Part shown: one piece after another, positions 1-55,697 of the stretch
How the letters are laid out: every line of letters begins with the position of its first letter
Position numbering within the stretch: position 1 is the stretch's first letter
DNA from: an uncultured Eubacteriales bacterium
GTDB taxonomy: Bacteria; Bacillota; Clostridia; Christensenellales; Aristaeellaceae
Length of the DNA: 55,697 nucleotides
Direction of reading: 5' to 3'
Assembly (NCBI GenBank): GCA_902778995.1
Contig: CACYZW010000048.1
Span: 1 to 55,697 of the forward strand
Program-made: the position numbers and the translations under genes
The notes under the pieces: model-generated
Told to the model about the DNA's origin: nothing
What the model saw: only the letters and a program-made list of their open reading frames with translations
Databases searched by the model: none

Positions 1-82
1 TTAGTATACTACGCTTTGCGGTATGGCGCAAACGTTACAACCTGTGTTTCATTCATGGTGTACCCACACTGCGGGATGCCGA

Positions 83-99
83 TTTAGAAACACACTCTA
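83..99. repeat. R4 terminal inverted repeat, single end
   Basis: These 17 bases are identical to the right end of the R4 element at 36706-36722. The last three bases (97-99) also form the TAG stop codon of the leftward gene 97-669, so an R4 end abuts or supplies that stop. No matching partner end is visible in bases 1-82; it may lie outside the window or be lost. Confidence 0.6.
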
Positions 100-669
100 C
101 GGCTTGCAGGTTCCGCAGGGAGTGTAGCCGCTGGCAATCAGCTCCTCCCGTGTACCGGTGAAATCTCTCCTGTTTTTGGGGCTCATGTTCACGATGCCCG
201 AGCAATCCGGAAGGTGGAACTTCTTGGAGCGCTCGTTGAGCACGTAGGCCTGGGGGACGGATGGCGCGGCGGTAGCGCCCTGAACGCCCAATGCCGCTGA
301 AACCTGGCCCGCATATTCCTCGATGGCGGCGCATTGCATATCAGATTCGACGCCGAAGGAGAGCTTCGATTCCCCGTTTACGATGAAACGGCAGGATTCC
401 CAGCCGCCCAGGGCTAGCGCCTCCAGGTACAGCGGTGACAGCCTGAATGCCTCGGCGGACACCGTGTACACCTGTGCCTCGTCGCTCCACGACATGACCG
501 CGGCGCCGTCTTCGCTTACGCTGTAGTCGCAGCATTTAACGCCGCTCGGGTTGGCGGCGATGTCCGGCTCAAGGCCGCCGGACTGGATCAGGGCGGTCAT
601 GCCGCCGCCTTCGGCCAGGCAGGCGGCGCACAGCGCCAGCAGGATAACGGTTGTGATCAGCTTTTTCAT
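97..669 (-). CDS. Exported protein with C-terminal Cys/His motif
   Basis: The 190-residue product starts with a signal peptide (MKKLITTVILLALCAACLAE), so it is probably secreted or a lipoprotein. The middle is unrecognised. The last 50 residues carry a motif known from the ends of bacterial exported nucleases and ComE-type proteins: YVLN...KKFH...C at about residues 142-155, then YTPCGTCKP at the end. That family is thought to bind metal through its Cys and His residues. The start at 669 was chosen because AGGAGGG lies just upstream and the signal peptide follows; an upstream in-frame extension has no such support. Its function is unknown; no nuclease domain is visible here. The stop codon lies inside an R4 repeat end. 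Confidence 0.75.
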   Translation of the reverse strand: MKKLITTVILLALCAACLAEGGGMTALIQSGGLEPDIAANPSGVKCCDYSVSEDGAAVMSWSDEAQVYTVSAEAFRLSPLYLEALALGGWESCRFIVNGESKLSFGVESDMQCAAIEEYAGQVSAALGVQGATAAPSVPQAYVLNERSKKFHLPDCSGIVNMSPKNRRDFTGTREELIASGYTPCGTCKP

Positions 670-709
670 GGAATAACCCTCCTGTCTCGGATGATTTTCA
701 TTCATTTTC

Positions 710-738
710 ATTCTATAATGGATTCTACTCAGTGTCAA
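710..738 (-). promoter_or_regulatory. Promoter of exported protein gene 97-669
   Basis: Reading leftward, TTGACA (733-738) is followed after 17 bases by TAGAAT (710-715). A direct repeat of ATTTTCATTC lies between the -10 and the ribosome binding site and could be an operator, but this is weak. Confidence 0.6.
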
Positions 739-744
739 ACGTTT

Positions 745-921
745 TTTAGCGTGCGTATCAAAGGCCGATGCGCTGCTTCGGGCGCATTTACTGTCGACGA
801 TTGTCGGAGGCAGTAAATAATGACGTATATATACGCAAATACATCGAAGCGGGCTCCCTCCGTCCCAGGTAAACCGAAGACTAAGGAAATACACGCAGGC
901 TGAACGGCCTGAAAAAAGCGC
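745..921. other. Non-coding stretch with two inverted repeats
   Basis: No gene is seen here. TTTACTG near 787 pairs with CAGTAAA near 811, and the palindrome CGTATATATACG lies near 823. Together with the promoters on either side this is the divergent intergenic region between the exported protein and the diguanylate cyclase leader. Confidence 0.4.
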
Positions 922-950
922 TTGCGTCCTACGCCTTCAATGAGTATAAT
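922..950 (+). promoter_or_regulatory. Promoter of the diguanylate cyclase transcript
   Basis: TTGCGT (922-927), a 17-base spacer and TATAAT (945-950). It implies a leader of about 300 nt before the start codon at 1262. Confidence 0.6.
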
Positions 951-1000
951 TATGCAGGAGCGTCGGGCCGTGCAGCGACAGGAAAGACGGTAAGGCATTG

Positions 1001-1046
1001 TCAGGGAAACGCCGCGCAATGCGCTGCCCGATCATGCGGCGTTACA
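1001..1046. repeat. R3 repeat, short form
   Basis: The pattern AGGGAAACGCCGCGCAATGC...CGATCATGCGGCGTT matches the two ends of the R3 family (see 20660, 40018, 44242, 45856) but with the middle nearly absent. AACGCCGC (1008-1015) and GCGGCGTT (1036-1043) form a perfect 8-bp stem. Confidence 0.5.
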
Positions 1047-1100
1047 GGATTAACGGATATGCCTCAGGCCGTTGCGCTCAGGCAGGCGGCAAAACTGCTC

Positions 1101-1173
1101 CCGTTTTTCAAACGGTAAACCCGAAAGACTGTCGGGCAAAGACGCGAACATATCCTTTGCTGACAGCTTTTTT
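1101..1173 (+). promoter_or_regulatory. Attenuator-like leader before diguanylate cyclase
   Basis: An intrinsic terminator can form from CTGTC (1129-1133) with GACAG (1162-1166) plus CAAAG (1137-1141) with CTTTG (1155-1159), followed by six Ts (1168-1173). An alternative stem, CCCG (1120-1123) with CGGG (1133-1136), uses part of the same bases and would disrupt the terminator. A further hairpin, CCGTTT/AAACGG, lies at 1101-1115. This is the layout of a transcription attenuator or riboswitch expression platform. The sensor class is not recognised. Confidence 0.5.
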
Positions 1174-1261
1174 GTGTGAAAGCCCATGCGCCGTGGCCGC
1201 GCGCGTTCCGGCACAACGGCGCATTGGAAGAGCGAGACGACAAGCGAAAGCGGGAAAGAGC

Positions 1262-2779
1262 ATGAAAAGAATGATCAGGGAATTCCTGTTTCCCGATCTG
1301 AGCAAGGAAACACTTAAAATCATTGATGAAGACAGCATCAGGAATATTGGATATATCTCCCTTGCGATTGCCTTTTTTGAAATACTGTCATTGGCATGGT
1401 ATGTCCTGACGCGAAGGCGCTTCGGGCCTGAGGAATGGACCGCCATGGGAAGCATCCTGTTTTGCGTGATCCTGTGCGCAGGCGGATATCTCCTTGCCAA
1501 GACCATCAGAAACGAAGCCGTATTTTCCCACAGGCACGTCATGGCCTATAAGGCGATCTATTTTATGCTGATTTCGATATGGGCAATTTGGACTTCATAC
1601 CGTCAGTACAGCCGCGGCGAGCAGCTTTTGACCTTCTATGCCGTCGAGGTCATGCTGGTGTGCTTTATTTTGATCAAGCCCTGGCTGAGCACGATACTGA
1701 CGGCCTTCGTCTACTGTATCCTGTATGCGGTGCTCTACAGCATTGACGGCGCGGCAGGGATAAACGTTTTGAACTATACCGTGCTTGCGATCGTATCGGT
1801 TATTGGCCTGGTGGTGCGCTATCATTCCTCGATCGGCATGGCTGAGACGACCGTTCAGCTGCAAAGGGCAAAGGATACCGAAATCCGTGATAAGATCAGC
1901 ACCCTCCAGGCGATGAGCGATATTTACGACAATGTGAACCTGATTGACTTTACGGACAATACCGAAATGGCCCTGAGGGACAAGAACCACAAAAAGCGCA
2001 AGATCGACCTGGGGCCTCAGACCCACACGTTTATGACCCAGGGACTTCGGGATCGCGTGATGCCGGATCAGATGGAGCGGTTTATCGAGTACACGAATAT
2101 CACCACCGTGCGATCCAGGCTGGTGGGCAGAAAGCTCCTCAGCGACGATTTCATCGACGTGGCCGACGGATGGATTCGGGCGCAGTATATCCCCGTGGAT
2201 TATGATGAAAACGGCATTGCCCTCAGAGTCATATTCACCACGAGAAATGTGGACGATGAAAAGAGGCGCGAGGAGCGGCTGTTAAGGATCGCGATGACGG
2301 ACGAGCTGACCCGGCTTCCCAATCGCCGCAGCTACGAAGAGGACCTGATGGAATGCGGGATACGCGGTCCCGAAATGGACCTTGTGCTGCTTTGCGCGGA
2401 TGTGAACGGGCTGAAAAAGGTGAACGACACGATTGGCCATGTCGCGGGCGATGAATTGATTATGGGCGCGGCGGAGTGTCTCCTGCTGGCCATTGGAAAC
2501 AGGGGGAAGGTTTACCGAACGGGTGGAGATGAATTCATGGCGATCCTCCATGCGGATGACCCAAGGAAGATATGCGGCGACATCGAAAAACGATCCGGCG
2601 AATGGCGCGGTCAGTATTCGAAAGGGATGTCCATCTCGGTGGGCTATGCTTCCCGGGCCGAAGACACTGGCCTGGACATCCATGAGCTTGAGAAAAAGGC
2701 CGACGAAGCCATGTATCGGTCAAAAGAGAGATATTACCGGGAAAAGGGCATCGATCGAAGGCGCGCCCCGCGCACATGA
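1262..2779 (+). CDS. Membrane-bound GGDEF diguanylate cyclase
   Basis: This 505-residue protein is predicted to make cyclic di-GMP from two GTP. About six hydrophobic segments fill residues 25-200, followed by a PAS-like linker region and a C-terminal GGDEF domain (about 340-500). The active-site motif is intact (RTGGDEF near residue 419), as is DELTRLPNRR at the domain start. The inhibitory RxxD site normally five residues before GGDEF is absent, so product inhibition through that site is unlikely. The start was placed at 1262 because the membrane domain begins right after it and a weak GGGAAAGAG lies upstream; the frame stays open further upstream through the structured leader, which I take as untranslated. 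There is no EAL or HD-GYP partner in the window. Confidence 0.88.
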   Translation: MKRMIREFLFPDLSKETLKIIDEDSIRNIGYISLAIAFFEILSLAWYVLTRRRFGPEEWTAMGSILFCVILCAGGYLLAKTIRNEAVFSHRHVMAYKAIYFMLISIWAIWTSYRQYSRGEQLLTFYAVEVMLVCFILIKPWLSTILTAFVYCILYAVLYSIDGAAGINVLNYTVLAIVSVIGLVVRYHSSIGMAETTVQLQRAKDTEIRDKISTLQAMSDIYDNVNLIDFTDNTEMALRDKNHKKRKIDLGPQTHTFMTQGLRDRVMPDQMERFIEYTNITTVRSRLVGRKLLSDDFIDVADGWIRAQYIPVDYDENGIALRVIFTTRNVDDEKRREERLLRIAMTDELTRLPNRRSYEEDLMECGIRGPEMDLVLLCADVNGLKKVNDTIGHVAGDELIMGAAECLLLAIGNRGKVYRTGGDEFMAILHADDPRKICGDIEKRSGEWRGQYSKGMSISVGYASRAEDTGLDIHELEKKADEAMYRSKERYYREKGIDRRRAPRT

Positions 2780-2853
2780 GCCGGGGCTTGCACTTTATGA
2801 AGCGATGCAAACCCGGGCTTTGCGGATATGCGATGGTGCGGCGTTGTTTGCCC

Positions 2854-2882
2854 TTGTTCCCCTCGGCGTTTTCTGCTATAAT
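2854..2882 (+). promoter_or_regulatory. Promoter of the DNA methyltransferase
   Basis: TTGTTC (2854-2859), a 17-base spacer and TATAAT (2877-2882), 31 bases before the start codon. Confidence 0.7.
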
Positions 2883-2912
2883 GGTGGTGTATTTAAGAAG
2901 AAGGGTGATCGT

Positions 2913-4169
2913 ATGGCGCTCAGACCGATCAATGTGACGCGGGAATGGCACACCGGCACGGGGGATAGCCTGAAGGGGCTGTTCTGCCTCGGGGACGCTG
3001 CGGAGAAGCTGGAGGCGCTGCTGCCGGAATACGAGGGAAAAATCAAGCTGGTGTACATGGACCCGCCTTTCATGACCGGAGACCGCTTCTTCATGCGGGT
3101 GCGCGTGGGGGAGGATCAGTGGCGCAGGGGACGGGGCGGCATGGCGCTGGAGACCTTTTCCGACAAGCTGACACGCCCTGAATACCTGGAAATGCTGCGC
3201 GGCGTGCTGTCGCTGTGCCACAGGCTGCTCTGCGACGAGGGCATGATATTCGTGCACATAGATTATCGCGCCCATCCCCATGTGCGGCTGCTGCTGGACG
3301 AGCTGTTCGGCGAGGACAACCTGCTCAACGAGATCATATGGGTCTACCAGAGCGGCGGGCGAAGCGTGCGCCACTTCAGCCGCAAGCACGATGTGATACT
3401 GTTCTACCGCAAGACGGCCCGGTACGATTTCAACATCGATGCCGTTAAGGCGGTTCCGGCCCAGCCCAAGCCCAACCACATGCGCCGCCATGTGGACCCG
3501 GACGGCAGGGTCTATCGCTCCATCAGGGCCAACGGCCGGGTGTATACCTATTACGACGACGAGCCCGTGGCCCCCACCGACGTGTGGCAGGACCTGAGCC
3601 ACCTCCAGCAGAAGGACCCCGAGCGCACGGGCTACGACGCCCAGAAGCCCCTGGCGCTGCTGGAGCGCATCGTCCGCTGCGCGTCCAGGCCGGGGGATTG
3701 GGTGCTGGATCCCTTCGCGGGCAGCTGCACCACCCTGGAGGCGGCCCGGCGCGACGGGCGCAACTTTATCGGCATCGACCGCTGTCCCCTCACGGTGAAC
3801 ATCGCCCGTCGCAGGCTGGAGGGGGCGGATTATTGCCTGGAGACGCCGCTTCACCCGGCGGAGGACGGGGCCCCGGCCTGCGAGGCGGTCGTTCGATCGG
3901 GCGTGGGCTTTTATCACGTGGCCCTGGAGCGCTTTGAAGCCGACATTCCCGGTCTGCCCGAAGGGGCCGGGCCGATGGATGCGGTGGACAACTGGTCGGT
4001 GGGCTATCTGCGTCCCGAGGGCTACCGCGTGATGGCGGCTTTCGCCCGCAGCCGCAAGGAGGGGGCCCTGAGGCGCGAGCTGGCCGTGCCCGTGTACAGC
4101 GGCGAACTGGCGCTGCGCGTCGGCGACGTGATGGGCCGCAGCTTCTGTTACGCGCTGGAGCGCGAATGA
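2913..4169 (+). CDS. Orphan site-specific DNA methyltransferase
   Basis: The 418-residue protein is an amino-methyltransferase that would use S-adenosylmethionine to methylate adenine N6 or cytosine N4. The catalytic motif YMDPPF is at residues 48-53 and the cofactor-binding motif DPFAGSCTT near 265. That order (motif IV before motif I) is the beta class, as in type III Mod subunits. The usual DPFxGSGTT has Cys in place of the second Gly here, which is unusual. A C-terminal part of about 120 residues is unrecognised. No restriction endonuclease or specificity subunit lies nearby, so it appears solitary. The start at 2913 follows AAGAAGGGTGATCGT and its own promoter. Confidence 0.85.
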   Translation: MALRPINVTREWHTGTGDSLKGLFCLGDAAEKLEALLPEYEGKIKLVYMDPPFMTGDRFFMRVRVGEDQWRRGRGGMALETFSDKLTRPEYLEMLRGVLSLCHRLLCDEGMIFVHIDYRAHPHVRLLLDELFGEDNLLNEIIWVYQSGGRSVRHFSRKHDVILFYRKTARYDFNIDAVKAVPAQPKPNHMRRHVDPDGRVYRSIRANGRVYTYYDDEPVAPTDVWQDLSHLQQKDPERTGYDAQKPLALLERIVRCASRPGDWVLDPFAGSCTTLEAARRDGRNFIGIDRCPLTVNIARRRLEGADYCLETPLHPAEDGAPACEAVVRSGVGFYHVALERFEADIPGLPEGAGPMDAVDNWSVGYLRPEGYRVMAAFARSRKEGALRRELAVPVYSGELALRVGDVMGRSFCYALERE

Positions 4170-4266
4170 ACGGAGGCGATTCCCCGCCCCGGCAGATTTG
4201 CGTTGAGACATCGGCGGGGGTGCATCCGTCCAGGGCGACTGCGCTGTCGATGGCAGAATCGTCACA

Positions 4267-4288
4267 ATGAACTTATTCAAAAGTTCAT
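4267..4288. promoter_or_regulatory. Possible operator palindrome
   Basis: ATGAACTT and AAGTTCAT form an 8-bp inverted repeat around a short centre, 22-40 bases upstream of a TATAAT at 4310-4315. It could be an operator for the DUF951/signal peptidase operon. Confidence 0.35.
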
Positions 4289-4315
4289 ACTGATGCAATA
4301 TTCGTAACCTATAAT

Positions 4316-4342
4316 AAAAACCGCCTTTTCAGGGCGTTTTTC
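4316..4342 (+). terminator. Short hairpin with A and T tracts
   Basis: AAAAACCGCC and GGGCGTTTTT can pair with one bulge. It may end the methyltransferase transcript. It lies directly after the -10 TATAAT at 4310, so it could also sit in the 5' leader of the next operon. Confidence 0.4.
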
Positions 4343-4395
4343 GCGCCTTCGGAGGCAGCCGGGATATTCAGAACGTCATCCGGGGAGGTTGAACG

Positions 4396-4593
4396 ATGCT
4401 TTTGCATGTGGGCGATCTGGTGAAAATGCGCAAGGCACATCCCTGCGGAAACGACGTCTGGACGGTCACCTATGTGGGCGCGGACATCAAGATGCGGTGT
4501 GAGAAGTGCCAGCGCGTGGTGATGTTGGAGCGCCCGGTGTTTGAAAAGCGCGTTCGGAAGCTGCTCAGGAGCGCGGAGGAGCGCGAAGGGTGA
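4396..4593 (+). CDS. DUF951 family protein
   Basis: This 65-residue protein belongs to the small DUF951 family found across Firmicutes. The family signature is clear: GDLVKMRKAHPCG near the start, a DIKMRCEKC stretch with paired cysteines, and VMLERPVFEKRVRKLL at the end. The biochemical role of the family is not established; the fold suggests nucleic-acid binding, which is only inference. GGGGAGG is 7 bases before the ATG. Its stop overlaps the GTG start of the next gene by four bases, so the two are probably translationally coupled. Confidence 0.85.
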   Translation: MLLHVGDLVKMRKAHPCGNDVWTVTYVGADIKMRCEKCQRVVMLERPVFEKRVRKLLRSAEEREG

Positions 4594-5102
4594 AGGCGGC
4601 TGGCGGCCTGCTGAAGCTGGCGGTTCTGGTTGCGGCGGTGCTGGCCCTGGGCTTTTGCCTGCGGCGCTGGGTCGTCGGGACGGTTCGCGTGGCGGGCGTT
4701 TCGATGCAGCAGACGCTCATGGCCGACGATGTGGCGCTGATCACCCGGTTCGATTACCGGGCGGACCGGAGGCCGCAGCGGGGAGACGTGGTGCAGTGTA
4801 CCTTTCCCGGGCGGAGCGACACCTACATCAAGCGGGTGATCGGCCTTCCGGGCGAGGCGATCCGCTTTTCGGAGGGCACGCTCACCGTCGACGGCGTTCC
4901 AGTGGAGGAACCCTACGTTTCGACGCTTACCGGGGATTATCGGATACGCCTGGGCGAAGGGGAATACCTGTTGCTGGGCGACAACCGCGCCGAGAGCTAT
5001 GACAGCCGCATGCCGGATATGGGCCCGGTGCGAGCGGACGCCTTTTTGGGGCGGGTGCGCTGCGTCATATGGCCGCCGGGGCGCATGGGAACGGTGCAAT
5101 AA
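4590..5102 (+). CDS. lepB: Signal peptidase I (first copy)
   Basis: The 170-residue membrane protease would remove signal peptides from exported proteins at the outer face of the membrane. One N-terminal transmembrane segment (about 7-25) is followed by the catalytic serine in VSMQQTL (Ser38), the general-base lysine in YIKRVIGLPG (Lys81), and the conserved GDNRAESYDSR near residue 131. All parts of the Ser/Lys dyad are present. The start is GTG at 4590, with AGGA at 4577-4580. It is the shorter of two adjacent lepB genes; the pair may divide substrates or expression conditions. Confidence 0.92.
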   Translation: MKAAGGLLKLAVLVAAVLALGFCLRRWVVGTVRVAGVSMQQTLMADDVALITRFDYRADRRPQRGDVVQCTFPGRSDTYIKRVIGLPGEAIRFSEGTLTVDGVPVEEPYVSTLTGDYRIRLGEGEYLLLGDNRAESYDSRMPDMGPVRADAFLGRVRCVIWPPGRMGTVQ

Positions 5103-5128
5103 GACAAATCGACAAGGAGATATCGAAT

Positions 5129-5827
5129 ATGGAAGGCAACAACGGCAACGCGCCGCGGGATCCACAGCTCAACGAAGAGACCGAGCGGCAGATCAACGAA
5201 ATCGAAGAAAAGGTCGCAAAGAAAAAGTCGAAGTTCTGGAAGGAAGTCAAGGAGTGGGCGGTCGCGCTGATCGTCGCGGTGCTGGTGGTGTTCGTCATCC
5301 AGACGTTCCTGTTCAGGATCATCCGGGTGGACGGCCATTCCATGGACACCACGCTGGCCGACGGCGAGCGCCTGTTCGTGACGGTGACGGACGTGAAATT
5401 CGGCGACGTGGCGCGGGACAGCGTGGTCATCTGCCACTATCCCAACCGCTACAACAACTTCCTGGGCTTCATTCCGATGAAGACGTACTTCGTCAAGCGC
5501 GTGGTGGGCGTGCCGGGCGATACGGTCTACCGCAAGAACGAGGTGACCCACGTCGTCTATGAAAAGGACGGCCAGACGGTGGACGAGATGCTGGACGAGC
5601 GCTACGCCGAGTATTTCCCCAACGGCAGTCCCGACGATTACGACCCCTATGTGCTGGGCGAAAACGAATACTTCGTGGTGGGCGACAACCGCTACAACAG
5701 CCACGATTCCCGGGACTGGAAGGACGACGACCCGGACATGGACGTGGGCCCCATCACCAAGGACATGATCGTGGGCCATGTGCGGCAGGTCATTTGGCCG
5801 CTGGGCAGCTGGCGCGCCGTGCATTGA
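5129..5827 (+). CDS. lepB: Signal peptidase I (second copy)
   Basis: At 232 residues this is a longer S26 peptidase than its neighbour. It has a charged, Glu/Lys-rich cytoplasmic N-terminus of about 43 residues, one transmembrane segment (44-62), the catalytic serine in GHSMDTTL (Ser71) and the lysine in YFVKRVVGVPGD (Lys123). Box GDNRYNSHDSRDW is near the C-terminus. An insertion after the lysine box (about residues 135-170) carries the acidic YAEYFPNGSPDDYDPY stretch. AAGGAG precedes the ATG. It lies 26 bases after the first copy, in the same operon. Confidence 0.93.
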   Translation: MEGNNGNAPRDPQLNEETERQINEIEEKVAKKKSKFWKEVKEWAVALIVAVLVVFVIQTFLFRIIRVDGHSMDTTLADGERLFVTVTDVKFGDVARDSVVICHYPNRYNNFLGFIPMKTYFVKRVVGVPGDTVYRKNEVTHVVYEKDGQTVDEMLDERYAEYFPNGSPDDYDPYVLGENEYFVVGDNRYNSHDSRDWKDDDPDMDVGPITKDMIVGHVRQVIWPLGSWRAVH

Positions 5828-5840
5828 CGGAGGGCGGCTT

Positions 5841-7358
5841 ATGCGAAACAAGAAGCTGATACGGATCATCGCCATCGTACTGGCGGTGCTGCTGGTGGGC
5901 GGCGTAGTCGTCGGCGCGCTGTTCAGCGCGCTGGCGGAGCAGTCGGTCGGCGCTCAGATTTCCGAACGGCATCAATGCGAATTGAAGATGGAATACCTTG
6001 ACGGTCAACAGGCGCTGCACATCACGCAGCGCCTCGATTATTTCAACGGGGGGAGCCGTCGCCTTGCGGCGGTGGTGTTTTACGCGGCGGGCAACATGTT
6101 CCGGCGGGAGAGCGCGCTGATGTACGCCTCCGACGATTTGCAGACCGTTTTTTTCGCCGGATACGTCCCGGCGGGCATCGACCTTCGCTCGGTGCGGTGC
6201 GACGGCGAGCCCGCCGATTACGGCTTCCAGGGGGAGGACGAGCTGTACCTGCGGGTGGATTGCGGCGTCGCGCCAGGCGAGCGTTGCACCTTTGAATTTG
6301 ATTACTACCTGCTGCTGATGCGCTGCGGGGCGTTCCAGGGCGTCGGGGACACCGACGTCCGGCTGAGCGCGTTCTGCTTCATCCCCGGCATTTGCGACGG
6401 GCAGACCGGTCAATTCAATATGAAGCGGCCCCTGGCGCATACCCGATGGCTGTACTGCGAGGCGGCGGACTACCGGGCGGAGGTGACGCTGCCCAGGGGA
6501 TGGATGCTGTGCGCGACCGGCGAGGCCGAGAGGACGCCGGAGGAAAACGGGCGCGAAACGTGGCGCGTGGCAGCCGACGACGTCCGGGATTTCGCCGTGT
6601 CCTTCGGCAGGCGCTGGCGCAGTGCCGAGGGCGAGAGCGCCTCGGGTGTGCGCGTTCGGGCGCTGACAAACGTGCGGGGCGCGGCAAAGCGCATGCTGGA
6701 CATCGCGGTGCGCGCCGTCGACCAGTGCGAAGCCTGGTTCGGCCCCCTGCCCGTGCGGGAAATGGATCTGGCCCAGTCCGACTATCCCCTGGGGGAACAG
6801 GTGTTTACGGGCGTCGTCTGGCTCTCCGGCGACCTGTTGAGCGGCAGGAGGGCGGATGCGCTGGCCCAGCGCATCCGCTATGCCGTCGCCCAGCAATACT
6901 TCGGGCTGTCGGCCTGTGTGGAGCCCTCGGCGGACGCCTGGCTGAGCGATGCAGTGAGCGAATACGTCGCCTGCCTGTTGCTGGAGGCCGAAGCCGGGCG
7001 GGAGGCTTTTCTGGCCTACGTCAACCGGGACTGGGTCAGCGCGTTGCAGCAGACCGTGCCCGGCGGCCTGCGCATCACCAGCGACGCGGCGCTGTTCGAC
7101 GCCGACGCCTACGATTTGGTGGTGCGGCAGCGTGGCGCGGTGGTGCTGCACGAGCTTCGCCTGGCCATGGGCCTGGACGCGCTGTTGGAAGGGCTTAAAC
7201 GGTTCCATGAAATGGGTGCGGACGGCCACACGCTGACGGAGAAGGAATTCGTCCAGGCGCTGGACGAGGCCAGCGGCGAATCCTGGGAGGCCTTTTTGAC
7301 CGATTGGCTGTTCAACGTGGGGGATTACGTGCAGCAGGACATGGACTGGTACGAGTGA
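5841..7358 (+). CDS. M1 peptidase-like protein lacking zinc site
   Basis: This 505-residue protein has one N-terminal membrane anchor (about 5-30) and an extracytoplasmic part that follows the plan of M1/gluzincin aminopeptidases: a beta-rich N-terminal domain, then a helical region. At the place of HELAHQWFG the protein reads YAVAQQYFG (about 348-356), and the downstream NEGF-type glutamate box reads LSDAVSEYVA. So both histidines and both glutamates of a normal site are replaced. The exopeptidase GGMEY-type box is also altered (GEQVFTG). I infer a non-catalytic protein, perhaps binding peptides. It directly follows the two signal peptidases (13 bases apart), which hints at a role in protein export or quality control. 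The family match comes from pattern alignment only. Confidence 0.65.
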   Translation: MRNKKLIRIIAIVLAVLLVGGVVVGALFSALAEQSVGAQISERHQCELKMEYLDGQQALHITQRLDYFNGGSRRLAAVVFYAAGNMFRRESALMYASDDLQTVFFAGYVPAGIDLRSVRCDGEPADYGFQGEDELYLRVDCGVAPGERCTFEFDYYLLLMRCGAFQGVGDTDVRLSAFCFIPGICDGQTGQFNMKRPLAHTRWLYCEAADYRAEVTLPRGWMLCATGEAERTPEENGRETWRVAADDVRDFAVSFGRRWRSAEGESASGVRVRALTNVRGAAKRMLDIAVRAVDQCEAWFGPLPVREMDLAQSDYPLGEQVFTGVVWLSGDLLSGRRADALAQRIRYAVAQQYFGLSACVEPSADAWLSDAVSEYVACLLLEAEAGREAFLAYVNRDWVSALQQTVPGGLRITSDAALFDADAYDLVVRQRGAVVLHELRLAMGLDALLEGLKRFHEMGADGHTLTEKEFVQALDEASGESWEAFLTDWLFNVGDYVQQDMDWYE

Positions 7359-7405
7359 TCAACAGAAATGCCCCGGATGAGCTGTGGGATTATTTAGCAA
7401 CGGCT

Positions 7406-7455
7406 AAAACAGCGCCCTCAGTCCGGCCAGTCTGCCAGCCTGAGGGCGCTGTTTT
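7406..7455. terminator. Bidirectional terminator
   Basis: AAAACAGCGCCCTCAG (7406-7421) pairs perfectly with CTGAGGGCGCTGTTTT (7440-7455). It has A and T tails on both sides and lies between converging genes, so it probably ends both transcripts. Confidence 0.85.
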
Positions 7456-7488
7456 CAGGGCGGAATAGCTACGCTCTGAAATATAAAA

Positions 7489-7537
7489 TTTGAGTGTGTC
7501 TCCAAATGCACTTCAGGCATCCGGGAACACACTCAAA
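7489..7537. repeat. R4 repeat, minimal form
   Basis: TTTGAGTGTGT and ACACACTCAAA form an 11-bp inverted repeat around a core (7504-7520) that is the exact reverse complement of 36612-36628 in the full R4 copy. It ends four bases before the xpaC stop codon. Confidence 0.65.
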
Positions 7538-7540
7538 TAA

Positions 7541-8521
7541 TTATCCCCTGCCGCCGCTGGCCCGCAAACCGCCCTGGGGCTCGACCAGACCGTCGCTGGC
7601 CATCATGGTTTCAAGCACGCTGATGTCGGATTCCACGTCGATGGCTTCGGTGCGGAACAGGCGGTCCTGCTGCTGCTCAAAGCCGCGCACCAGCGTGTCC
7701 AGCACGTCCTCGATCTTCTTGCGGCTGTTCTGTATGTTTTCGCCCTGGTAGCTCTGCCGCTCCATCAGGCTGTAGGATTTCAGCAGCTTCAGCGTGGTGG
7801 GCAGGTAGTAGTTCATGAATTTGCGCACTTCCTCGGCGTGCTCGGGCTTTTCCTGCACCACGCGGAATATGCTGGCGGTCAGCTCGCCGATGCGGTCGAT
7901 GCGCTCGGAGACTTCGGGATTTTGTATGGCGTCGTTCAGCGCGCGGATCTCCCGCAGCTTGGCCTCGAACTCGTCGACGTCGGCCTTGGGGGGCTCGGGG
8001 GCCTTCTGCCGCTTCGCTTGCGCAGGCGTTTCCCGTGTTTCGCTGCCGGCATTGCCGGACTGCGCCGCCCTCGCAGCGGCCACGGTGGACGCCCGAACCT
8101 CCGGCGAGATGTAGACGTTGACCACGGGCTCCGCCTTCCGGTCCACAAACCGGGTCTCCACCACGTTGGGGTTGATGTACAGCGTCATGTGGCTGCGGTC
8201 GATGTAGGCGTCCCGGCCCATGAAGCCCTCGTCGATCATGGCCTGCAGGTCGCTTGCGACGTTTTCCACCGGCAGGCCCGTGCTCGCGGCCAGACCGCGG
8301 ATGCTCACCTCGTTGCGTTCGCCGATGACGCTGGCATAGCGGCGGTACTGCTTCAGGCGCTTTCGGCTGATTTCATTGCGAATGCGCTTGTAGCCCAAAT
8401 AGAGCCCGATCACGGTGGAGATCGGGGGTACGATAATCAACAGTATGCCGATGGCCAGCAGGGAGGGCTTCTCCGGCGGGTCCTCGGGTATCATGATATT
8501 GCCATAGCGATTCTTGGACAT
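7541..8521 (-). CDS. XpaC-like membrane protein
   Basis: The 326-residue protein resembles the XpaC family (5-bromo-4-chloroindolyl phosphate hydrolysis proteins), whose real substrate is unknown. It has a transmembrane stretch at about 20-45, a winged-helix-like middle (YASVIG...VSIRGLAASTGLP...VASDLQAMIDEGF), a variable Ala/Pro/Glu linker, and a helical C-terminal half containing RKFMNYYLPTTLKLL and SYSLMERQSYQGENI, which are characteristic of XpaC. In many Firmicutes xpaC neighbours telA; no telA is present here. A GGGTGAG site precedes the ATG. Confidence 0.8.
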   Translation of the reverse strand: MSKNRYGNIMIPEDPPEKPSLLAIGILLIIVPPISTVIGLYLGYKRIRNEISRKRLKQYRRYASVIGERNEVSIRGLAASTGLPVENVASDLQAMIDEGFMGRDAYIDRSHMTLYINPNVVETRFVDRKAEPVVNVYISPEVRASTVAAARAAQSGNAGSETRETPAQAKRQKAPEPPKADVDEFEAKLREIRALNDAIQNPEVSERIDRIGELTASIFRVVQEKPEHAEEVRKFMNYYLPTTLKLLKSYSLMERQSYQGENIQNSRKKIEDVLDTLVRGFEQQQDRLFRTEAIDVESDISVLETMMASDGLVEPQGGLRASGGRG

Positions 8522-8544
8522 ACAATCTCACCCCATCCTACCGG

Positions 8545-8573
8545 ATTATACCATAGTTGACGCGGCTGTTCAA
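8545..8573 (-). promoter_or_regulatory. Promoter of the xpaC-like gene
   Basis: Leftward TTGAAC (8568-8573), a 17-base spacer and TATAAT (8545-8550). Confidence 0.7.
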
Positions 8574-8683
8574 GTGCGAAGAAATAAAAACCCGGAGTAA
8601 TCGCTTGCGAAACGTTGCCATTTACTCGCAAAATGAATGGCAGCCAATTCGACGCCGGCGCCTCGCAAAGATGTATTTTCGGG

Positions 8684-8712
8684 TTGACGATGGGTTGGGA
8701 ATCGGTTAAAAT
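8684..8712 (+). promoter_or_regulatory. Promoter of the barnase/barstar operon
   Basis: TTGACG (8684-8689), a 17-base spacer and TAAAAT (8707-8712), 50 bases before the first small gene. Confidence 0.7.
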
Positions 8713-8761
8713 AATAGCGACGCCGACTTGAGGGCATACTCGTCTTCAGGGAGGTGATGGT

Positions 8762-8941
8762 ATGCGCAGGAAACAAGCGGGTGCGGCGCGCGCGCCGGAG
8801 GCGGCGGTCGCCTCCGCCACGGAATGCACGGGGCTGATGCCCGCGCTGCCCCGGGATGAGGCGCAGGACGAGGCTGAGGCCGCGCTGTACGGCATTCACG
8901 CCGCGAAGGACGGGCGCCAATCGTCCGGGGAGAAAGGATGA
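8762..8941 (+). CDS. Small conserved ECTGL-type protein
   Basis: This 59-residue protein is encoded behind a very strong ribosome binding site (GGGAGGTGAT). The core ATECTGLMPALPRDEAQDE and the following LYGIHAAK resemble small Clostridia proteins I recall with the pattern ECTGL-P-LP-DEAQ-E and Y-IH. No function is known to me. The N-terminus is rich in Arg, Ala and Lys. It is first in the operon with the barnase-type RNase and barstar; its stop codon overlaps a possible upstream ATG of the RNase gene. Confidence 0.65.
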   Translation: MRRKQAGAARAPEAAVASATECTGLMPALPRDEAQDEAEAALYGIHAAKDGRQSSGEKG

Positions 8942-8997
8942 AACGCGGACGGCGCGACCTTCGGGTCGCGCCCGATGTGGGAGAGGAAGAGAATACC

Positions 8998-9657
8998 ATG
9001 TTCAAATTGACAAAACGGCTGCTGGCGGCGATCCTCGCGCTGGTACTGGCTGCGGGATGTCTGTGCTTCGCGTCGGCGTCGACGGAGGACGACGACTGGC
9101 GGGAAGCGCTGCGCAAGGCCTTCGGCCTGTCGGACGACGCCTCCGACCCGCAGCAGCCGCAGGCCACGAAGCAGCCGCAGGCTACGCAGAAGCCGAAAGC
9201 CACGAAGCAGCCGCAGGCCACGAAGCAGCCGAAAGCCACGAAGCAGCCGAAAGCCACACAACAGCCGCAGGCCACACAGCAGCCGAAGGCCACGCAAAAG
9301 GCGGCGCCTCAGTTCAAACTGCCGGTGACGGATGCCCAGCAGATCGTCAATTACCTGGCGATCTACGGCGAGCTGCCGGAGAATTTCATCACCAAGGAGG
9401 AGGCCCGCTGGCTGGGGTGGGACAGCCGCTATAATTATGTCGGCGAGGTCGCGCCGGGCATGAGCATCGGCGGGGACTGGTTCGGCAATTACGACCGGCT
9501 GCTGCCCACAAAGAAGGGGCGAAGGTGGTACGAGTGCGATGTGAACTACCGGGGCAAAGGGCGGGGCCCCGAGCGCCTGATCTACAGCTCCGACGGGCTG
9601 TACTACTACACCAGGGATCACTACCAGACCTTTACACAGATGTTTCCGGAGGGATGA
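8998..9657 (+). CDS. Secreted barnase-type ribonuclease
   Basis: The 219-residue protein has a signal peptide (residues 1-28), a low-complexity linker (about 45-100) of six-residue KQPQAT-like repeats, and a C-terminal microbial RNase N1/T1 domain like barnase. The catalytic residues can be placed: Glu in WYECDVNY, Arg in GRGPERLIYSSD and His in RDHYQTFTQMF. The domain cleaves single-stranded RNA. An in-frame ATG at 8938 overlaps the previous gene, but the signal peptide begins cleanly at 8998, with GGGAGAGG upstream. The barstar gene follows three bases later. Roles in competition or nutrient release are both possible. Confidence 0.9.
   Translation: MFKLTKRLLAAILALVLAAGCLCFASASTEDDDWREALRKAFGLSDDASDPQQPQATKQPQATQKPKATKQPQATKQPKATKQPKATQQPQATQQPKATQKAAPQFKLPVTDAQQIVNYLAIYGELPENFITKEEARWLGWDSRYNYVGEVAPGMSIGGDWFGNYDRLLPTKKGRRWYECDVNYRGKGRGPERLIYSSDGLYYYTRDHYQTFTQMFPEG
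9151..9302 (+). repeat. 18-bp tandem repeats in RNase linker
   Basis: About eight units of AAGCAGCCGAAAGCCACG-like sequence encode KQP(Q/K)AT. Unit variants alternate Gln and Lys in two positions. Such repeats tend to vary in number between strains. Confidence 0.85.
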
Positions 9658-9660
9658 GCG

Positions 9661-9909
9661 ATGATTGTTTTGAATGGAAAGCGCATGGATGATCGCGCCG
9701 GGCTGCATGCCGAACTGAAGCGGAAGCTGTCTCTGCCGGATTACTATGGCAACAACCTGGATGCCTTGAACGATTGCCTCTCGGAGCGCGTGGAACGGGA
9801 GCTGATCGTCATCGAACATACGGGCGACATGCTCGAAGGCTGCCAGGACTATGCCCTCGGCCTGCTGCGGGTTTTTTCTGACAACGGCATACAGGTATTA
9901 TTGGATTGA
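9661..9909 (+). CDS. Barstar-family ribonuclease inhibitor
   Basis: This 82-residue cytoplasmic protein should bind and block the barnase-type RNase encoded just upstream, protecting the producer before secretion. The barstar hallmark YYGNNLDALNDCLSE lies near residues 28-42 and contains the acidic residue that plugs the RNase active site. Length and position match barstar. The start codon follows the RNase stop by three bases with GGAGGG inside the RNase end, so the two are co-translated. Confidence 0.92.
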   Translation: MIVLNGKRMDDRAGLHAELKRKLSLPDYYGNNLDALNDCLSERVERELIVIEHTGDMLEGCQDYALGLLRVFSDNGIQVLLD

Positions 9910-9939
9910 AATAAAAACGAGAACGGAGGTAGACAAGCC

Positions 9940-10653
9940 ATGAAACCAATACCGACCCCTCACATCGACGCCCCCGAGGGCGCGTTTGCGGCCACCGTGC
10001 TGATGCCCGGCGATCCGCTGCGGGCCAAATTCATCGCGGATAATTTCCTGCAGGACGCCGTGCTGGTGAACAATGTGCGCGGCGTGCAGGGCCATACGGG
10101 TTATTATAAGGGCAAGCGCGTGTCCGTGATGGCCTCGGGCATGGGCATGCCGTCCATCGGCATCTATTCCTATGAGCTGTTCAACTATTACGGCGTAGAG
10201 AACATCATCCGCGTCGGCTCCGCCGGGGCCTTGACGGAAAAGCTGAAGCTGCGGGATGTGGTCGCGGCCATGAGTGTCTACACCGATTCGGGCTACGGCG
10301 GTCAGTTCGGCTATCAGGGCTCGTTGTCCCCCTGCTGCTCCTATGATCTGCTCCGCGCGGCCATGGACGCGGCGGACAGGCTGGGCTACCACATGGTTCC
10401 CGGCCCCATCGCATCCCACGACGGCTTCTACAGCCAGGGTGAATACAACAGCACCAAAATACTGCAACAGTTGGGCGTGCTGTGCGTGGAGATGGAGGCC
10501 TACGCGCTGTACCTGAACGCCGCCGCCGCCGGAAAGAACGCGCTGGCGCTGCTGACCATCTCGGACAGCCTCGCGACCGGCGAAAGCCTGCCCGCCGAGG
10601 ACCGGCAGAACACCTTCACCCATATGATGGAGATCGCGCTGGAAATCGCATGA
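9940..10653 (+). CDS. deoD: Purine nucleoside phosphorylase
   Basis: The 237-residue enzyme belongs to the hexameric DeoD branch and would split purine (deoxy)nucleosides with phosphate to base and sugar 1-phosphate. Characteristic stretches are MPGDPLRAKFIA (about 23-34), GMGMPSIGIYSYEL, RVGSAGAL, the substrate motif VEMEAYALY near residue 183 and TISDSLATGE with the catalytic Asp. ACGGAGG precedes the ATG. It lies 30 bases behind barstar and may be co-transcribed; a terminator follows. Confidence 0.95.
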   Translation: MKPIPTPHIDAPEGAFAATVLMPGDPLRAKFIADNFLQDAVLVNNVRGVQGHTGYYKGKRVSVMASGMGMPSIGIYSYELFNYYGVENIIRVGSAGALTEKLKLRDVVAAMSVYTDSGYGGQFGYQGSLSPCCSYDLLRAAMDAADRLGYHMVPGPIASHDGFYSQGEYNSTKILQQLGVLCVEMEAYALYLNAAAAGKNALALLTISDSLATGESLPAEDRQNTFTHMMEIALEIA

Positions 10654-10679
10654 TTTCACTGAGAATTAAAAGTGAAGCG

Positions 10680-10717
10680 TAAAGAGTTAGGAGCTTACAA
10701 TCCTGACTCTTTACTCT
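10680..10717. terminator. Terminator after deoD
   Basis: TAAAGAGTTAGGA (10680-10692) pairs with TCCTGACTCTTTA (10701-10713) with one G-T pair, followed by CTCTTTT. It lies between converging genes and can serve both. Confidence 0.75.
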
Positions 10718-10728
10718 TTTCTGTGGGA

Positions 10729-11412
10729 TTACAATTCCGCGACATCCACTACGCGCAGGGCATCGCCCTCCACGACAAACCGCACGTCGAAGCCCGCGAA
10801 GGCGACGCCGTAGCGCCGGGAGGCCTCGCCGTGGCGATAGCCGGGGCGGGGATCCTGGGCCAGCACCTCGATCAGCGCATCCCGCTTATCCGGGGGGATG
10901 CGGGCAAGCAGGGCCTCGGGGAAATCGACGCTCAGGCGGTCGTAGCGGATGCCATCGGTAAAGCCGCCCGTGGCTTCCGGGCGGCAGTCGGCATAGGGGA
11001 TATAGGGCTTGATGTCGTAGATGGGGGTGCCGTCCATCAGATCGGCTCCGGCAACAAACAGCGTCGGGCCGTCCGGGCCAGACAGCGCTATGCGCTCCAG
11101 CCGCACGCAGGACAGCCCCAGCGGATTGGGCCGGAAGGGAGAGCGGGTGGCGAAAACACCCATGCGCCGGTTGCCGCCCAGCCGGGGCGGTTTGACCGTG
11201 GGAGACCACCCTTCCATCACCGATTCCGAGAACTGCCAGATCAGCCACAGGTGGCTGTAGCCCTCCAGCCCGCGCAGGGCGGAGGCGTCCCGGTATTCGG
11301 GTTCAAAGGTGATCCTGGCCTTCAGGGCGTCGATCAGGCCGCTTTGACGGGGTATGCCGAATTTGGACGGGAAATCCGTGTGAATGACGGCGATGGTTTT
11401 GAGGGATTGCAT
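10729..11412 (-). CDS. trmO: tRNA m6t6A methyltransferase TrmO
   Basis: The 227-residue protein is a TsaA/TrmO-like enzyme that adds a methyl group to N6-threonylcarbamoyladenosine at position 37 of certain tRNAs, using S-adenosylmethionine. Family features are visible: FGIPRQSGL (about 18-26), EGYSHLWLIWQFSE, RRMGVFATRSPFRPNPLGLS near residue 85 and DGTPIYDIKPYIPYAD. The length is close to the E. coli protein. The ATG at 11412 lies just after the stop of degV, so the two form an operon. Confidence 0.9.
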   Translation of the reverse strand: MQSLKTIAVIHTDFPSKFGIPRQSGLIDALKARITFEPEYRDASALRGLEGYSHLWLIWQFSESVMEGWSPTVKPPRLGGNRRMGVFATRSPFRPNPLGLSCVRLERIALSGPDGPTLFVAGADLMDGTPIYDIKPYIPYADCRPEATGGFTDGIRYDRLSVDFPEALLARIPPDKRDALIEVLAQDPRPGYRHGEASRRYGVAFAGFDVRFVVEGDALRVVDVAEL

Positions 11413-11417
11413 GCCGT

Positions 11418-12290
11418 TCAGCGCTCGGTGCCCAAGAAGAACAGCGCCACGGTGCCCGGGCCGGAATGGGCGCCGATGACCGGGCCGACATAGTTGATGA
11501 CGACGTCCTTCACGCCAAAACGGGTGCGCATGATTTCCGCCAGATAATTCGCGTCCTCCAGGCAATCGCCGTGGGAGATGAACACGGTCTGATCGGCCAG
11601 ATCGACGCCCAGCCTTTCCGCATGATCCGCCAGCGCCTTCAGGGATGCCTTGCGCCCCCGGGCGGTGCCCACCTTGATCAGGTGGCCGGCGTTGTCCACG
11701 TGCATGACGGGCTTGATGCTCAGCATGCTGCCCACGATGGCAGTCGCGCCGGAGATGCGTCCGCCGCGCTTGAGGAACATCAGATCGTCGATGGTGAACC
11801 AGTGGCACAGGTGCAGCTTGTTTGCCTCAACATAGTCGCGCACCTCTTCGATGGTGCGTCCCTGCTGCTTTTGCTGCCATGCCAGATACAGCATCAATCC
11901 CTGGCCCATTGACGCGCACAGCGAATCCACCGTATAGATCTTGCGGTCGGGGTAGCGCTCGCCCATCTCCCGGGCGGCCATGGCCCCGGCGTCATAGGTG
12001 CTGCTCAAACCGGAGGAAAAGCCGATGTAAAGTATGTCCCTGCCCGCCGCAAGCGCGGCCTCCATGGGCTCCATGAAGTCGTTGACGTTGACGGCGGAGG
12101 TCTTTGCCGGACACTTGGTGCGCAGCTTTGCGTAGATTTCGCTGAACGCGATCTCTCGCTCGTCAAGGTAGTTGGCATATCTTTGGCCATCCACATCCAG
12201 ATACAGCGGCAGAACGGAGAGCTCCATTTTATCCGCCAGATCGGCGGGAAGATCACAGGAAGAATCTGTCATGATAATATAATCAGACAT
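11418..12290 (-). CDS. DegV family fatty-acid-binding protein
   Basis: The 290-residue protein matches DegV/FakB proteins, which bind a fatty acid and present it to the kinase FakA. Features: MTDSSCDLP at the N-terminus, KTSAVN near residue 63 (the conserved TSxxs site), FSSGLSSTYDAG near 95-105, and LKRGGRISG near 175. The C-terminal HSGPGTVALFFLG is also typical. Ligand and partner cannot be read from sequence; no fakA is in the window. A -10 element TATAAT (12338-12343, leftward) lies upstream. Confidence 0.92.
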   Translation of the reverse strand: MSDYIIMTDSSCDLPADLADKMELSVLPLYLDVDGQRYANYLDEREIAFSEIYAKLRTKCPAKTSAVNVNDFMEPMEAALAAGRDILYIGFSSGLSSTYDAGAMAAREMGERYPDRKIYTVDSLCASMGQGLMLYLAWQQKQQGRTIEEVRDYVEANKLHLCHWFTIDDLMFLKRGGRISGATAIVGSMLSIKPVMHVDNAGHLIKVGTARGRKASLKALADHAERLGVDLADQTVFISHGDCLEDANYLAEIMRTRFGVKDVVINYVGPVIGAHSGPGTVALFFLGTER

Positions 12291-12463
12291 TTGCCTACCC
12301 CCAGTCTATTGTGTCGTCGAAATCTATCCGCGCAGTCATTATAACATGCTTTTTCCGCCGTGTCTTTGTTATTCACGGGATTTAAAAATATTGTAACGAT
12401 TGACGGGCGACCGGCGGAGCGACGGAGCCGCCGATTTCACAGAAAATTATCCCTGCCGGGGTA

Positions 12464-12492
12464 TTGCATTTGACGGCTTGTTATGCTATAAT
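12464..12492 (+). promoter_or_regulatory. Promoter of tRNA-Ser
   Basis: TTGCAT (12464-12469), a 17-base spacer and TATAAT (12487-12492), 53 bases before the tRNA. Confidence 0.65.
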
Positions 12493-12545
12493 CGGTTGCG
12501 TTGGTTGATTCGGGGCTGACCCCTCCGGGTCGCAAAACTGAATAT

Positions 12546-12635
12546 GGAGAAGTCGCCTAGCTTGGTCGAGGGCGCACGACTGGAAATCGTGTAGGCGTCA
12601 AAAGCGTCTCGAGGGTTCGAATCCCTCCACTTGCC
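12546..12635 (+). tRNA. tRNA-Ser(GGA) with mismatched acceptor stem
   Basis: The body of a serine tRNA is clear: D-stem GCCT/GGGC, anticodon arm CACGA-CTGGAAA-TCGTG with anticodon GGA, the long serine-type variable arm (TAGGCGTC...GCGTCTC) and T-arm GAGGG-TTCGAAT-CCCTC. The acceptor 5' strand GGAGAAG would normally face CTTCTCC, but the 3' strand here reads CACTTGC, giving mismatches at three of seven positions. No CCA is encoded directly after it. It may be a decayed or poorly functional copy, or contain an error. Confidence 0.8.
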
Positions 12636-12636
12636 A

Positions 12637-12799
12637 GAGGGAGATAATGCCAATTGGATTTAAACATAATAATTTATGCTGATAATACAGCCAGGCATTT
12701 GACTTTTTGATATCAGATTGCATGAAATGATGGAAGATTCTCCCAATTCTTATAAGACAGCATGGTTGGGAACGCACGCTGATCGTCCTCCTCCATAAA
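12637..12799. other. Gap after tRNA-Ser, nothing recognised
   Basis: This AT-richer stretch shows no open frame with a ribosome binding site, no terminator and no repeat shared with the rest of the window. Confidence 0.4.
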
Positions 12800-12828
12800 T
12801 TGACAATCCAAAGCAGAAAAGGTATAAT
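12800..12828 (+). promoter_or_regulatory. Consensus promoter of ACT/PFL operon
   Basis: TTGACA (12800-12805), a 17-base spacer and TATAAT (12823-12828): a perfect sigma-A promoter. Confidence 0.85.
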
Positions 12829-12878
12829 GTGACCGAAAAATCGATTTCTCCCGGAAGAAACAATATGGAGGGCGGCGT

Positions 12879-13184
12879 ATGAAACGCGAAACAGTCGAAG
12901 CCACGAACGAAATGAAGAAAGCAGTTATCAGCGTGCTTGGCACGGACAGGAAGGGCATCATCGCGAACGTGAGCCGGGTGCTGCTGGAGCACGACGCGAA
13001 CATACTGGACATCTCCCAGACCATCGTCTCCGGGCTGTTCAGCATGATACTGATTGCAGACATCTCCAGCGAAAAGTGCTCCTTCGACGCGCTGAAGGCG
13101 GAGCTTGACGACCTGAGCCGGGCGCTCAACGTCCAGATCCGCACCCAGCGCAGCGAGATATTCGAAGCGATGCACCAGATTTAA
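12879..13184 (+). CDS. ACT domain protein (UPF0237 type)
   Basis: This 101-residue protein is a single ACT domain, a small-molecule (usually amino acid) sensing fold. The pattern KKAVISVLGTDRKGIIANVS followed by LDISQTIVSGLFSMILI is the typical UPF0237 signature (related to GcvR-like regulators). A 10-residue N-terminal extension precedes the domain. GGAGGG lies upstream of the ATG. It is the usual partner of the PFL/UPF0210 gene that follows 13 bases later; here that partner is broken, so whether the pair still works is open. Confidence 0.9.
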   Translation: MKRETVEATNEMKKAVISVLGTDRKGIIANVSRVLLEHDANILDISQTIVSGLFSMILIADISSEKCSFDALKAELDDLSRALNVQIRTQRSEIFEAMHQI

Positions 13185-13197
13185 GGGGGACACGGCC

Positions 13198-14456
13198 ATG
13201 CACATGATCAATACCTCTGAGATTCTGGAAACCCTGAACATGATCGACCACCAGAAGCTGGACGTGCGCACGATCACCATGGGCATATCGCTGTTTTCCT
13301 GCGTCACCGACGACGAGGACCGGAGCGCATCTCCGTGACCCCTGCGGCGCTGGTGACCGGGGCCATCCGGCATCCCGTAAAGGTGGCCAGGGCGCTGGAC
13401 CGGGCGGCAAGGACCGCGGGCGTGGATTTCATCGGCGGCTATTCGGCGCTGGTGCACAAGGGCATCACCGAGGCGGACCGGCGGTTGATCGAATCGATCC
13501 CCGAGGCCCTGGCGGAGACGGATTATCTGTGTTCGTCGGTCAATGTGGGCTCCACCCGTGCGGGCATCAACATGGACGCCGTGCGGCTGATGGGGGAGAC
13601 GGTGAAGGCCACCGCCCAGCACACTGCCCACAACGGCGGCTTGGGCTGCGCGAAGCTGGTGGTGTTCTGCAATGCCGTGGAGGACAATCCCTTCATGGCC
13701 GGGGCGTTCCATGGCCCCGGCGAGGGGGATTGCGCCGTCAGCGTGGGCGTCAGCGGCCCCGGCGTGGTGAAGGTGGCCCTGGAGGGCGTGAAGGGCGCGC
13801 CCTTCGACGAGGTTGCCGAGACCATCAAGCGCACCGCCTTCCACATCACCCGCGTGGGCCAGCTGGTGGCCCGGGAAGCCAGCCGGCGGCTGGGCGTCCC
13901 CTTCGGCATCGTCGACCTGTCCCTGGCCCCGACCCCGGCGGTGGGCGATTCCGTGGCCGCGATACTGGAGGAGATGGGCCTGGAGACCTGCGGCGCCCAC
14001 GGCACGACGGCGGCGCTTGCGCTGCTGAACGATGCGGTGAAGAAGGGCGGCGTGATGGCGTCCTCCCACGTGGGCGGGCTCTCCGGCGCGTTCATCCCCG
14101 TGTCGGAGGACATCGGCATGATCGAAGCCGCCCGGAAGGGGGCGCTGTCCCTCGAAAAGCTGGAGGCCATGACCTGCGTCTGCTCGGTGGGCCTGGACAT
14201 GATCGCCATTCCCGGCGACACGCCCGCCGAGACCATCGCCGCCGTCATCGCCGACGAGGCCGCCATCGGCATGGTCAACAACAAGACCACCGCCGTGCGC
14301 GTGATTCCCGCCCCCGGCAAGAAGGTGGGGGACAACGTGGAGTTCGGCGGCCTGCTGGGCCACGCCCCGGTCATCCCCGTGCGGACGCTGGATTCCGGCG
14401 CGTTCATACGCCGTGGCGGGCGGATTCCCGCGCCGCTGCACAGCCTGAGGAACTGA
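13198..14456 (+). pseudogene. PFL family (UPF0210/DUF711) gene with internal deletion
   Basis: Two frames make up this family. The first, 13198-13338, encodes the normal N-terminus ([19 protein letters not shown]...[12 protein letters not shown]) and stops after 46 residues. The second begins near 13324 in another frame at [13 protein letters not shown] and runs to 14456, with the usual family body ([53 protein letters not shown]). Compared with the roughly 450-residue family, about 35 codons between CVTDDEDR and RISVTP are missing and the frame changes there. The function is unknown in general; the gene normally partners the upstream ACT gene. A GTG at 13335 could still start a 373-residue product. 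Confidence 0.85.
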
Positions 14457-14460
14457 CCGG

Positions 14461-14571
14461 ACAAAGCCCCAAACGCAGAAAACCCTTCCGACGGACGAAG
14501 AGCGGAAGGGTTTTCTGTTTGCCGTGTCGCCTGTCCCGGCGCCTTGCCCTGCGGGCTTTTCAACGGTCTGG
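14461..14571. repeat. R1 repeat, copy A (middle deleted)
   Basis: It shares ACAAAGCCC...AAACGCAGAAAACCC at its left and CCTGTCCCGGCGCCTTGCC...CGGTCTG at its right with the full R1 copy at 33670-33841, but lacks the part in between. The hairpin described at 14476-14517 lies inside it. Confidence 0.75.
14476..14517. terminator. Terminator hairpin within R1
   Basis: CAGAAAACCCTTCCG (14476-14490) pairs perfectly with CGGAAGGGTTTTCTG (14503-14517). It lies between two converging genes and probably ends both transcripts. Confidence 0.75.
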
Positions 14572-14606
14572 CAGTTTGTTGGCTTTGTCAATATCCATGC
14601 CATTGA

Positions 14607-15239
14607 TCAGAATCCCAGGTCTCGATTGACCAGTATCACGTGAATCCGATCCTTGTGGCGGGAGAAGCGGGTGATCAGAATCTGGCAGCAAATGGTATCC
14701 GGCGACTTGCAGTCCATACAGGCGCCGGTTTTTGAACAGGGGGTGGACAGGCCGAAGCGCTGGGCGTTGATGGGCGCGGCCACGTTGCGGGCCCGCTTCA
14801 TGGCGCTGTCCAGGTCGGGACAGACCTTGTTCATGCCCACGATGAAGATCACCTTTTTCGGCCCCTGGGCGATGGCGGAGACGCGGTTGGAGTTGCCGTC
14901 GATGTTCACCATGATGCCGTCGTCGGTGATGGCGTTGGCGCTGGACAGGAATATGTCGGCGTCGTAGGCCGCCAGCATGGCCGCCCGCTTGTCCGTATAT
15001 TGATCCCTGTCGATGAAGTTGTAGTTGCCGTCCTTCAGCGCTTCCACCAGGCCGATCTCGTGGGCGCTCATCGCGCCGCCCATGCTCACGGAGCTGCCCT
15101 CCGGAATCAGGGCGAGGGCCTGGGCCAGCGCGTCCTTCTTCGTCATGGCGTAGTAGCCGGACATGTTGCGGGATTCCAGTCCCTTGATGGTCTTCCTGGC
15201 CAGCAGTTCGTTTCGACGGATGACGTTTTCGTTCAGCAT
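14607..15239 (-). CDS. LUD domain protein (lactate-utilisation type)
   Basis: The 210-residue protein has the LUD/DUF162 domain related to LutC/YkgG. Visible features are SMGGAMSAHEIGL near residue 52, DADIFLSSANAITDDG near 95, GPKKVIFIVGMNKV near 125, and a Cys cluster STPCSKTGACMDCKSPDTICC (about 165-185) that could hold an iron-sulfur cluster. No lutA or lutB accompanies it, so a role in lactate oxidation is not supported by context. GGAGGT precedes the ATG at good spacing. Confidence 0.87.
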   Translation of the reverse strand: MLNENVIRRNELLARKTIKGLESRNMSGYYAMTKKDALAQALALIPEGSSVSMGGAMSAHEIGLVEALKDGNYNFIDRDQYTDKRAAMLAAYDADIFLSSANAITDDGIMVNIDGNSNRVSAIAQGPKKVIFIVGMNKVCPDLDSAMKRARNVAAPINAQRFGLSTPCSKTGACMDCKSPDTICCQILITRFSRHKDRIHVILVNRDLGF

Positions 15240-15268
15240 AATATGACACCTCCGATGTGTTTTTATGG

Positions 15269-15297
15269 ATTATAGCATATGGCGGCGCAGTTGTAAA
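15269..15297 (-). promoter_or_regulatory. Promoter of LUD gene
   Basis: Leftward TTTACA (15292-15297), a 17-base spacer and TATAAT (15269-15274). Confidence 0.7.
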
Positions 15298-15319
15298 TTG
15301 AGAATTTTACATCCCGTCC

Positions 15320-15348
15320 TTGCTCCAATATCCGTTTTCTGCTATCAT
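15320..15348 (+). promoter_or_regulatory. Promoter of tex
   Basis: TTGCTC (15320-15325), a 17-base spacer and TATCAT (15343-15348). Confidence 0.6.
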
Positions 15349-15371
15349 ACGGTCATATGGAGGAACAGAGC

Positions 15372-17525
<2,154 letters not shown>

Positions 17526-17526
17526 A

Positions 17527-17634
17527 AAGACACGGATGCAGAAACCCCTTCCGATGAACCAAATCCGGAAGGGTTTTCTGCCTGCCGTGTTGCCGGGAAG
17601 TGCAAAGCGCGTTCTCTTACAGCTTGGTAAGCGC
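17527..17634. repeat. R1 repeat, copy B (right end lost)
   Basis: It follows copy C (33690-33790) from GCAGAAA...CCTTCCG through GCC-GTATTGCCGGGA to CTTAC...TTGGTAAG, then stops. Its first hairpin (17539-17580, CAGAAACCCCTTCCG with CGGAAGGGTTTTCTG, one mismatch) probably terminates tex. Confidence 0.7.
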
Positions 17635-17795
17635 CCACATCCATGTTGATGTCGCCGCCGTCGCCGTCGTCCATGTCCACGGCTATGCCCGTCAGAAAGT
17701 CAAAATTGTCAGTTTCCGGGTCCACTTCCGCGTCCCATCGCTTGCCGGTGAAGCGGAAGAATCGATATAAAGCCGATGCGCAGGCCCCGTTCGCC
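17635..17795 (-). pseudogene. Possible coding remnant
   Basis: Read leftward, one frame encodes a protein-like stretch with LYRFFRFTGKRWDAEVD, FDFLTGIAVDMDDGDGG and INMDVGAYQAV, with no start codon or binding site in front. It runs directly into the R1 copy, with the homology-like part ending at the repeat border. I cannot assign a family. It may be the tail of a gene destroyed by deletion or repeat insertion. Confidence 0.35.
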
Positions 17796-17855
17796 CGTAA
17801 GCCTGCGGCAGTTTCCTGAATGGCTGGCTGTAAGCAAAGAATAACATCAAACTGG

Positions 17856-17884
17856 TTTACTTCTACCGATTTGGATGCTATTAT
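17856..17884 (+). promoter_or_regulatory. Promoter of EamA transporter gene
   Basis: TTTACT (17856-17861), a 17-base spacer and TATTAT (17879-17884). Confidence 0.6.
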
Positions 17885-17929
17885 TGGTGTCGGACTTACG
17901 GCAGATGTTTTTCAGGCGGGGATCAATAC

Positions 17930-18862
17930 ATGGGAAATGGGACACGGAAAGCGGGCAACCGGGAGAAGCTGGGCAACCTGATGCTGATAATGGCGGCGAT
18001 GATCTGGGGCACGGCCTTTGTCGCACAGCGCCAGGGCATGGAGACGATCGAGCCCATAACCTTCGCGGCGGCGCGCATGGTGCTTTCTGCGGCGGTTGTC
18101 GGACTTGTGGCGCTGCTGACCAGCCGGGGAAGCAAGCTGCTCCCTGCCGACAGGGCGCGCAGGCGTCGGGCCAGCATCGCCGGAGGCATCGGCTGCGGCG
18201 TATTCCTTGCGCTGGGAAGCGTCACGCAGCAGATGGGCCTTGTCACAACCACGGCGGGCAAGGCCGGGTTCATCACAGCCATGTACATGCTGTTCGTGCC
18301 CGTCGTCAACTTTATACTGTTCCGGAAGAAAACGACATGGGTTGTTTGGCTGGCAGTGCTGATCGGGCTGACAGGCATGTTCCTGCTGTGCGTGAACGAG
18401 GACTTCAGACTCGAGAGGGGCGACGCGATGGTGTTCGCCTGCGCGTTATTGTTCACGGGCCACATACTCTGCTGCGACCACTTCGCTCCCCTGGGCGACC
18501 CCATCGTCATATCCGCCATCCAGTGTCTCACCGCGGCCCTGATCTGCGGCGCGGGGGCGTTCGCCTTGGAGGAACCCACCTGGGCGAAGGTGGCCTCCGC
18601 CGCAGTGCCGATTGCGTATTGCGGCGTCATGTCCGGCGGCGTGGGCTTTACGCTGCAAATCGTGGCCCAGCGCTTCACAGACCCCACGGTGGCGTCGCTG
18701 TTGATGAGCCTGGAATCGGTGTTCGCGGCCCTTGCCGGTGCGCTGCTGATTGGGGAACGGATGCGGCCCCGGGAGCTGGTGGGCTGCGTGGTGATGTTCG
18801 CCGCCATCCTGCTGGTGCAGTTGCCGGTGGGTCGGCGGGGGAAGGGGGACGCTGAGATATGA
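17930..18862 (+). CDS. EamA/DMT family transporter
   Basis: The 310-residue integral membrane protein has ten hydrophobic segments arranged as two EamA repeats, typical of the drug/metabolite transporter superfamily. Start of repeat 1: LGNLMLIMAAMIWGTAFVAQ; repeat 2 contains SGGVGFTLQIVAQRFTDPT and SLLMSLESVFAALAGALLIGE. The C-terminus is basic (VGRRGKGD). Substrate cannot be predicted. It overlaps the next gene by four bases (ATGA). Confidence 0.9.
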   Translation: MGNGTRKAGNREKLGNLMLIMAAMIWGTAFVAQRQGMETIEPITFAAARMVLSAAVVGLVALLTSRGSKLLPADRARRRRASIAGGIGCGVFLALGSVTQQMGLVTTTAGKAGFITAMYMLFVPVVNFILFRKKTTWVVWLAVLIGLTGMFLLCVNEDFRLERGDAMVFACALLFTGHILCCDHFAPLGDPIVISAIQCLTAALICGAGAFALEEPTWAKVASAAVPIAYCGVMSGGVGFTLQIVAQRFTDPTVASLLMSLESVFAALAGALLIGERMRPRELVGCVVMFAAILLVQLPVGRRGKGDAEI

Positions 18863-19431
18863 CCGTAAGGGACGCGCGCCCGTCGGACGCCGGGGCGCTT
18901 CTGGGGATATACGCCTGGTATGTGCGCCACACCGCCGTCAGCTTTGAATATGAACCGCCGACCCCGGAGGAATTCCGGCGGCGCATGATCCGGACGACCG
19001 CGAAGTATCCCTGGCTGGTGGCCGAGGGGGCGGGCGGACTTCTGGGATACGCCTATGCCGGCCCGTTTAAGGGGCGCGCGGCCTACGACTGGTCCTGCGA
19101 GACCACCGTCTACGTCGCCCGCGAGGCCCGTGGCCGAGGGGTGGGCCGGGCGCTGTATGGCGCGCTGGAAAGGGCATTGCAATCGATGGGCGTGCGCAAC
19201 CTGTACGCCTGTATCGCATACCCCGACCCGGAGGACGAGTACCTGTCCCTCGCCAGTCCCCGCTTTCACGCCCGCATGGGCTATGCCGAGGCGGGGCGCT
19301 TCCACCGCTGCGCCAGCAAGTTCGGGCGCTGGTACGACATGGTCTGGATGGAGAAGTTCATCGGGGGCCACGAGGCGGAGCCGATGCACGTGAAGGCCTA
19401 TGATGGCGCCGGGGCGTTTGGATCGAATTGA
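18859..19431 (+). CDS. GNAT N-acetyltransferase, Pat-like
   Basis: This 190-residue protein is close in pattern to phosphinothricin/methionine-sulfoximine N-acetyltransferases: VRDARPSDAGALLGIYAWYV at the N-terminus, TAVSFEYEPPTPEEF near residue 30, and the acetyl-CoA loop REARGRGVGRALYGALE near 90-106. The end FHRCASKFGRWYDMVWME is also typical. In most bacteria such enzymes acetylate amino-acid analogues. It is translationally coupled to the EamA transporter, which could export the same compound or its product; this is inference. Confidence 0.88.
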   Translation: MTVRDARPSDAGALLGIYAWYVRHTAVSFEYEPPTPEEFRRRMIRTTAKYPWLVAEGAGGLLGYAYAGPFKGRAAYDWSCETTVYVAREARGRGVGRALYGALERALQSMGVRNLYACIAYPDPEDEYLSLASPRFHARMGYAEAGRFHRCASKFGRWYDMVWMEKFIGGHEAEPMHVKAYDGAGAFGSN

Positions 19432-19434
19432 AAA

Positions 19435-19602
19435 GTTACAGCTCAGCCTGCAGCTTCGCAGTAACTGTCGAAGGGGGACAGGTCCCCCTTCGAGACATCC
19501 CCCGACAGATTTTGCTTGATTATTGATAATAATCTGGCCGCAAAATCTGCAAGGATGGCATTTTTACTTCTGGAAAATGGGATTTTCCGCCAGAAAAATG
19601 CC
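19435..19602 (+). repeat. R2 structured repeat, copy 1
   Basis: Four hairpins follow each other. GTTAC...GTAAC; AAGGGGGAC/GTCCCCCTT; CAGATTTTGC (19506-19515) with GCAAAATCTG (19540-19549), enclosing GATTATT (19518-19524) with AATAATC (19528-19534); and GGCATTTTT...TTCTGG with CCGCCAGAAAAATGCC at the end. The sequence recurs at 55536 and, diverged, at 50470. It fills the gap between the GNAT gene and the next gene and could be a non-coding RNA or a mobile palindromic element. Confidence 0.8.
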
Positions 19603-19640
19603 TGCGGGGTCGGCGTACATGCCGCCAGGGAGTTTTGGCC

Positions 19641-20618
19641 ATGGAACCATTCGTCAACCTCGTCTTACTCTTCTTCACCTATTCCATTGCCGGATGGTGC
19701 ATGGAGGTGGCCCTGAAGTATCGACAGTATCACCGCTTTATCAACCGGGGCTTTCTCACGGGGCCCTGGCTGCCCATCTACGGTTCGGGCGCGGTGCTGA
19801 TCACGTTGGCGGTGAACGCGCTGTCCGCCTATGAGCATTCCATCGGCACGACATTTTTGGTTTCCTTCGTGCTGTGCGGGTTGGTGGAGTACGGGGCCAG
19901 CTGGTTCATGGAAAAGAAGTTCCACGCCCGGTGGTGGGATTACAGCAATAAGCCCATGAACCTGAACGGCAGGGTTTGGATCGGCAACCTGATACTCTTC
20001 GGGCTGGCGGGCGTGTTGATCGAGCGCGTTTCCAATCCTTTTCTGCTGAATCTGTTCGGCAAAATCAGCCTTACGGCCAGGGGAATCATCGCGGGCTTCC
20101 TGTCGGCGACCATGGCGGCGGACTATGTGGTGACCCACTTCGTGCTGAAGCTGGTCAAGATCGGCGTCGAAAGCAGCGAGGCGGACAACACCGAGGAGAT
20201 CAGCAAGGAAGTCCGGCTGCTGCTCAGGGACCGCAATTACTTCTATAAGCGCTTTGCCGACGCTTACCCGGAGGTGGTCTATAAGACCGAGCGCATCACC
20301 GAGCGCATGAACGCCATCCGCGCCGAGAGCGAGAGATACCGCCGGGAGGCGGAGGCCCGAAGGGACGCCATGAACCAGAAGCTGCGCCGCGAGGCGGAGG
20401 CCAGAAAGGAAGCGATGAGCCAGAAGCTGGAGCAGAGCCGGGAGCAGCTGGCCGCGTCCCTTGGAACCTCGGGCAATATCCGCAATAGCCTGGTGCGCGA
20501 CCAGCAGGCGCTGATCGACCTGCTGTACGATGAAAACTCGGCCACGGACGAGATGCGGACCCTGAAGGAGAGCATCGACAAGAACCGTGAGCGCCTGAAG
20601 GCGCGGCATGCGCTGTAG
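19641..20618 (+). CDS. CmpB-like putative transporter membrane protein
   Basis: The 325-residue protein matches the family called putative ABC transporter permease (CmpB type), though no partner ATPase is near. Five to six hydrophobic segments fill residues 1-150; the motif FTYSIAGWCMEV near the start, LTGPWLPIYGSGAV near 46 and WWDYSNKPMNLNGRVW near 97 are typical. The C-terminal 130 residues form a long charged coiled coil (ERYRREAEARRDAMNQKL and similar). The ATG at 19641 was chosen over TTG at 19635 for its spacing to AGGGAG. Function is not known. Confidence 0.85.
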   Translation: MEPFVNLVLLFFTYSIAGWCMEVALKYRQYHRFINRGFLTGPWLPIYGSGAVLITLAVNALSAYEHSIGTTFLVSFVLCGLVEYGASWFMEKKFHARWWDYSNKPMNLNGRVWIGNLILFGLAGVLIERVSNPFLLNLFGKISLTARGIIAGFLSATMAADYVVTHFVLKLVKIGVESSEADNTEEISKEVRLLLRDRNYFYKRFADAYPEVVYKTERITERMNAIRAESERYRREAEARRDAMNQKLRREAEARKEAMSQKLEQSREQLAASLGTSGNIRNSLVRDQQALIDLLYDENSATDEMRTLKESIDKNRERLKARHAL

Positions 20619-20659
20619 CCCCTTGCATTGTTAACAAGGCTGTTCTATCATAATAGTAT

Positions 20660-20720
20660 AAGGAAACACCGCACAATGCTCATGGCGCGTCACTGCGCCG
20701 CCCGATTATGCGGCATTTCC
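20660..20720. repeat. R3 repeat before lepA
   Basis: Left end AAGGAAACACCGCACAATGC and right end GATTATGCGGCATTTCC are imperfect inverted repeats shared with the copies at 1001, 40018, 44242 and 45856. Confidence 0.65.
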
Positions 20721-20750
20721 ATGAAATATCATGCCACGGAGGGCTGCGCC

Positions 20751-22556
20751 TTGAAATACGATCAGAGCCGTATCCGCAACTTTTGCATCATTGCCCATAT
20801 CGACCACGGCAAATCTACCCTGGCCGACCGCATTCTGGAAAAGACCGGCGTGATGCAGCTGCGAGACATGACCGACCAGGTGCTGGATTCCATGGAGCTG
20901 GAGCGGGAGCGCGGCATCACCATCAAATCCAAGGCGGTGCGCATGCCCTATACCGCCCGGGACGGACAGGAATACGAGCTGAACCTGATCGATACCCCCG
21001 GCCATGTGGACTTCACCTATGAGGTATCCCGGGCGCTGGCCGCCTGCGAGGGCGCGGTGCTGGTGGTGGACGCCAGCCAGGGCATCGAGGCCCAGACGCT
21101 CGCCAACGTCTACATGGCGCTGGACCACGACCTGGAGATTCGTCCGGTCATCAACAAGATCGACCTGCCCTCGGCCCAGCCCGAGGTGGTGAAGGGCGAG
21201 ATCGAGGATGAGATCGGCATCGACTGCGATGGCTGCCCGCTGGTTTCGGCCAAGCAGGGCGTGGGCATCGAGGAAGTGCTGGAGGACATCGTGAACAACA
21301 TTCCAGCCCCCCAGGACGATTTGGACGCCCCCTTGCAGGCGCTGATCTTCGATTCCTATTACGACAATTATCGCGGGGCCATTTCCTCGGTGCGGGTCAA
21401 GGCCGGCAGCGTAAAAGTGGGCGACCGCATCCGCATGATGGCGGGCAAGTGCGAATTTGACGTGACGGAGGTGGGCGCCTACCTGCCCCTGGGCTACAGC
21501 CCGCGGGAGAGCCTGAACGCCGGCGAGGTGGGCTACATCGCCGCCTCCATCAAGGACATTGCCGACATCCATGTGGGCGACACCATCACCCTAGCGAACA
21601 ATCCCGCCGCCGAGCCCCTGCCGGGCTACAAGCCGGTGCTGCCGATGGTCTACTGCGGCATCTATCCCGCCGACGGCGCGGACTACGAAAGCCTGCGGGA
21701 CGCGCTGGAGAAGCTGCGCTTGAACGACGCGGCCCTGTCCTATGAGCCGGAGACCTCGGTGGCCCTGGGCTATGGCTTCCGCTGCGGTTTCCTGGGGCTT
21801 TTGCACATGGAGATCATACAGCAGCGCCTGGAGCGGGAATTCGACCTGGACCTGGTCACCACCGCCCCCAGCGTGGTGTATAAGGTCATCAAGACCGACG
21901 GGGAGACGGTGTTTATCGACAACCCCACCAACCTGCCGCCGGTACAGGAGATCGACTGGATGGAGGAGCCCATGGTGGACGCCCAGGTGATCACGCCCCA
22001 GGACTATGTGGGCGCGATCATGGAGCTTTGCCAGGACAAGCGAGGCACCTTCCGGGATATGAAGTACATCGAGGGCGGGCGCGTGCTGCTGAAATACGAC
22101 CTTCCCCTCAACGAGGTCATCTACGACTTCTTCGATCAGCTCAAGAGTCGCACCCGGGGCTACGCCTCCTTCGATTATGAATTGAAGGGCTACGAGCGCA
22201 GCGATCTGGTGAAGCTGGACATGCTCCTCAACGGCGAACAGTGCGACGCGCTGTCGATCATCGTGCACCGGGACCGGGCCTATCCCAGGGGCCGCAGCAT
22301 TGCCGAGAAATTGAAGGACGCCATACCGCGCCAGTTGTTCGAGATACCGATCCAGGCGGCCATCGGCGGCAAGGTCATCGCCCGGGAGACCGTGAAGGCG
22401 CTCCGGAAGGACGTGCTGGCCAAGTGCTACGGCGGCGACATCTCCCGCAAGAAGAAGCTGCTGGAAAAGCAGAAGGAGGGCAAGAAGCGCATGCGCCAGG
22501 TGGGTAGCGTGAGCGTGCCCAGCGAGGCGTTTATGGCGGTTTTGAAGATGGACTGA
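20751..22556 (+). CDS. lepA: Elongation factor 4 (LepA)
   Basis: The 601-residue GTPase acts on the ribosome, where LepA/EF4 has been linked to back-translocation and initiation or assembly. G motifs are intact: AHIDHGKST near residue 16, [18 protein letters not shown] near 83 and NKIDLP near 137. The C-terminal LepA-specific end ([19 protein letters not shown]) is complete. The start is TTG at 20751, eight bases after ACGGAGGG; this gives the usual family length. An in-frame ATG at 20721 directly follows the R3 repeat and lacks a good binding site. HemW lies downstream, a common arrangement. Confidence 0.95.
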
Positions 22557-22733
22557 GCCCTTTGAATTGAAAATGAAGCACGATAATTGGTTGGGCGAAA
22601 TGGACGGCACGACTGGCACGGGCGACATGGCCCGTCGTTTGATTCTGCAAAAGAGAAAAGGCTTTCAATTCTCAATGCTCTGTTTTCAATGTTCAATTGC
22701 CGCCTTTGGAATGAACGGGACAGGAGGACTTCC

Positions 22734-23882
22734 ATGAAGCCTCTGTCCCTTTATGTCCATATCCCCTTCTGCGCCGCGAAGTGCGCCTATTGCGATTTCG
22801 CGTCCTATCCGAGGCGGGAAACGGACTGGGGACGGTATTTTGACGCGCTGTTGGATGAAATCAGATTTTGGTCTGGACCGACGGGCTTCGGCCGGCTGTC
22901 CGAAAGCTATCGCGTGATTTCGATGTTCATTGGCGGCGGCACGCCCACACTTGTGGACCCAGAGCGCATTCAGGCGGTGATCGAAGCCTGCCGGGGCATC
23001 GCTCCCTTTGACGGGGCTGTAGAGATCACCGTGGAGGGCAATCCGGGCACGCTGTCGCCCGACAGGCTGGCCGTCTATCGCCGGACCGGGGTCAACCGGC
23101 TTTCCCTCGGGGCCCAGAGCTTTGACGAAGGCCTGCTGAAATCCCTGGGCCGCATCCACACAGCCGGGCAGATCGGCGAGGCCGTGGCCATGGCGCGGGC
23201 GGCGGGCTTTGGAAATATCAACCTCGATTTGATGTACGCCCTGCCGGGGCAGACGATGGATCAATGGCGGGCGGCGCTGGATGCCGCCGTCGCCCTGGAC
23301 GTCGAACACATCTCCGCCTACAGCCTGATCGTGGAGGACGGAACGCCCATGGCGGCGCGGGTGGCGTCGGGCGCGGCCCTGCTGCCCGACGACGACGGGG
23401 TGAACGCCATGCAGCGCGCGGCCATCGCCCGTCTGGCCGGCGCGGGCTATGACCGCTACGAGATTTCAAACTACGCCAGGCCAGGCTATGCCTGCCGCCA
23501 CAATCTGGTCTATTGGAACCGGGGGGAATACCTGGGCCTGGGCTGCGCCGCCCATTCGCTGCTGGGCGGCTGCCGGTTTCACAATCCGGAATCGCTGGAC
23601 GCCTACCTTTCCGGCAAACGCATGCTGGAAGTGACCTGGCTCACCCGGCGGGACGCGATGGAGGAGACGCTGATGCTGTCCACCCGCACGGTTCGGGGCC
23701 TGGATACGGCGGCATGGGCGGAGGCCTTCGAAGAACCCTTTCAGATGGGTCGTGAAGCGGCGCTTGAACGGCTTCAAAGGGGTGGCCTTATCGAAATCGG
23801 GGACGGCTTTGTGCGGCTGACCCCCCGGGGGATGGAAGTTCAAAACGCAGTGGTGCTTGAGCTTACAGGAGATATGGAATGA
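22734..23882 (+). CDS. hemW: Radical SAM heme chaperone HemW
   Basis: The 382-residue protein has the radical SAM cluster motif CAAKCAYC (residues 13-20), the SAM-binding FIGGGTPT near 66 and the HemW-type NLVYW-rich C-terminal part (YARPGYACRHNLVYWN). HemW proteins were long annotated as oxygen-independent coproporphyrinogen oxidases but lack that activity and bind heme. The hallmark spacing CxxxCxxC without the extra cysteine of HemN supports HemW. CAGGAGG precedes the ATG. The next gene begins inside its stop (ATGA), so the two are coupled. Confidence 0.93.
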   Translation: MKPLSLYVHIPFCAAKCAYCDFASYPRRETDWGRYFDALLDEIRFWSGPTGFGRLSESYRVISMFIGGGTPTLVDPERIQAVIEACRGIAPFDGAVEITVEGNPGTLSPDRLAVYRRTGVNRLSLGAQSFDEGLLKSLGRIHTAGQIGEAVAMARAAGFGNINLDLMYALPGQTMDQWRAALDAAVALDVEHISAYSLIVEDGTPMAARVASGAALLPDDDGVNAMQRAAIARLAGAGYDRYEISNYARPGYACRHNLVYWNRGEYLGLGCAAHSLLGGCRFHNPESLDAYLSGKRMLEVTWLTRRDAMEETLMLSTRTVRGLDTAAWAEAFEEPFQMGREAALERLQRGGLIEIGDGFVRLTPRGMEVQNAVVLELTGDME

Positions 23883-25720
23883 ACGGAAGGAACGCATGGA
23901 TCAAATGCCTGACGCTGGCGCTATGCCTGTGCACGCTGCTGTCTGCGCCCCGGACACGGGCGGAGCAGGGGAACGGCAAGGGCGCGGACATCACGAAAAA
24001 GTGCGCGTTCAAGGTGTCCGAGGGCAATAAAGGCAAGATGCTGGACGGCAACGCCGGTTCGATTTGGAGCTATAAGCACAAGGGCGCCTACGTGGGGATC
24101 AAGCTGCCCAAGGACGTGGAGGCCGGCTGGCTGCGGGTGGAGTGGCTGTTTGACCCCAAGGCCTACGAGCTGATCGAATACGACGCCGACATGAACGTGC
24201 TGCGCCAGCGCACCCAGGCGGACATGTTCCCCAACATCTACAGCATGTACGAGCTGCTGCCCGGGACGAAGTTCATCCAGCTGAAGCTGACGGCGAAGGA
24301 TCAGTCCATCTGCCGGATCGGGGTGTATTCCAGCGGGGAGCTGCCGGCGGACGTTCAGCTGTGGAACCCACCGGTGGACAAGGCCGACCTGATGGTGGTC
24401 TCCGCCCATCAGGACGACGAGATCATCTTCCTGGGCGGCACGATTCCCTACTACGCCGTCGCGCTGAAAAAGCCCACCGTGGTGGTATACATGGCCAACT
24501 GCGCCCGCTACCGCAGGGCCGAGGCGCTGAACGCGCTGTGGAAGATGGGCGTTCGGGACTATCCCGATTTCATCAACCTGCCGGACGAAAAGGTGGGCTC
24601 CATCGAGGCGGGCATCAAGCTGTGGGGCGGCAAGGACAACATACTGTCCCTGGTGGTCGAGCGCATCCGACGCTACAAGCCGGAGGTCATCGTCACCCAG
24701 GATTTGAACGGCGAGTACGGCCACAACCAGCACAAGATCACCGCCCGCTGCATGAAGTACGCCATCGACGCCGCCGCCGACCCGTCCCAGTATCCGGAAT
24801 CGGCTGAAAAATACGGCGCCTGGCAGGTGAAGAAGCTGTATCATCACCTGTACAAGGAAAACGCAATGGTCATGGACTGGGAGACGCCCCTGGAGGCCCT
24901 GGGCGGCAAGACCGCGCTGGAGGTGGCCAAGATTGGCATGAAGGAGCACAGCTCTCAGACGGGGGCCTATGCCGTCAAGAGCCACGGCACCTACGACAAT
25001 TCCAAGTTCGGCCTGTACTTCACCACCGTCGGCGAGGACGAAGCGAAGAACGACTTTTTCGAGCACATCGACCCGGACGCCTCCGCCGCATACCTGGCGA
25101 CCCACGCAGCCGAGATCGAAGGCCAGAAGGCCGCTGCCGCCGCCGAGCTCGCCGCCGCGGCCCAGACCGCCGAAGCGGAGCCTGACGACGCTGAAGGCGA
25201 AGATACCGGGGAGACGGGCGAGGAAGCACCCTCCGAAGACGGGACAGGAGAAGGGGACATGCCGTCTGACGACGCGACGGAAGCGTCCGAAGGCGATATG
25301 GCGGAGGAAGCCTTCAACGCCGGGGACGACGAGGCCGACCAGGCCCCGGAGGAAACCGAAGACGATGCGGAAGGCGCGGAAGCAGAAACGACAGAAGCAG
25401 AAACGCCGGAAACAGAAACGTCGGAGAAAGAAACGCCGACTGAGGATTTCCCGGATTCGACGCCGGGCGAAAGCGACGACATCGTCGAGGGCCAGGAGGG
25501 CGTCCAGGCGGCGGGTCAGCTGCTTGTGGCGTCGGAAACGGCCAATGCCGATAATCCGCCGCAGACGGCCGCAGGTCCCGTCGCCGTCCGTGAGAACGGC
25601 GGCAGCCCGCTGCTGCTCATCGCGCTGATCGGCGTGGGCGTGGCCGTCGTAGGGGCGGCCGGCTGGTTTGGCTGGCGGTCCATGCAGGGCCGCAGGCGGC
25701 ACAGGCGGCGCAGAAGATAG
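23879..25720 (+). CDS. Exported, membrane-anchored PIG-L/LmbE-like hydrolase
   Basis: This 613-residue protein has a signal peptide (1-28), a beta-rich N-terminal domain (about 30-160), a PIG-L/LmbE-type deacetylase domain (about 165-400), an acidic Glu/Asp/Thr-rich stretch (about 415-555), a transmembrane segment (LLLIALIGVGVAVVGAAGWF) and a very basic tail. The zinc motif reads SAHQDDEIIF instead of the usual AHPDDE, and the second motif GEYGHNQHK near 281 is intact. PIG-L enzymes remove acetyl groups from N-acetylglucosamine-type substrates; here it would work outside the cell, held to the membrane. It is coupled to hemW but lies directly upstream of the CotH/VTC cluster, where a cell-surface role would fit. 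Confidence 0.85.
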   Translation: MNGRNAWIKCLTLALCLCTLLSAPRTRAEQGNGKGADITKKCAFKVSEGNKGKMLDGNAGSIWSYKHKGAYVGIKLPKDVEAGWLRVEWLFDPKAYELIEYDADMNVLRQRTQADMFPNIYSMYELLPGTKFIQLKLTAKDQSICRIGVYSSGELPADVQLWNPPVDKADLMVVSAHQDDEIIFLGGTIPYYAVALKKPTVVVYMANCARYRRAEALNALWKMGVRDYPDFINLPDEKVGSIEAGIKLWGGKDNILSLVVERIRRYKPEVIVTQDLNGEYGHNQHKITARCMKYAIDAAADPSQYPESAEKYGAWQVKKLYHHLYKENAMVMDWETPLEALGGKTALEVAKIGMKEHSSQTGAYAVKSHGTYDNSKFGLYFTTVGEDEAKNDFFEHIDPDASAAYLATHAAEIEGQKAAAAAELAAAAQTAEAEPDDAEGEDTGETGEEAPSEDGTGEGDMPSDDATEASEGDMAEEAFNAGDDEADQAPEETEDDAEGAEAETTEAETPETETSEKETPTEDFPDSTPGESDDIVEGQEGVQAAGQLLVASETANADNPPQTAAGPVAVRENGGSPLLLIALIGVGVAVVGAAGWFGWRSMQGRRRHRRRRR

Positions 25721-25723
25721 GGC

Positions 25724-25752
25724 TTGTTATCTTTACCAATCTATATTATAAT
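25724..25752 (+). promoter_or_regulatory. Promoter of the CotH/VTC operon with palindrome
   Basis: TTGTTA (25724-25729), a 17-base spacer and TATAAT (25747-25752). The -10 lies within a perfect 16-base palindrome, CTATATTATAATATAG (25741-25756), which could be an operator. Confidence 0.6.
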
Positions 25753-25810
25753 ATAGAAGTATATTCATAAGCAAACGCCAGAATGGACGATTCGATAGCG
25801 GAGGAACCGA

Positions 25811-28800
25811 GTGGCAAATCAATCCTCAAGGAAGAAAAAGAAAAGATCCGCATGGCAGCAGACCCGCCCGATGGGGTCGCTGCCTGCGGTTATTGCCCTG
25901 ATTGGCGCGGCGGCGCTGGTGGTGACATGGCTTTTGCAGTCGGCGCCGGTGTTCGCGCTGCGCACCAATGCCGGCGCACAGTCTGACGGCTTGCGCATCA
26001 GCGAGGTCATGAGCGCCAACTCCTCCACGAAGGTCGGCAACGACGCGGGTATCGAGGACTGGATCGAGCTTCAAAACGCCTCCGACCATCCCGTCGATCT
26101 GACCGGCTACGCGCTGGTGCGGCAGACCAAGCCCGCCCAGGCCTTCGCATTTCCGGGCGGGACGCTCCATCCGGGGGAATATGTGCTGGTCCATGCGGAC
26201 GGCAGCGGCAAGTCCCAACAGGCCGACGGCTATCACGCCCCCTTCCGCCTGCCCGCCTCCGGCGAGACGCTGGCCCTGCTGGACAAGAGCGGCAACGGGG
26301 TGGACATCGTGGAGATTCCGGCGCTGGCAAGGAACCAGGTATACTGCCGGGACGCCTCGGGGCAGTGGCAGATCAGCGACTATCCCACGCCGGGGCTTGC
26401 CAACCGCGCCGAGCGCCTGAGCAGTTCAGAGGAAGACGCCCAGGCGATCACGGTGCTGGCTGGGCCGCTGGAGATCACCGAAGTCATGGCGGACAACTGC
26501 ACCTTCTTCATGGACGAAACCGGGGCCTGCCCGGATTACGTGGAGATACACAATACCACGTCTGGCCCGGTGGATCTTTCCGGCTGGTCGCTGTCCGACA
26601 AGGCCGACAAGCTGTTGCGCTGGCAGTTCCCATCGGTGTCGCTGCCGGCGGACGGCTATCTGGCCGTGCACTGCTCCGGCATGGATCGCAGGGACGACCC
26701 GGCCCACCTGCACACCAACTTCCGCATCTCCAACAAGGGCGACAACGTGTACCTGACGGATGTCAACGGCAACACCGTCAGCCACGTCAGGACTCCGGCC
26801 ATGGAGCCGGACCAGAGCTACAGCCTGCTGGAAACCGGATGGAGCAGGCAGTTTTCACCCTCGCCCAACTATCCCAACACGCCCGAGGGCGCGGATGCGG
26901 CGGCACGGGAGATACAGGCGCGCAACGACAGGGGCGTGCGCATCACCGAGATACTGGCCTCGTCCTCCAAGTCCAACGACTGGATCGAGCTGTACAACGG
27001 CACCTCCGCGCCGGTGGATCTGTCCGGCTGGGGGCTTTCCGACAACGCGGGCCGTCCCCGGAAGTGGCAATTTCCCTCCGGCACCACCATCCAGCCCGGG
27101 GCCTACCTGGGCGTGTTCGCCAACGGCCTGAACACCACCGTGGAGGGCAGGATACAGACCAACTATAACCTGTCCGCGGACGGCGGCTATTCCGTGGTGC
27201 TGTCCGACCCCGGCGGGGTCATCGTGGACCGGCTGTTCATACCTACGCAGTATGAGGACATCTCCTATGGGCGCGTGGACGGCGATACGGGTCTGCGTTA
27301 TTTCACCGAAGTCACTCCCGGCGCGGCCAACAGCGGCCCTGCCTACTATGGCCGGGCGCCCCGGCCCGTCTATTCGGTGCTGGGCGGCATGTACAGGACC
27401 GGGGACGAACTGACGGTGTCGCTTTCCGTGCCGTCCAACTGCCGCGCTTATTACACGCTGGATTGCACCGACCCGACCGAGAACAGCACGCCCTATACCG
27501 GGCCGATCTCCGTCACGGGCACCACCATACTGCGCACCCGCGTTTACGGCGAGGGCTATCTGGAATCCATCATGGACACCCAGAGCTACCTCTACGACGT
27601 GAACAACGGAGGCGGCACCGCGTTCGTGGTGTCCCTGGTGTCCGACCCGTACAACCTCACCAGCGACGAGGCGGGCATCATGGTCAAGGGCCCCAACGCC
27701 GAGCCGAAATACCCCTACGGCTCCATGAACAAGGGCGCGAACTTCTGGATGGACTGGGAGCGGGAGGCCCACGTCGAGGTGTTCAATCCCGACGGCAGCA
27801 CGCTGATCTCCCAGGAGTGCGGCATCAAGCTGCACGGCCAGTTCAGCCGCGCCGAAAAGCAGAAGGCCTTCAAGGTGATCGCCCGCAGCAAGTACGGTGC
27901 GAACCGCTTCGAGGCGGCCATATTCTCACACCGGCCCTACACCGAATACCAGTCCTTCCTGCTGCGCTCCTCCAGTGAGGACGGCTACAAGACCCGCTTC
28001 CGCGACGCGCTACTGCAACGGCTGGCGGAGGGCGGCTGCGTGGACTACCAGGAGACCGAGTTCGGCCTGCTTTACATCGACGGCCAGTATTGGGGCCACT
28101 ACAACCTGCGCGAACGCATCTGCAAATCCAACATCTGCCAATTCGAGGGCTGGGAGGGCGACGAGGACGATATCGACCTGGTCAAGGCCAACACCAACGT
28201 GATGCAGGGCAGCAACGAAACCATGGTGCAGCTGCTGGAATACGTCACCAGCCACAACATGAACACCCCCGAAGCCTACCAAGTGCTGGACAACGCCATC
28301 GACATACAGAACTATATCGAATACATGGCGGTGGAGATGTATACCGGCAATACGGATACGCTGAACGTGAAGCGCTACCGCAACCCGAAGCGGGACGGCA
28401 AGTGGAAGTGGGTGCTGTTCGACCTGGACTGGTCCTTCTCGGTGGACACCAACTCGCCCCAGCGCTGGCTGACGCCGGGCGGCATGGGCAACAACAAGCG
28501 CACGGACAACAAGCTGTTCATCGCCTGCATGAAGAACGAGACATTCGTGGACCGGTTCCTGACCTACCTGGGCGAAAAGATGGCCACCACCTACAGCGCC
28601 GAAAATATCAAGGCCATGGTGGACGAGTTCTACAACGCCATCGCGCCGCTGATGCCCGAGCACTACGCCCGCTGGGAATTCAGCGAATCCGAGCACAAGT
28701 CGGCCATCCGTGAATTCGTCCGCTATGCCGAGAAGCGCCCCTACCGCATGCTGCAGTTCATGAAGTACAACGAATACCTGCCCCTGACCCAGGCGCAGTT

Positions 28801-28867
28801 CGAGCATTACTTCGGCGACGTGATGCAGCAGGTGGGCGTGAGCTACGGCGAGATCAAGAAGCCGTAG
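25811..28867 (+). CDS. Surface LTD-CotH kinase-like protein
   Basis: This 1018-residue protein has a basic cytoplasmic start, one transmembrane segment (about 27-47) and a large outer part. Three lamin-tail domains follow (about 58-200, 215-345 and 375-505), each with EDWIELQN or DWIELYN and DLSGW boxes. Then a chitobiase-type C-terminal domain (YYTLDCTDPTENSTPYTG, about 545-600) and a CotH domain (about 605-1010). CotH proteins are secretory-pathway-like protein kinases; here KWKWVLFDLDWSF near 866-875 holds the metal-binding Asp pair region, and KLHGQFSRAEKQKAFKV near 678 the nucleotide-side lysine. The start is GTG with GGAGG at 25800-25804. It heads an operon with VTC, DUF4956 and a second LTD protein. 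Confidence 0.88.
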   Translation: MANQSSRKKKKRSAWQQTRPMGSLPAVIALIGAAALVVTWLLQSAPVFALRTNAGAQSDGLRISEVMSANSSTKVGNDAGIEDWIELQNASDHPVDLTGYALVRQTKPAQAFAFPGGTLHPGEYVLVHADGSGKSQQADGYHAPFRLPASGETLALLDKSGNGVDIVEIPALARNQVYCRDASGQWQISDYPTPGLANRAERLSSSEEDAQAITVLAGPLEITEVMADNCTFFMDETGACPDYVEIHNTTSGPVDLSGWSLSDKADKLLRWQFPSVSLPADGYLAVHCSGMDRRDDPAHLHTNFRISNKGDNVYLTDVNGNTVSHVRTPAMEPDQSYSLLETGWSRQFSPSPNYPNTPEGADAAAREIQARNDRGVRITEILASSSKSNDWIELYNGTSAPVDLSGWGLSDNAGRPRKWQFPSGTTIQPGAYLGVFANGLNTTVEGRIQTNYNLSADGGYSVVLSDPGGVIVDRLFIPTQYEDISYGRVDGDTGLRYFTEVTPGAANSGPAYYGRAPRPVYSVLGGMYRTGDELTVSLSVPSNCRAYYTLDCTDPTENSTPYTGPISVTGTTILRTRVYGEGYLESIMDTQSYLYDVNNGGGTAFVVSLVSDPYNLTSDEAGIMVKGPNAEPKYPYGSMNKGANFWMDWEREAHVEVFNPDGSTLISQECGIKLHGQFSRAEKQKAFKVIARSKYGANRFEAAIFSHRPYTEYQSFLLRSSSEDGYKTRFRDALLQRLAEGGCVDYQETEFGLLYIDGQYWGHYNLRERICKSNICQFEGWEGDEDDIDLVKANTNVMQGSNETMVQLLEYVTSHNMNTPEAYQVLDNAIDIQNYIEYMAVEMYTGNTDTLNVKRYRNPKRDGKWKWVLFDLDWSFSVDTNSPQRWLTPGGMGNNKRTDNKLFIACMKNETFVDRFLTYLGEKMATTYSAENIKAMVDEFYNAIAPLMPEHYARWEFSESEHKSAIREFVRYAEKRPYRMLQFMKYNEYLPLTQAQFEHYFGDVMQQVGVSYGEIKKP

Positions 28868-28947
28868 CGGCGGCGATCCGTCGCCCGGTGGGGAAGGCGG
28901 ACGAGGTCTCCAAACCCGCATAAAAAGGATCGCAAAGAGGGGATTGC

Positions 28948-29655
28948 ATGCAACTGAAGCGAAACGCTCTGCCGGCCCGGCACGAGCTGAAATACTTCAT
29001 CAACCCGGCGGAGCTTGAGGCCCTGCGCCAACGTCTGCGGGGCGCGCTGACCATGGACGCACACTGCGTGGACGGCCAGCCCTACGTCATTCGCTCGCTG
29101 TATTTCGATGACGTCGAGGATTCCGCCTTCTACGACAAGCAGGCGGGCGTGATGCACCGCGACAAGTATCGCATTCGGATCTACAACCTGTCGGACAGGG
29201 CCATCTTTTTGGAGCGCAAGCGCAAGCTGGGCGATCTGATCCAAAAATCAAGCGTTCAGATCACCCGCCGTCTGTGCGACCAGCTCATCGAGGGCAATCC
29301 CGGCGGGCTTTACAAATCACAGAACGCGCTGCTCCAGGACGTATACGTGCAGATGCGCACGCGGCTTCTGCGGCCCAGGGTCATTGTGGATTACGCCCGG
29401 GAGGCCTATCTGCATCCGGCGGAGGACGTGCGCATTACGTTCGACATGCGCCTGCGCACCGGGCTTTCCAGCGTCGATCTTTTCAACCGGAATTTGCCGA
29501 CGGTCTGCCCCCATGACCGCAACGTGGAGATCCTTGAGGTCAAGTTCAACAATTACCTGCCCGGTTACATCTCCGGCCTGCTGCACGGCGTGGAGGCCGA
29601 GCGCAGCGCCGTGTCGAAATACGTGCTTTGCCGCCGCTACGAACCCCTTGGATAG
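28948..29655 (+). CDS. VTC domain protein (polyphosphate polymerase-like)
   Basis: The 235-residue protein is a stand-alone VTC domain, the triphosphate-tunnel fold used by the yeast VTC complex to build polyphosphate from ATP. Residues that line such tunnels are visible: RHELKYFI (11-18), RSLYFDD (50-56), KYRIRIYN and FLERKRK near 75-92, RPRVIVDYARE near 140 and VEILEVKFNNYLP near 195. No SPX domain and no membrane segment are present. GGAGG-type sites precede the ATG. Polyphosphate synthesis is likely by family; the neighbouring DUF4956 membrane protein could anchor it, which is inference. Confidence 0.9.
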   Translation: MQLKRNALPARHELKYFINPAELEALRQRLRGALTMDAHCVDGQPYVIRSLYFDDVEDSAFYDKQAGVMHRDKYRIRIYNLSDRAIFLERKRKLGDLIQKSSVQITRRLCDQLIEGNPGGLYKSQNALLQDVYVQMRTRLLRPRVIVDYAREAYLHPAEDVRITFDMRLRTGLSSVDLFNRNLPTVCPHDRNVEILEVKFNNYLPGYISGLLHGVEAERSAVSKYVLCRRYEPLG

Positions 29656-29706
29656 CTTTATCTTTGATATACTCAAAAATACTCAAGGCACAGGAGGAAA
29701 CAGCCC

Positions 29707-30366
29707 ATGAACAGCATCTTTTCCAATCTCTTCAGCTCGCAGACCATCACTCCCGCCTCCTTTCCGACGATACTGCTGTCGCTGGTGCTCGCGTTGGCCG
29801 CCGGACTGTTCATCGCATGGATCTACCGGCGCAACTATCGGGGCGTGATGTATTCCAACAACTTCACCCTCACCCTGGTGATGATGACGCTGATCACCTG
29901 CCCGGTGGTCATGTGTATCCGGGAATCCATACAGCTGTCCATGGGCATGGTGGGCGCGCTGTCCATCGTGCGCTTCCGCACCGCCGTGAAGGACCCGCTG
30001 GATACCGCCTATATGTTCTGGGCGCTGACCATGGGCATACTGCTGGGCGCGGGCCAGTTCTTCCTGACCGCCTGCGCGGTGGTGGGCATCGGTCTGCTGC
30101 TGACGGTGCTGGTGCACATCCAGTCCAGGGGCGTGAACAGCTACCTGCTGGTGGTGCGCATGGCCGATGACGCCGAGCGCCAGACCAACCAGCTGGTGAA
30201 CAACCTGAAGGTGCAGCAGCTCAAGAGCAAGACCGTCTCCGCCAACGGCATCGAGGCCACCTATGAGGTCCGCGTGGACAAGCCCGACGCCCTGCTGAAC
30301 AAGCTGCGCTCGCTGCCCGGCGTGTACGACGCCACGCTGGTGGCCTACAACGGGGAAGCGATCTGA
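29707..30366 (+). CDS. DUF4956 membrane protein
   Basis: This 219-residue protein has four hydrophobic segments (about 18-40, 50-68, 80-100 and 105-140) and a soluble C-terminal domain with a ferredoxin-like pattern (ATYEVRVDKPDALLNKLRSLPGVYDATLVAY). The conserved DUF4956 box MGMVGALSIVRFRTAVKDP lies near residues 80-98. The family has no assigned activity. I recall it as a frequent neighbour of VTC and CotH genes, which this operon repeats. CAGGAGG is upstream of the ATG. Confidence 0.88.
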   Translation: MNSIFSNLFSSQTITPASFPTILLSLVLALAAGLFIAWIYRRNYRGVMYSNNFTLTLVMMTLITCPVVMCIRESIQLSMGMVGALSIVRFRTAVKDPLDTAYMFWALTMGILLGAGQFFLTACAVVGIGLLLTVLVHIQSRGVNSYLLVVRMADDAERQTNQLVNNLKVQQLKSKTVSANGIEATYEVRVDKPDALLNKLRSLPGVYDATLVAYNGEAI

Positions 30367-30471
30367 AGAACGGGGAATGAGGATGGATGGGCAGGCAGCG
30401 CTCGTCCGAATGACGGTTGCTGACCGCCCCATTGCCTCTGCAAATCACATCTATTTGGAGGTTGATGCCTC

Positions 30472-31719
30472 TTGACACAAAACAACAGACCGGCGCAAAG
30501 GCGTCCCTCCGACAGTCGCTTTGGATCGCTGGGGTCGGAGCGTCCGGTTCAGAACCGGCCGCCCCAGGGCAGTCGTCCGGCCCAGGCCAGGCGTCCGGCG
30601 AATGCGCCGCGCCCTTCCGCCGCCGGGCGCGTCGGCCCGTCCTCCGGGGTGCTGCCCCGGGGCTTTGTGCCGCTGGTCATCGTCTGTGTGCTGATCATCG
30701 CGCTGGGCTTCGCGCTTCAAAAGCTGTTGCCCAATGGCTTCGTCCTCGGCGGCGTGAAGGACAGCGCGGAGCGCCCTGTGGCCGCCCAGGTTTCGGAGAT
30801 CCACGGCGAGGGGCCGGTTCGCCTCAACGAGATCATGTCCGCCAACGGCGGCGTGCTGGTGGATGACAACGGCGCCACGCCCGACTGGTTGGAGGTCGCC
30901 AACATCAGTTCCCACCCGGTGAACCTGCAGGGCTATGTGCTGGCCAAGAACGCCAAGGCGGGCAATGTGTTCGTGTTTCCCGACATGGTGCTGGAGGGCG
31001 GCGCCTGCGCGGTGGTGTACGCGGACAGCACCCTTCAGGACGAGGGCGGCGTCGAGCTTCACGCGCCCTTCCGCCTTTCCTCCGGCGGCGATGTGCTGAT
31101 GCTGTTCAACGACGCCGACGTGGCGGTGGATACCGTGAATATCCCCGCGCTGGCCGAAAACGCGTGCTATGCGCGGGTGGATCGGGATCACTGGACCGTC
31201 AGCGACCAGCCCACCCCTGGCATGCTGAATACCGAAGAAAACTATCACGTGCTGACCAGCGTCATGCAAAATTCGCCGGTGCAGCTGGCCGAGATCGTGG
31301 CCTCCAACACCAAATACAGCCCGGATGAGAGCGGCGTATTCCACGATTATGTGGTGCTGCGCAATACCTCCGGCGACAGCGTGGACATCGGCGGCTGGTA
31401 TCTCTCCGATACACCCCGCCTGCCCCGGCTGTGGAAGATCCCCCAGGGAACGGCCATACCCGGCGGCGGTACGCTGACGGTCTATTGCTCGGGCCTGAAC
31501 CGGGTGACGGATCCGGAGCATCTGCATACCAGCTTTCGGCTGTCCAGCGAGGGCGAGACCGTGACCCTCAGCAACGCCTCGGGCCAGCCCGTGGACAGCG
31601 CGACCTATGACCTGCTGCATACCGACGAGGCGTATGTGCGCGGCACGGACGGCAACTGGAGCGTGGGAACGCCGTCCGGCCCGGCGGCGAACGTCGCGGC
31701 GGCGGGAGCGGCACAATAA
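30472..31719 (+). CDS. Membrane-anchored lamin-tail domain protein
   Basis: The 415-residue protein has a Pro/Arg-rich cytoplasmic N-terminus (1-62), a transmembrane segment (about 64-84) and two lamin-tail (LTD) domains (about 105-245 and 265-405). Each shows the domain pattern: RLNEIMSANGG...DWLEVANIS and QLAEIVASN...YVVLRNTSG, with DIGGWYLSD boxes. There is no CotH domain. It resembles the N-terminal half of the LTD-CotH protein two genes upstream and may be a partner or a shorter paralogue. The start is TTG at 30472, ten bases after GGAGG. A weak terminator-like repeat, GAGGGG/CCCCTTTT, follows. Confidence 0.82.
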   Translation: MTQNNRPAQRRPSDSRFGSLGSERPVQNRPPQGSRPAQARRPANAPRPSAAGRVGPSSGVLPRGFVPLVIVCVLIIALGFALQKLLPNGFVLGGVKDSAERPVAAQVSEIHGEGPVRLNEIMSANGGVLVDDNGATPDWLEVANISSHPVNLQGYVLAKNAKAGNVFVFPDMVLEGGACAVVYADSTLQDEGGVELHAPFRLSSGGDVLMLFNDADVAVDTVNIPALAENACYARVDRDHWTVSDQPTPGMLNTEENYHVLTSVMQNSPVQLAEIVASNTKYSPDESGVFHDYVVLRNTSGDSVDIGGWYLSDTPRLPRLWKIPQGTAIPGGGTLTVYCSGLNRVTDPEHLHTSFRLSSEGETVTLSNASGQPVDSATYDLLHTDEAYVRGTDGNWSVGTPSGPAANVAAAGAAQ

Positions 31720-31778
31720 CCTGTTATTGAGGGGTTCGGCGAAGGCTGTGCCCCTTTTCATTTGCTAAGGTGAAAAAT

Positions 31779-32432
31779 ATGAGGCAATACGTTATTCATC
31801 CTGCGAAACATCCTCTGCCCGCGCTGACCGGCAGGGTTTTTGCGCCCGAGGGCGAACCTTTTTGCGAAGGACCCTGCGCCGCCATCGACCATTACGCCTG
31901 GGGCGGAGACTATCGCCCGGAGGCGCGGGCTTATCTGGCATGGGACGACGTTGGCCTGAGGGTGCTGCTCTGCGCCAGGGAGCAGACGGTATCCGCCCGG
32001 GTGGCGGCCTTCGGCGGCCCGGTGTGGCAGGACAGCTGTCTTGAGTCTTTCTTTCAGCCCTTTACGGACGACCCCCGCTATGTGAACGTCGAGGTCAACG
32101 CCGCGGGCGCGGCGCTGATCGGCATCGGCCCGGATCGGGCGAATCGCGCGGCGCTGACGGCGTGTCCGGAGGGCATGGACATACGCGCCTCGAGGCATGA
32201 CGGCGGCTGGTGGGCCGTGGGCTACACGATCCCCTTCGCCTGGGTGGAAGCGGCGTTTGGACGGCCAATGCCGCGCAACGCGGCCTTCCGGGGCAATTTC
32301 TATTGCTGTGACGAGTCGATTCATCCCCACTTCGGCAGCTGGTGCCCCATCGACGCGCCCCAGCCGGATTTCCATCGGCCGGAGTGCTTTGGCCGGTTGG
32401 CGATGGAGGTCGATACAGATGGAGTATTTTGA
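31779..32432 (+). CDS. CBM9-like domain protein
   Basis: The 217-residue protein matches the carbohydrate-binding family 9-like proteins that stand alone in bacteria. Visible pattern: ARAYLAWDDVGLRVLLCARE near residue 50, WQDSCLESFFQPFTDDPRYVNVEVNAAG near 78-105 and the C-terminal YCCDESIHPHFGSWCPI followed by PDFHRPECFG. There is no signal peptide, so it probably acts inside the cell. Ligand is unknown. The ATG at 31779 is eight bases after AAGG; a GTG at 31770 is less likely. It overlaps the Nudix gene by 14 bases. Confidence 0.75.
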   Translation: MRQYVIHPAKHPLPALTGRVFAPEGEPFCEGPCAAIDHYAWGGDYRPEARAYLAWDDVGLRVLLCAREQTVSARVAAFGGPVWQDSCLESFFQPFTDDPRYVNVEVNAAGAALIGIGPDRANRAALTACPEGMDIRASRHDGGWWAVGYTIPFAWVEAAFGRPMPRNAAFRGNFYCCDESIHPHFGSWCPIDAPQPDFHRPECFGRLAMEVDTDGVF

Positions 32433-33003
32433 CGTCTGCGACGAAAAGGGCAACCCGACCGGCGGGATCGTGGCCCGTGACGTGGCCCACCGGGAGGGCA
32501 TACGCCACCGCACGGCCCATGTGTGGGTGGTGCGCAGGGTGGATGGGCGTTGGCAGGTGCTGCTGCAAAAGCGCTCCGAGAACAAGGATTCCTTTCCCGG
32601 CAAGTACGACACCTCCTCCGCCGGACACATCCCGGCGGGGGAAGCGCCGTTGGAATCCGCCCTGCGGGAGCTGGCGGAGGAATTGGGGATACGCGCGACG
32701 CCGGCGCAGCTGCACTTCGCCGGCACCTTCGACATCCGCTTTGAAAAGGAGTTTCACGGGCGCCTGTTCCGGGACAACGAGCTGGCCCATGTGTACGTGT
32801 ACATGGAGCCGGTGGACATCGGCGCGCTGACGCTGCAGGCGGAGGAGGTTTCGCAGGTGGATTGGTTCGATCTGGAAAAAACCTGGGCCGAGCTGCCGGA
32901 GCGCCGGGATATCTATTGCGTACCGACCCCGGGCATGGCGGTGCTGAGGAATTACCTGATGGAAAACCCGCAGCGCGACAGCCTGTCGCCACAGGCGTTG
33001 TGA
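32419..33003 (+). CDS. Nudix hydrolase, IPP isomerase-like
   Basis: This 194-residue protein has a complete Nudix box (GHIPAGEAPLESALRELAEELGI, about residues 73-95, with E, RE and EE in the right spacing), so it should hydrolyse a nucleoside-diphosphate-linked compound with Mg. The N-terminal EYFDVCDEKGNPTGGIVARD and RTAHVWVVRR resemble bacterial enzymes related to isopentenyl-diphosphate isomerase. The substrate is not predictable. AGGTCGATACAG lies before the ATG inside the CBM9-like gene. Confidence 0.88.
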   Translation: MEYFDVCDEKGNPTGGIVARDVAHREGIRHRTAHVWVVRRVDGRWQVLLQKRSENKDSFPGKYDTSSAGHIPAGEAPLESALRELAEELGIRATPAQLHFAGTFDIRFEKEFHGRLFRDNELAHVYVYMEPVDIGALTLQAEEVSQVDWFDLEKTWAELPERRDIYCVPTPGMAVLRNYLMENPQRDSLSPQAL

Positions 33004-33083
33004 TGACCGCTGTGGCGGCGCAAACGCCGCCGCTGCATGAACTTTTGATGGCGATGCCATCCATTGGAAACGGAGGCCATTTT

Positions 33084-33632
33084 GTGAACGCTGACATTGA
33101 CATCACCGGTGTGACGCTCAAAACGGAGCGGCTGGTGCTCCGCCCCTGGCGTCAGAGCGATCTTGAGGACTTCTATGAATACGCCAGTGAGGACGGCGTG
33201 GGGCAGATGGCGGGGTGGATGCCCCACAAAAGCCTTGACGAATCCCGGACGATACTGGACATGTTCATTCGCGAAAAAAAGACCTTCGCTCTGGTATACG
33301 GGGGCAAGGCCGTGGGCTCGCTGGGCATAGAGAACTACAACGAGCGGTATTTTCCGGAGCTGTCCGACCTTCGGGGGCGGGAAATCGGTTATGTGATTTC
33401 AAGGGCCCACTGGGGAAAGGGCCTGATGCCCGAGGCGGTGAAGGCTGTGATCGATTATCTGTTCAATGTGGTCAGGCTGGACTTCATACTCGTGGGGCAC
33501 TTTGAATGGAATCGACAGTCCGCGAGGGTGATCGAAAAGTGCGGCTTTCAATATGTCAAAACCATCCCCTATGAAACCCGCATGGGAACGATGGAGCAGT
33601 CGGAGGAGAGTATACTGTACAGGAAGCAATAA
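33084..33632 (+). CDS. GNAT acetyltransferase, RimJ/RimL type
   Basis: The 182-residue protein fits the RimJ/RimL-like branch: LKTERLVLRPWRQSDLEDFYEYAS near the N-terminus, GSLGIENYNER in the middle and REIGYVISRAHWGKGLMPEA (about 110-129) for acetyl-CoA. The end NRQSARVIEKCGFQYV is typical. Substrate may be a protein N-terminus or a small amine. The start is GTG at 33084, seven bases after CGGAGG. Confidence 0.88.
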   Translation: MNADIDITGVTLKTERLVLRPWRQSDLEDFYEYASEDGVGQMAGWMPHKSLDESRTILDMFIREKKTFALVYGGKAVGSLGIENYNERYFPELSDLRGREIGYVISRAHWGKGLMPEAVKAVIDYLFNVVRLDFILVGHFEWNRQSARVIEKCGFQYVKTIPYETRMGTMEQSEESILYRKQ

Positions 33633-33669
33633 TGCATACAGGGGGATGCGCATGCGCGACCCCCTGCCC

Positions 33670-33841
33670 CAGACCGTTGACAAAGCCCGCAAACGCAGAA
33701 AACCCTTCCGACTTATTGAAACCGGAAGGGTTTTCTGCTTGCCGTATTGCCGGGACAGGCAAAATGCGGTCACTTACGATTTGGTAAGCTCCCTTTTTTG
33801 CCTGTCCCGGCGCCTTGCCTTGCGGGCTTTACAGCGGTCTG
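33670..33841. repeat. R1 repeat, full copy C with terminal inverted repeats
   Basis: Left end CAGACCGTTGACAAAGCCC and right end GGGCTTTACAGCGGTCTG are imperfect inverted repeats of about 23 bases. Inside are the hairpin CAGAAAACCCTTCCG/CGGAAGGGTTTTCTG (also a terminator for the GNAT gene) and a second inverted pair CGGGACAGGCAAAA/TTTTTTGCCTGTCCCG. Two shortened copies lie at 14461 and 17527. There is no coding capacity. Confidence 0.8.
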
Positions 33842-33859
33842 TCTGTTCAGTATAAGCTC

Positions 33860-36400
33860 TTACGCCAGTACGACCTCGACCTGGTGGGAAGCGGGCGCTT
33901 TATCGGCGGGAATCACGTTGCCGTCGATGGCCTTGCCGTCCACGGTCAGGGTCAGTTTGCCCTTTTCGTCGCCGGCCCTGTTGACGATGTGGATGTTATA
34001 GGTGCTGCCCCGGAACTTGCGCACCAGTTTGAGATCGGTCAGCTCCTTGGGCAGGCAGGGATCCAGCTTCAAGCCGTCGTAATCCGGCTTGACGCCCAGT
34101 ATGCCCTGGCTGATGGTGTAGAAGCTCCAGGCCGCCGTGCCGGTCAGCCAGCTGTTCTTGGCCTGGCCGAAGTTGGGCGCGTAGGGACCGGCCACCATCT
34201 GGCTGTAAACATAGGGCTCGGTGTAATGTAGCTGCTGATCCTCGATCCAGGCGGGGCAGGTGCGGCGGTAGATGTCGAAGGCCGCGCCGCCATGGCCCAG
34301 CCTGGCCTGGGCCAGCGCGATCCACGGGTTGTTGTGGCAGAAGATGCCGCCGTTTTCCTTGTATCCCGGGGGATAGGAGCTGATCTCGCCCAGCTCCAGG
34401 TGGTACACGGTATAGGGCGGGGTCAGTATCGCCACGCCGTGCTCGCTGAGCAGGTGCTTGTTCACAGAGGCCATGGCCTTCTCGGCGTAGCCCTCCTTGA
34501 CGCCCACGCCGCCCATGACGATGAAGCCCTGGGGCTCTATGTAGATCTTGCCCTCATCGCATTCGCGGCTGCCCACCTTGTTGCCCAGGGCATCGTAGGC
34601 GCGCAGGAACCACTCGCCGTCCCAGCCGTGGGTGAGTATGGCCTTCTCCATGTCGGCGTACCAGCCGGCCACCTGCTCGGCCTCCTCCGTCCAGCCGTAC
34701 AGGCGGCACAGGGCCTCGTAGTCGGGGCAGACGCTGGTGAACATGCCGGCGATGAACGTGGATTCCGCCGCGCCGGACTCGTTGTTCTCGGTGGTCTGGA
34801 AGCTCTCGCCGGGGGTGGCGGAGAAGCAGTTCAGGTTCAGGCAGTCGTTCCAGTCGGCGCGGCCGATCAGCGGCAGGCCGTGGGGGCCGCGATGCTCCAG
34901 CGTGTAGTGGATGCTGCGCTTCAGGTGCTCCATCAGCGGCTGGGCCAGCTTCTCGTCGTTGTCGAAGGGTACCGATTCCTTCAATATGCTCACGTCGCCG
35001 GTCTCCTTGACATAGGCGGCCACGCCGAAGATCAGCCACAGCGGGTCGTCGTTGAAGCCGGAGCCGATGTCGTTGTTGCCCCGCTTGGTCAGGGGCTGGT
35101 ACTGGTGATAGGCGCTGCCGTCGGGGAACTGGGTGGCGGCGATGTCGAGGATGCGCTCCCGGGCCCGGGTGGGAATCAGGTGCACGAAGCCCAGCAGGTC
35201 CTGGGTGGAATCGCGGAAGCCCATGCCGCGCCCGATGCCGGATTCATAGTAGCTGGCGGAGCGGGACATGTTGAAGGTGACCATGCACTGGTACTGGTTC
35301 CACAGGCCCGCCATGCGGTCAACGCGCACGTCGCCGCTGTCCACCTGGAACGAGGAGAGCAGCTCCGTCCAGTAGGCGTTCAGCTCGGCGAAGGACGCCT
35401 CGAACTGTTCGTCGGTCCTGAACTGGTCCAGAAGGGCGTAGGCGGGGGCCTTGTTGATGACGTTGGGCGCGATGAACTTCTGCTCCTGGGGGTTTTCGCA
35501 GTAGCCCAGCACGAATATGAAGGACGCCGTCTCACCCGGCTTGAGGCTGCGCTTCAGCCAGTGGCTGCCGATGGGTGAGAAGCCGCTGGCCACGCTGTTG
35601 CGGCTCTGGTTGGCGAAGGGCACCTCCGGCTCGCCGAAGCCGTTGTAGTAGCCGATGAAGGATGCGCGGTCGGTGTCGTAGCCGTCGATGTCGGCGTTTA
35701 CGGCGTACACGGCAAAGTGGTTGCGGCGCTCTCGGTACTCGGTCTTGTGGTAGATGGCGCTGTACGCACCGCCGACCCGCTTTTGCGGGGCGGCGGCAGC
35801 GCCGTGCGAATCCTTTGGATTCCAGCACGGGCTGGTCGCGCCTGCCGCAGGCAGTGGCGCGACTGCTATTCTCTCGATCTCCACCTCACCGGTGGAGAAG
35901 TTGCGCTGGAAATTGGTGGAATCGTCCTGGGCGTTCCACAGGCAGAACTCCACGAAGCTGAACAGCGAAACCGTCTTTTCAGCCGCGGAGGCGTTGGTCA
36001 GTCGCACGCGGGTCACCAGGGCGTTCACACCCCTGGGCACGAAGGAGAGCTGCTCGGCCCTGAGACCGTCCTTTTCGCCCGTGATGCGGGTGTAGCCAAG
36101 GCCGTGGCGACACTCATAGGCATCCAGCTTCGCCTTGACAGGCATCCAGCCGGGGGTCCATACGCTGCCGCCGTCGTTGATGTAAAAATATTGCCCGCCC
36201 GCGTCGGTGGGGACGTTGTTGTAGCGATAGCGGGTCAGCCGCAGCATGCGGGCGTCCTTGTAGAAGCTGTAGCCGCCGCTGGTGTTGGACATCAGGGTGA
36301 AGAAGGTCTCGCTGCCCAGATAGTTGATCCAGGGTGAGGGGGTATCGGGGCGGGTGATGACATATTCCCGCGCCAGGTCGTCAAAATGGCCGTATTGCAT
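33860..36400 (-). CDS. GH94 cellobiose phosphorylase-like enzyme
   Basis: The 846-residue protein has the family 94 layout: N-terminal beta domain beginning MQYGHFDDLAREYVITRPDT, then a helical barrel with GIGRGMGFRDSTQDLLG and the catalytic-acid region GLPLIGRADWNDCLNL near residue 515. Such enzymes split cellobiose with phosphate into glucose 1-phosphate and glucose inside the cell. An extra 37-codon segment (residues 177-213) interrupts the otherwise conserved GEVEIE...SAIYHKTEYRERR stretch. ATG at 36400 has GGAGG at 10 bases; the ATG at 36409 lies too close to it. No transporter genes adjoin. A possible operator lies upstream at 36430. Confidence 0.92.
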   Translation of the reverse strand: MQYGHFDDLAREYVITRPDTPSPWINYLGSETFFTLMSNTSGGYSFYKDARMLRLTRYRYNNVPTDAGGQYFYINDGGSVWTPGWMPVKAKLDAYECRHGLGYTRITGEKDGLRAEQLSFVPRGVNALVTRVRLTNASAAEKTVSLFSFVEFCLWNAQDDSTNFQRNFSTGEVEIERIAVAPLPAAGATSPCWNPKDSHGAAAAPQKRVGGAYSAIYHKTEYRERRNHFAVYAVNADIDGYDTDRASFIGYYNGFGEPEVPFANQSRNSVASGFSPIGSHWLKRSLKPGETASFIFVLGYCENPQEQKFIAPNVINKAPAYALLDQFRTDEQFEASFAELNAYWTELLSSFQVDSGDVRVDRMAGLWNQYQCMVTFNMSRSASYYESGIGRGMGFRDSTQDLLGFVHLIPTRARERILDIAATQFPDGSAYHQYQPLTKRGNNDIGSGFNDDPLWLIFGVAAYVKETGDVSILKESVPFDNDEKLAQPLMEHLKRSIHYTLEHRGPHGLPLIGRADWNDCLNLNCFSATPGESFQTTENNESGAAESTFIAGMFTSVCPDYEALCRLYGWTEEAEQVAGWYADMEKAILTHGWDGEWFLRAYDALGNKVGSRECDEGKIYIEPQGFIVMGGVGVKEGYAEKAMASVNKHLLSEHGVAILTPPYTVYHLELGEISSYPPGYKENGGIFCHNNPWIALAQARLGHGGAAFDIYRRTCPAWIEDQQLHYTEPYVYSQMVAGPYAPNFGQAKNSWLTGTAAWSFYTISQGILGVKPDYDGLKLDPCLPKELTDLKLVRKFRGSTYNIHIVNRAGDEKGKLTLTVDGKAIDGNVIPADKAPASHQVEVVLA
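35762..35872. repeat. Palindromic in-frame insertion in the GH94 gene
   Basis: This 111-base stretch adds 37 codons. It can fold into three hairpins: CCCGCTTTTGCGGG, CCGTGCGAATCC/GGATTCCAGCACGG, and GTCGCGCCTGCC/GGCAGTGGCGCGAC. The encoded peptide is Ala/Pro/Gly-rich and unlike the rest of the enzyme. It looks like a mobile palindromic element carried inside a coding gene, as known for Rickettsia palindromic elements. Confidence 0.65.
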
Positions 36401-36429
36401 TCCGATCATGCCTCCTTGCTCCGCACTAT

Positions 36430-36452
36430 TTAACTAAAACGATTTCGATTAA
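36430..36452. promoter_or_regulatory. Possible LacI-type operator before the GH94 gene
   Basis: The near-palindrome TTAACTAAAACGATTTCGATTAA (TTAA ends, AANCGANNTCGNTT core) lies 30 bases upstream of the start and close to a TGTAAT -10-like sequence read leftward. It resembles operators of LacI-type sugar regulators, but no such regulator is in the window. Confidence 0.4.
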
Positions 36453-36594
36453 TGCAATATTACACCGTAACTGTTATTTTAACCGCAATTGACAAAAAAA
36501 TCAAGGGGCTTGGGAATGAAATTTGCAAGGCAATGAAAATTAATGTTACAGATGATGACATCGCGTGAAGATGCCGCCATGATGAATGCGGGTT
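36453..36594. other. AT-rich non-coding stretch
   Basis: No gene is seen. It probably contains the leftward promoter of the GH94 gene: TTGCGG, an 18-base spacer and TGTAAT, or TTGATT, a 17-base spacer and TAAAAT. Confidence 0.35.
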
Positions 36595-36722
36595 TAGAGT
36601 GTGTTTCTAAAATGCCTGAAGTGCATTTTCGGCGCCTTTGACTGCATTTCTGTGTTGCTTTTTCTTGCCTTAGGGTCCACTAAAGCTGCGCTGCATCTCC
36701 TTCCATTTAGAAACACACTCTA
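36595..36722. repeat. R4 repeat, full copy (MITE-like)
   Basis: TAGAGTGTGTTTCTAAA (36595-36611) and TTTAGAAACACACTCTA (36706-36722) are perfect 17-base inverted repeats bounding a 128-base element without coding capacity. A minimal form is at 7489 and a single end at 83; AAACACACTC near 45628 may be a fragment. Confidence 0.8.
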
Positions 36723-36746
36723 GTGCAGATCCAGGCGATCATTTCC

Positions 36747-38129
36747 TTACGCCTTTCCCTCCGGGATCGGGGCGATCACGTTCTTGTACAGCCTTCTGAA
36801 CAGTATCAGCGTCGTCACCAGCGAGGCGATTTCGGCGATGGGGAAGGAATACCACACCAGCGTGTCGTCGCCGATCCGCATGCCGATGCGGGCCAGTATG
36901 TAGGCCGCGGGCAACAGCGCCACCAGCTGGCGGGCGATGGAAACGATCATGGAATAGATGCCAAAGCCCAGTGCCTGGAATACCGAGCCCATGACGATGC
37001 AAATGCCGGCGAACAGGAAGGTGCTGCCGATGATGCGCAGCGCCGGAACGCCCACCCGAAGCATCTCCTCGGAGGCGTTGAAGATGCCCAGCAGCTTGTC
37101 GGGGATGAGCATGAAGGCCAGCATGCCCAGCGTGATGTAGCTCGTCACATAGATCACCGCCAACCTGACGGCCAGCATCATGCGGGTGCGGTTGCGCGCG
37201 CCGTAATTGAAGGCGACGATGGGAATGATGCCGTTGTTAAGGCCGAATACCGGCATGAACACGAAGCTGTTCAGCTTGAAGTACACCCCGAACACGGTGG
37301 CGGAGAGCTCGGCGGCGGTGGTGTAGTTGATGAGGATGATGTTGAACAGGAATGTCATCACCGAGCCGATGGCCACCATGATGATCGAGGGCACGCCGAT
37401 GCCGTAGATGCGGCCGATGATCCTGGGGTTGGGCCGGAACGCCTTTATGTTCAGGTGGATGTCCTCGTTCTTCAAATGGTTGAGGATCACCGCCAGCGTG
37501 AAGGCGACGATCTGGCCGATGACGGTGGCGATGGCCGCGCCCTTCGCGCCCTGCTTGAACACGAATATGAACACGGGGTCGAGTATGATGTTGATGATCG
37601 CGCCGATGCCCTGGGTGAACATGGTGTAGATGGTCCGGCCGGTGGACTGCATCAGGCGCTCGAACATGATCTGGCCGAACAGGCCGAAGCTGAAGCAGCA
37701 CACGACGCTCAGGTAATCCACGCCGTAGTTGACGATGGAGGTCACGCCGGTCTGCGTGGCAAAGAAGGCGCGCACGCCGAACAGGCCGAACAGCAGAAAC
37801 AGCAGATAGCCCACAAGCGCCAGGAAAACGCCGTTTTCTGCGATTGTGTTGGCCATCTCCGGCTTCCGCTCGCCCAGCGCCCGGGAGAGCAGTGCGTTTA
37901 CGCCCACCGCCGTGCCCGTGGCCACGGCGATCATCAGGTTCTGCGCCGGGAAAGCCAGCGACACCGCAGTCAGGGCGTCCTGGGCATAGCGGGCGACGAA
38001 GTAGCTGTCCACCACGTTGTACAGCGCCTGCACCAGCATGGACAGTATCATCGGCAGCGACATGTTCAGTATCAGCTTGGGAATGGGCATGACGCCCATC
38101 TTGTTCTCTGCGGGGGCTGCCTTTTGCAT
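36747..38129 (-). CDS. MATE family efflux transporter
   Basis: The 460-residue protein has twelve hydrophobic segments in two bundles, as in multidrug and toxin extrusion transporters that use Na or H gradients. NMSLPMILSMLVQALYNVVD near residue 23 and the second-half repeat IYGIGVPSIIMVAIGSVMTF near 245 are typical; AVGVNALLSRALGERK near 75 is also characteristic. Substrate is unknown. AAGGAGAC precedes the ATG. A leader of about 340 nt separates it from a consensus promoter at 38481-38509. Confidence 0.93.
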   Translation of the reverse strand: MQKAAPAENKMGVMPIPKLILNMSLPMILSMLVQALYNVVDSYFVARYAQDALTAVSLAFPAQNLMIAVATGTAVGVNALLSRALGERKPEMANTIAENGVFLALVGYLLFLLFGLFGVRAFFATQTGVTSIVNYGVDYLSVVCCFSFGLFGQIMFERLMQSTGRTIYTMFTQGIGAIINIILDPVFIFVFKQGAKGAAIATVIGQIVAFTLAVILNHLKNEDIHLNIKAFRPNPRIIGRIYGIGVPSIIMVAIGSVMTFLFNIILINYTTAAELSATVFGVYFKLNSFVFMPVFGLNNGIIPIVAFNYGARNRTRMMLAVRLAVIYVTSYITLGMLAFMLIPDKLLGIFNASEEMLRVGVPALRIIGSTFLFAGICIVMGSVFQALGFGIYSMIVSIARQLVALLPAAYILARIGMRIGDDTLVWYSFPIAEIASLVTTLILFRRLYKNVIAPIPEGKA

Positions 38130-38480
38130 GGATGATGTCTCCTTGTATATATGCGATGGAAGTATGATCGATGAATGCCTTTGTCGTGCCTGCTCTGTCC
38201 GCCCCCCGGCAAACCCGCAGGGTGGTTTCGGAGGGGCAGAGACCCTGATGCCGAATTGTTCCCGCTCGGCGCGTTACCATGAAACCATGATTTGTGAAAA
38301 CGCGGCTTGTCCATTCGGGCAGACCGGCAGGCCCGACGGGCTTACCGCATGGGCATGCTTGGAAATCCAATGGGCTTCCGGGTTTTCCGATCGCCGGAAA
38401 GCGCTTGCGATTTCAGGCAAAACCGGTGGGGTTGGCCGGAGTGAGTATTCTGTCGAAGACTGCACAGTCACCTTCCATCT
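38130..38480 (-). other. Long structured leader of the MATE gene
   Basis: Between the promoter and the start codon lie about 340 GC-rich bases without a convincing gene. Several inverted repeats are present, for example GCATGCCCATGC, GCCCGTCGGGC and CCGG...CCGG. No known riboswitch core (purine, TPP, guanidine, c-di-GMP, T-box) was recognised. A frame beginning near 38471 encodes about 65 residues but has no family pattern. Confidence 0.4.
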
Positions 38481-38509
38481 ATTGTAGAAGTATGGTTATA
38501 CTATGTCAA
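38481..38509 (-). promoter_or_regulatory. Promoter of the MATE gene
   Basis: Leftward TTGACA (38504-38509), a 17-base spacer and TACAAT (38481-38486). The spacer contains AGTAT-AACC-ATACT, an inverted repeat in the position where MerR-type activators bind, although MerR promoters usually have longer spacers. Confidence 0.7.
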
Positions 38510-38567
38510 GGGTTATATTGATAAATTCTGAATTGTCGCTCTTTTCAGTCTGGTTCGCGGTATCGCC

Positions 38568-39515
38568 TTATTGCTCTGGAAAAGAATCAAAAGTCAGACT
38601 TGTCTGCCCGTCGATCCATGACCTTTGAGGAACGTCGTGTATTTTGTCGCCATCCATATAATTGCCGATCAAGAACGGTGATCCGGGATCGTGCAGGCGG
38701 CTTTGCGCCAGCACCTTCTCCGATTCCGCGTTTGCGTAGCAGTACCTGCACAGATGCCTGCAGGTGTTGTAAGCGCCGATGTCACAGGCAAGGTAACACG
38801 CGCATTCCGCTCTTGCGCCTTTTCGCTTCGGCACGTTCAGCCGCCTGCCGATCGCCTTCTCGTAGTCGCTGATCCGCATACAGCCGCCGCAGTCGGCGCC
38901 GAAGGGTGCAAGCTCGTCACCCTCGGCGCAGGGCTTGACCGTCATTGCGTGGTCAGAAGCGATCCTGATAAGCGCCTTGCCCAGCGCCAGCCGCTGTTCC
39001 TTCGTGACCTCCCGCACTTCCGGGAAGTTTCGCCTGACCTTCGGATAGAGGTCGATGAAGCTGATAACCGCCGTTTCTGTATATCCGTCCAGCGCGGATG
39101 CGATCTGCTCGAAAGCGCGAATATGATAGTCCGCCGTGTACCGCTCTGAAACGAAGATCGGATCGTACCGCCAACCGACGGCATTCAGACCAACCATATC
39201 CGAAAGCCGTTTGAAATCGTCAAGAAGACGATGCTTGTCGGGCACGTTCGGTTCAATGTCCCGTCCATAAGGCGTGATGGTCACAAACCAGTATTGACCG
39301 TAATCCTTCAGCAGATCCATATGCGGAAATATCGGCGCGGGATTCTTTGTGCAGAAGCCGATGACATCCACCACGGACGGATCAAGACGATAACGGCTGA
39401 CCTGATCCGGATTATACGGATTGCGGACACAGACAAAGCCTTCCCTCAGCCTGTTTGCGAACCACTGGGCATAGAAGGCGGGGATGTCCGTCCTCTGCCC
39501 GGTATTGATGATCAT
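38568..39515 (-). CDS. DUF1848 protein, Cys-rich
   Basis: The 315-residue protein matches DUF1848. Typical stretches: IINTGQRTDIPAFYAQWFANR at the start, DVIGFCTKNPAP near residue 50, WRYDPIFVSERY near 115 and a Cys cluster at the C-terminal side (CGGCMRISDY, CACYLACDIGAYNTCRHLCRYCYAN) that could bind an iron-sulfur cluster. Function is unknown; relatedness to SPL/radical SAM-type enzymes has been suggested for such proteins, but the usual CxxxCxxC near the start is not present. GGTGAG lies before the ATG. A broken dehydrogenase gene lies 28 bases upstream. Confidence 0.85.
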   Translation of the reverse strand: MIINTGQRTDIPAFYAQWFANRLREGFVCVRNPYNPDQVSRYRLDPSVVDVIGFCTKNPAPIFPHMDLLKDYGQYWFVTITPYGRDIEPNVPDKHRLLDDFKRLSDMVGLNAVGWRYDPIFVSERYTADYHIRAFEQIASALDGYTETAVISFIDLYPKVRRNFPEVREVTKEQRLALGKALIRIASDHAMTVKPCAEGDELAPFGADCGGCMRISDYEKAIGRRLNVPKRKGARAECACYLACDIGAYNTCRHLCRYCYANAESEKVLAQSRLHDPGSPFLIGNYMDGDKIHDVPQRSWIDGQTSLTFDSFPEQ

Positions 39516-39543
39516 TTCGTCTCACCGTCCTGGTATTTTCCCG

Positions 39544-39980
39544 TTAAACTCTGACCACGATCTTCCCGTTGACCACTCCCTCATCCTGGGCGGCAACGAC
39601 GTCGCGTATGTTTTCAAAATTGTACACCTGTCCACAGCCCGGAACAAGGTTCTTTTTGTTCAGGAAAGCGAAGATTTCATCCATGATCTGCTGTGTCGGA
39701 CAGTTGGAGAAAAAGCCGGTCAGACAGACGCCGTTGGAGATATCCTTGATGGGATCAAAGCCGTTCAACGCATACACCCCGCCGAGGATGCCCGTCCGGC
39801 ATACAATGTCGCCTTTCTCCACGGCGGTCAGCGTATCCTTCAATTTCTTGGCCCGATGAGATCAAGTGCTTTTGTCACGCCATGAATCCTGCCGGTCAGC
39901 TTTCCCTTGTCCAGTATCGCTTCATCCGCGTCCGCAATCAGAGACAGCTTGGTTTCCCGGTGTGTTGTGACAATCCGGCC
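39544..39980 (-). pseudogene. Zinc-type alcohol dehydrogenase/quinone reductase remnant
   Basis: Only the C-terminal half of an MDR-family oxidoreductase is left. The first part (39980-39840) encodes TTHRETKLSLIADADEAILDKG...ALDLIGP, and the second (39843-39544) KDTLTAVEKGDIVCRTGILGG...GKIVVRV in another frame. One missing base near 39845 would join them. The Rossmann glycine motif and the catalytic N-terminal domain are absent; upstream sequence passes directly into an R3 repeat. It can no longer make an active enzyme. Confidence 0.85.
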
Positions 39981-40017
39981 ATATAATCTGCAATGACCGC
40001 ATTTTATACGAGTAATT

Positions 40018-40110
40018 TTAAGGAAACACCGCACAATGCTCATGGCGCATTAACGGCTGAATTTCAGCCGCCTGCTGCCTGCTGATTTCTTGACTTGCCT
40101 AATTCGCCAG
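40018..40110. repeat. R3 repeat, copy near the dehydrogenase remnant
   Basis: From TTAAGGAAACACCGCACAATGC to TTCTTGACTTGCC it matches the first part of the copy at 45856 over about 85 bases, including ATTAACGGCTGAATTTCAGCC. The right end is not clearly preserved. Confidence 0.65.
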
Positions 40111-40208
40111 ATAATGCCCGTGGGGCCGGCGCTCGCGCCGCCATCGATCGGAAGCGGGGCCCCGGGCTGCAACCGGTCACGCTGATGGCGCCTGGAGGCG
40201 CGGCATTT

Positions 40209-41090
40209 TCACCCTTCGCTGAAGGACGTTTGAATCTGCTTCAAAAACCGTTGCGCAATTGGCGTAAAGCTCTGGTACCTGCCCCAAATCAGATACATTT
40301 TCACCTCCAGGTGGGGATGAAGCGGGCGAAAGACCAGACCGCTTCCCGGAGACGTGTCGATCAGATTGTTCAGGGTCAGCAGTATGCCCAGCCCTTCTTT
40401 GGCGAACATGGAGCCGTTGTAGGCCAGGCGGAAGGAGCCCTCGAGGCAGAGCTGAGAAAACCTTCCCTTTGCCCAGGGGCGGATGTCGTTTTCCCAGCTC
40501 TGTTCCGAAGTGAACAGGGGCAGGCCGACGAGGTCGTCACAAGTGAGAATGTCCTTTGCCGCAAGCGGCGAATCGGCGGGAAGCACCGCCCCAAAGTAGT
40601 CGGATTCCGGAAACTGGATATAGTGGTACTTTCTTTCGCTGGGGGTCGTGCAGATGATGGCGAAATCCAGCAGCCCCTTGTCCAGCTTCTCCGTCACCTG
40701 TTCCGTATCTCCGCTGGTGATGTGATAGCGAAGATTGGGATAGACCGCCTTCAGCTTTCTGATCTCCCTGGCCAGATACCGGATCTGATAGGACTCGGCC
40801 AGCCCAAAGCGAATCTCTCCCCCCGTAATGTCGTCCAGGGACAGGAACTCCTGCTCGATCTTATCCGCCATGGAGACCAGATCCTCCGCCCGATCCCGCA
40901 GGAGCGTGCCCTCTTCGGTCAGCGCGATGGAGAAGCTGTGGCGGGTGAACAGCTTCTTGCCCAGTTCATCCTCCAGGACCTTCAGCGCTTTGGACAGCGT
41001 GGGCTGGGTGACGTGCAGGTTCTCCGCCGCCCGGGTCATGTTCTCCTCCCGGGCCACGGCGAGGAAGTATTTAAGGGTCCTGATCTCCAT
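40209..41090 (-). CDS. LysR-type transcription regulator
   Basis: The 293-residue protein has the N-terminal winged helix-turn-helix (MEIRTLKYFLAVAREENMTRAAENLHVTQPTLSKAL) and a C-terminal substrate-binding domain (about 90-290) with GEIRFGLAESYQIRYLA and PLFTSEQSWEND. It should bind a small effector and control nearby genes. The divergent genes at 41216 onward are the likely targets. GAGGTC lies before the ATG. The palindrome at 41132 sits at its own transcription start and suggests autoregulation. Confidence 0.93.
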   Translation of the reverse strand: MEIRTLKYFLAVAREENMTRAAENLHVTQPTLSKALKVLEDELGKKLFTRHSFSIALTEEGTLLRDRAEDLVSMADKIEQEFLSLDDITGGEIRFGLAESYQIRYLAREIRKLKAVYPNLRYHITSGDTEQVTEKLDKGLLDFAIICTTPSERKYHYIQFPESDYFGAVLPADSPLAAKDILTCDDLVGLPLFTSEQSWENDIRPWAKGRFSQLCLEGSFRLAYNGSMFAKEGLGILLTLNNLIDTSPGSGLVFRPLHPHLEVKMYLIWGRYQSFTPIAQRFLKQIQTSFSEG

Positions 41091-41131
41091 TAGTTTGACC
41101 TCCTTGCTTGCCGGAATGAAATTCCGATACA

Positions 41132-41147
41132 GAATATCATGATATTC
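41132..41147. promoter_or_regulatory. Perfect 16-base palindrome, likely LysR site
   Basis: GAATATCATGATATTC lies between the LysR gene and the divergent small gene. It is directly downstream of the leftward -10 TATAAT (41149-41154). Confidence 0.55.
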
Positions 41148-41148
41148 A

Positions 41149-41187
41149 TTATAACCATTAGCGGGAAAAAGCGCAAGGGTGTATAAT
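41149..41187. promoter_or_regulatory. Divergent promoters
   Basis: Leftward: TTGCGC (41171-41176), a 16-base spacer and TATAAT (41149-41154), for lysR. Rightward: TATAAT (41182-41187) with no good -35, as expected for an activator-dependent promoter. Confidence 0.5.
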
Positions 41188-41215
41188 AGATGCATCGGGA
41201 AGGAGCGAGGCAGCA

Positions 41216-41440
41216 GTGAGCATACGCCTGGACGACCTGTGCGCGGCGCTGGCGGACGCGGGCTGTGATCGGGCAGCCATCGAGGGTGCGGCGCGGCTCG
41301 TGGAAACGGGACAGACGGACGAGCTGATCCGTCACCTGCGCCGCTGCCGCTGCGCTCTGGTGGACGCGATGCACGAGAGCCAACGGCGGGTGGACCGCAT
41401 GGACACCCTGATCCGCCGGACGAAAAACGCGGAGATATAA
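41216..41440 (+). CDS. Small conserved helical protein
   Basis: This 74-residue protein starts at GTG with GAGG five bases before it. The pattern DDLCAALADAGCDRAAIEGAARL...DELIRHLRRCRCALVDAMHESQRRVDRMDTLI recalls a small family common in Clostridia next to LysR and redox genes. It is predicted to be all helical; function unknown. It is divergent from lysR and could be its first target. Confidence 0.7.
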   Translation: MSIRLDDLCAALADAGCDRAAIEGAARLVETGQTDELIRHLRRCRCALVDAMHESQRRVDRMDTLIRRTKNAEI

Positions 41441-41618
41441 TAATCTTCTCAAGCGAAATTGCAACATATTTTGGCGTCTTATCCGATTTGTCTTAGCGTC
41501 GTTGCGGTCGACGATGCGCTGCATCGCCTCCCTCCGCGCCGCGTTGTCAAAGCGAAAAAGCATCCCATATTTTGTCTCGTTTTATCTTGAAAACAGTATG
41601 AGAACGGAGGTCAGGAAC
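41441..41618. other. Gap with short palindrome
   Basis: No gene is seen. GATGCGCTGCATC near 41513 is a small palindrome. There is no clear terminator after the small gene, so the hydrolase could be on the same transcript. Confidence 0.35.
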
Positions 41619-42620
41619 ATGATCAAAATGGAGCAGCTGAATCTGACGCAGGAATGGGACAAGACCTTTCCCAGGAGCGACAGGGTGGAACACTGCAAGG
41701 TTACCTTTGTCAACCGCTACGGCATCACGCTGGCGGCGGACATGTATGTACCGAAGGGCGCGGAAGGAAAGCTCCCGGCCATCGCGGTGTGCGGCCCCTT
41801 CGGCGCGGTGAAGGAGCAGTGCTCCGGCCTGTACGCCCAGACGATGGCGGAGCGGGGCTTTTTGACCCTCGCCTTCGATCCGTCCTTTACGGGCGAGAGC
41901 GGCGGCAATGTGCGCTACATGGCCTCGCCGGACATCAACACCGAGGACTTCATGGCGGCGGTGGACTTCCTATCCCTGAACGACAGGGTCGATCCCGGGT
42001 GCATCGGCATCATCGGCATCTGCGGCTGGGGCGGCATGGCCATCAACACCGCCGCGCTGGACACCCGCGTGAAGGCCACGGCGGCCATGACCATGTACGA
42101 CATGACCCGGGTGAATGCAAATGGTTACTTCGATTCCGAGGACAGCGAGGAGGCCCGCTACGCCAAGCGCGCCGCCATGTGCGCCCAGCGGCTGGAGGAC
42201 CTCAGAAGCGGCGAATACAGGCTGGGCGGCGGCGTGGTGGACCCGCTGCCGGAGGACGCGCCCTTCTTCGTGAAGGACTACTACGACTACTACAAGACGC
42301 CCAGGGGCTACCATCCCCGTTCCCTGAACAGCAACGGCGGCTGGAACGTCATCGGCTGCGAGAGCTTCATCAACCAGCCCATCCTGCAATACAGCAACGA
42401 GATTCGCTCCGCGGTGCTGATCGTCCACGGCGACGCGGCCCACTCCTGCTATTTCGGCAGGGACGCCTATGCCGACATGGTGAAGGACAGCGGGTACGCC
42501 GACAACAAGGCGCTGCTGCTCATCCCCGGCGCGAGCCATACCGATCTGTACGACGGCGGCGGGAAGGGCGCGATTCCCTTTGACAGGCTGGAATCCTTCT
42601 TTGAGGAGAACCTGAAATGA
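41619..42620 (+). CDS. Alpha/beta hydrolase with Cys nucleophile motif
   Basis: The 333-residue protein shows the alpha/beta hydrolase plan: [17 protein letters not shown] (oxyanion region, about 47-63), the nucleophile elbow [12 protein letters not shown] near 125-136, and a late His in [14 protein letters not shown] near 310. The elbow has Cys where most members have Ser (GxCxG), as in dienelactone hydrolases. Substrate is unknown. ATG at 41619 follows GGAGG by eight bases. It is coupled to the acetyltransferase by an ATGA overlap. Confidence 0.87.
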
Positions 42621-43189
42621 GCATCGAGGAGGTTTTGAAATACCTGAACGCCGACAGGGTCGCGGACATGACGCCGGAGATGCACGCCTGTTCCCTTGCA
42701 CAGAGCCAGAACGCTATTCGCCAGACGATGGAGCTGAACAACAGATATCATACCCCGGAGGAAATCGTGGCGATCATGTCCGATCTGACAGGGGAACCGG
42801 TGGACGAAAGCCTGATGCTGTTCCCGCCCTTCTATACCGACTTCGGCAGGAACATCCACCTGGGGAAAAACGTGTTCATCAATTCCTGCTGCAACTTCCA
42901 GGACCAGGGCGGCATCTACATCGGGGATCACGCACTGATCGGGCATCGGGTGGTGCTGGCCACCATCGACCACGACCTCGATCCCCATGACCGCACCAAC
43001 CACTGCGCGCCGATCCGCATCGGCAACCGGGTGTGGATCGGTTCGGGCGCGATCATTACCAGGGGCGTCACCATCGGCGACGGCGCGGTGGTGGCCGCCG
43101 GCGCGGTGGTGACGCGGGACGTGCCCGCGAACACCGTGGTGGGCGGCGTGCCCGCCCGGGTGATCAAAACCATCGACGTCGCCCGGTGA
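42617..43189 (+). CDS. Hexapeptide-repeat O-acetyltransferase
   Basis: The 190-residue protein resembles maltose/galactoside O-acetyltransferases, trimeric left-handed beta helices that move acetyl from acetyl-CoA to a sugar hydroxyl. The region [30 protein letters not shown] starts the helix near residue 75; the catalytic His lies in ATIDHDLDP near 116. [21 protein letters not shown] closes the repeats. It is translationally coupled to the upstream hydrolase. Confidence 0.9.
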
Positions 43190-43288
43190 CGGGTGGGCGG
43201 GAAGCGCTCTGTAATTCACGGGGAGGTCGCCCTGTGGGCGGACACGGCGGCCAACTGGCAATACAGCTTCAACGAGGAGGACACTGAC

Positions 43289-44221
43289 ATGCGCAATGGG
43301 AAACGCGGGGCCGTCTGTCGGCTGTTGGCCTGCATTCTGACGCTGATGACGGGCTTGTCCGCAACGGCTGAAACCGAGGCCGGGCGGACCGTGGGAGCAT
43401 TTGACATGGAGGCGAAAACCGTGCTGCTGAACAGCGGCTATGAGATGCCGATTCTGGGCCTCGGTACCTATGCGCTGGAACACGACGCGTGCGTGCGTTC
43501 CGTGATGGCACTGCTGGAAAGCGGCGGACGGCTGATCGACACGGCCTATATGTACGGCAACGAGGCGGCGGTGGGCGAGGGCGTGCGGCGGGGCATGGCG
43601 GCATACGGCATCCCCCGGGAGGATATCTTCGTCATCACCAAGATCTATCCCAGCCAGTTTGACGCCCCGGAGGCCGCTATCGACATGGCGCTTCAGAAGC
43701 TGGACATCGGCTACATCGACATGATGCTGCTGCACCATCCGGGCGCCGGGGATGTCGAGGCCTACAAGGCCATGGAAAGGTATGTGAAAGCTGGAAGGAT
43801 ACGGTCCCTCGGCCTCTCCAACTGGTATGTGGAGGAGCTGACGGATTTTCTGCCGCAGGTCGATATCACGCCCGCGCTGGTGCAGAACGAGATACACCCC
43901 TATTACCAGGAGCAGGATGTGGTGCCGTTCATCCAGGGCAAGGGCATCGTCGTCCAGTGCTGGTATCCCCTGGGCGGCAGAGGCTATACGGCCGAGCTGC
44001 TGGGCGACGACACGATTTGCGCCATTGCCAATGCCCACGGCGTTTCCTCCGCGCAGGTCATCCTCAGATGGGATTTGCAGCGCGGAATAGTGGTAATCCC
44101 CGGCAGCAGCAATCCGGAGCATATCAAGGAGAACCTGGAGCTCTTTGACTCTGAATTGACGGATGAGGAGATGGCCGGCATCAACGCGCTGGATCGCGGG
44201 GAAAAGCACGATTGGTATTGA
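43289..44221 (+). CDS. Aldo-keto reductase with signal peptide
   Basis: This 310-residue protein begins with a hydrophobic signal-like sequence (RLLACILTLMTGLSATAETE, about 11-30), then a full aldo-keto reductase barrel. The catalytic tetrad can be placed: Asp and Tyr in LIDTAYMYGNE (about 78-88), Lys in FVITKIYPS and His in LLHHPGA. PGSSNPEHIKENL near 275 fits the NADPH site. AKRs are normally cytosolic, so the signal peptide is unusual: the protein may be exported or membrane-held. GAGGAGG precedes the ATG. It lies about 100 bases after the acetyltransferase. Confidence 0.88.
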   Translation: MRNGKRGAVCRLLACILTLMTGLSATAETEAGRTVGAFDMEAKTVLLNSGYEMPILGLGTYALEHDACVRSVMALLESGGRLIDTAYMYGNEAAVGEGVRRGMAAYGIPREDIFVITKIYPSQFDAPEAAIDMALQKLDIGYIDMMLLHHPGAGDVEAYKAMERYVKAGRIRSLGLSNWYVEELTDFLPQVDITPALVQNEIHPYYQEQDVVPFIQGKGIVVQCWYPLGGRGYTAELLGDDTICAIANAHGVSSAQVILRWDLQRGIVVIPGSSNPEHIKENLELFDSELTDEEMAGINALDRGEKHDWY

Positions 44222-44241
44222 TGCGCTTCCTGAGCTGACTT

Positions 44242-44300
44242 CAGGAAATACCGCACGATGCTCGTGGCGCAATAACGATTGAAATTCAGTCCGTTATGCC
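44242..44300. repeat. R3 repeat, short diverged copy
   Basis: CAGGAAATACCGCACGATGCTCGTGGCGCA is the R3 left end; the middle ATTGAAATTCAG still pairs. The right end is degraded. Confidence 0.5.
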
Positions 44301-44322
44301 ATGTGTTTGCCGTCTGCCAACC

Positions 44323-44388
44323 GCGCAAAAAGCCCCGTCGGTCGCTCTCCTGGTCGCAGGAAAGCTGGCCGCGGGGCTTTTTTGCGCG
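44323..44388. terminator. Strong bidirectional terminator
   Basis: GCGCAAAAAGCCCCG (about 44323-44337) pairs with CGGGGCTTTTTTGCGC (about 44371-44387). It ends both the aldo-keto reductase and the flavin reductase transcripts. Confidence 0.85.
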
Positions 44389-44392
44389 TCCG

Positions 44393-44956
44393 TTATTTCA
44401 GCTTCAGGCCGTCCTTGAACGCCTCGCCGACCCTGCCGCCGACCTTGTAGTAGCCGTGGGTATAGGGATCGAAGGCAATCGCCTCCAGGGCGTCGATGTC
44501 GATCTGGCCGTCCTTCAGTGTGGCTTCCTCCACGGAAGTACGCACGACCTTGCCGATCACGCCCAGGCCGGTGGCGTCGCTCTGATACTCGACAAACGCA
44601 CACTCGATCGCCACGGGAAGCTCGTTGATGATCGGGGCGTCCACCAACGCCGACTTCACGAAGGTCATGCCGGTCTTTTCAAATTTCTTCGGCTCCTTGT
44701 TGCCGCTGACCACGCCGAACCAGTCCGCCTCCACGACGTGCTTTGCGTCGGCGATGTGGATGACAAAGCCTTTTCGGGCCATGATGTTCTGCACGGTCCT
44801 GTGGGTCTGGGTCAGATTGAGCGCCACCATATCGCGCTCGAGCATGGTGCCCCAGGCGGCGTTCATAACGTCCACGCTGCCATCCTCGTTGAAGGTGGAG
44901 ATGAGCAATACGGGCATCGGGAAAATGGCCTCTGTGGTTTTGATCTGCTGTTTCAT
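44393..44956 (-). CDS. Flavin reductase family protein
   Basis: The 187-residue protein is an FMN-binding split-barrel enzyme of the flavin reductase-like family. MPVLLISTFNEDGSVDVMNAAW near residue 14 and LNLTQTHRTVQNI near 47 are the usual cofactor-binding parts; YYKVGGRVGEAFKDGLKL forms the tail. It may reduce flavins or act as a small flavoprotein. GGAGGT lies before the ATG. Confidence 0.88.
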   Translation of the reverse strand: MKQQIKTTEAIFPMPVLLISTFNEDGSVDVMNAAWGTMLERDMVALNLTQTHRTVQNIMARKGFVIHIADAKHVVEADWFGVVSGNKEPKKFEKTGMTFVKSALVDAPIINELPVAIECAFVEYQSDATGLGVIGKVVRTSVEEATLKDGQIDIDALEAIAFDPYTHGYYKVGGRVGEAFKDGLKLK

Positions 44957-45072
44957 GGTATGATACCTCCTGGCTTACAGCCGTTGTGTTTTTCCATGAA
45001 ATATGGTACCACAAAGGCATCAAAGCATCAAGAACCTGAATCCCCCGTCGCGCGTAATCAGTCGATTTAATA

Positions 45073-45204
45073 CGATTCTCAAATTGAAAATAAACAAAGA
45101 TTCTTCGACTTCGGCTTCGCCTCCGCTCAGAATGACACCATTGCGTCAAAAGCTCGTCATCCTGAGCGCAGCGAAGGATCTTCCAATTTCAATTTGAGAA
45201 ATCG
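45073..45204. repeat. R5 inverted repeat element
   Basis: Nearly the whole 132 bases form one palindrome: CGATTCTCAAATTGAAA...GATTCTTCG...CTCAGAATGAC on the left faces GTCATCCTGAGCG...CGAAGGATCTTCC...CAATTTGAGAAATCG on the right. The GTCATCCTGAGCG/CGAAGGATCTT core is a widespread bacterial repeat motif as far as I recall. Confidence 0.7.
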
Positions 45205-45219
45205 TGTAAAAATTCAAAT

Positions 45220-45264
45220 TAAAAATGATTTTCATATTGACAACCCACAGTAGCGTGATAAAAT
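45220..45264 (+). promoter_or_regulatory. Promoter of zinc operon with possible metal box
   Basis: TTGACA (45237-45242), a 16-base spacer and TAAAAT (45259-45264). Just upstream, AAATGATTTTCATATT (from about 45222) is an inverted ATGA/TCAT repeat of the kind bound by Fur or Zur repressors. Confidence 0.5.
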
Positions 45265-45297
45265 ATTAAATACTATAGGGAAAGGGGGAAACGAGAC

Positions 45298-45627
45298 ATG
45301 AACCGGTCCTGTCGCTTTGCGTTGCGGAATCACAGGCGCGTGTTCGCTGTCGCGCTGTGCATCGTCATGGTGCTCTCGCTGTTCGTTTCTTCCGCCTATA
45401 TCGCGCATGAGGCGGTGCGTCATCACGCATGCTCCGGCGAGAATTGCCCGGTCTGCCAGTTTATCGCGCAGGTTGAGCAGGTGCGTCGGGGCTTCGGCAT
45501 GATCCTGCTGGCGCTGCTGCTGATTTGCTTTGCGCTGGCCGTGCGCCGGGATTGGCGCGCGCTCCCATCGGCAGATCTGCCCGCCTCTGGCACGCTGGTT
45601 AGCCGGAAGATCCGGTTGAACAATTAA
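45298..45627 (+). CDS. Small membrane protein with Cys/His motif
   Basis: The 109-residue protein has two hydrophobic segments (about 15-36 and 66-84) and between them HEAVRHHACSGENCPVCQFI, a cluster of three His and three Cys that could bind zinc or copper. Small proteins with this pattern stand next to zinc transporter genes in Clostridia, as here. GGGGGAAA precedes the ATG. The gene lies upstream of znuA, separated by a gap with an R3 repeat. Confidence 0.7.
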   Translation: MNRSCRFALRNHRRVFAVALCIVMVLSLFVSSAYIAHEAVRHHACSGENCPVCQFIAQVEQVRRGFGMILLALLLICFALAVRRDWRALPSADLPASGTLVSRKIRLNN

Positions 45628-45855
45628 ACACACTCATATCCTGCAAGGGTAAGGCCGCCCCTGCGCTCTTTTGATGCGCGGGCCTGTTAGCGCGATCAGG
45701 AAATATGATATGTTTCCGGGTCGGCGGACCGCAGGCGTTACAATTCTGTGGATTGAAGCGCCGCGCTGGCATCCACAGGATGGCGTCGACGATCGTTCGC
45801 ATGCAGCCCCCTTGTCTTTTTATGCCCTTTTTCAGATAGAATACTGAATTCCGAT
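45628..45855. other. Non-coding gap within zinc region
   Basis: No gene is seen. AAACACACTC at its start resembles an R4 end. CCTGCGCTC...GCGCGGGCC near 45660-45690 may fold. Most of the rest is unremarkable. Confidence 0.35.
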
Positions 45856-46019
45856 TAAGGAAACACCACACAACGCTCATGGCGCATTAACGGCTGAATT
45901 TCAGCCGCCTGCTTCCTGCCATTTTCTTGACTTGCCGCCAGCAAGTCTTCGAAATTTGCAGTTCGCATCTGTCTAAATTCATCTCGTTACTGCACGACTC
46001 GATTATGCGGTATTTCCCT
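45856..46019. repeat. R3 repeat, long copy before znuA
   Basis: AAGGAAACACCACACAACGC at the left and GATTATGCGGTATTTCCC at the right are R3 ends; the middle shares ATTAACGGCTGAATTTCAGCC with the copy at 40018. It ends 48 bases before the znuA start codon. Confidence 0.7.
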
Positions 46020-46066
46020 GGGTGGAATTCAGTATAACACCGACCGAATCACTGGAGGATTATACC

Positions 46067-47128
46067 ATGAAGAAAACGGTTTCTTGCATGCTTGTTTTTG
46101 TCATGCTGTTTGTGTTTGCTTTTGCCGGGGTTACCTGTGCGGAGGAGAAGAAGATCAGCGTCGTGACCACGATCTTTCCCGTCTATGACTGGGTGCGCGA
46201 GGTGGTCGGCGACAATGACGATGTGGAGATAGCCATGCTGCTGGACGACGGCGTAGACCTGCACAGCTATCAGCCTGCTGCGGCGGATATCATGAAGGTC
46301 GCCACCTGCGACCTGTTCGTCTATGTCGGCGGCGAATCCGACGAATGGGTCGGGGATGCCCTTGCGCAGTCCGTCAATCCCGACATGAAGGCCGTCAATC
46401 TGGTCGAAGCCATGGGCGACGACATCAAAATGGAGGAAGTCGTCGAGGGCATGGAGCACGAACACGGGCATGACGAGGACGAGGACGAACACGAACACGA
46501 GGACGAACACGAGGACGAACACGAGGACGAACACGACGGGGATGCGCATGACCACGGGGAAGATGAGCACGACCACGAGCACGAAGAGGAGGCGGACGAG
46601 CACGTATGGCTGTCTCTGCGCAACGCGCAGAGGCTGGTCGGGGTCATCGCGGACGCGCTGGCGGAGGTTGATCCCGTAGACGCCGCCCGATATCTTCAAA
46701 ACGCCGAGGCCTACGTCGGCAGGCTGTCCGATTTGGACGCCCAATACGCCGCCGTCCGCGAGACTGCGGATTTCGACACCGTGCTGTTCGGCGACCGGTT
46801 CCCCTTCCGCTACCTGGTAGACGATTACGGCCTGAACTACTACGCGGCCTTCTCCGGCTGCTCCGCCGAGAGCGAGGCCAGCTTTGAAACCGTGGTGTTT
46901 CTGGCGGGCAAGGTGGATGAACTCGGCCTCACCACGGTACTGACCCTCGAGGGGGACAACCACCGCATCGCCGAGACCATCGTCGCAAACACCCGGGCGA
47001 AGGACGCGAAGGTGCTGTCGATGGATTCCCTGCAGGCCACGACGGGGGAGGACGTGAAGAACGGCGTCACCTACCTGGGCGCGATGGAGGCCAACCTCGA
47101 AGTGCTGAAGCAGGCGCTGACAAAGTAA
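46067..47128 (+). CDS. znuA: Zinc ABC transporter substrate-binding protein
   Basis: The 353-residue exported lipoprotein-like protein starts with a signal peptide (1-25) and has the cluster A-I fold of ZnuA/AdcA: VVTTIFPVYDWVREVVGD near 32, the metal His in DLHSYQPAAAD near 65 and EHVWLS near 180, plus the later Glu/Asp residues. Between them (about 128-178) lies a low-complexity stretch of repeated DEHEHE and DEHEDE units, the His-rich loop thought to capture zinc. GGAGG lies before the ATG. It is followed by znuC and znuB. Confidence 0.94.
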   Translation: MKKTVSCMLVFVMLFVFAFAGVTCAEEKKISVVTTIFPVYDWVREVVGDNDDVEIAMLLDDGVDLHSYQPAAADIMKVATCDLFVYVGGESDEWVGDALAQSVNPDMKAVNLVEAMGDDIKMEEVVEGMEHEHGHDEDEDEHEHEDEHEDEHEDEHDGDAHDHGEDEHDHEHEEEADEHVWLSLRNAQRLVGVIADALAEVDPVDAARYLQNAEAYVGRLSDLDAQYAAVRETADFDTVLFGDRFPFRYLVDDYGLNYYAAFSGCSAESEASFETVVFLAGKVDELGLTTVLTLEGDNHRIAETIVANTRAKDAKVLSMDSLQATTGEDVKNGVTYLGAMEANLEVLKQALTK

Positions 47129-47210
47129 CTGAACAGGATTTCCGTCGAAGACCGGATGCCGTCGACGGATCGCGGGACGCCGCTTTGCGACGGTCCGCCA
47201 ATCGCGACAT

Positions 47211-47235
47211 GGGCTGCCGCCCCTGCGCGGCAGCC
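47211..47235 (+). other. Hairpin between znuA and znuC
   Basis: GGGCTGCCGC and GCGGCAGCCC form a 10-bp stem just before the znuC ribosome binding site. No T-run follows, so it is not a classical terminator; it may stabilise or segment the mRNA. Confidence 0.5.
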
Positions 47236-47254
47236 CCAAAGGAAGGGATACACT

Positions 47255-47971
47255 ATGGCGCTTATAACCTGCAGGGATCTGACCTTCGGTTACGAATCCC
47301 ACGCGATCCTGGAGCATTTGAGCTTTCAGGTCAACGCGGGCGATTACCTGTGCATCGTCGGCGAGAACGGTTCGGGCAAGTCCACGCTGATGCGAACGGT
47401 GCTGGGGCTGCAAAAGCCGATGGGCGGGACGATTGCCTTCGGCGACGGCCTTGTGGAAAATGAGATCGGCTACCTGCCCCAGCAGACGGCCATACAGAAG
47501 GACTTTCCGGCCACGGTATGGGAGATCGTGCTGTCCGGCTGTCAGGCGCACATGGGCAGGCGCGCCTTCTACGGCAGGGCCGAGAAAGCGCTGGCGGCGC
47601 AAAACCTGGAGCGCATGGGCATGACCGCCTGCAGAAGGCGCTGTTACCGGGAGCTCTCCGGCGGCCAGCAGCAGCGCGTGCTGCTGGCGCGGGCGCTGTG
47701 CGCCACCCGGAAGCTGCTGTTGATGGACGAGCCGGTCTCCGGCCTCGACCCCAGGGTGACGGCGGAGATGTATGATCTGATCGAACAGCTCAACCGGCGA
47801 GACGGCGTAACCATCATCATGATTTCCCACGACATTCAGGCGGCGGTGCGCTATGCCTCCCACATACTGCATCTGGGCGGCGCGGAGGTGTTCTTCGGCA
47901 ACGCAGAGCAATACCGAAACAGCGACGTTGGCCGGCGCTTCGATGTCGCGGAGGGAGGTGTCCGGGCATGA
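47255..47971 (+). CDS. znuC: Zinc ABC transporter ATPase
   Basis: The 238-residue protein has all ABC motifs: Walker A GENGSGKST (residues 37-45), Q-loop PQQTA near 76, signature LSGGQQQR near 134, Walker B LLLMDEPVSGLD near 152 and the H-loop SHD near 188. With znuA upstream and the permease overlapping its end it forms a zinc or manganese uptake system; the adjacent His-rich ZnuA favours zinc. Confidence 0.94.
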   Translation: MALITCRDLTFGYESHAILEHLSFQVNAGDYLCIVGENGSGKSTLMRTVLGLQKPMGGTIAFGDGLVENEIGYLPQQTAIQKDFPATVWEIVLSGCQAHMGRRAFYGRAEKALAAQNLERMGMTACRRRCYRELSGGQQQRVLLARALCATRKLLLMDEPVSGLDPRVTAEMYDLIEQLNRRDGVTIIMISHDIQAAVRYASHILHLGGAEVFFGNAEQYRNSDVGRRFDVAEGGVRA

Positions 47972-48798
47972 TCCAGACCATCAGCCAGTATTTTCAGTTC
48001 CCCTTCGTGCGCTACGCGCTGGTCGTGGGCACGCTGATCGCGCTGTGCTCTTCGCTGCTGGGCGTGACGCTGGTGCTGAAACGGTTTTCGTTCATCGGCG
48101 ACGGCCTGTCCCACGTGGCCTTCGGCGCGATGGCGATTGCGGGGGTATTGCGCATCACGAACGACATGCTTTTCGTGATGCCCGTGACGATACTGTGCGC
48201 GGTGTTGCTGCTGCGCACGGGCAGGAATGCGAAGATCAAGGGCGACGCGGCGGTGGCCATGATCTCCGTGGGCGCGCTGGCCATCGGCTATCTGCTGCTG
48301 AACCTGTTCTCCACATCGTCCAACCTCTCCGGCGACGTGTGCTCGACGCTGTTCGGCTCCACCTCCATACTCACGCTGACGCAGGCGGAGGTCTGGCTGT
48401 GCGCGGTGCTTTCCGTGCTGGTCGTGGCGCTGTTCATATTCTTCTACAACAGGATATTCGCCGTCACCTTCGACGAGGATTTTGCCCGCGCTGTCGGCAC
48501 GCGGGTGGAGGCCTATAACCTGCTGATCGCCGTGGTGATCGCGGTCATCATCGTGCTGGCGATGAACCTGGTGGGTTCGCTGCTGATTTCGGCGCTCATC
48601 ATCTTTCCGGCGCTCTCCGCCATGCGCGTCTTCAGGAGCTTTCTCAGCGTCACGGTCTGCTCCGCGGCGCTGTCCGTGGCCTGCGCGCTGGCGGGCATGC
48701 TGATCGCCATCGTCGGGGGCACGCCGGTGGGCAGCACCATCGTGGCGGTGGACATCCTGGTATTCTTTGTATTCTGTGGAATCGAGCAATTCAGGTAA
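47968..48798 (+). CDS. znuB: Zinc ABC transporter permease
   Basis: The 276-residue protein has eight or nine transmembrane segments of the ABC-3 family. GVTLVLKRFSFIGDGLSHVAFG near residue 32 contains the conserved cytoplasmic loop, and NLVGSLLISALIIFPALSAM near 191 is typical. It starts within the znuC stop (ATGA). Confidence 0.94.
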   Translation: MIQTISQYFQFPFVRYALVVGTLIALCSSLLGVTLVLKRFSFIGDGLSHVAFGAMAIAGVLRITNDMLFVMPVTILCAVLLLRTGRNAKIKGDAAVAMISVGALAIGYLLLNLFSTSSNLSGDVCSTLFGSTSILTLTQAEVWLCAVLSVLVVALFIFFYNRIFAVTFDEDFARAVGTRVEAYNLLIAVVIAVIIVLAMNLVGSLLISALIIFPALSAMRVFRSFLSVTVCSAALSVACALAGMLIAIVGGTPVGSTIVAVDILVFFVFCGIEQFR

Positions 48799-48818
48799 TA
48801 ATAATGGAGGTTGCGCAA

Positions 48819-49247
48819 ATGAAGAGAACGATTGTGGCGCTGCTGTGCGTGATTTGGTTGGCATTATCGACCGGCGTGGGCGTCGCTGCGGAACGGCCGG
48901 TTGACCTGGACCTGTCGGCCCTCAGCGGAACGGTGGTCTATTCGCAGGTGTACAACATGGTCATGCAGCCCGACCAATACCTCGGTCAGACGGTGCGGGT
49001 CAGGGGCAATTTCAGCTATTTCCAGGATCCGGTAACGATGAAAGAGTACTTTGCCGTCATCATCGCGGATGCCGCTGCCTGCTGCGCCCAGGGCATAGAA
49101 TTTGTCTGGCGCGGGGAACACCGCTATCCCGACGACTATCCGCCGCTGGAAACGGAGATGATCGTGACCGGCGAATTCGGAACCTATGAGGAGAACGGCT
49201 TCACCTATTTGCAGCTGAGCGACGCCGATGTGGAGTGGGGGAAGTGA
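48819..49247 (+). CDS. Exported zinc-operon-associated protein
   Basis: This 142-residue protein has a signal peptide (MKRTIVALLCVIWLALSTGV, 1-24) and a small beta-rich domain with YNMVMQPDQYLGQTVRVRGNF (about 42-62), EYFAVIIADAAACCAQGIEF and MIVTGEFGTYEENGFTYLQL, which reads like an OB fold. Two adjacent cysteines near 85 could bind metal. ATG at 48819 follows GGAGG by eight bases. It is last in the zinc operon. Function is not known. Confidence 0.75.
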   Translation: MKRTIVALLCVIWLALSTGVGVAAERPVDLDLSALSGTVVYSQVYNMVMQPDQYLGQTVRVRGNFSYFQDPVTMKEYFAVIIADAAACCAQGIEFVWRGEHRYPDDYPPLETEMIVTGEFGTYEENGFTYLQLSDADVEWGK

Positions 49248-49332
49248 CACGTCGGCGGACGACGAGCGCTTTGGATGCGTCCTCGATGGGGCATTCCGGG
49301 CGAAGCCCCTGTGGCCGCAGCGTGAATCGATT

Positions 49333-50355
49333 TCAGTTGAACTTGTAAATCTTGCGAATCCACTTGTAGAAGAACAGGTCGATGTCCCGGCCCATCCGGC
49401 CGGGCAGCAGGAACACCACGTTGGAGCTGCGGTAGCGCATGCGCCGGAAGGTGGAGGGGTGGTTTTCCTTCAGCCAATGCCATAACTCGGTGCGCTTTTT
49501 CAGGTTTTCCTCCCTGCCGGACATCATCAGGTAGATGTTGCAGATCATCAGCATGATGGACAGGAAGTGATACATGTACAGCGCCAGCCGCTTGTTGTGC
49601 TGCTCCAGCAGCGTCAGGTCGTGGGCGTCGGCCATGATCTTGGTCACCAATATCTGCTGGTCGATGCGGCGGATCATGTTTTCCTCCGATACGGACTGGT
49701 CCGCCCGGCCGATGAAATAGCGGTACATGTCCGCGTCCAGGTAGTATAGCCGCTTGACGCTGGGCAGGGGCTGATAGGCGAAAACGTTGTCCACGTAAAA
49801 GGTGTGCTTTGGCAGGGACAGCTTCGATCGGCGCAGCACGTCGGTGCGGTACACGGTGGCGTGCATGATGATGAACTGGGTCGCGGCAAAGTGTCCCGTA
49901 TCCTCCCATGTGAACACCCTTCCCACGGGCAGCACGTTCCGATAGCGCACCACCCGGTGGGTATTGTCCTCCGCGTGCTCGTAGACGTAGTTGGTCAAAA
50001 TCAGGTCGATGGGCTCCTCCGATTTGGCGGATTCGCGGATCAGCACCATCAGTTGCGCAAGGGCGTCCACGTCCAGCCAGTCGTCGGAATCCACCACCTT
50101 GAAATACATACCCCTGGCGTTGGTCATGCCCTGGTTGACACCCTCGCCGTGTCCGCCGTTTTCCTGATGAATGACCCGCACGATTTCCGGGTATTGGGCA
50201 GCGTAGCGATCGGCAATGGCGCCGGTCTCGTCGGTGCTGCCGTCGTTCACCAGTATGATCTCCGCCTCTTCGCCCGCAGTCAGCAGGGTTTCGATGCAAT
50301 GATCCATGTAGGCAGCGGAATTGTAGCAGGGCACCGTGAAGGTGATCAGCTTCAA
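49333..50355 (-). CDS. Family 2 glycosyltransferase
   Basis: The 340-residue enzyme has a GT-A fold: LKLITFTVPCYNSAAYMDHCIETLL at the start, EIILVNDGSTDETG near residue 35 and the metal-binding DSDDWL near 89. A C-terminal helical part (about 230-340) may contact the membrane. The acceptor and sugar are unknown; such enzymes often build surface polysaccharide or teichoic acid. The start is TTG at 50355 with GGAGGAG upstream. Confidence 0.88.
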   Translation of the reverse strand: MKLITFTVPCYNSAAYMDHCIETLLTAGEEAEIILVNDGSTDETGAIADRYAAQYPEIVRVIHQENGGHGEGVNQGMTNARGMYFKVVDSDDWLDVDALAQLMVLIRESAKSEEPIDLILTNYVYEHAEDNTHRVVRYRNVLPVGRVFTWEDTGHFAATQFIIMHATVYRTDVLRRSKLSLPKHTFYVDNVFAYQPLPSVKRLYYLDADMYRYFIGRADQSVSEENMIRRIDQQILVTKIMADAHDLTLLEQHNKRLALYMYHFLSIMLMICNIYLMMSGREENLKKRTELWHWLKENHPSTFRRMRYRSSNVVFLLPGRMGRDIDLFFYKWIRKIYKFN

Positions 50356-50469
50356 GGGTGACTCACTCCTCCGGGTTATATATAAACACAACGCACATTT
50401 TGTCCATTGTATCATAGGAGAGTCGCGCTGAAAAGCACGGGATTGTCAAGAATAGGGAAAGTGCGATTC

Positions 50470-50605
50470 CGACCGGCAACCGTCCATGGGGGACGGATGC
50501 CCCTTCGAGGCGTCCCGTGAAGATTCTGCCTGGCTTTCAGAAAATGCCCGGCCGCAGAATCCGCAGGGACGGTGTCCGCGCCGCCGTTTTCAAAATAAAA
50601 AAAGG
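50470..50605 (+). repeat. R2 structured repeat, diverged copy 3
   Basis: The order of hairpins is kept: GGGGGAC...GCCCC, then GATTCTGC (50522-50529) with GCAGAATC (50554-50561). Where copies 1 and 2 have T-A pairs in this stem, this copy has C-G. The last hairpin is shortened. It lies between the GT2 gene and asnS. Confidence 0.6.
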
Positions 50606-50733
50606 CCCCTGGGCTGCAACACTTTTCTGCGGAAAACAGAATCGCCAATCCCATGACCCACCTATACTCTTAACATGAAGCCATTATAATAATGGAAAAT
50701 CAGGCCAATCATCGGCTCGAAAGAGGGTACAAT

Positions 50734-52131
50734 ATGGCGCACTATCTCATCAAGGATCTCTATACCCGCATGCCCGCCTCTGACATGGCCCAGGTAAGGG
50801 TCAACGGCTGGGTGCGCACCATCCGCGAATCGAAGGCCTTCGCCTTTGTCGAACTGAACGACGGCAGCTATTTCAGGAACCTTCAGATCATCCTGGAGGC
50901 GGACAGGCTGGCGGACTACGGCAAAGTCGTCAAGCGCATCACCACCGGCGCGGCCATCGAAGCCGAGGGCACGCTGACGCTGACGCCCGAAATGAAGCAG
51001 CCCTTCGAGCTCAAGACCGAGCGCGTGACGGTGGTGGGGGAGAGCCCCTCCGACTATCCGCTTCAAAAGAAGCGCCACACGCTGGAATACCTGCGCACCA
51101 TACAGCACCTGCGGCCCAGGGCCAACCTGTTCCAGTGTGCCTTCCGCGTGCGCAGCGTGGCCGCACAGGCCATTCACCGCTTCTTCCACGACAAGGGCTA
51201 CCTGTACGTGCACACCCCGCTGATCACCGGCAGCGATTGCGAGGGCGCGGGCGAGATGTTCCGCGTCACCACGCTGGACCCGGACGCCCTGCCCCTCACC
51301 GACGCGGGCAAGGTGGATTACAGCAGGGATTTCTTCGGCAAGCCCGTTTCACTGACGGTGTCCGGCCAGCTGAACGCCGAAATATTCGCCATGGCCTTCC
51401 GCAACGTGTACACCTTCGGCCCCACCTTCCGGGCCGAGGAATCCTATACCCCCCGTCACGCGGCGGAATTCTGGATGATCGAGCCGGAGATCGCTTTTGC
51501 CGACCTGGCCGTCGACATGGACCTGCAGGAGGAGATGGTGAAGTACATCATCGCCGCCGTGCTGGAGGAATGCCCGGAGGAGATGGCCTTCCTGAACAGC
51601 TTTGTGGACAAGGGCTTGATCGACCGGCTGGCCTTCGTGCGGGATTCCGAATTCGTTCGGTGCAGCTACACCGACGCCATCCGCATTCTGCAGGAATCCG
51701 GGGAGAAGTTTGAATATCCGGTGGCCTGGGGCGAGGACCTGCAAACCGAGCACGAGCGCTATCTCACCGAGAAGCATTTCGGAAAGCCGGTGTTCGTCAC
51801 CGACTGGCCCAAGGAGATCAAGGCCTTCTATATGCGCATGAACGACGACGGCAGGACCGTTGCGGCGGCGGATCTGCTGGTGCCCGCCGTGGGCGAGCTG
51901 TGCGGCGGCAGCCAGCGCGAGGAGCGCTACGACGTGCTCAAGGCGCGCATTGAGGAGCTGGGCATGAATCCCGAGGATTACTGGTGGTACCTGGAGCTGC
52001 GCAAGTACGGCACCGCCAAGCACGCCGGCTTTGGCATGGGCTTCGAGCGCATGATCATGTACCTGACGGGCATCGCCAACATCCGCGACGTGTTGCCCTT
52101 CCCCCGCACCACCGGCAACGCCGACTTCTGA
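50734..52131 (+). CDS. asnS: Asparaginyl-tRNA synthetase
   Basis: The 465-residue class IIb synthetase has the N-terminal OB anticodon domain ([21 protein letters not shown], about 20-40) and a catalytic core with motif 2 [20 protein letters not shown] near 230 and motif 3 [15 protein letters not shown] near 433. The GRSASN-distinguishing features (MIEPEIAF, no Asp-specific insertion) support Asn over Asp specificity. A TATAAT-like -10 lies at about 50683-50688. Confidence 0.95.
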
Positions 52132-52198
52132 TGGATCGCAGAGCCGCCCAAAAGCAACATTTGCGTCGAAAACTGCGTGATCCAGATTAATTTGGGTA

Positions 52199-52227
52199 TT
52201 GACGCGGGAAGAATTTCTTGTTAATAT
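52199..52227 (+). promoter_or_regulatory. Promoter of isomerase gene
   Basis: TTGACG (52199-52204), a 17-base spacer and TAATAT (52222-52227). Confidence 0.7.
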
Positions 52228-52289
52228 ATAGTTGTCAGGATTGTGATACAGTAAAAAAAGAATAACATAATCGCAAGGAGGAGATACCT

Positions 52290-53732
52290 ATGAACAACAT
52301 TCCGCAGGTCAAGATGGGCATCCTCGCGGTCAGCCGCGACTGCTTCCCGATCACCCTTTCCGAAAAGCGCCGCAAGGCCATCGTGGCGAAGCTCAAGGAA
52401 AAGAATTTTGACATCTATGAGGCCTACGAGGAGATCGTGAAGTCCGGCATCAACGCCCTGGTGGTGTTCCTGGGCAACTTCGGCCCCGAGGGCCCCGAGA
52501 CCCTGATCGCCAGGAAGTTCGGCGGCCCCGTGATGTACATCGCGGCAGCCGAGGAGAACGTGGGCGTGCTGTCCAGCGACCGCGGCGACGCCTATTGCGG
52601 CATGCTGAACGCTTCCTATAACCTGAAGCTGTCCGGCATCAAGGCCTACATTCCCGAGTATCCGGTGGGCGACGCCGAATACTGCGCCAACGAGATCATC
52701 GACTTCGAGCCCATCGCCCGCGCGATCCTGGGCCTGCAGGATCTGAAGATCATCACCTTCGGCCCCCGTCCCTTCGACTTCCTGGCCTGCAACGCCCCCA
52801 TCGCCCCCATCTTCAAGCTGGGCGTCAACGTTCAGGAAAATTCCGAGCTGGACCTGCTGAAGGCCTATAAGGAGCACGCCAACGATCCCCGCATCCCCGC
52901 CAAGATCAAGGAGATGGAGGAGGAGCTGGGCGAGGGCAACAAGATGCCCGGCATACTGCCCAGGCTGGCCCAGTATGAGCTGACCCTGCTGGATTGGATC
53001 GAGGCCAACAAGGGCACGGCCAAGTATGTGGCCATGGCCAACAAGTGCTGGCCCGCCTTCCAGACCGAGTTCGGCTTCGTGCCCTGCTATGTCAATTCCC
53101 GCCTGACCGCCATGGGCATCCCGGTGGCCTGCGAGGTGGACATCTACGGCGCGCTTTCCGAGTACATCGGCACCTGCGTCACCGGCGCGCCCGTGACCCT
53201 GCTGGACATCAACAACAGCGTGCCCGCCGACATGTACAACAGCAACATCAAGGGCTGCTACAACTACGGCTTCACCGAGACCTTCATGGGCTTCCACTGC
53301 GGCAACACCCCGATGTGCCGTCTGAGCAAGGGCACCATGAAGTATCAGCTCATCATGAAGCGCTCCCTGGAGCCCGATACCGAGCCCGACATCACCCGCG
53401 GCACCCTCGAGGGCGACATTGCGCCCGGCGAGATCACCTTCTACCGCCTCCAGGGCAACAAGGACAGCGTGCTGCAGTCCTACATCGCCCAGGGCGAGAT
53501 CCTGCCCGTGGCCACCCAGTCCTTCGGCGGCATCGGCGTGTTCGCGATTCCCGAGATGAACCGCTTCTATCGCCACGTGCTGATCGAGGACGGCTATCCG
53601 CACCACGGCGCGGTGGCCTTCGGCCATGCCGGCAAGGCGCTGTACGAGGTGTTCAAGTATCTGGGCGTGGAGAAGATCAGCTTCAACCAGCCCAAGGGCT
53701 GCTACTACAAGAGCGAAAATCCCTTTGCCTGA
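52290..53732 (+). CDS. L-fucose/L-arabinose isomerase family protein
   Basis: The 480-residue protein matches the fucose/arabinose isomerase-like family: KMGILAVSRDCFPITLSEKR at the N-terminus, GRRP-type PRPFDFLACNAP near 170, FVPCYVNSRLTAMGIPVACEVDIYGAL near 265-292 and GFHCGNTP near 337. Glu and Asp in EVDIYG and a later His in FGHAGKALYEV suit a Mn-dependent sugar isomerase. The exact sugar cannot be told, and no sugar operon adjoins. Codon use is strongly biased to GC-ending codons, and GGAGGAG lies at ideal spacing before ATG, suggesting high expression. Confidence 0.88.
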   Translation: MNNIPQVKMGILAVSRDCFPITLSEKRRKAIVAKLKEKNFDIYEAYEEIVKSGINALVVFLGNFGPEGPETLIARKFGGPVMYIAAAEENVGVLSSDRGDAYCGMLNASYNLKLSGIKAYIPEYPVGDAEYCANEIIDFEPIARAILGLQDLKIITFGPRPFDFLACNAPIAPIFKLGVNVQENSELDLLKAYKEHANDPRIPAKIKEMEEELGEGNKMPGILPRLAQYELTLLDWIEANKGTAKYVAMANKCWPAFQTEFGFVPCYVNSRLTAMGIPVACEVDIYGALSEYIGTCVTGAPVTLLDINNSVPADMYNSNIKGCYNYGFTETFMGFHCGNTPMCRLSKGTMKYQLIMKRSLEPDTEPDITRGTLEGDIAPGEITFYRLQGNKDSVLQSYIAQGEILPVATQSFGGIGVFAIPEMNRFYRHVLIEDGYPHHGAVAFGHAGKALYEVFKYLGVEKISFNQPKGCYYKSENPFA

Positions 53733-53751
53733 TTATTCCAAACCGACTCTT

Positions 53752-53783
53752 CGCCGCGGACGCATTGGCGTCCGCGGCGTTTT
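53752..53783 (+). terminator. Terminator after isomerase gene
   Basis: CGCCGCGGACG (53752-53762) pairs perfectly with CGTCCGCGGCG (53769-53779), followed by TTTT. Confidence 0.9.
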
Positions 53784-53816
53784 CGCGGGATCGTCTCCCG
53801 GAGGAGGTATGATTTC

Positions 53817-53930
53817 ATGCGTGTCAAGGTGCTCATATGGCTGCTCCTGTTGACGGCGCTGCTGCTGTCGGGCTGTCGCTTTGCCGTGATCGAGACGGGC
53901 AGTGTGCGCGTCGAAGCCCAGGCGCATTGA
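53817..53930 (+). CDS. Tiny lipoprotein
   Basis: This 37-residue protein starts behind a perfect GGAGGAGG. It has a hydrophobic signal (VLIWLLLLTALLLSGC) with a clear lipobox LSGC, so Cys20 would be lipidated and only 17 residues remain outside. It recalls entericidin-like or phage Rz1-like tiny lipoproteins, but no family is recognised. It lies between a terminator and the L,D-transpeptidase. Confidence 0.6.
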   Translation: MRVKVLIWLLLLTALLLSGCRFAVIETGSVRVEAQAH

Positions 53931-54043
53931 ACTATTCCCAGAAATTTAAAAAATTCGCCATGCTTATCGCATGACACGCCGCTATAATGAATAGGTGATA
54001 ATGACACTGGCGGCCTTTGCCGCCCATGGAGGTGCTTTGATAG

Positions 54044-55405
54044 ATGCGACGCATATTGTGCGCGGCGGTGACGATCATCATGCTGGCGGCCATGCTGCCC
54101 CAGGCGGGCCTTGCCCTATCCGGGCAGGAGGCGCTCTTTGGCAGCGGAAGTCCGTCTGAATCGGGCGCGGGCACGGCGCAAATCACGTCCGACAGTGGCG
54201 GGGGCAGCTATCCCACCCTCAGGCCCGGCGATGTGGATGGCGACGACAGCGCGGCATACATCGTGTTCATGCAGAACCGCCTGATCGAACTGGGATACCT
54301 GGGGGATTCTGCGGACGGCACCTATGGCGAAAGCACCGAGAAGGCCGTGCTGGCCTTCCAGCGCAACAACAACCTGCCCGAGACGGGCGTGGCGGATTCG
54401 GAGACCCAGCGCAAGCTGTATTCGGACATCTCCACGCTGGTGCTGCCCTCCTCCGACGACGCCGCTTTCGGCGGCGACATTACCCGCATACAGAGCATAT
54501 TGGGGCTTTGGGGCTTTTACGGCGGGAAGATCGACGGACTGACCGGCGCGGGAACCTCCAACGCCATCCGTAATTTCAAGCATTACATGATTTTGCAGGA
54601 TCCTGGCTTTGACACCACGCCCACGCCCGCGCCCACGGCCACGCCGAACCCTGAGGGGCGCTTTTCCGATATGCCCGTCATCATGGATCGCCCGCTGGTG
54701 GATCAGGCGGAGCTGGACAGGACCAACGACGCCGTCACCCCGGCGCTGATGGAGTATGTGAACGGTGAAAAGCCGTTTACGCTGTATCACAGGGACGTGG
54801 CCAAGGGCGATAACAACGAGGACGCGCTGCGGGTTCAGACCCGGCTGCGTCAGCTGAAATACGTCTACGGCGCTGACGGCAACTTCGGCGAGCTTTCCGT
54901 GATGGGCTTGAAATACTTCCAGCGCAAAAACGAATTGCCTGAGACGGGCGTCGCGGACAGGGCCACCCAGGAGCTTCTGTTCTCCTCCAACGCGGTGGAG
55001 AGCGAGGAATACGTGTTTCCCTATAAATTGGTGGTGGATGTCTCCGAGCAGCGGGTTTACGTGGGCCAGTGGAACGGCTCTTCCTATGAGGGGCCGATCA
55101 AGAAGTTCCCCTGCGCCAGCGGCAAGGTGGAGACCCCCACGCCCCTGGGCACCTATCAGGCCGGGGGCAAGACGGGCAACGAATGGTACTATTTCAAGGA
55201 ATTCAAGTGCTACGCCAAGTGGGCCTACCACATCGTGGGCGGCGTGCTGTTCCACTCCAATACCGTCAACAGCATCGGCGGTCATCCGTCCAACGGCGGC
55301 CTGGGCCACCGGGCGTCTCACGGATGCATTCGCCTGAGACTGGAGGATGCCAAGTGGATCTATGACAACTGCCCCGAGGGCACCACGGTGGTCGTTCAGG
55401 AATGA
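54044..55405 (+). CDS. Exported L,D-transpeptidase with peptidoglycan-binding repeats
   Basis: The 453-residue secreted protein has a signal peptide (1-25), two or three PG_binding_1 repeats (about 65-125, 140-185 and 255-315, with FMQNRLIELGYL, DGTYGESTEKAVLAFQRNNNL and NFGELSVMGLKYFQRKNEL) and a C-terminal YkuD domain (about 325-453). The catalytic HRASHGCIRL near residue 420 is complete. A Thr/Pro linker (TTPTPAPTATPNP) lies near 190. It would cross-link or trim peptidoglycan through L,D bonds. The ATG follows GGAGG. Confidence 0.93.
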   Translation: MRRILCAAVTIIMLAAMLPQAGLALSGQEALFGSGSPSESGAGTAQITSDSGGGSYPTLRPGDVDGDDSAAYIVFMQNRLIELGYLGDSADGTYGESTEKAVLAFQRNNNLPETGVADSETQRKLYSDISTLVLPSSDDAAFGGDITRIQSILGLWGFYGGKIDGLTGAGTSNAIRNFKHYMILQDPGFDTTPTPAPTATPNPEGRFSDMPVIMDRPLVDQAELDRTNDAVTPALMEYVNGEKPFTLYHRDVAKGDNNEDALRVQTRLRQLKYVYGADGNFGELSVMGLKYFQRKNELPETGVADRATQELLFSSNAVESEEYVFPYKLVVDVSEQRVYVGQWNGSSYEGPIKKFPCASGKVETPTPLGTYQAGGKTGNEWYYFKEFKCYAKWAYHIVGGVLFHSNTVNSIGGHPSNGGLGHRASHGCIRLRLEDAKWIYDNCPEGTTVVVQE

Positions 55406-55462
55406 TTGCTTGTTGTTGCTGACAGACGGGGCTGTAACAAGACGGTTTATCAGACAATAAAG

Positions 55463-55510
55463 ACAACATCGCAGGGGCGGCGCATATGCCGCCCCTGCGA
55501 TGTTGTTTTG
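55463..55510. terminator. Strong terminator after L,D-transpeptidase
   Basis: ACAACATCGCAGGGGCGGC pairs perfectly with GCCGCCCCTGCGATGTTGT, followed by TTT. Confidence 0.9.
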
Positions 55511-55535
55511 GAGACGTTTTCTGCCGCAATTTCTG

Positions 55536-55697
55536 TTACTGCTCAGCCTGCGGCTTCGCAGTAACTGTCGAAGGGGGACGGGTCCCCCTTCGAGACATCC
55601 CCGACAGATTTTGCTTGATTATCGCAGATAATCTGGCCGCAAAATCTGCAAGGAAGGTATTTTTCTTCTGGAAAATGGGATTTTCCGCCAGAAAAAT
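55536..55697 (+). repeat. R2 structured repeat, copy 2 (cut by window end)
   Basis: It is about 92 percent identical by eye to copy 1 (19435-19602). The first stem is perfect here (GTTACTGC/GCAGTAAC). The inner stem is GATTATC (55617-55623)/GATAATC (55627-55633), against GATTATT/AATAATC in copy 1. The last hairpin is cut by the end of the window. Confidence 0.8.

Follow-up and report, generated by a model that had tools for sequence, protein, structure and literature searches.

The window, i.e. the whole stretch of 55,697 nucleotides that was analysed, is a contig of an uncultured Eubacteriales bacterium (Christensenellales, Aristaeellaceae; GenBank assembly GCA_902778995.1, contig CACYZW010000048.1). 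It contains three copies of a string of hairpins, all on the + strand, which are numbered here as copy 1 (19435–19633), copy 2 (50487–50589) and copy 3 (55535–55697). Copy 1 lies between two co-directional genes, encoding a GNAT acetyltransferase and an ABC_trans_CmpB family protein, and its match to the covariance model of the family ends 7 nt ahead of the start codon chosen for the latter. Copy 3 is found 129 nt downstream of an L,D-transpeptidase gene; the interval between them also holds a terminator-like structure at 55460–55509, a 22-bp hairpin (95% complementary) followed by Ts. The positions of all parts and neighbours are given in Table 1.

Table 1. Parts of the three hairpin strings in the window and the genes beside them
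Feature	Position	Strand	Basis or remark
GNAT acetyltransferase, upstream neighbour of copy 1	18859..19431	+	PF13420, 1.5e-26
Copy 1 H0, left terminal inverted repeat GTTACAGCTCAG as short hairpin (MITE end)	19435..19465	+	Starts 3 nt past the upstream stop codon
Copy 1 H1, hairpin TCGAAGGGGGAC-AG-GTCCCCCTTCGA	19468..19493	+	Sequence, covariance-model match
Copy 1 C-rich linker, conserved	19494..19505	+	Alignment of copies
Copy 1 H2, hairpin with asymmetric internal loop TT / TGGCC	19506..19549	+	Fold, covariance-model match
Copy 1 linker CAAGGAT, conserved (family form CAAGGAAG)	19550..19556	+	Alignment of copies
Copy 1 H3, hairpin	19557..19602	+	Fold, covariance-model match
Copy 1 decayed H4, loop GTACATGCCGCC retained, outer stem broken	19603..19633	+	Model alignment
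ABC_trans_CmpB family protein, downstream neighbour of copy 1, chosen start ATG 19641	19641..20618	+	PF06541, 1.3e-45
Copy 2, degenerate relic in a divergent intergenic region	50487..50589	+	Covariance-model match, 34.6 bits
Copy 2 flank, glycosyltransferase gene		-	
Copy 2 flank, class II D/K/N-type tRNA synthetase gene		+	
Copy 3 H0, left terminal inverted repeat GTTACTGCTCAG hairpin	55535..55565	+	Sequence
Copy 3 H1, hairpin	55568..55593	+	Sequence, covariance-model match
Copy 3 H2, hairpin	55605..55648	+	Sequence, covariance-model match
Copy 3 H3, hairpin, reaches the contig end, remainder beyond the contig	55656..55697	+	Covariance-model match

The three best matches of the family covariance model in the window are precisely these copies, with 138.6 bits for copy 1 (19471–19633), 120.9 bits for copy 3 (55571–55697, truncated by the contig end) and a low score for the degenerate copy 2. 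An earlier, sequence-only reading of the window had reported three copies in the same orientation with paired base changes in two stems, and the letters it quoted are indeed present. The inner stem reads GATTATT/AATAATC in copy 1 and GATTATC/GATAATC in copy 3, and the outer stem ATTTTGC/GCAAAAT in copies 1 and 3 and ATTCTGC/GCAGAAT in copy 2. These changes are real, but the second and third copies had been interchanged in that reading: what it called copy 2 lies at 55535, and what it called copy 3 is the copy that it placed at 50470. The extent proposed for copy 1 (19435–19602) was incomplete: its first 31 positions are a hairpin of the terminal inverted repeat and do not belong to the RNA core, and the decayed H4 lies past its other end. 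No right MITE end was found for copy 1.

Alignment of copies from many species revealed a common architecture of four hairpins, H1 to H4, and often a fifth, in which the stems are variable and compensating and several unpaired segments are conserved. H1 is a stable hairpin, followed by the C-rich linker CCACCCCC. H2 consists of an almost invariant basal stem (CAGATTTTGC/GCAAAATCTG), an asymmetric internal loop and a variable inner stem, and is separated by the linker CAAGGAAG from H3, the apical hairpin of which occurs in dissimilar versions (GGAAATGGGATTTCC or GGCAGGCTCCCTGCC). H4 carries the loop YACAYGY and is followed by ATTGAA; an additional hairpin after H4 was found in 55 of 92 copies, compared to 7.4% in a shuffled control. 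The asymmetric loop of H2 is retained in 100 of 101 aligned copies, while two copies outside this set (L020 and L049) have a symmetric H2 that forms a perfect palindrome. In other genera entire stems have been exchanged, such as H1 in L176 (CAAAATGAA...TTCATTTTG), and the linker and loop segments are conserved across genera. Strong conservation was seen in parts of the C-rich linker, in AAGG, in the ACA.G loop and in the ATT after H4. Averaged over all columns, the frequency of the commonest base is 0.73 for unpaired and 0.79 for paired positions, i.e. the conservation of unpaired positions is concentrated in segments and is not higher overall. Independently of the alignment, the minimum-energy fold of one plain copy (a core without the transposon-type ends described below) contained H1 to H5, with a z-score of -6.0. 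An insert extends the inner stem of H2 in L032, L052 and L260 (e.g. GTTTTCCGCCTGTTTG ... CAAACAGGCGGAAAAC in L032) and, judged by match length, also in L208, L222, L229, L231, L235 and L236.

The element is widespread within one bacterial family. DNA comparison with the copy 1 segment gave 50 matches in the genome from which the window derives (G000) and matches in 20 of the 27 other genomes of the genus, and no match in 32 genomes of other genera. With the covariance model at least 419 matches (E-value up to 0.01) were identified in 25 of the 28 genomes of the genus, including 65 in G000 and at least 102 in G025 (102 candidates being scored in each genome), and in the host family as a whole 34 of 60 sampled genomes had matches, representing 27 of 50 genera. 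In 195 other genomes of the class none was present among the 14 candidates scored in each, in a search of reduced sensitivity. A number of contigs of the G000 assembly break in or beside the element (e.g. at the end of C48, at both ends of C156 and C10, and at the starts of C50, C11 and C6), so that joins across the element are missing and the true copy number is probably higher.

Comparison of the window with Rfam 15 at the gathering threshold gave no match to the element, and the single match elsewhere in the window is a weak tRNA hit at 12552–12628 on the + strand (32.6 bits; gathering threshold 29). When 12 loci were searched at E-values up to 1, four matches were obtained, none of which covers the element; a T-box leader (RF00230, 99.4 bits) was identified at positions 191–414 of L042 in G014, a locus that also bears the element. 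Viral contigs, scanned for an exact pattern, and plasmids, searched for distant matches, yielded nothing. No described counterpart was recognised from titles and the opening parts of abstracts, albeit that the element may correspond to an unnamed entry among the 3161 human-microbiome candidate motifs of PMC8040213.

Covariation was determined in three sets of copies, which are largely top-scoring matches, a selection that favours well-paired copies. In a MAFFT alignment of 27 copies (A1) 90.9% of the cells are paired and 165 cells show double changes, compared to a mean of 52.7 after shuffling (none of 500 shuffles being as high) and at most 52 when the structure was slid along the alignment. 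Since the structure had been drawn from A1, it was tested on 73 further copies that MAFFT had added without use of the structure and that remained from a set of 101 after removal of rows already in A1 and of duplicates. In these held-out copies 89.1% of the cells are paired, and double changes occur in 42 of 49 pairs and amount to 504 cells, compared to maxima of 184 for slid structures and 174 in 200 shuffles. Taken alone, the 12 held-out rows from other genera are 87.3% paired. The 101 copies aligned with the covariance model (A2, 99 distinct), an alignment which leans to the model, gave 93.7% paired cells, 766 double-change cells and double changes in 43 of 49 pairs. At orthologous loci 159 double and 24 single pairing-preserving changes were counted, versus 98 one-sided and 40 two-sided breaks, in 38 comparisons that are non-independent and in which part of the breaks reflects the alignment register. 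The suggestion in the sequence-only reading that the repeat is more than a chance feature is borne out by its recurrence in the genome, by the fold of positions 19420–19620 (copy 1), which lies 3.8 sd below dinucleotide shuffles, and by the preservation of the structure in the held-out copies. Its proposal of selection on RNA, or on a cruciform, agrees with the covariation above shuffled and slid controls in the larger alignments. Correction of palindromes by template switching could also produce paired changes without selection, and the symmetric copies L020 and L049 indicate that such events do occur.

Many copies in G000, including copies 1 and 3 of the window, begin with a terminal-inverted-repeat hairpin, GTTACWGCTCAG, of which 47 exact sites are present in this genome, and none of the reversed pattern. 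Complete examples have the complement at the other end and short direct repeats on both sides. Of 14 IS66-type copies measured, 10 have at least 7 of 8 flanking letters in common and in register, as would be expected of an 8-bp target duplication. In G017 a gene for an IS66-family transposase (PF03050, E-value 9.3e-20) is located between perfect GTTACCATTCACCTA repeats, making this an autonomous copy (L127); it has no clear 8-bp duplication, and its first 13 bp are identical to the GTTACCATTCACC end of four core-bearing MITEs of G000 (L257, L273, L330 and L331). IS66 fragments in G006 and G018 adjoin GTAACTRTTCAGTC, which is close to another end found on core copies (L097, L243). The exact GTTACWGCTCAG ends of the window copies were found at none of the 13 PF03050 loci; they resemble the IS66 ends that were identified but differ from them in sequence. 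In G025 and G008 the core is carried by a second, dissimilar pair of ends, AAATTCTGATTTRTCG, and the nine of these copies that were measured lack an 8-bp duplication.

The GTTACWGCTCAG-type ends behave as if they collect hairpins. MITEs with such ends and quite different hairpin strings, e.g. CTCCCTGAGGGAGCTGGCACGCGAAGCGTGACTGAGGGAG, were seen at L105–L115 (G017, G007) and at L085 and L087 (G000), several of them between 8-bp repeats by eye. Two loci of G000 (L084 from 1085 and L086 around 2463) have a solo 31-bp terminal-repeat hairpin, GTTACWGCTCAGCCTGCGGCTTCGCAGYAAC, but lack the remainder of the element. No target duplication was apparent by eye, and these solo copies are possibly deletion scars.

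Copies bounded by terminal inverted repeats display no preferred placement. Only 2 of 20 tested (of 23) are near a stop codon, and the strands of their neighbours are mixed (left 9 minus and 7 plus, right 6 minus and 4 plus), the strand having been decided for 16 left and 10 right neighbours. Plain copies behave differently. In 69 of 89 a same-strand open frame of at least 100 codons ends at most 25 nt upstream of the core, compared to 615 of 9700 random positions in the same loci (6.3%), and in these 69 the core starts -1 to 17 nt past the stop codon, most commonly at 9–10 nt; the other 20 are away from a stop. For this test the 101 copies were reduced to 89 by leaving out 8 at MITE-labelled loci, one of which is near a stop, and 4 plain copies less than 450 nt from the locus start. 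Some rows counted as plain retain other terminal repeats, namely L196, L247 and L263 among the 20 misses and L243 among the hits. Proximity to stop codons could stem from an insertion preference.

The strands of neighbouring genes were assigned by a codon model trained on the ackA and pta reading frames and one rsmH gene, of which the stop-distance test is independent. The upstream gene is on the strand of the element in 67 of 70 decided cases (23 undecided), the downstream gene in 71 of 81 (12 undecided), and in 58 of the 64 pairs decided on both sides both genes are co-directional with the element. This strand bias favours RNA over a cruciform, and selection at the RNA level is well supported. 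Clustering of the upstream proteins of 70 copies placed 34 of them in 12 groups of 2–5, the members of a group being from different genomes. Pfam analysis of one protein from each of 10 groups identified DNA gyrase B, a class I W/Y tRNA synthetase, IF-2, oxaloacetate decarboxylase beta, an FtsX-like permease, phosphotransacetylase, a carbamoyltransferase, a cytochrome c assembly protein, ATP synthase (PF00231) and a phosphoribosyltransferase; among the corresponding genes are those that we take to be gyrB, trpS, argF, atpG and pyrR. The sequence-only reading had wavered between an unnamed non-coding RNA family and a structured mobile element, and both descriptions apply. A known transposon end, which it had named as evidence against its proposal, is partly present, in that the left ends of copies 1 and 3 resemble those of IS66-type MITEs, but plain copies have no such ends. 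As the constraint on location belongs to these plain copies, the transposon end does not explain the core.

The junction between pta and ackA was examined in 23 genomes, in G004 only in part, and contains the element or its remnants in 11 of them. H1 to H4 are complete in G023, G005 and G014, H3 is short in G026, G018 and G002, and G015 has an interrupted H1 together with a short H3; H2 and H3 are absent in G020 and G019, and only end pieces are left in G021 and G024. No trace of the element was found in the other 12 genomes, of which G006, G009 and G027 have short spacers (that of G027 with a piece of another repeat) and nine have other, mostly repeat-rich fillers. The occurrence of filled, partial and empty junctions indicates that the element is old at some loci, yet not essential there. 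In G001, G007, G008, G011 and G013 the junction holds long imperfect hairpins of iterated short units like GGAATTAGGAAT, directly after the same stop codon, which constitute another stop-adjacent repeat.

Plain copies are thus in sense orientation, adjacent to stop codons and maintained in structure, whereas the vehicle copies, albeit a small set, have no preference of placement. This contrast, the central result, argues for selection on the RNA within a transcript; transcription of the element itself is inferred from its location. We consider it probable, on balance, that this is a dispersed, sense-strand structured RNA element that forms a 3'-UTR or intercistronic part of mRNAs in one bacterial family and provides a stable 3' end for the upstream message. 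MITEs would have spread the core without preference, and copies that ended up in sense orientation close to a stop codon would have been retained because the RNA acts there. The likeliest action would be that the hairpins serve as a stable 3' end of the upstream message, through RNase processing or stalling of exonucleases. Such an end may shield the upstream gene and uncouple its dose from that of the downstream gene, as REP and ERIC hairpins can in enterobacteria. By this analogy, a 3' boundary that controls decay or processing of the upstream message would appear to fit the location, strand and dispensability of the element best.

It seems unlikely that the element is a purely selfish lineage of IS66-type MITEs, in which the hairpins matter as DNA only and paired changes arise from template-switch correction of imperfect palindromes. 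The IS66-like terminal repeats and target duplications agree with that reading, as do the conversion of H2 to a perfect palindrome in some copies (L020, L049) and the other hairpin fillings that travel within the same kind of ends. Correction would, however, be expected to render the H2 loop symmetric, and its asymmetry is nearly always kept; nor are the conservation of linker and loop segments across genera, the occurrence of plain copies at orthologous places, or a bias for strand and stop codon that is absent from TIR-bounded copies accounted for by selfish spread.

The nearest alternative to the role as 3' boundary is that of a translational insulator, in which H1 just past the stop codon blocks terminating ribosomes from sliding or scanning into the next gene, or sets re-initiation. 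A distance of -1 to 17 nt past the stop codon is within the footprint of a ribosome, and both this spacing in 69 of 89 copies and the co-directional neighbours in 58 of 64 decided pairs would suit such a role. A single hairpin would nevertheless suffice for it, leaving the conserved linkers, the H2 loop and the H4 loop unexplained, and the distance from the end of the core to the next start codon varies by eye; we therefore regard this alternative as improbable. A function as transcription terminator or attenuator, suggested by GC-rich hairpins past stop codons, is very unlikely: among the plain copies listed, as judged by eye, GC-rich hairpins are not directly followed by a U-run, and the element is mostly located between co-directional genes. 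A REP/RAYT-type repeat moved by a Y1 (TnpA-REP) transposase was also considered, the element being a many-copy hairpin repeat and 16 of the 28 genomes having Y1 matches, but this is hardly credible and was dropped, as copy numbers do not go together (9 Y1 matches and no elements in G027, none and 65 in G000, none and 18 in G020).

Several known systems are comparable in part. REP and BIME elements and REPINs are likewise dispersed hairpins behind genes, and REPs have a known role in stabilising 3' ends; they are single short palindromes tied to Y1 transposases, a tie that is not paralleled here. BOX elements of Streptococcus pneumoniae are modular, and together with the Correia elements of Neisseria they resemble the present element, as judged by their descriptions, as structured or modular intergenic MITEs. 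With IS66-family transposons and their MITEs some of its copies share GTWAC-type ends, mostly putative 8-bp target duplications and, in four MITEs of G000, the 13-bp end of L127; the ends are features of the vehicle that plain core copies lack. ERIC, a MITE-like repeat of Enterobacteriaceae, is also intergenic and present in many copies, and copies at the 3' ends of Yersinia enterocolitica genes alter mRNA decay (PMC10969869, consulted in part). ERIC belongs to another host group and is likened here on the basis of its description; compared with it, the element has four to five separate hairpins with conserved linkers, wholesale replacement of stems between genera, tight spacing from stop codons with a sense bias, and an IS66-type vehicle. 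The consulted part of PMC10969869 further describes cleavage of Correia transcripts by RNase III and the location of QMITE2 mostly in 3' untranslated regions; in that part, sense bias and adjacency to stop codons, found here, are not mentioned for BOX or Correia elements, and IS66 is not named. In the consulted part of PMC2864571 it is termed highly unusual for a structured element to regulate from within a bacterial 3' UTR. A known predicted structured RNA in a possible 3' UTR is alike in kind, whereas the element described here is without Rfam match and is found downstream of many genes that are unrelated to one another.

It has long been asked whether REP, ERIC, BOX and similar repeats of bacteria are junk or serve a function. 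In the present case one core occurs both as unbiased cargo of MITEs and in the form of covarying copies that lie in sense orientation next to stop codons, at orthologous operon junctions, and since both forms are found in a single data set, selection on the RNA can be separated from mobility. The analysis provides a structured element together with a covariance model for its detection, and the pta-ackA junctions form a natural series from full through partial to empty. Conservation of the unpaired segments suggests that the element is also recognised by a protein or ribonuclease. We tentatively propose, as a possibility that is weaker than the 3'-end role itself, a post-transcriptional regulon throughout the family, in which one trans-acting factor, a ribonuclease or an RNA-binding protein, would recognise the linkers and loops that are conserved in the element, downstream of dozens of housekeeping genes unrelated to each other. 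If so, an RNA module spread by transposons would set the relative output of genes within operons across a whole bacterial family.
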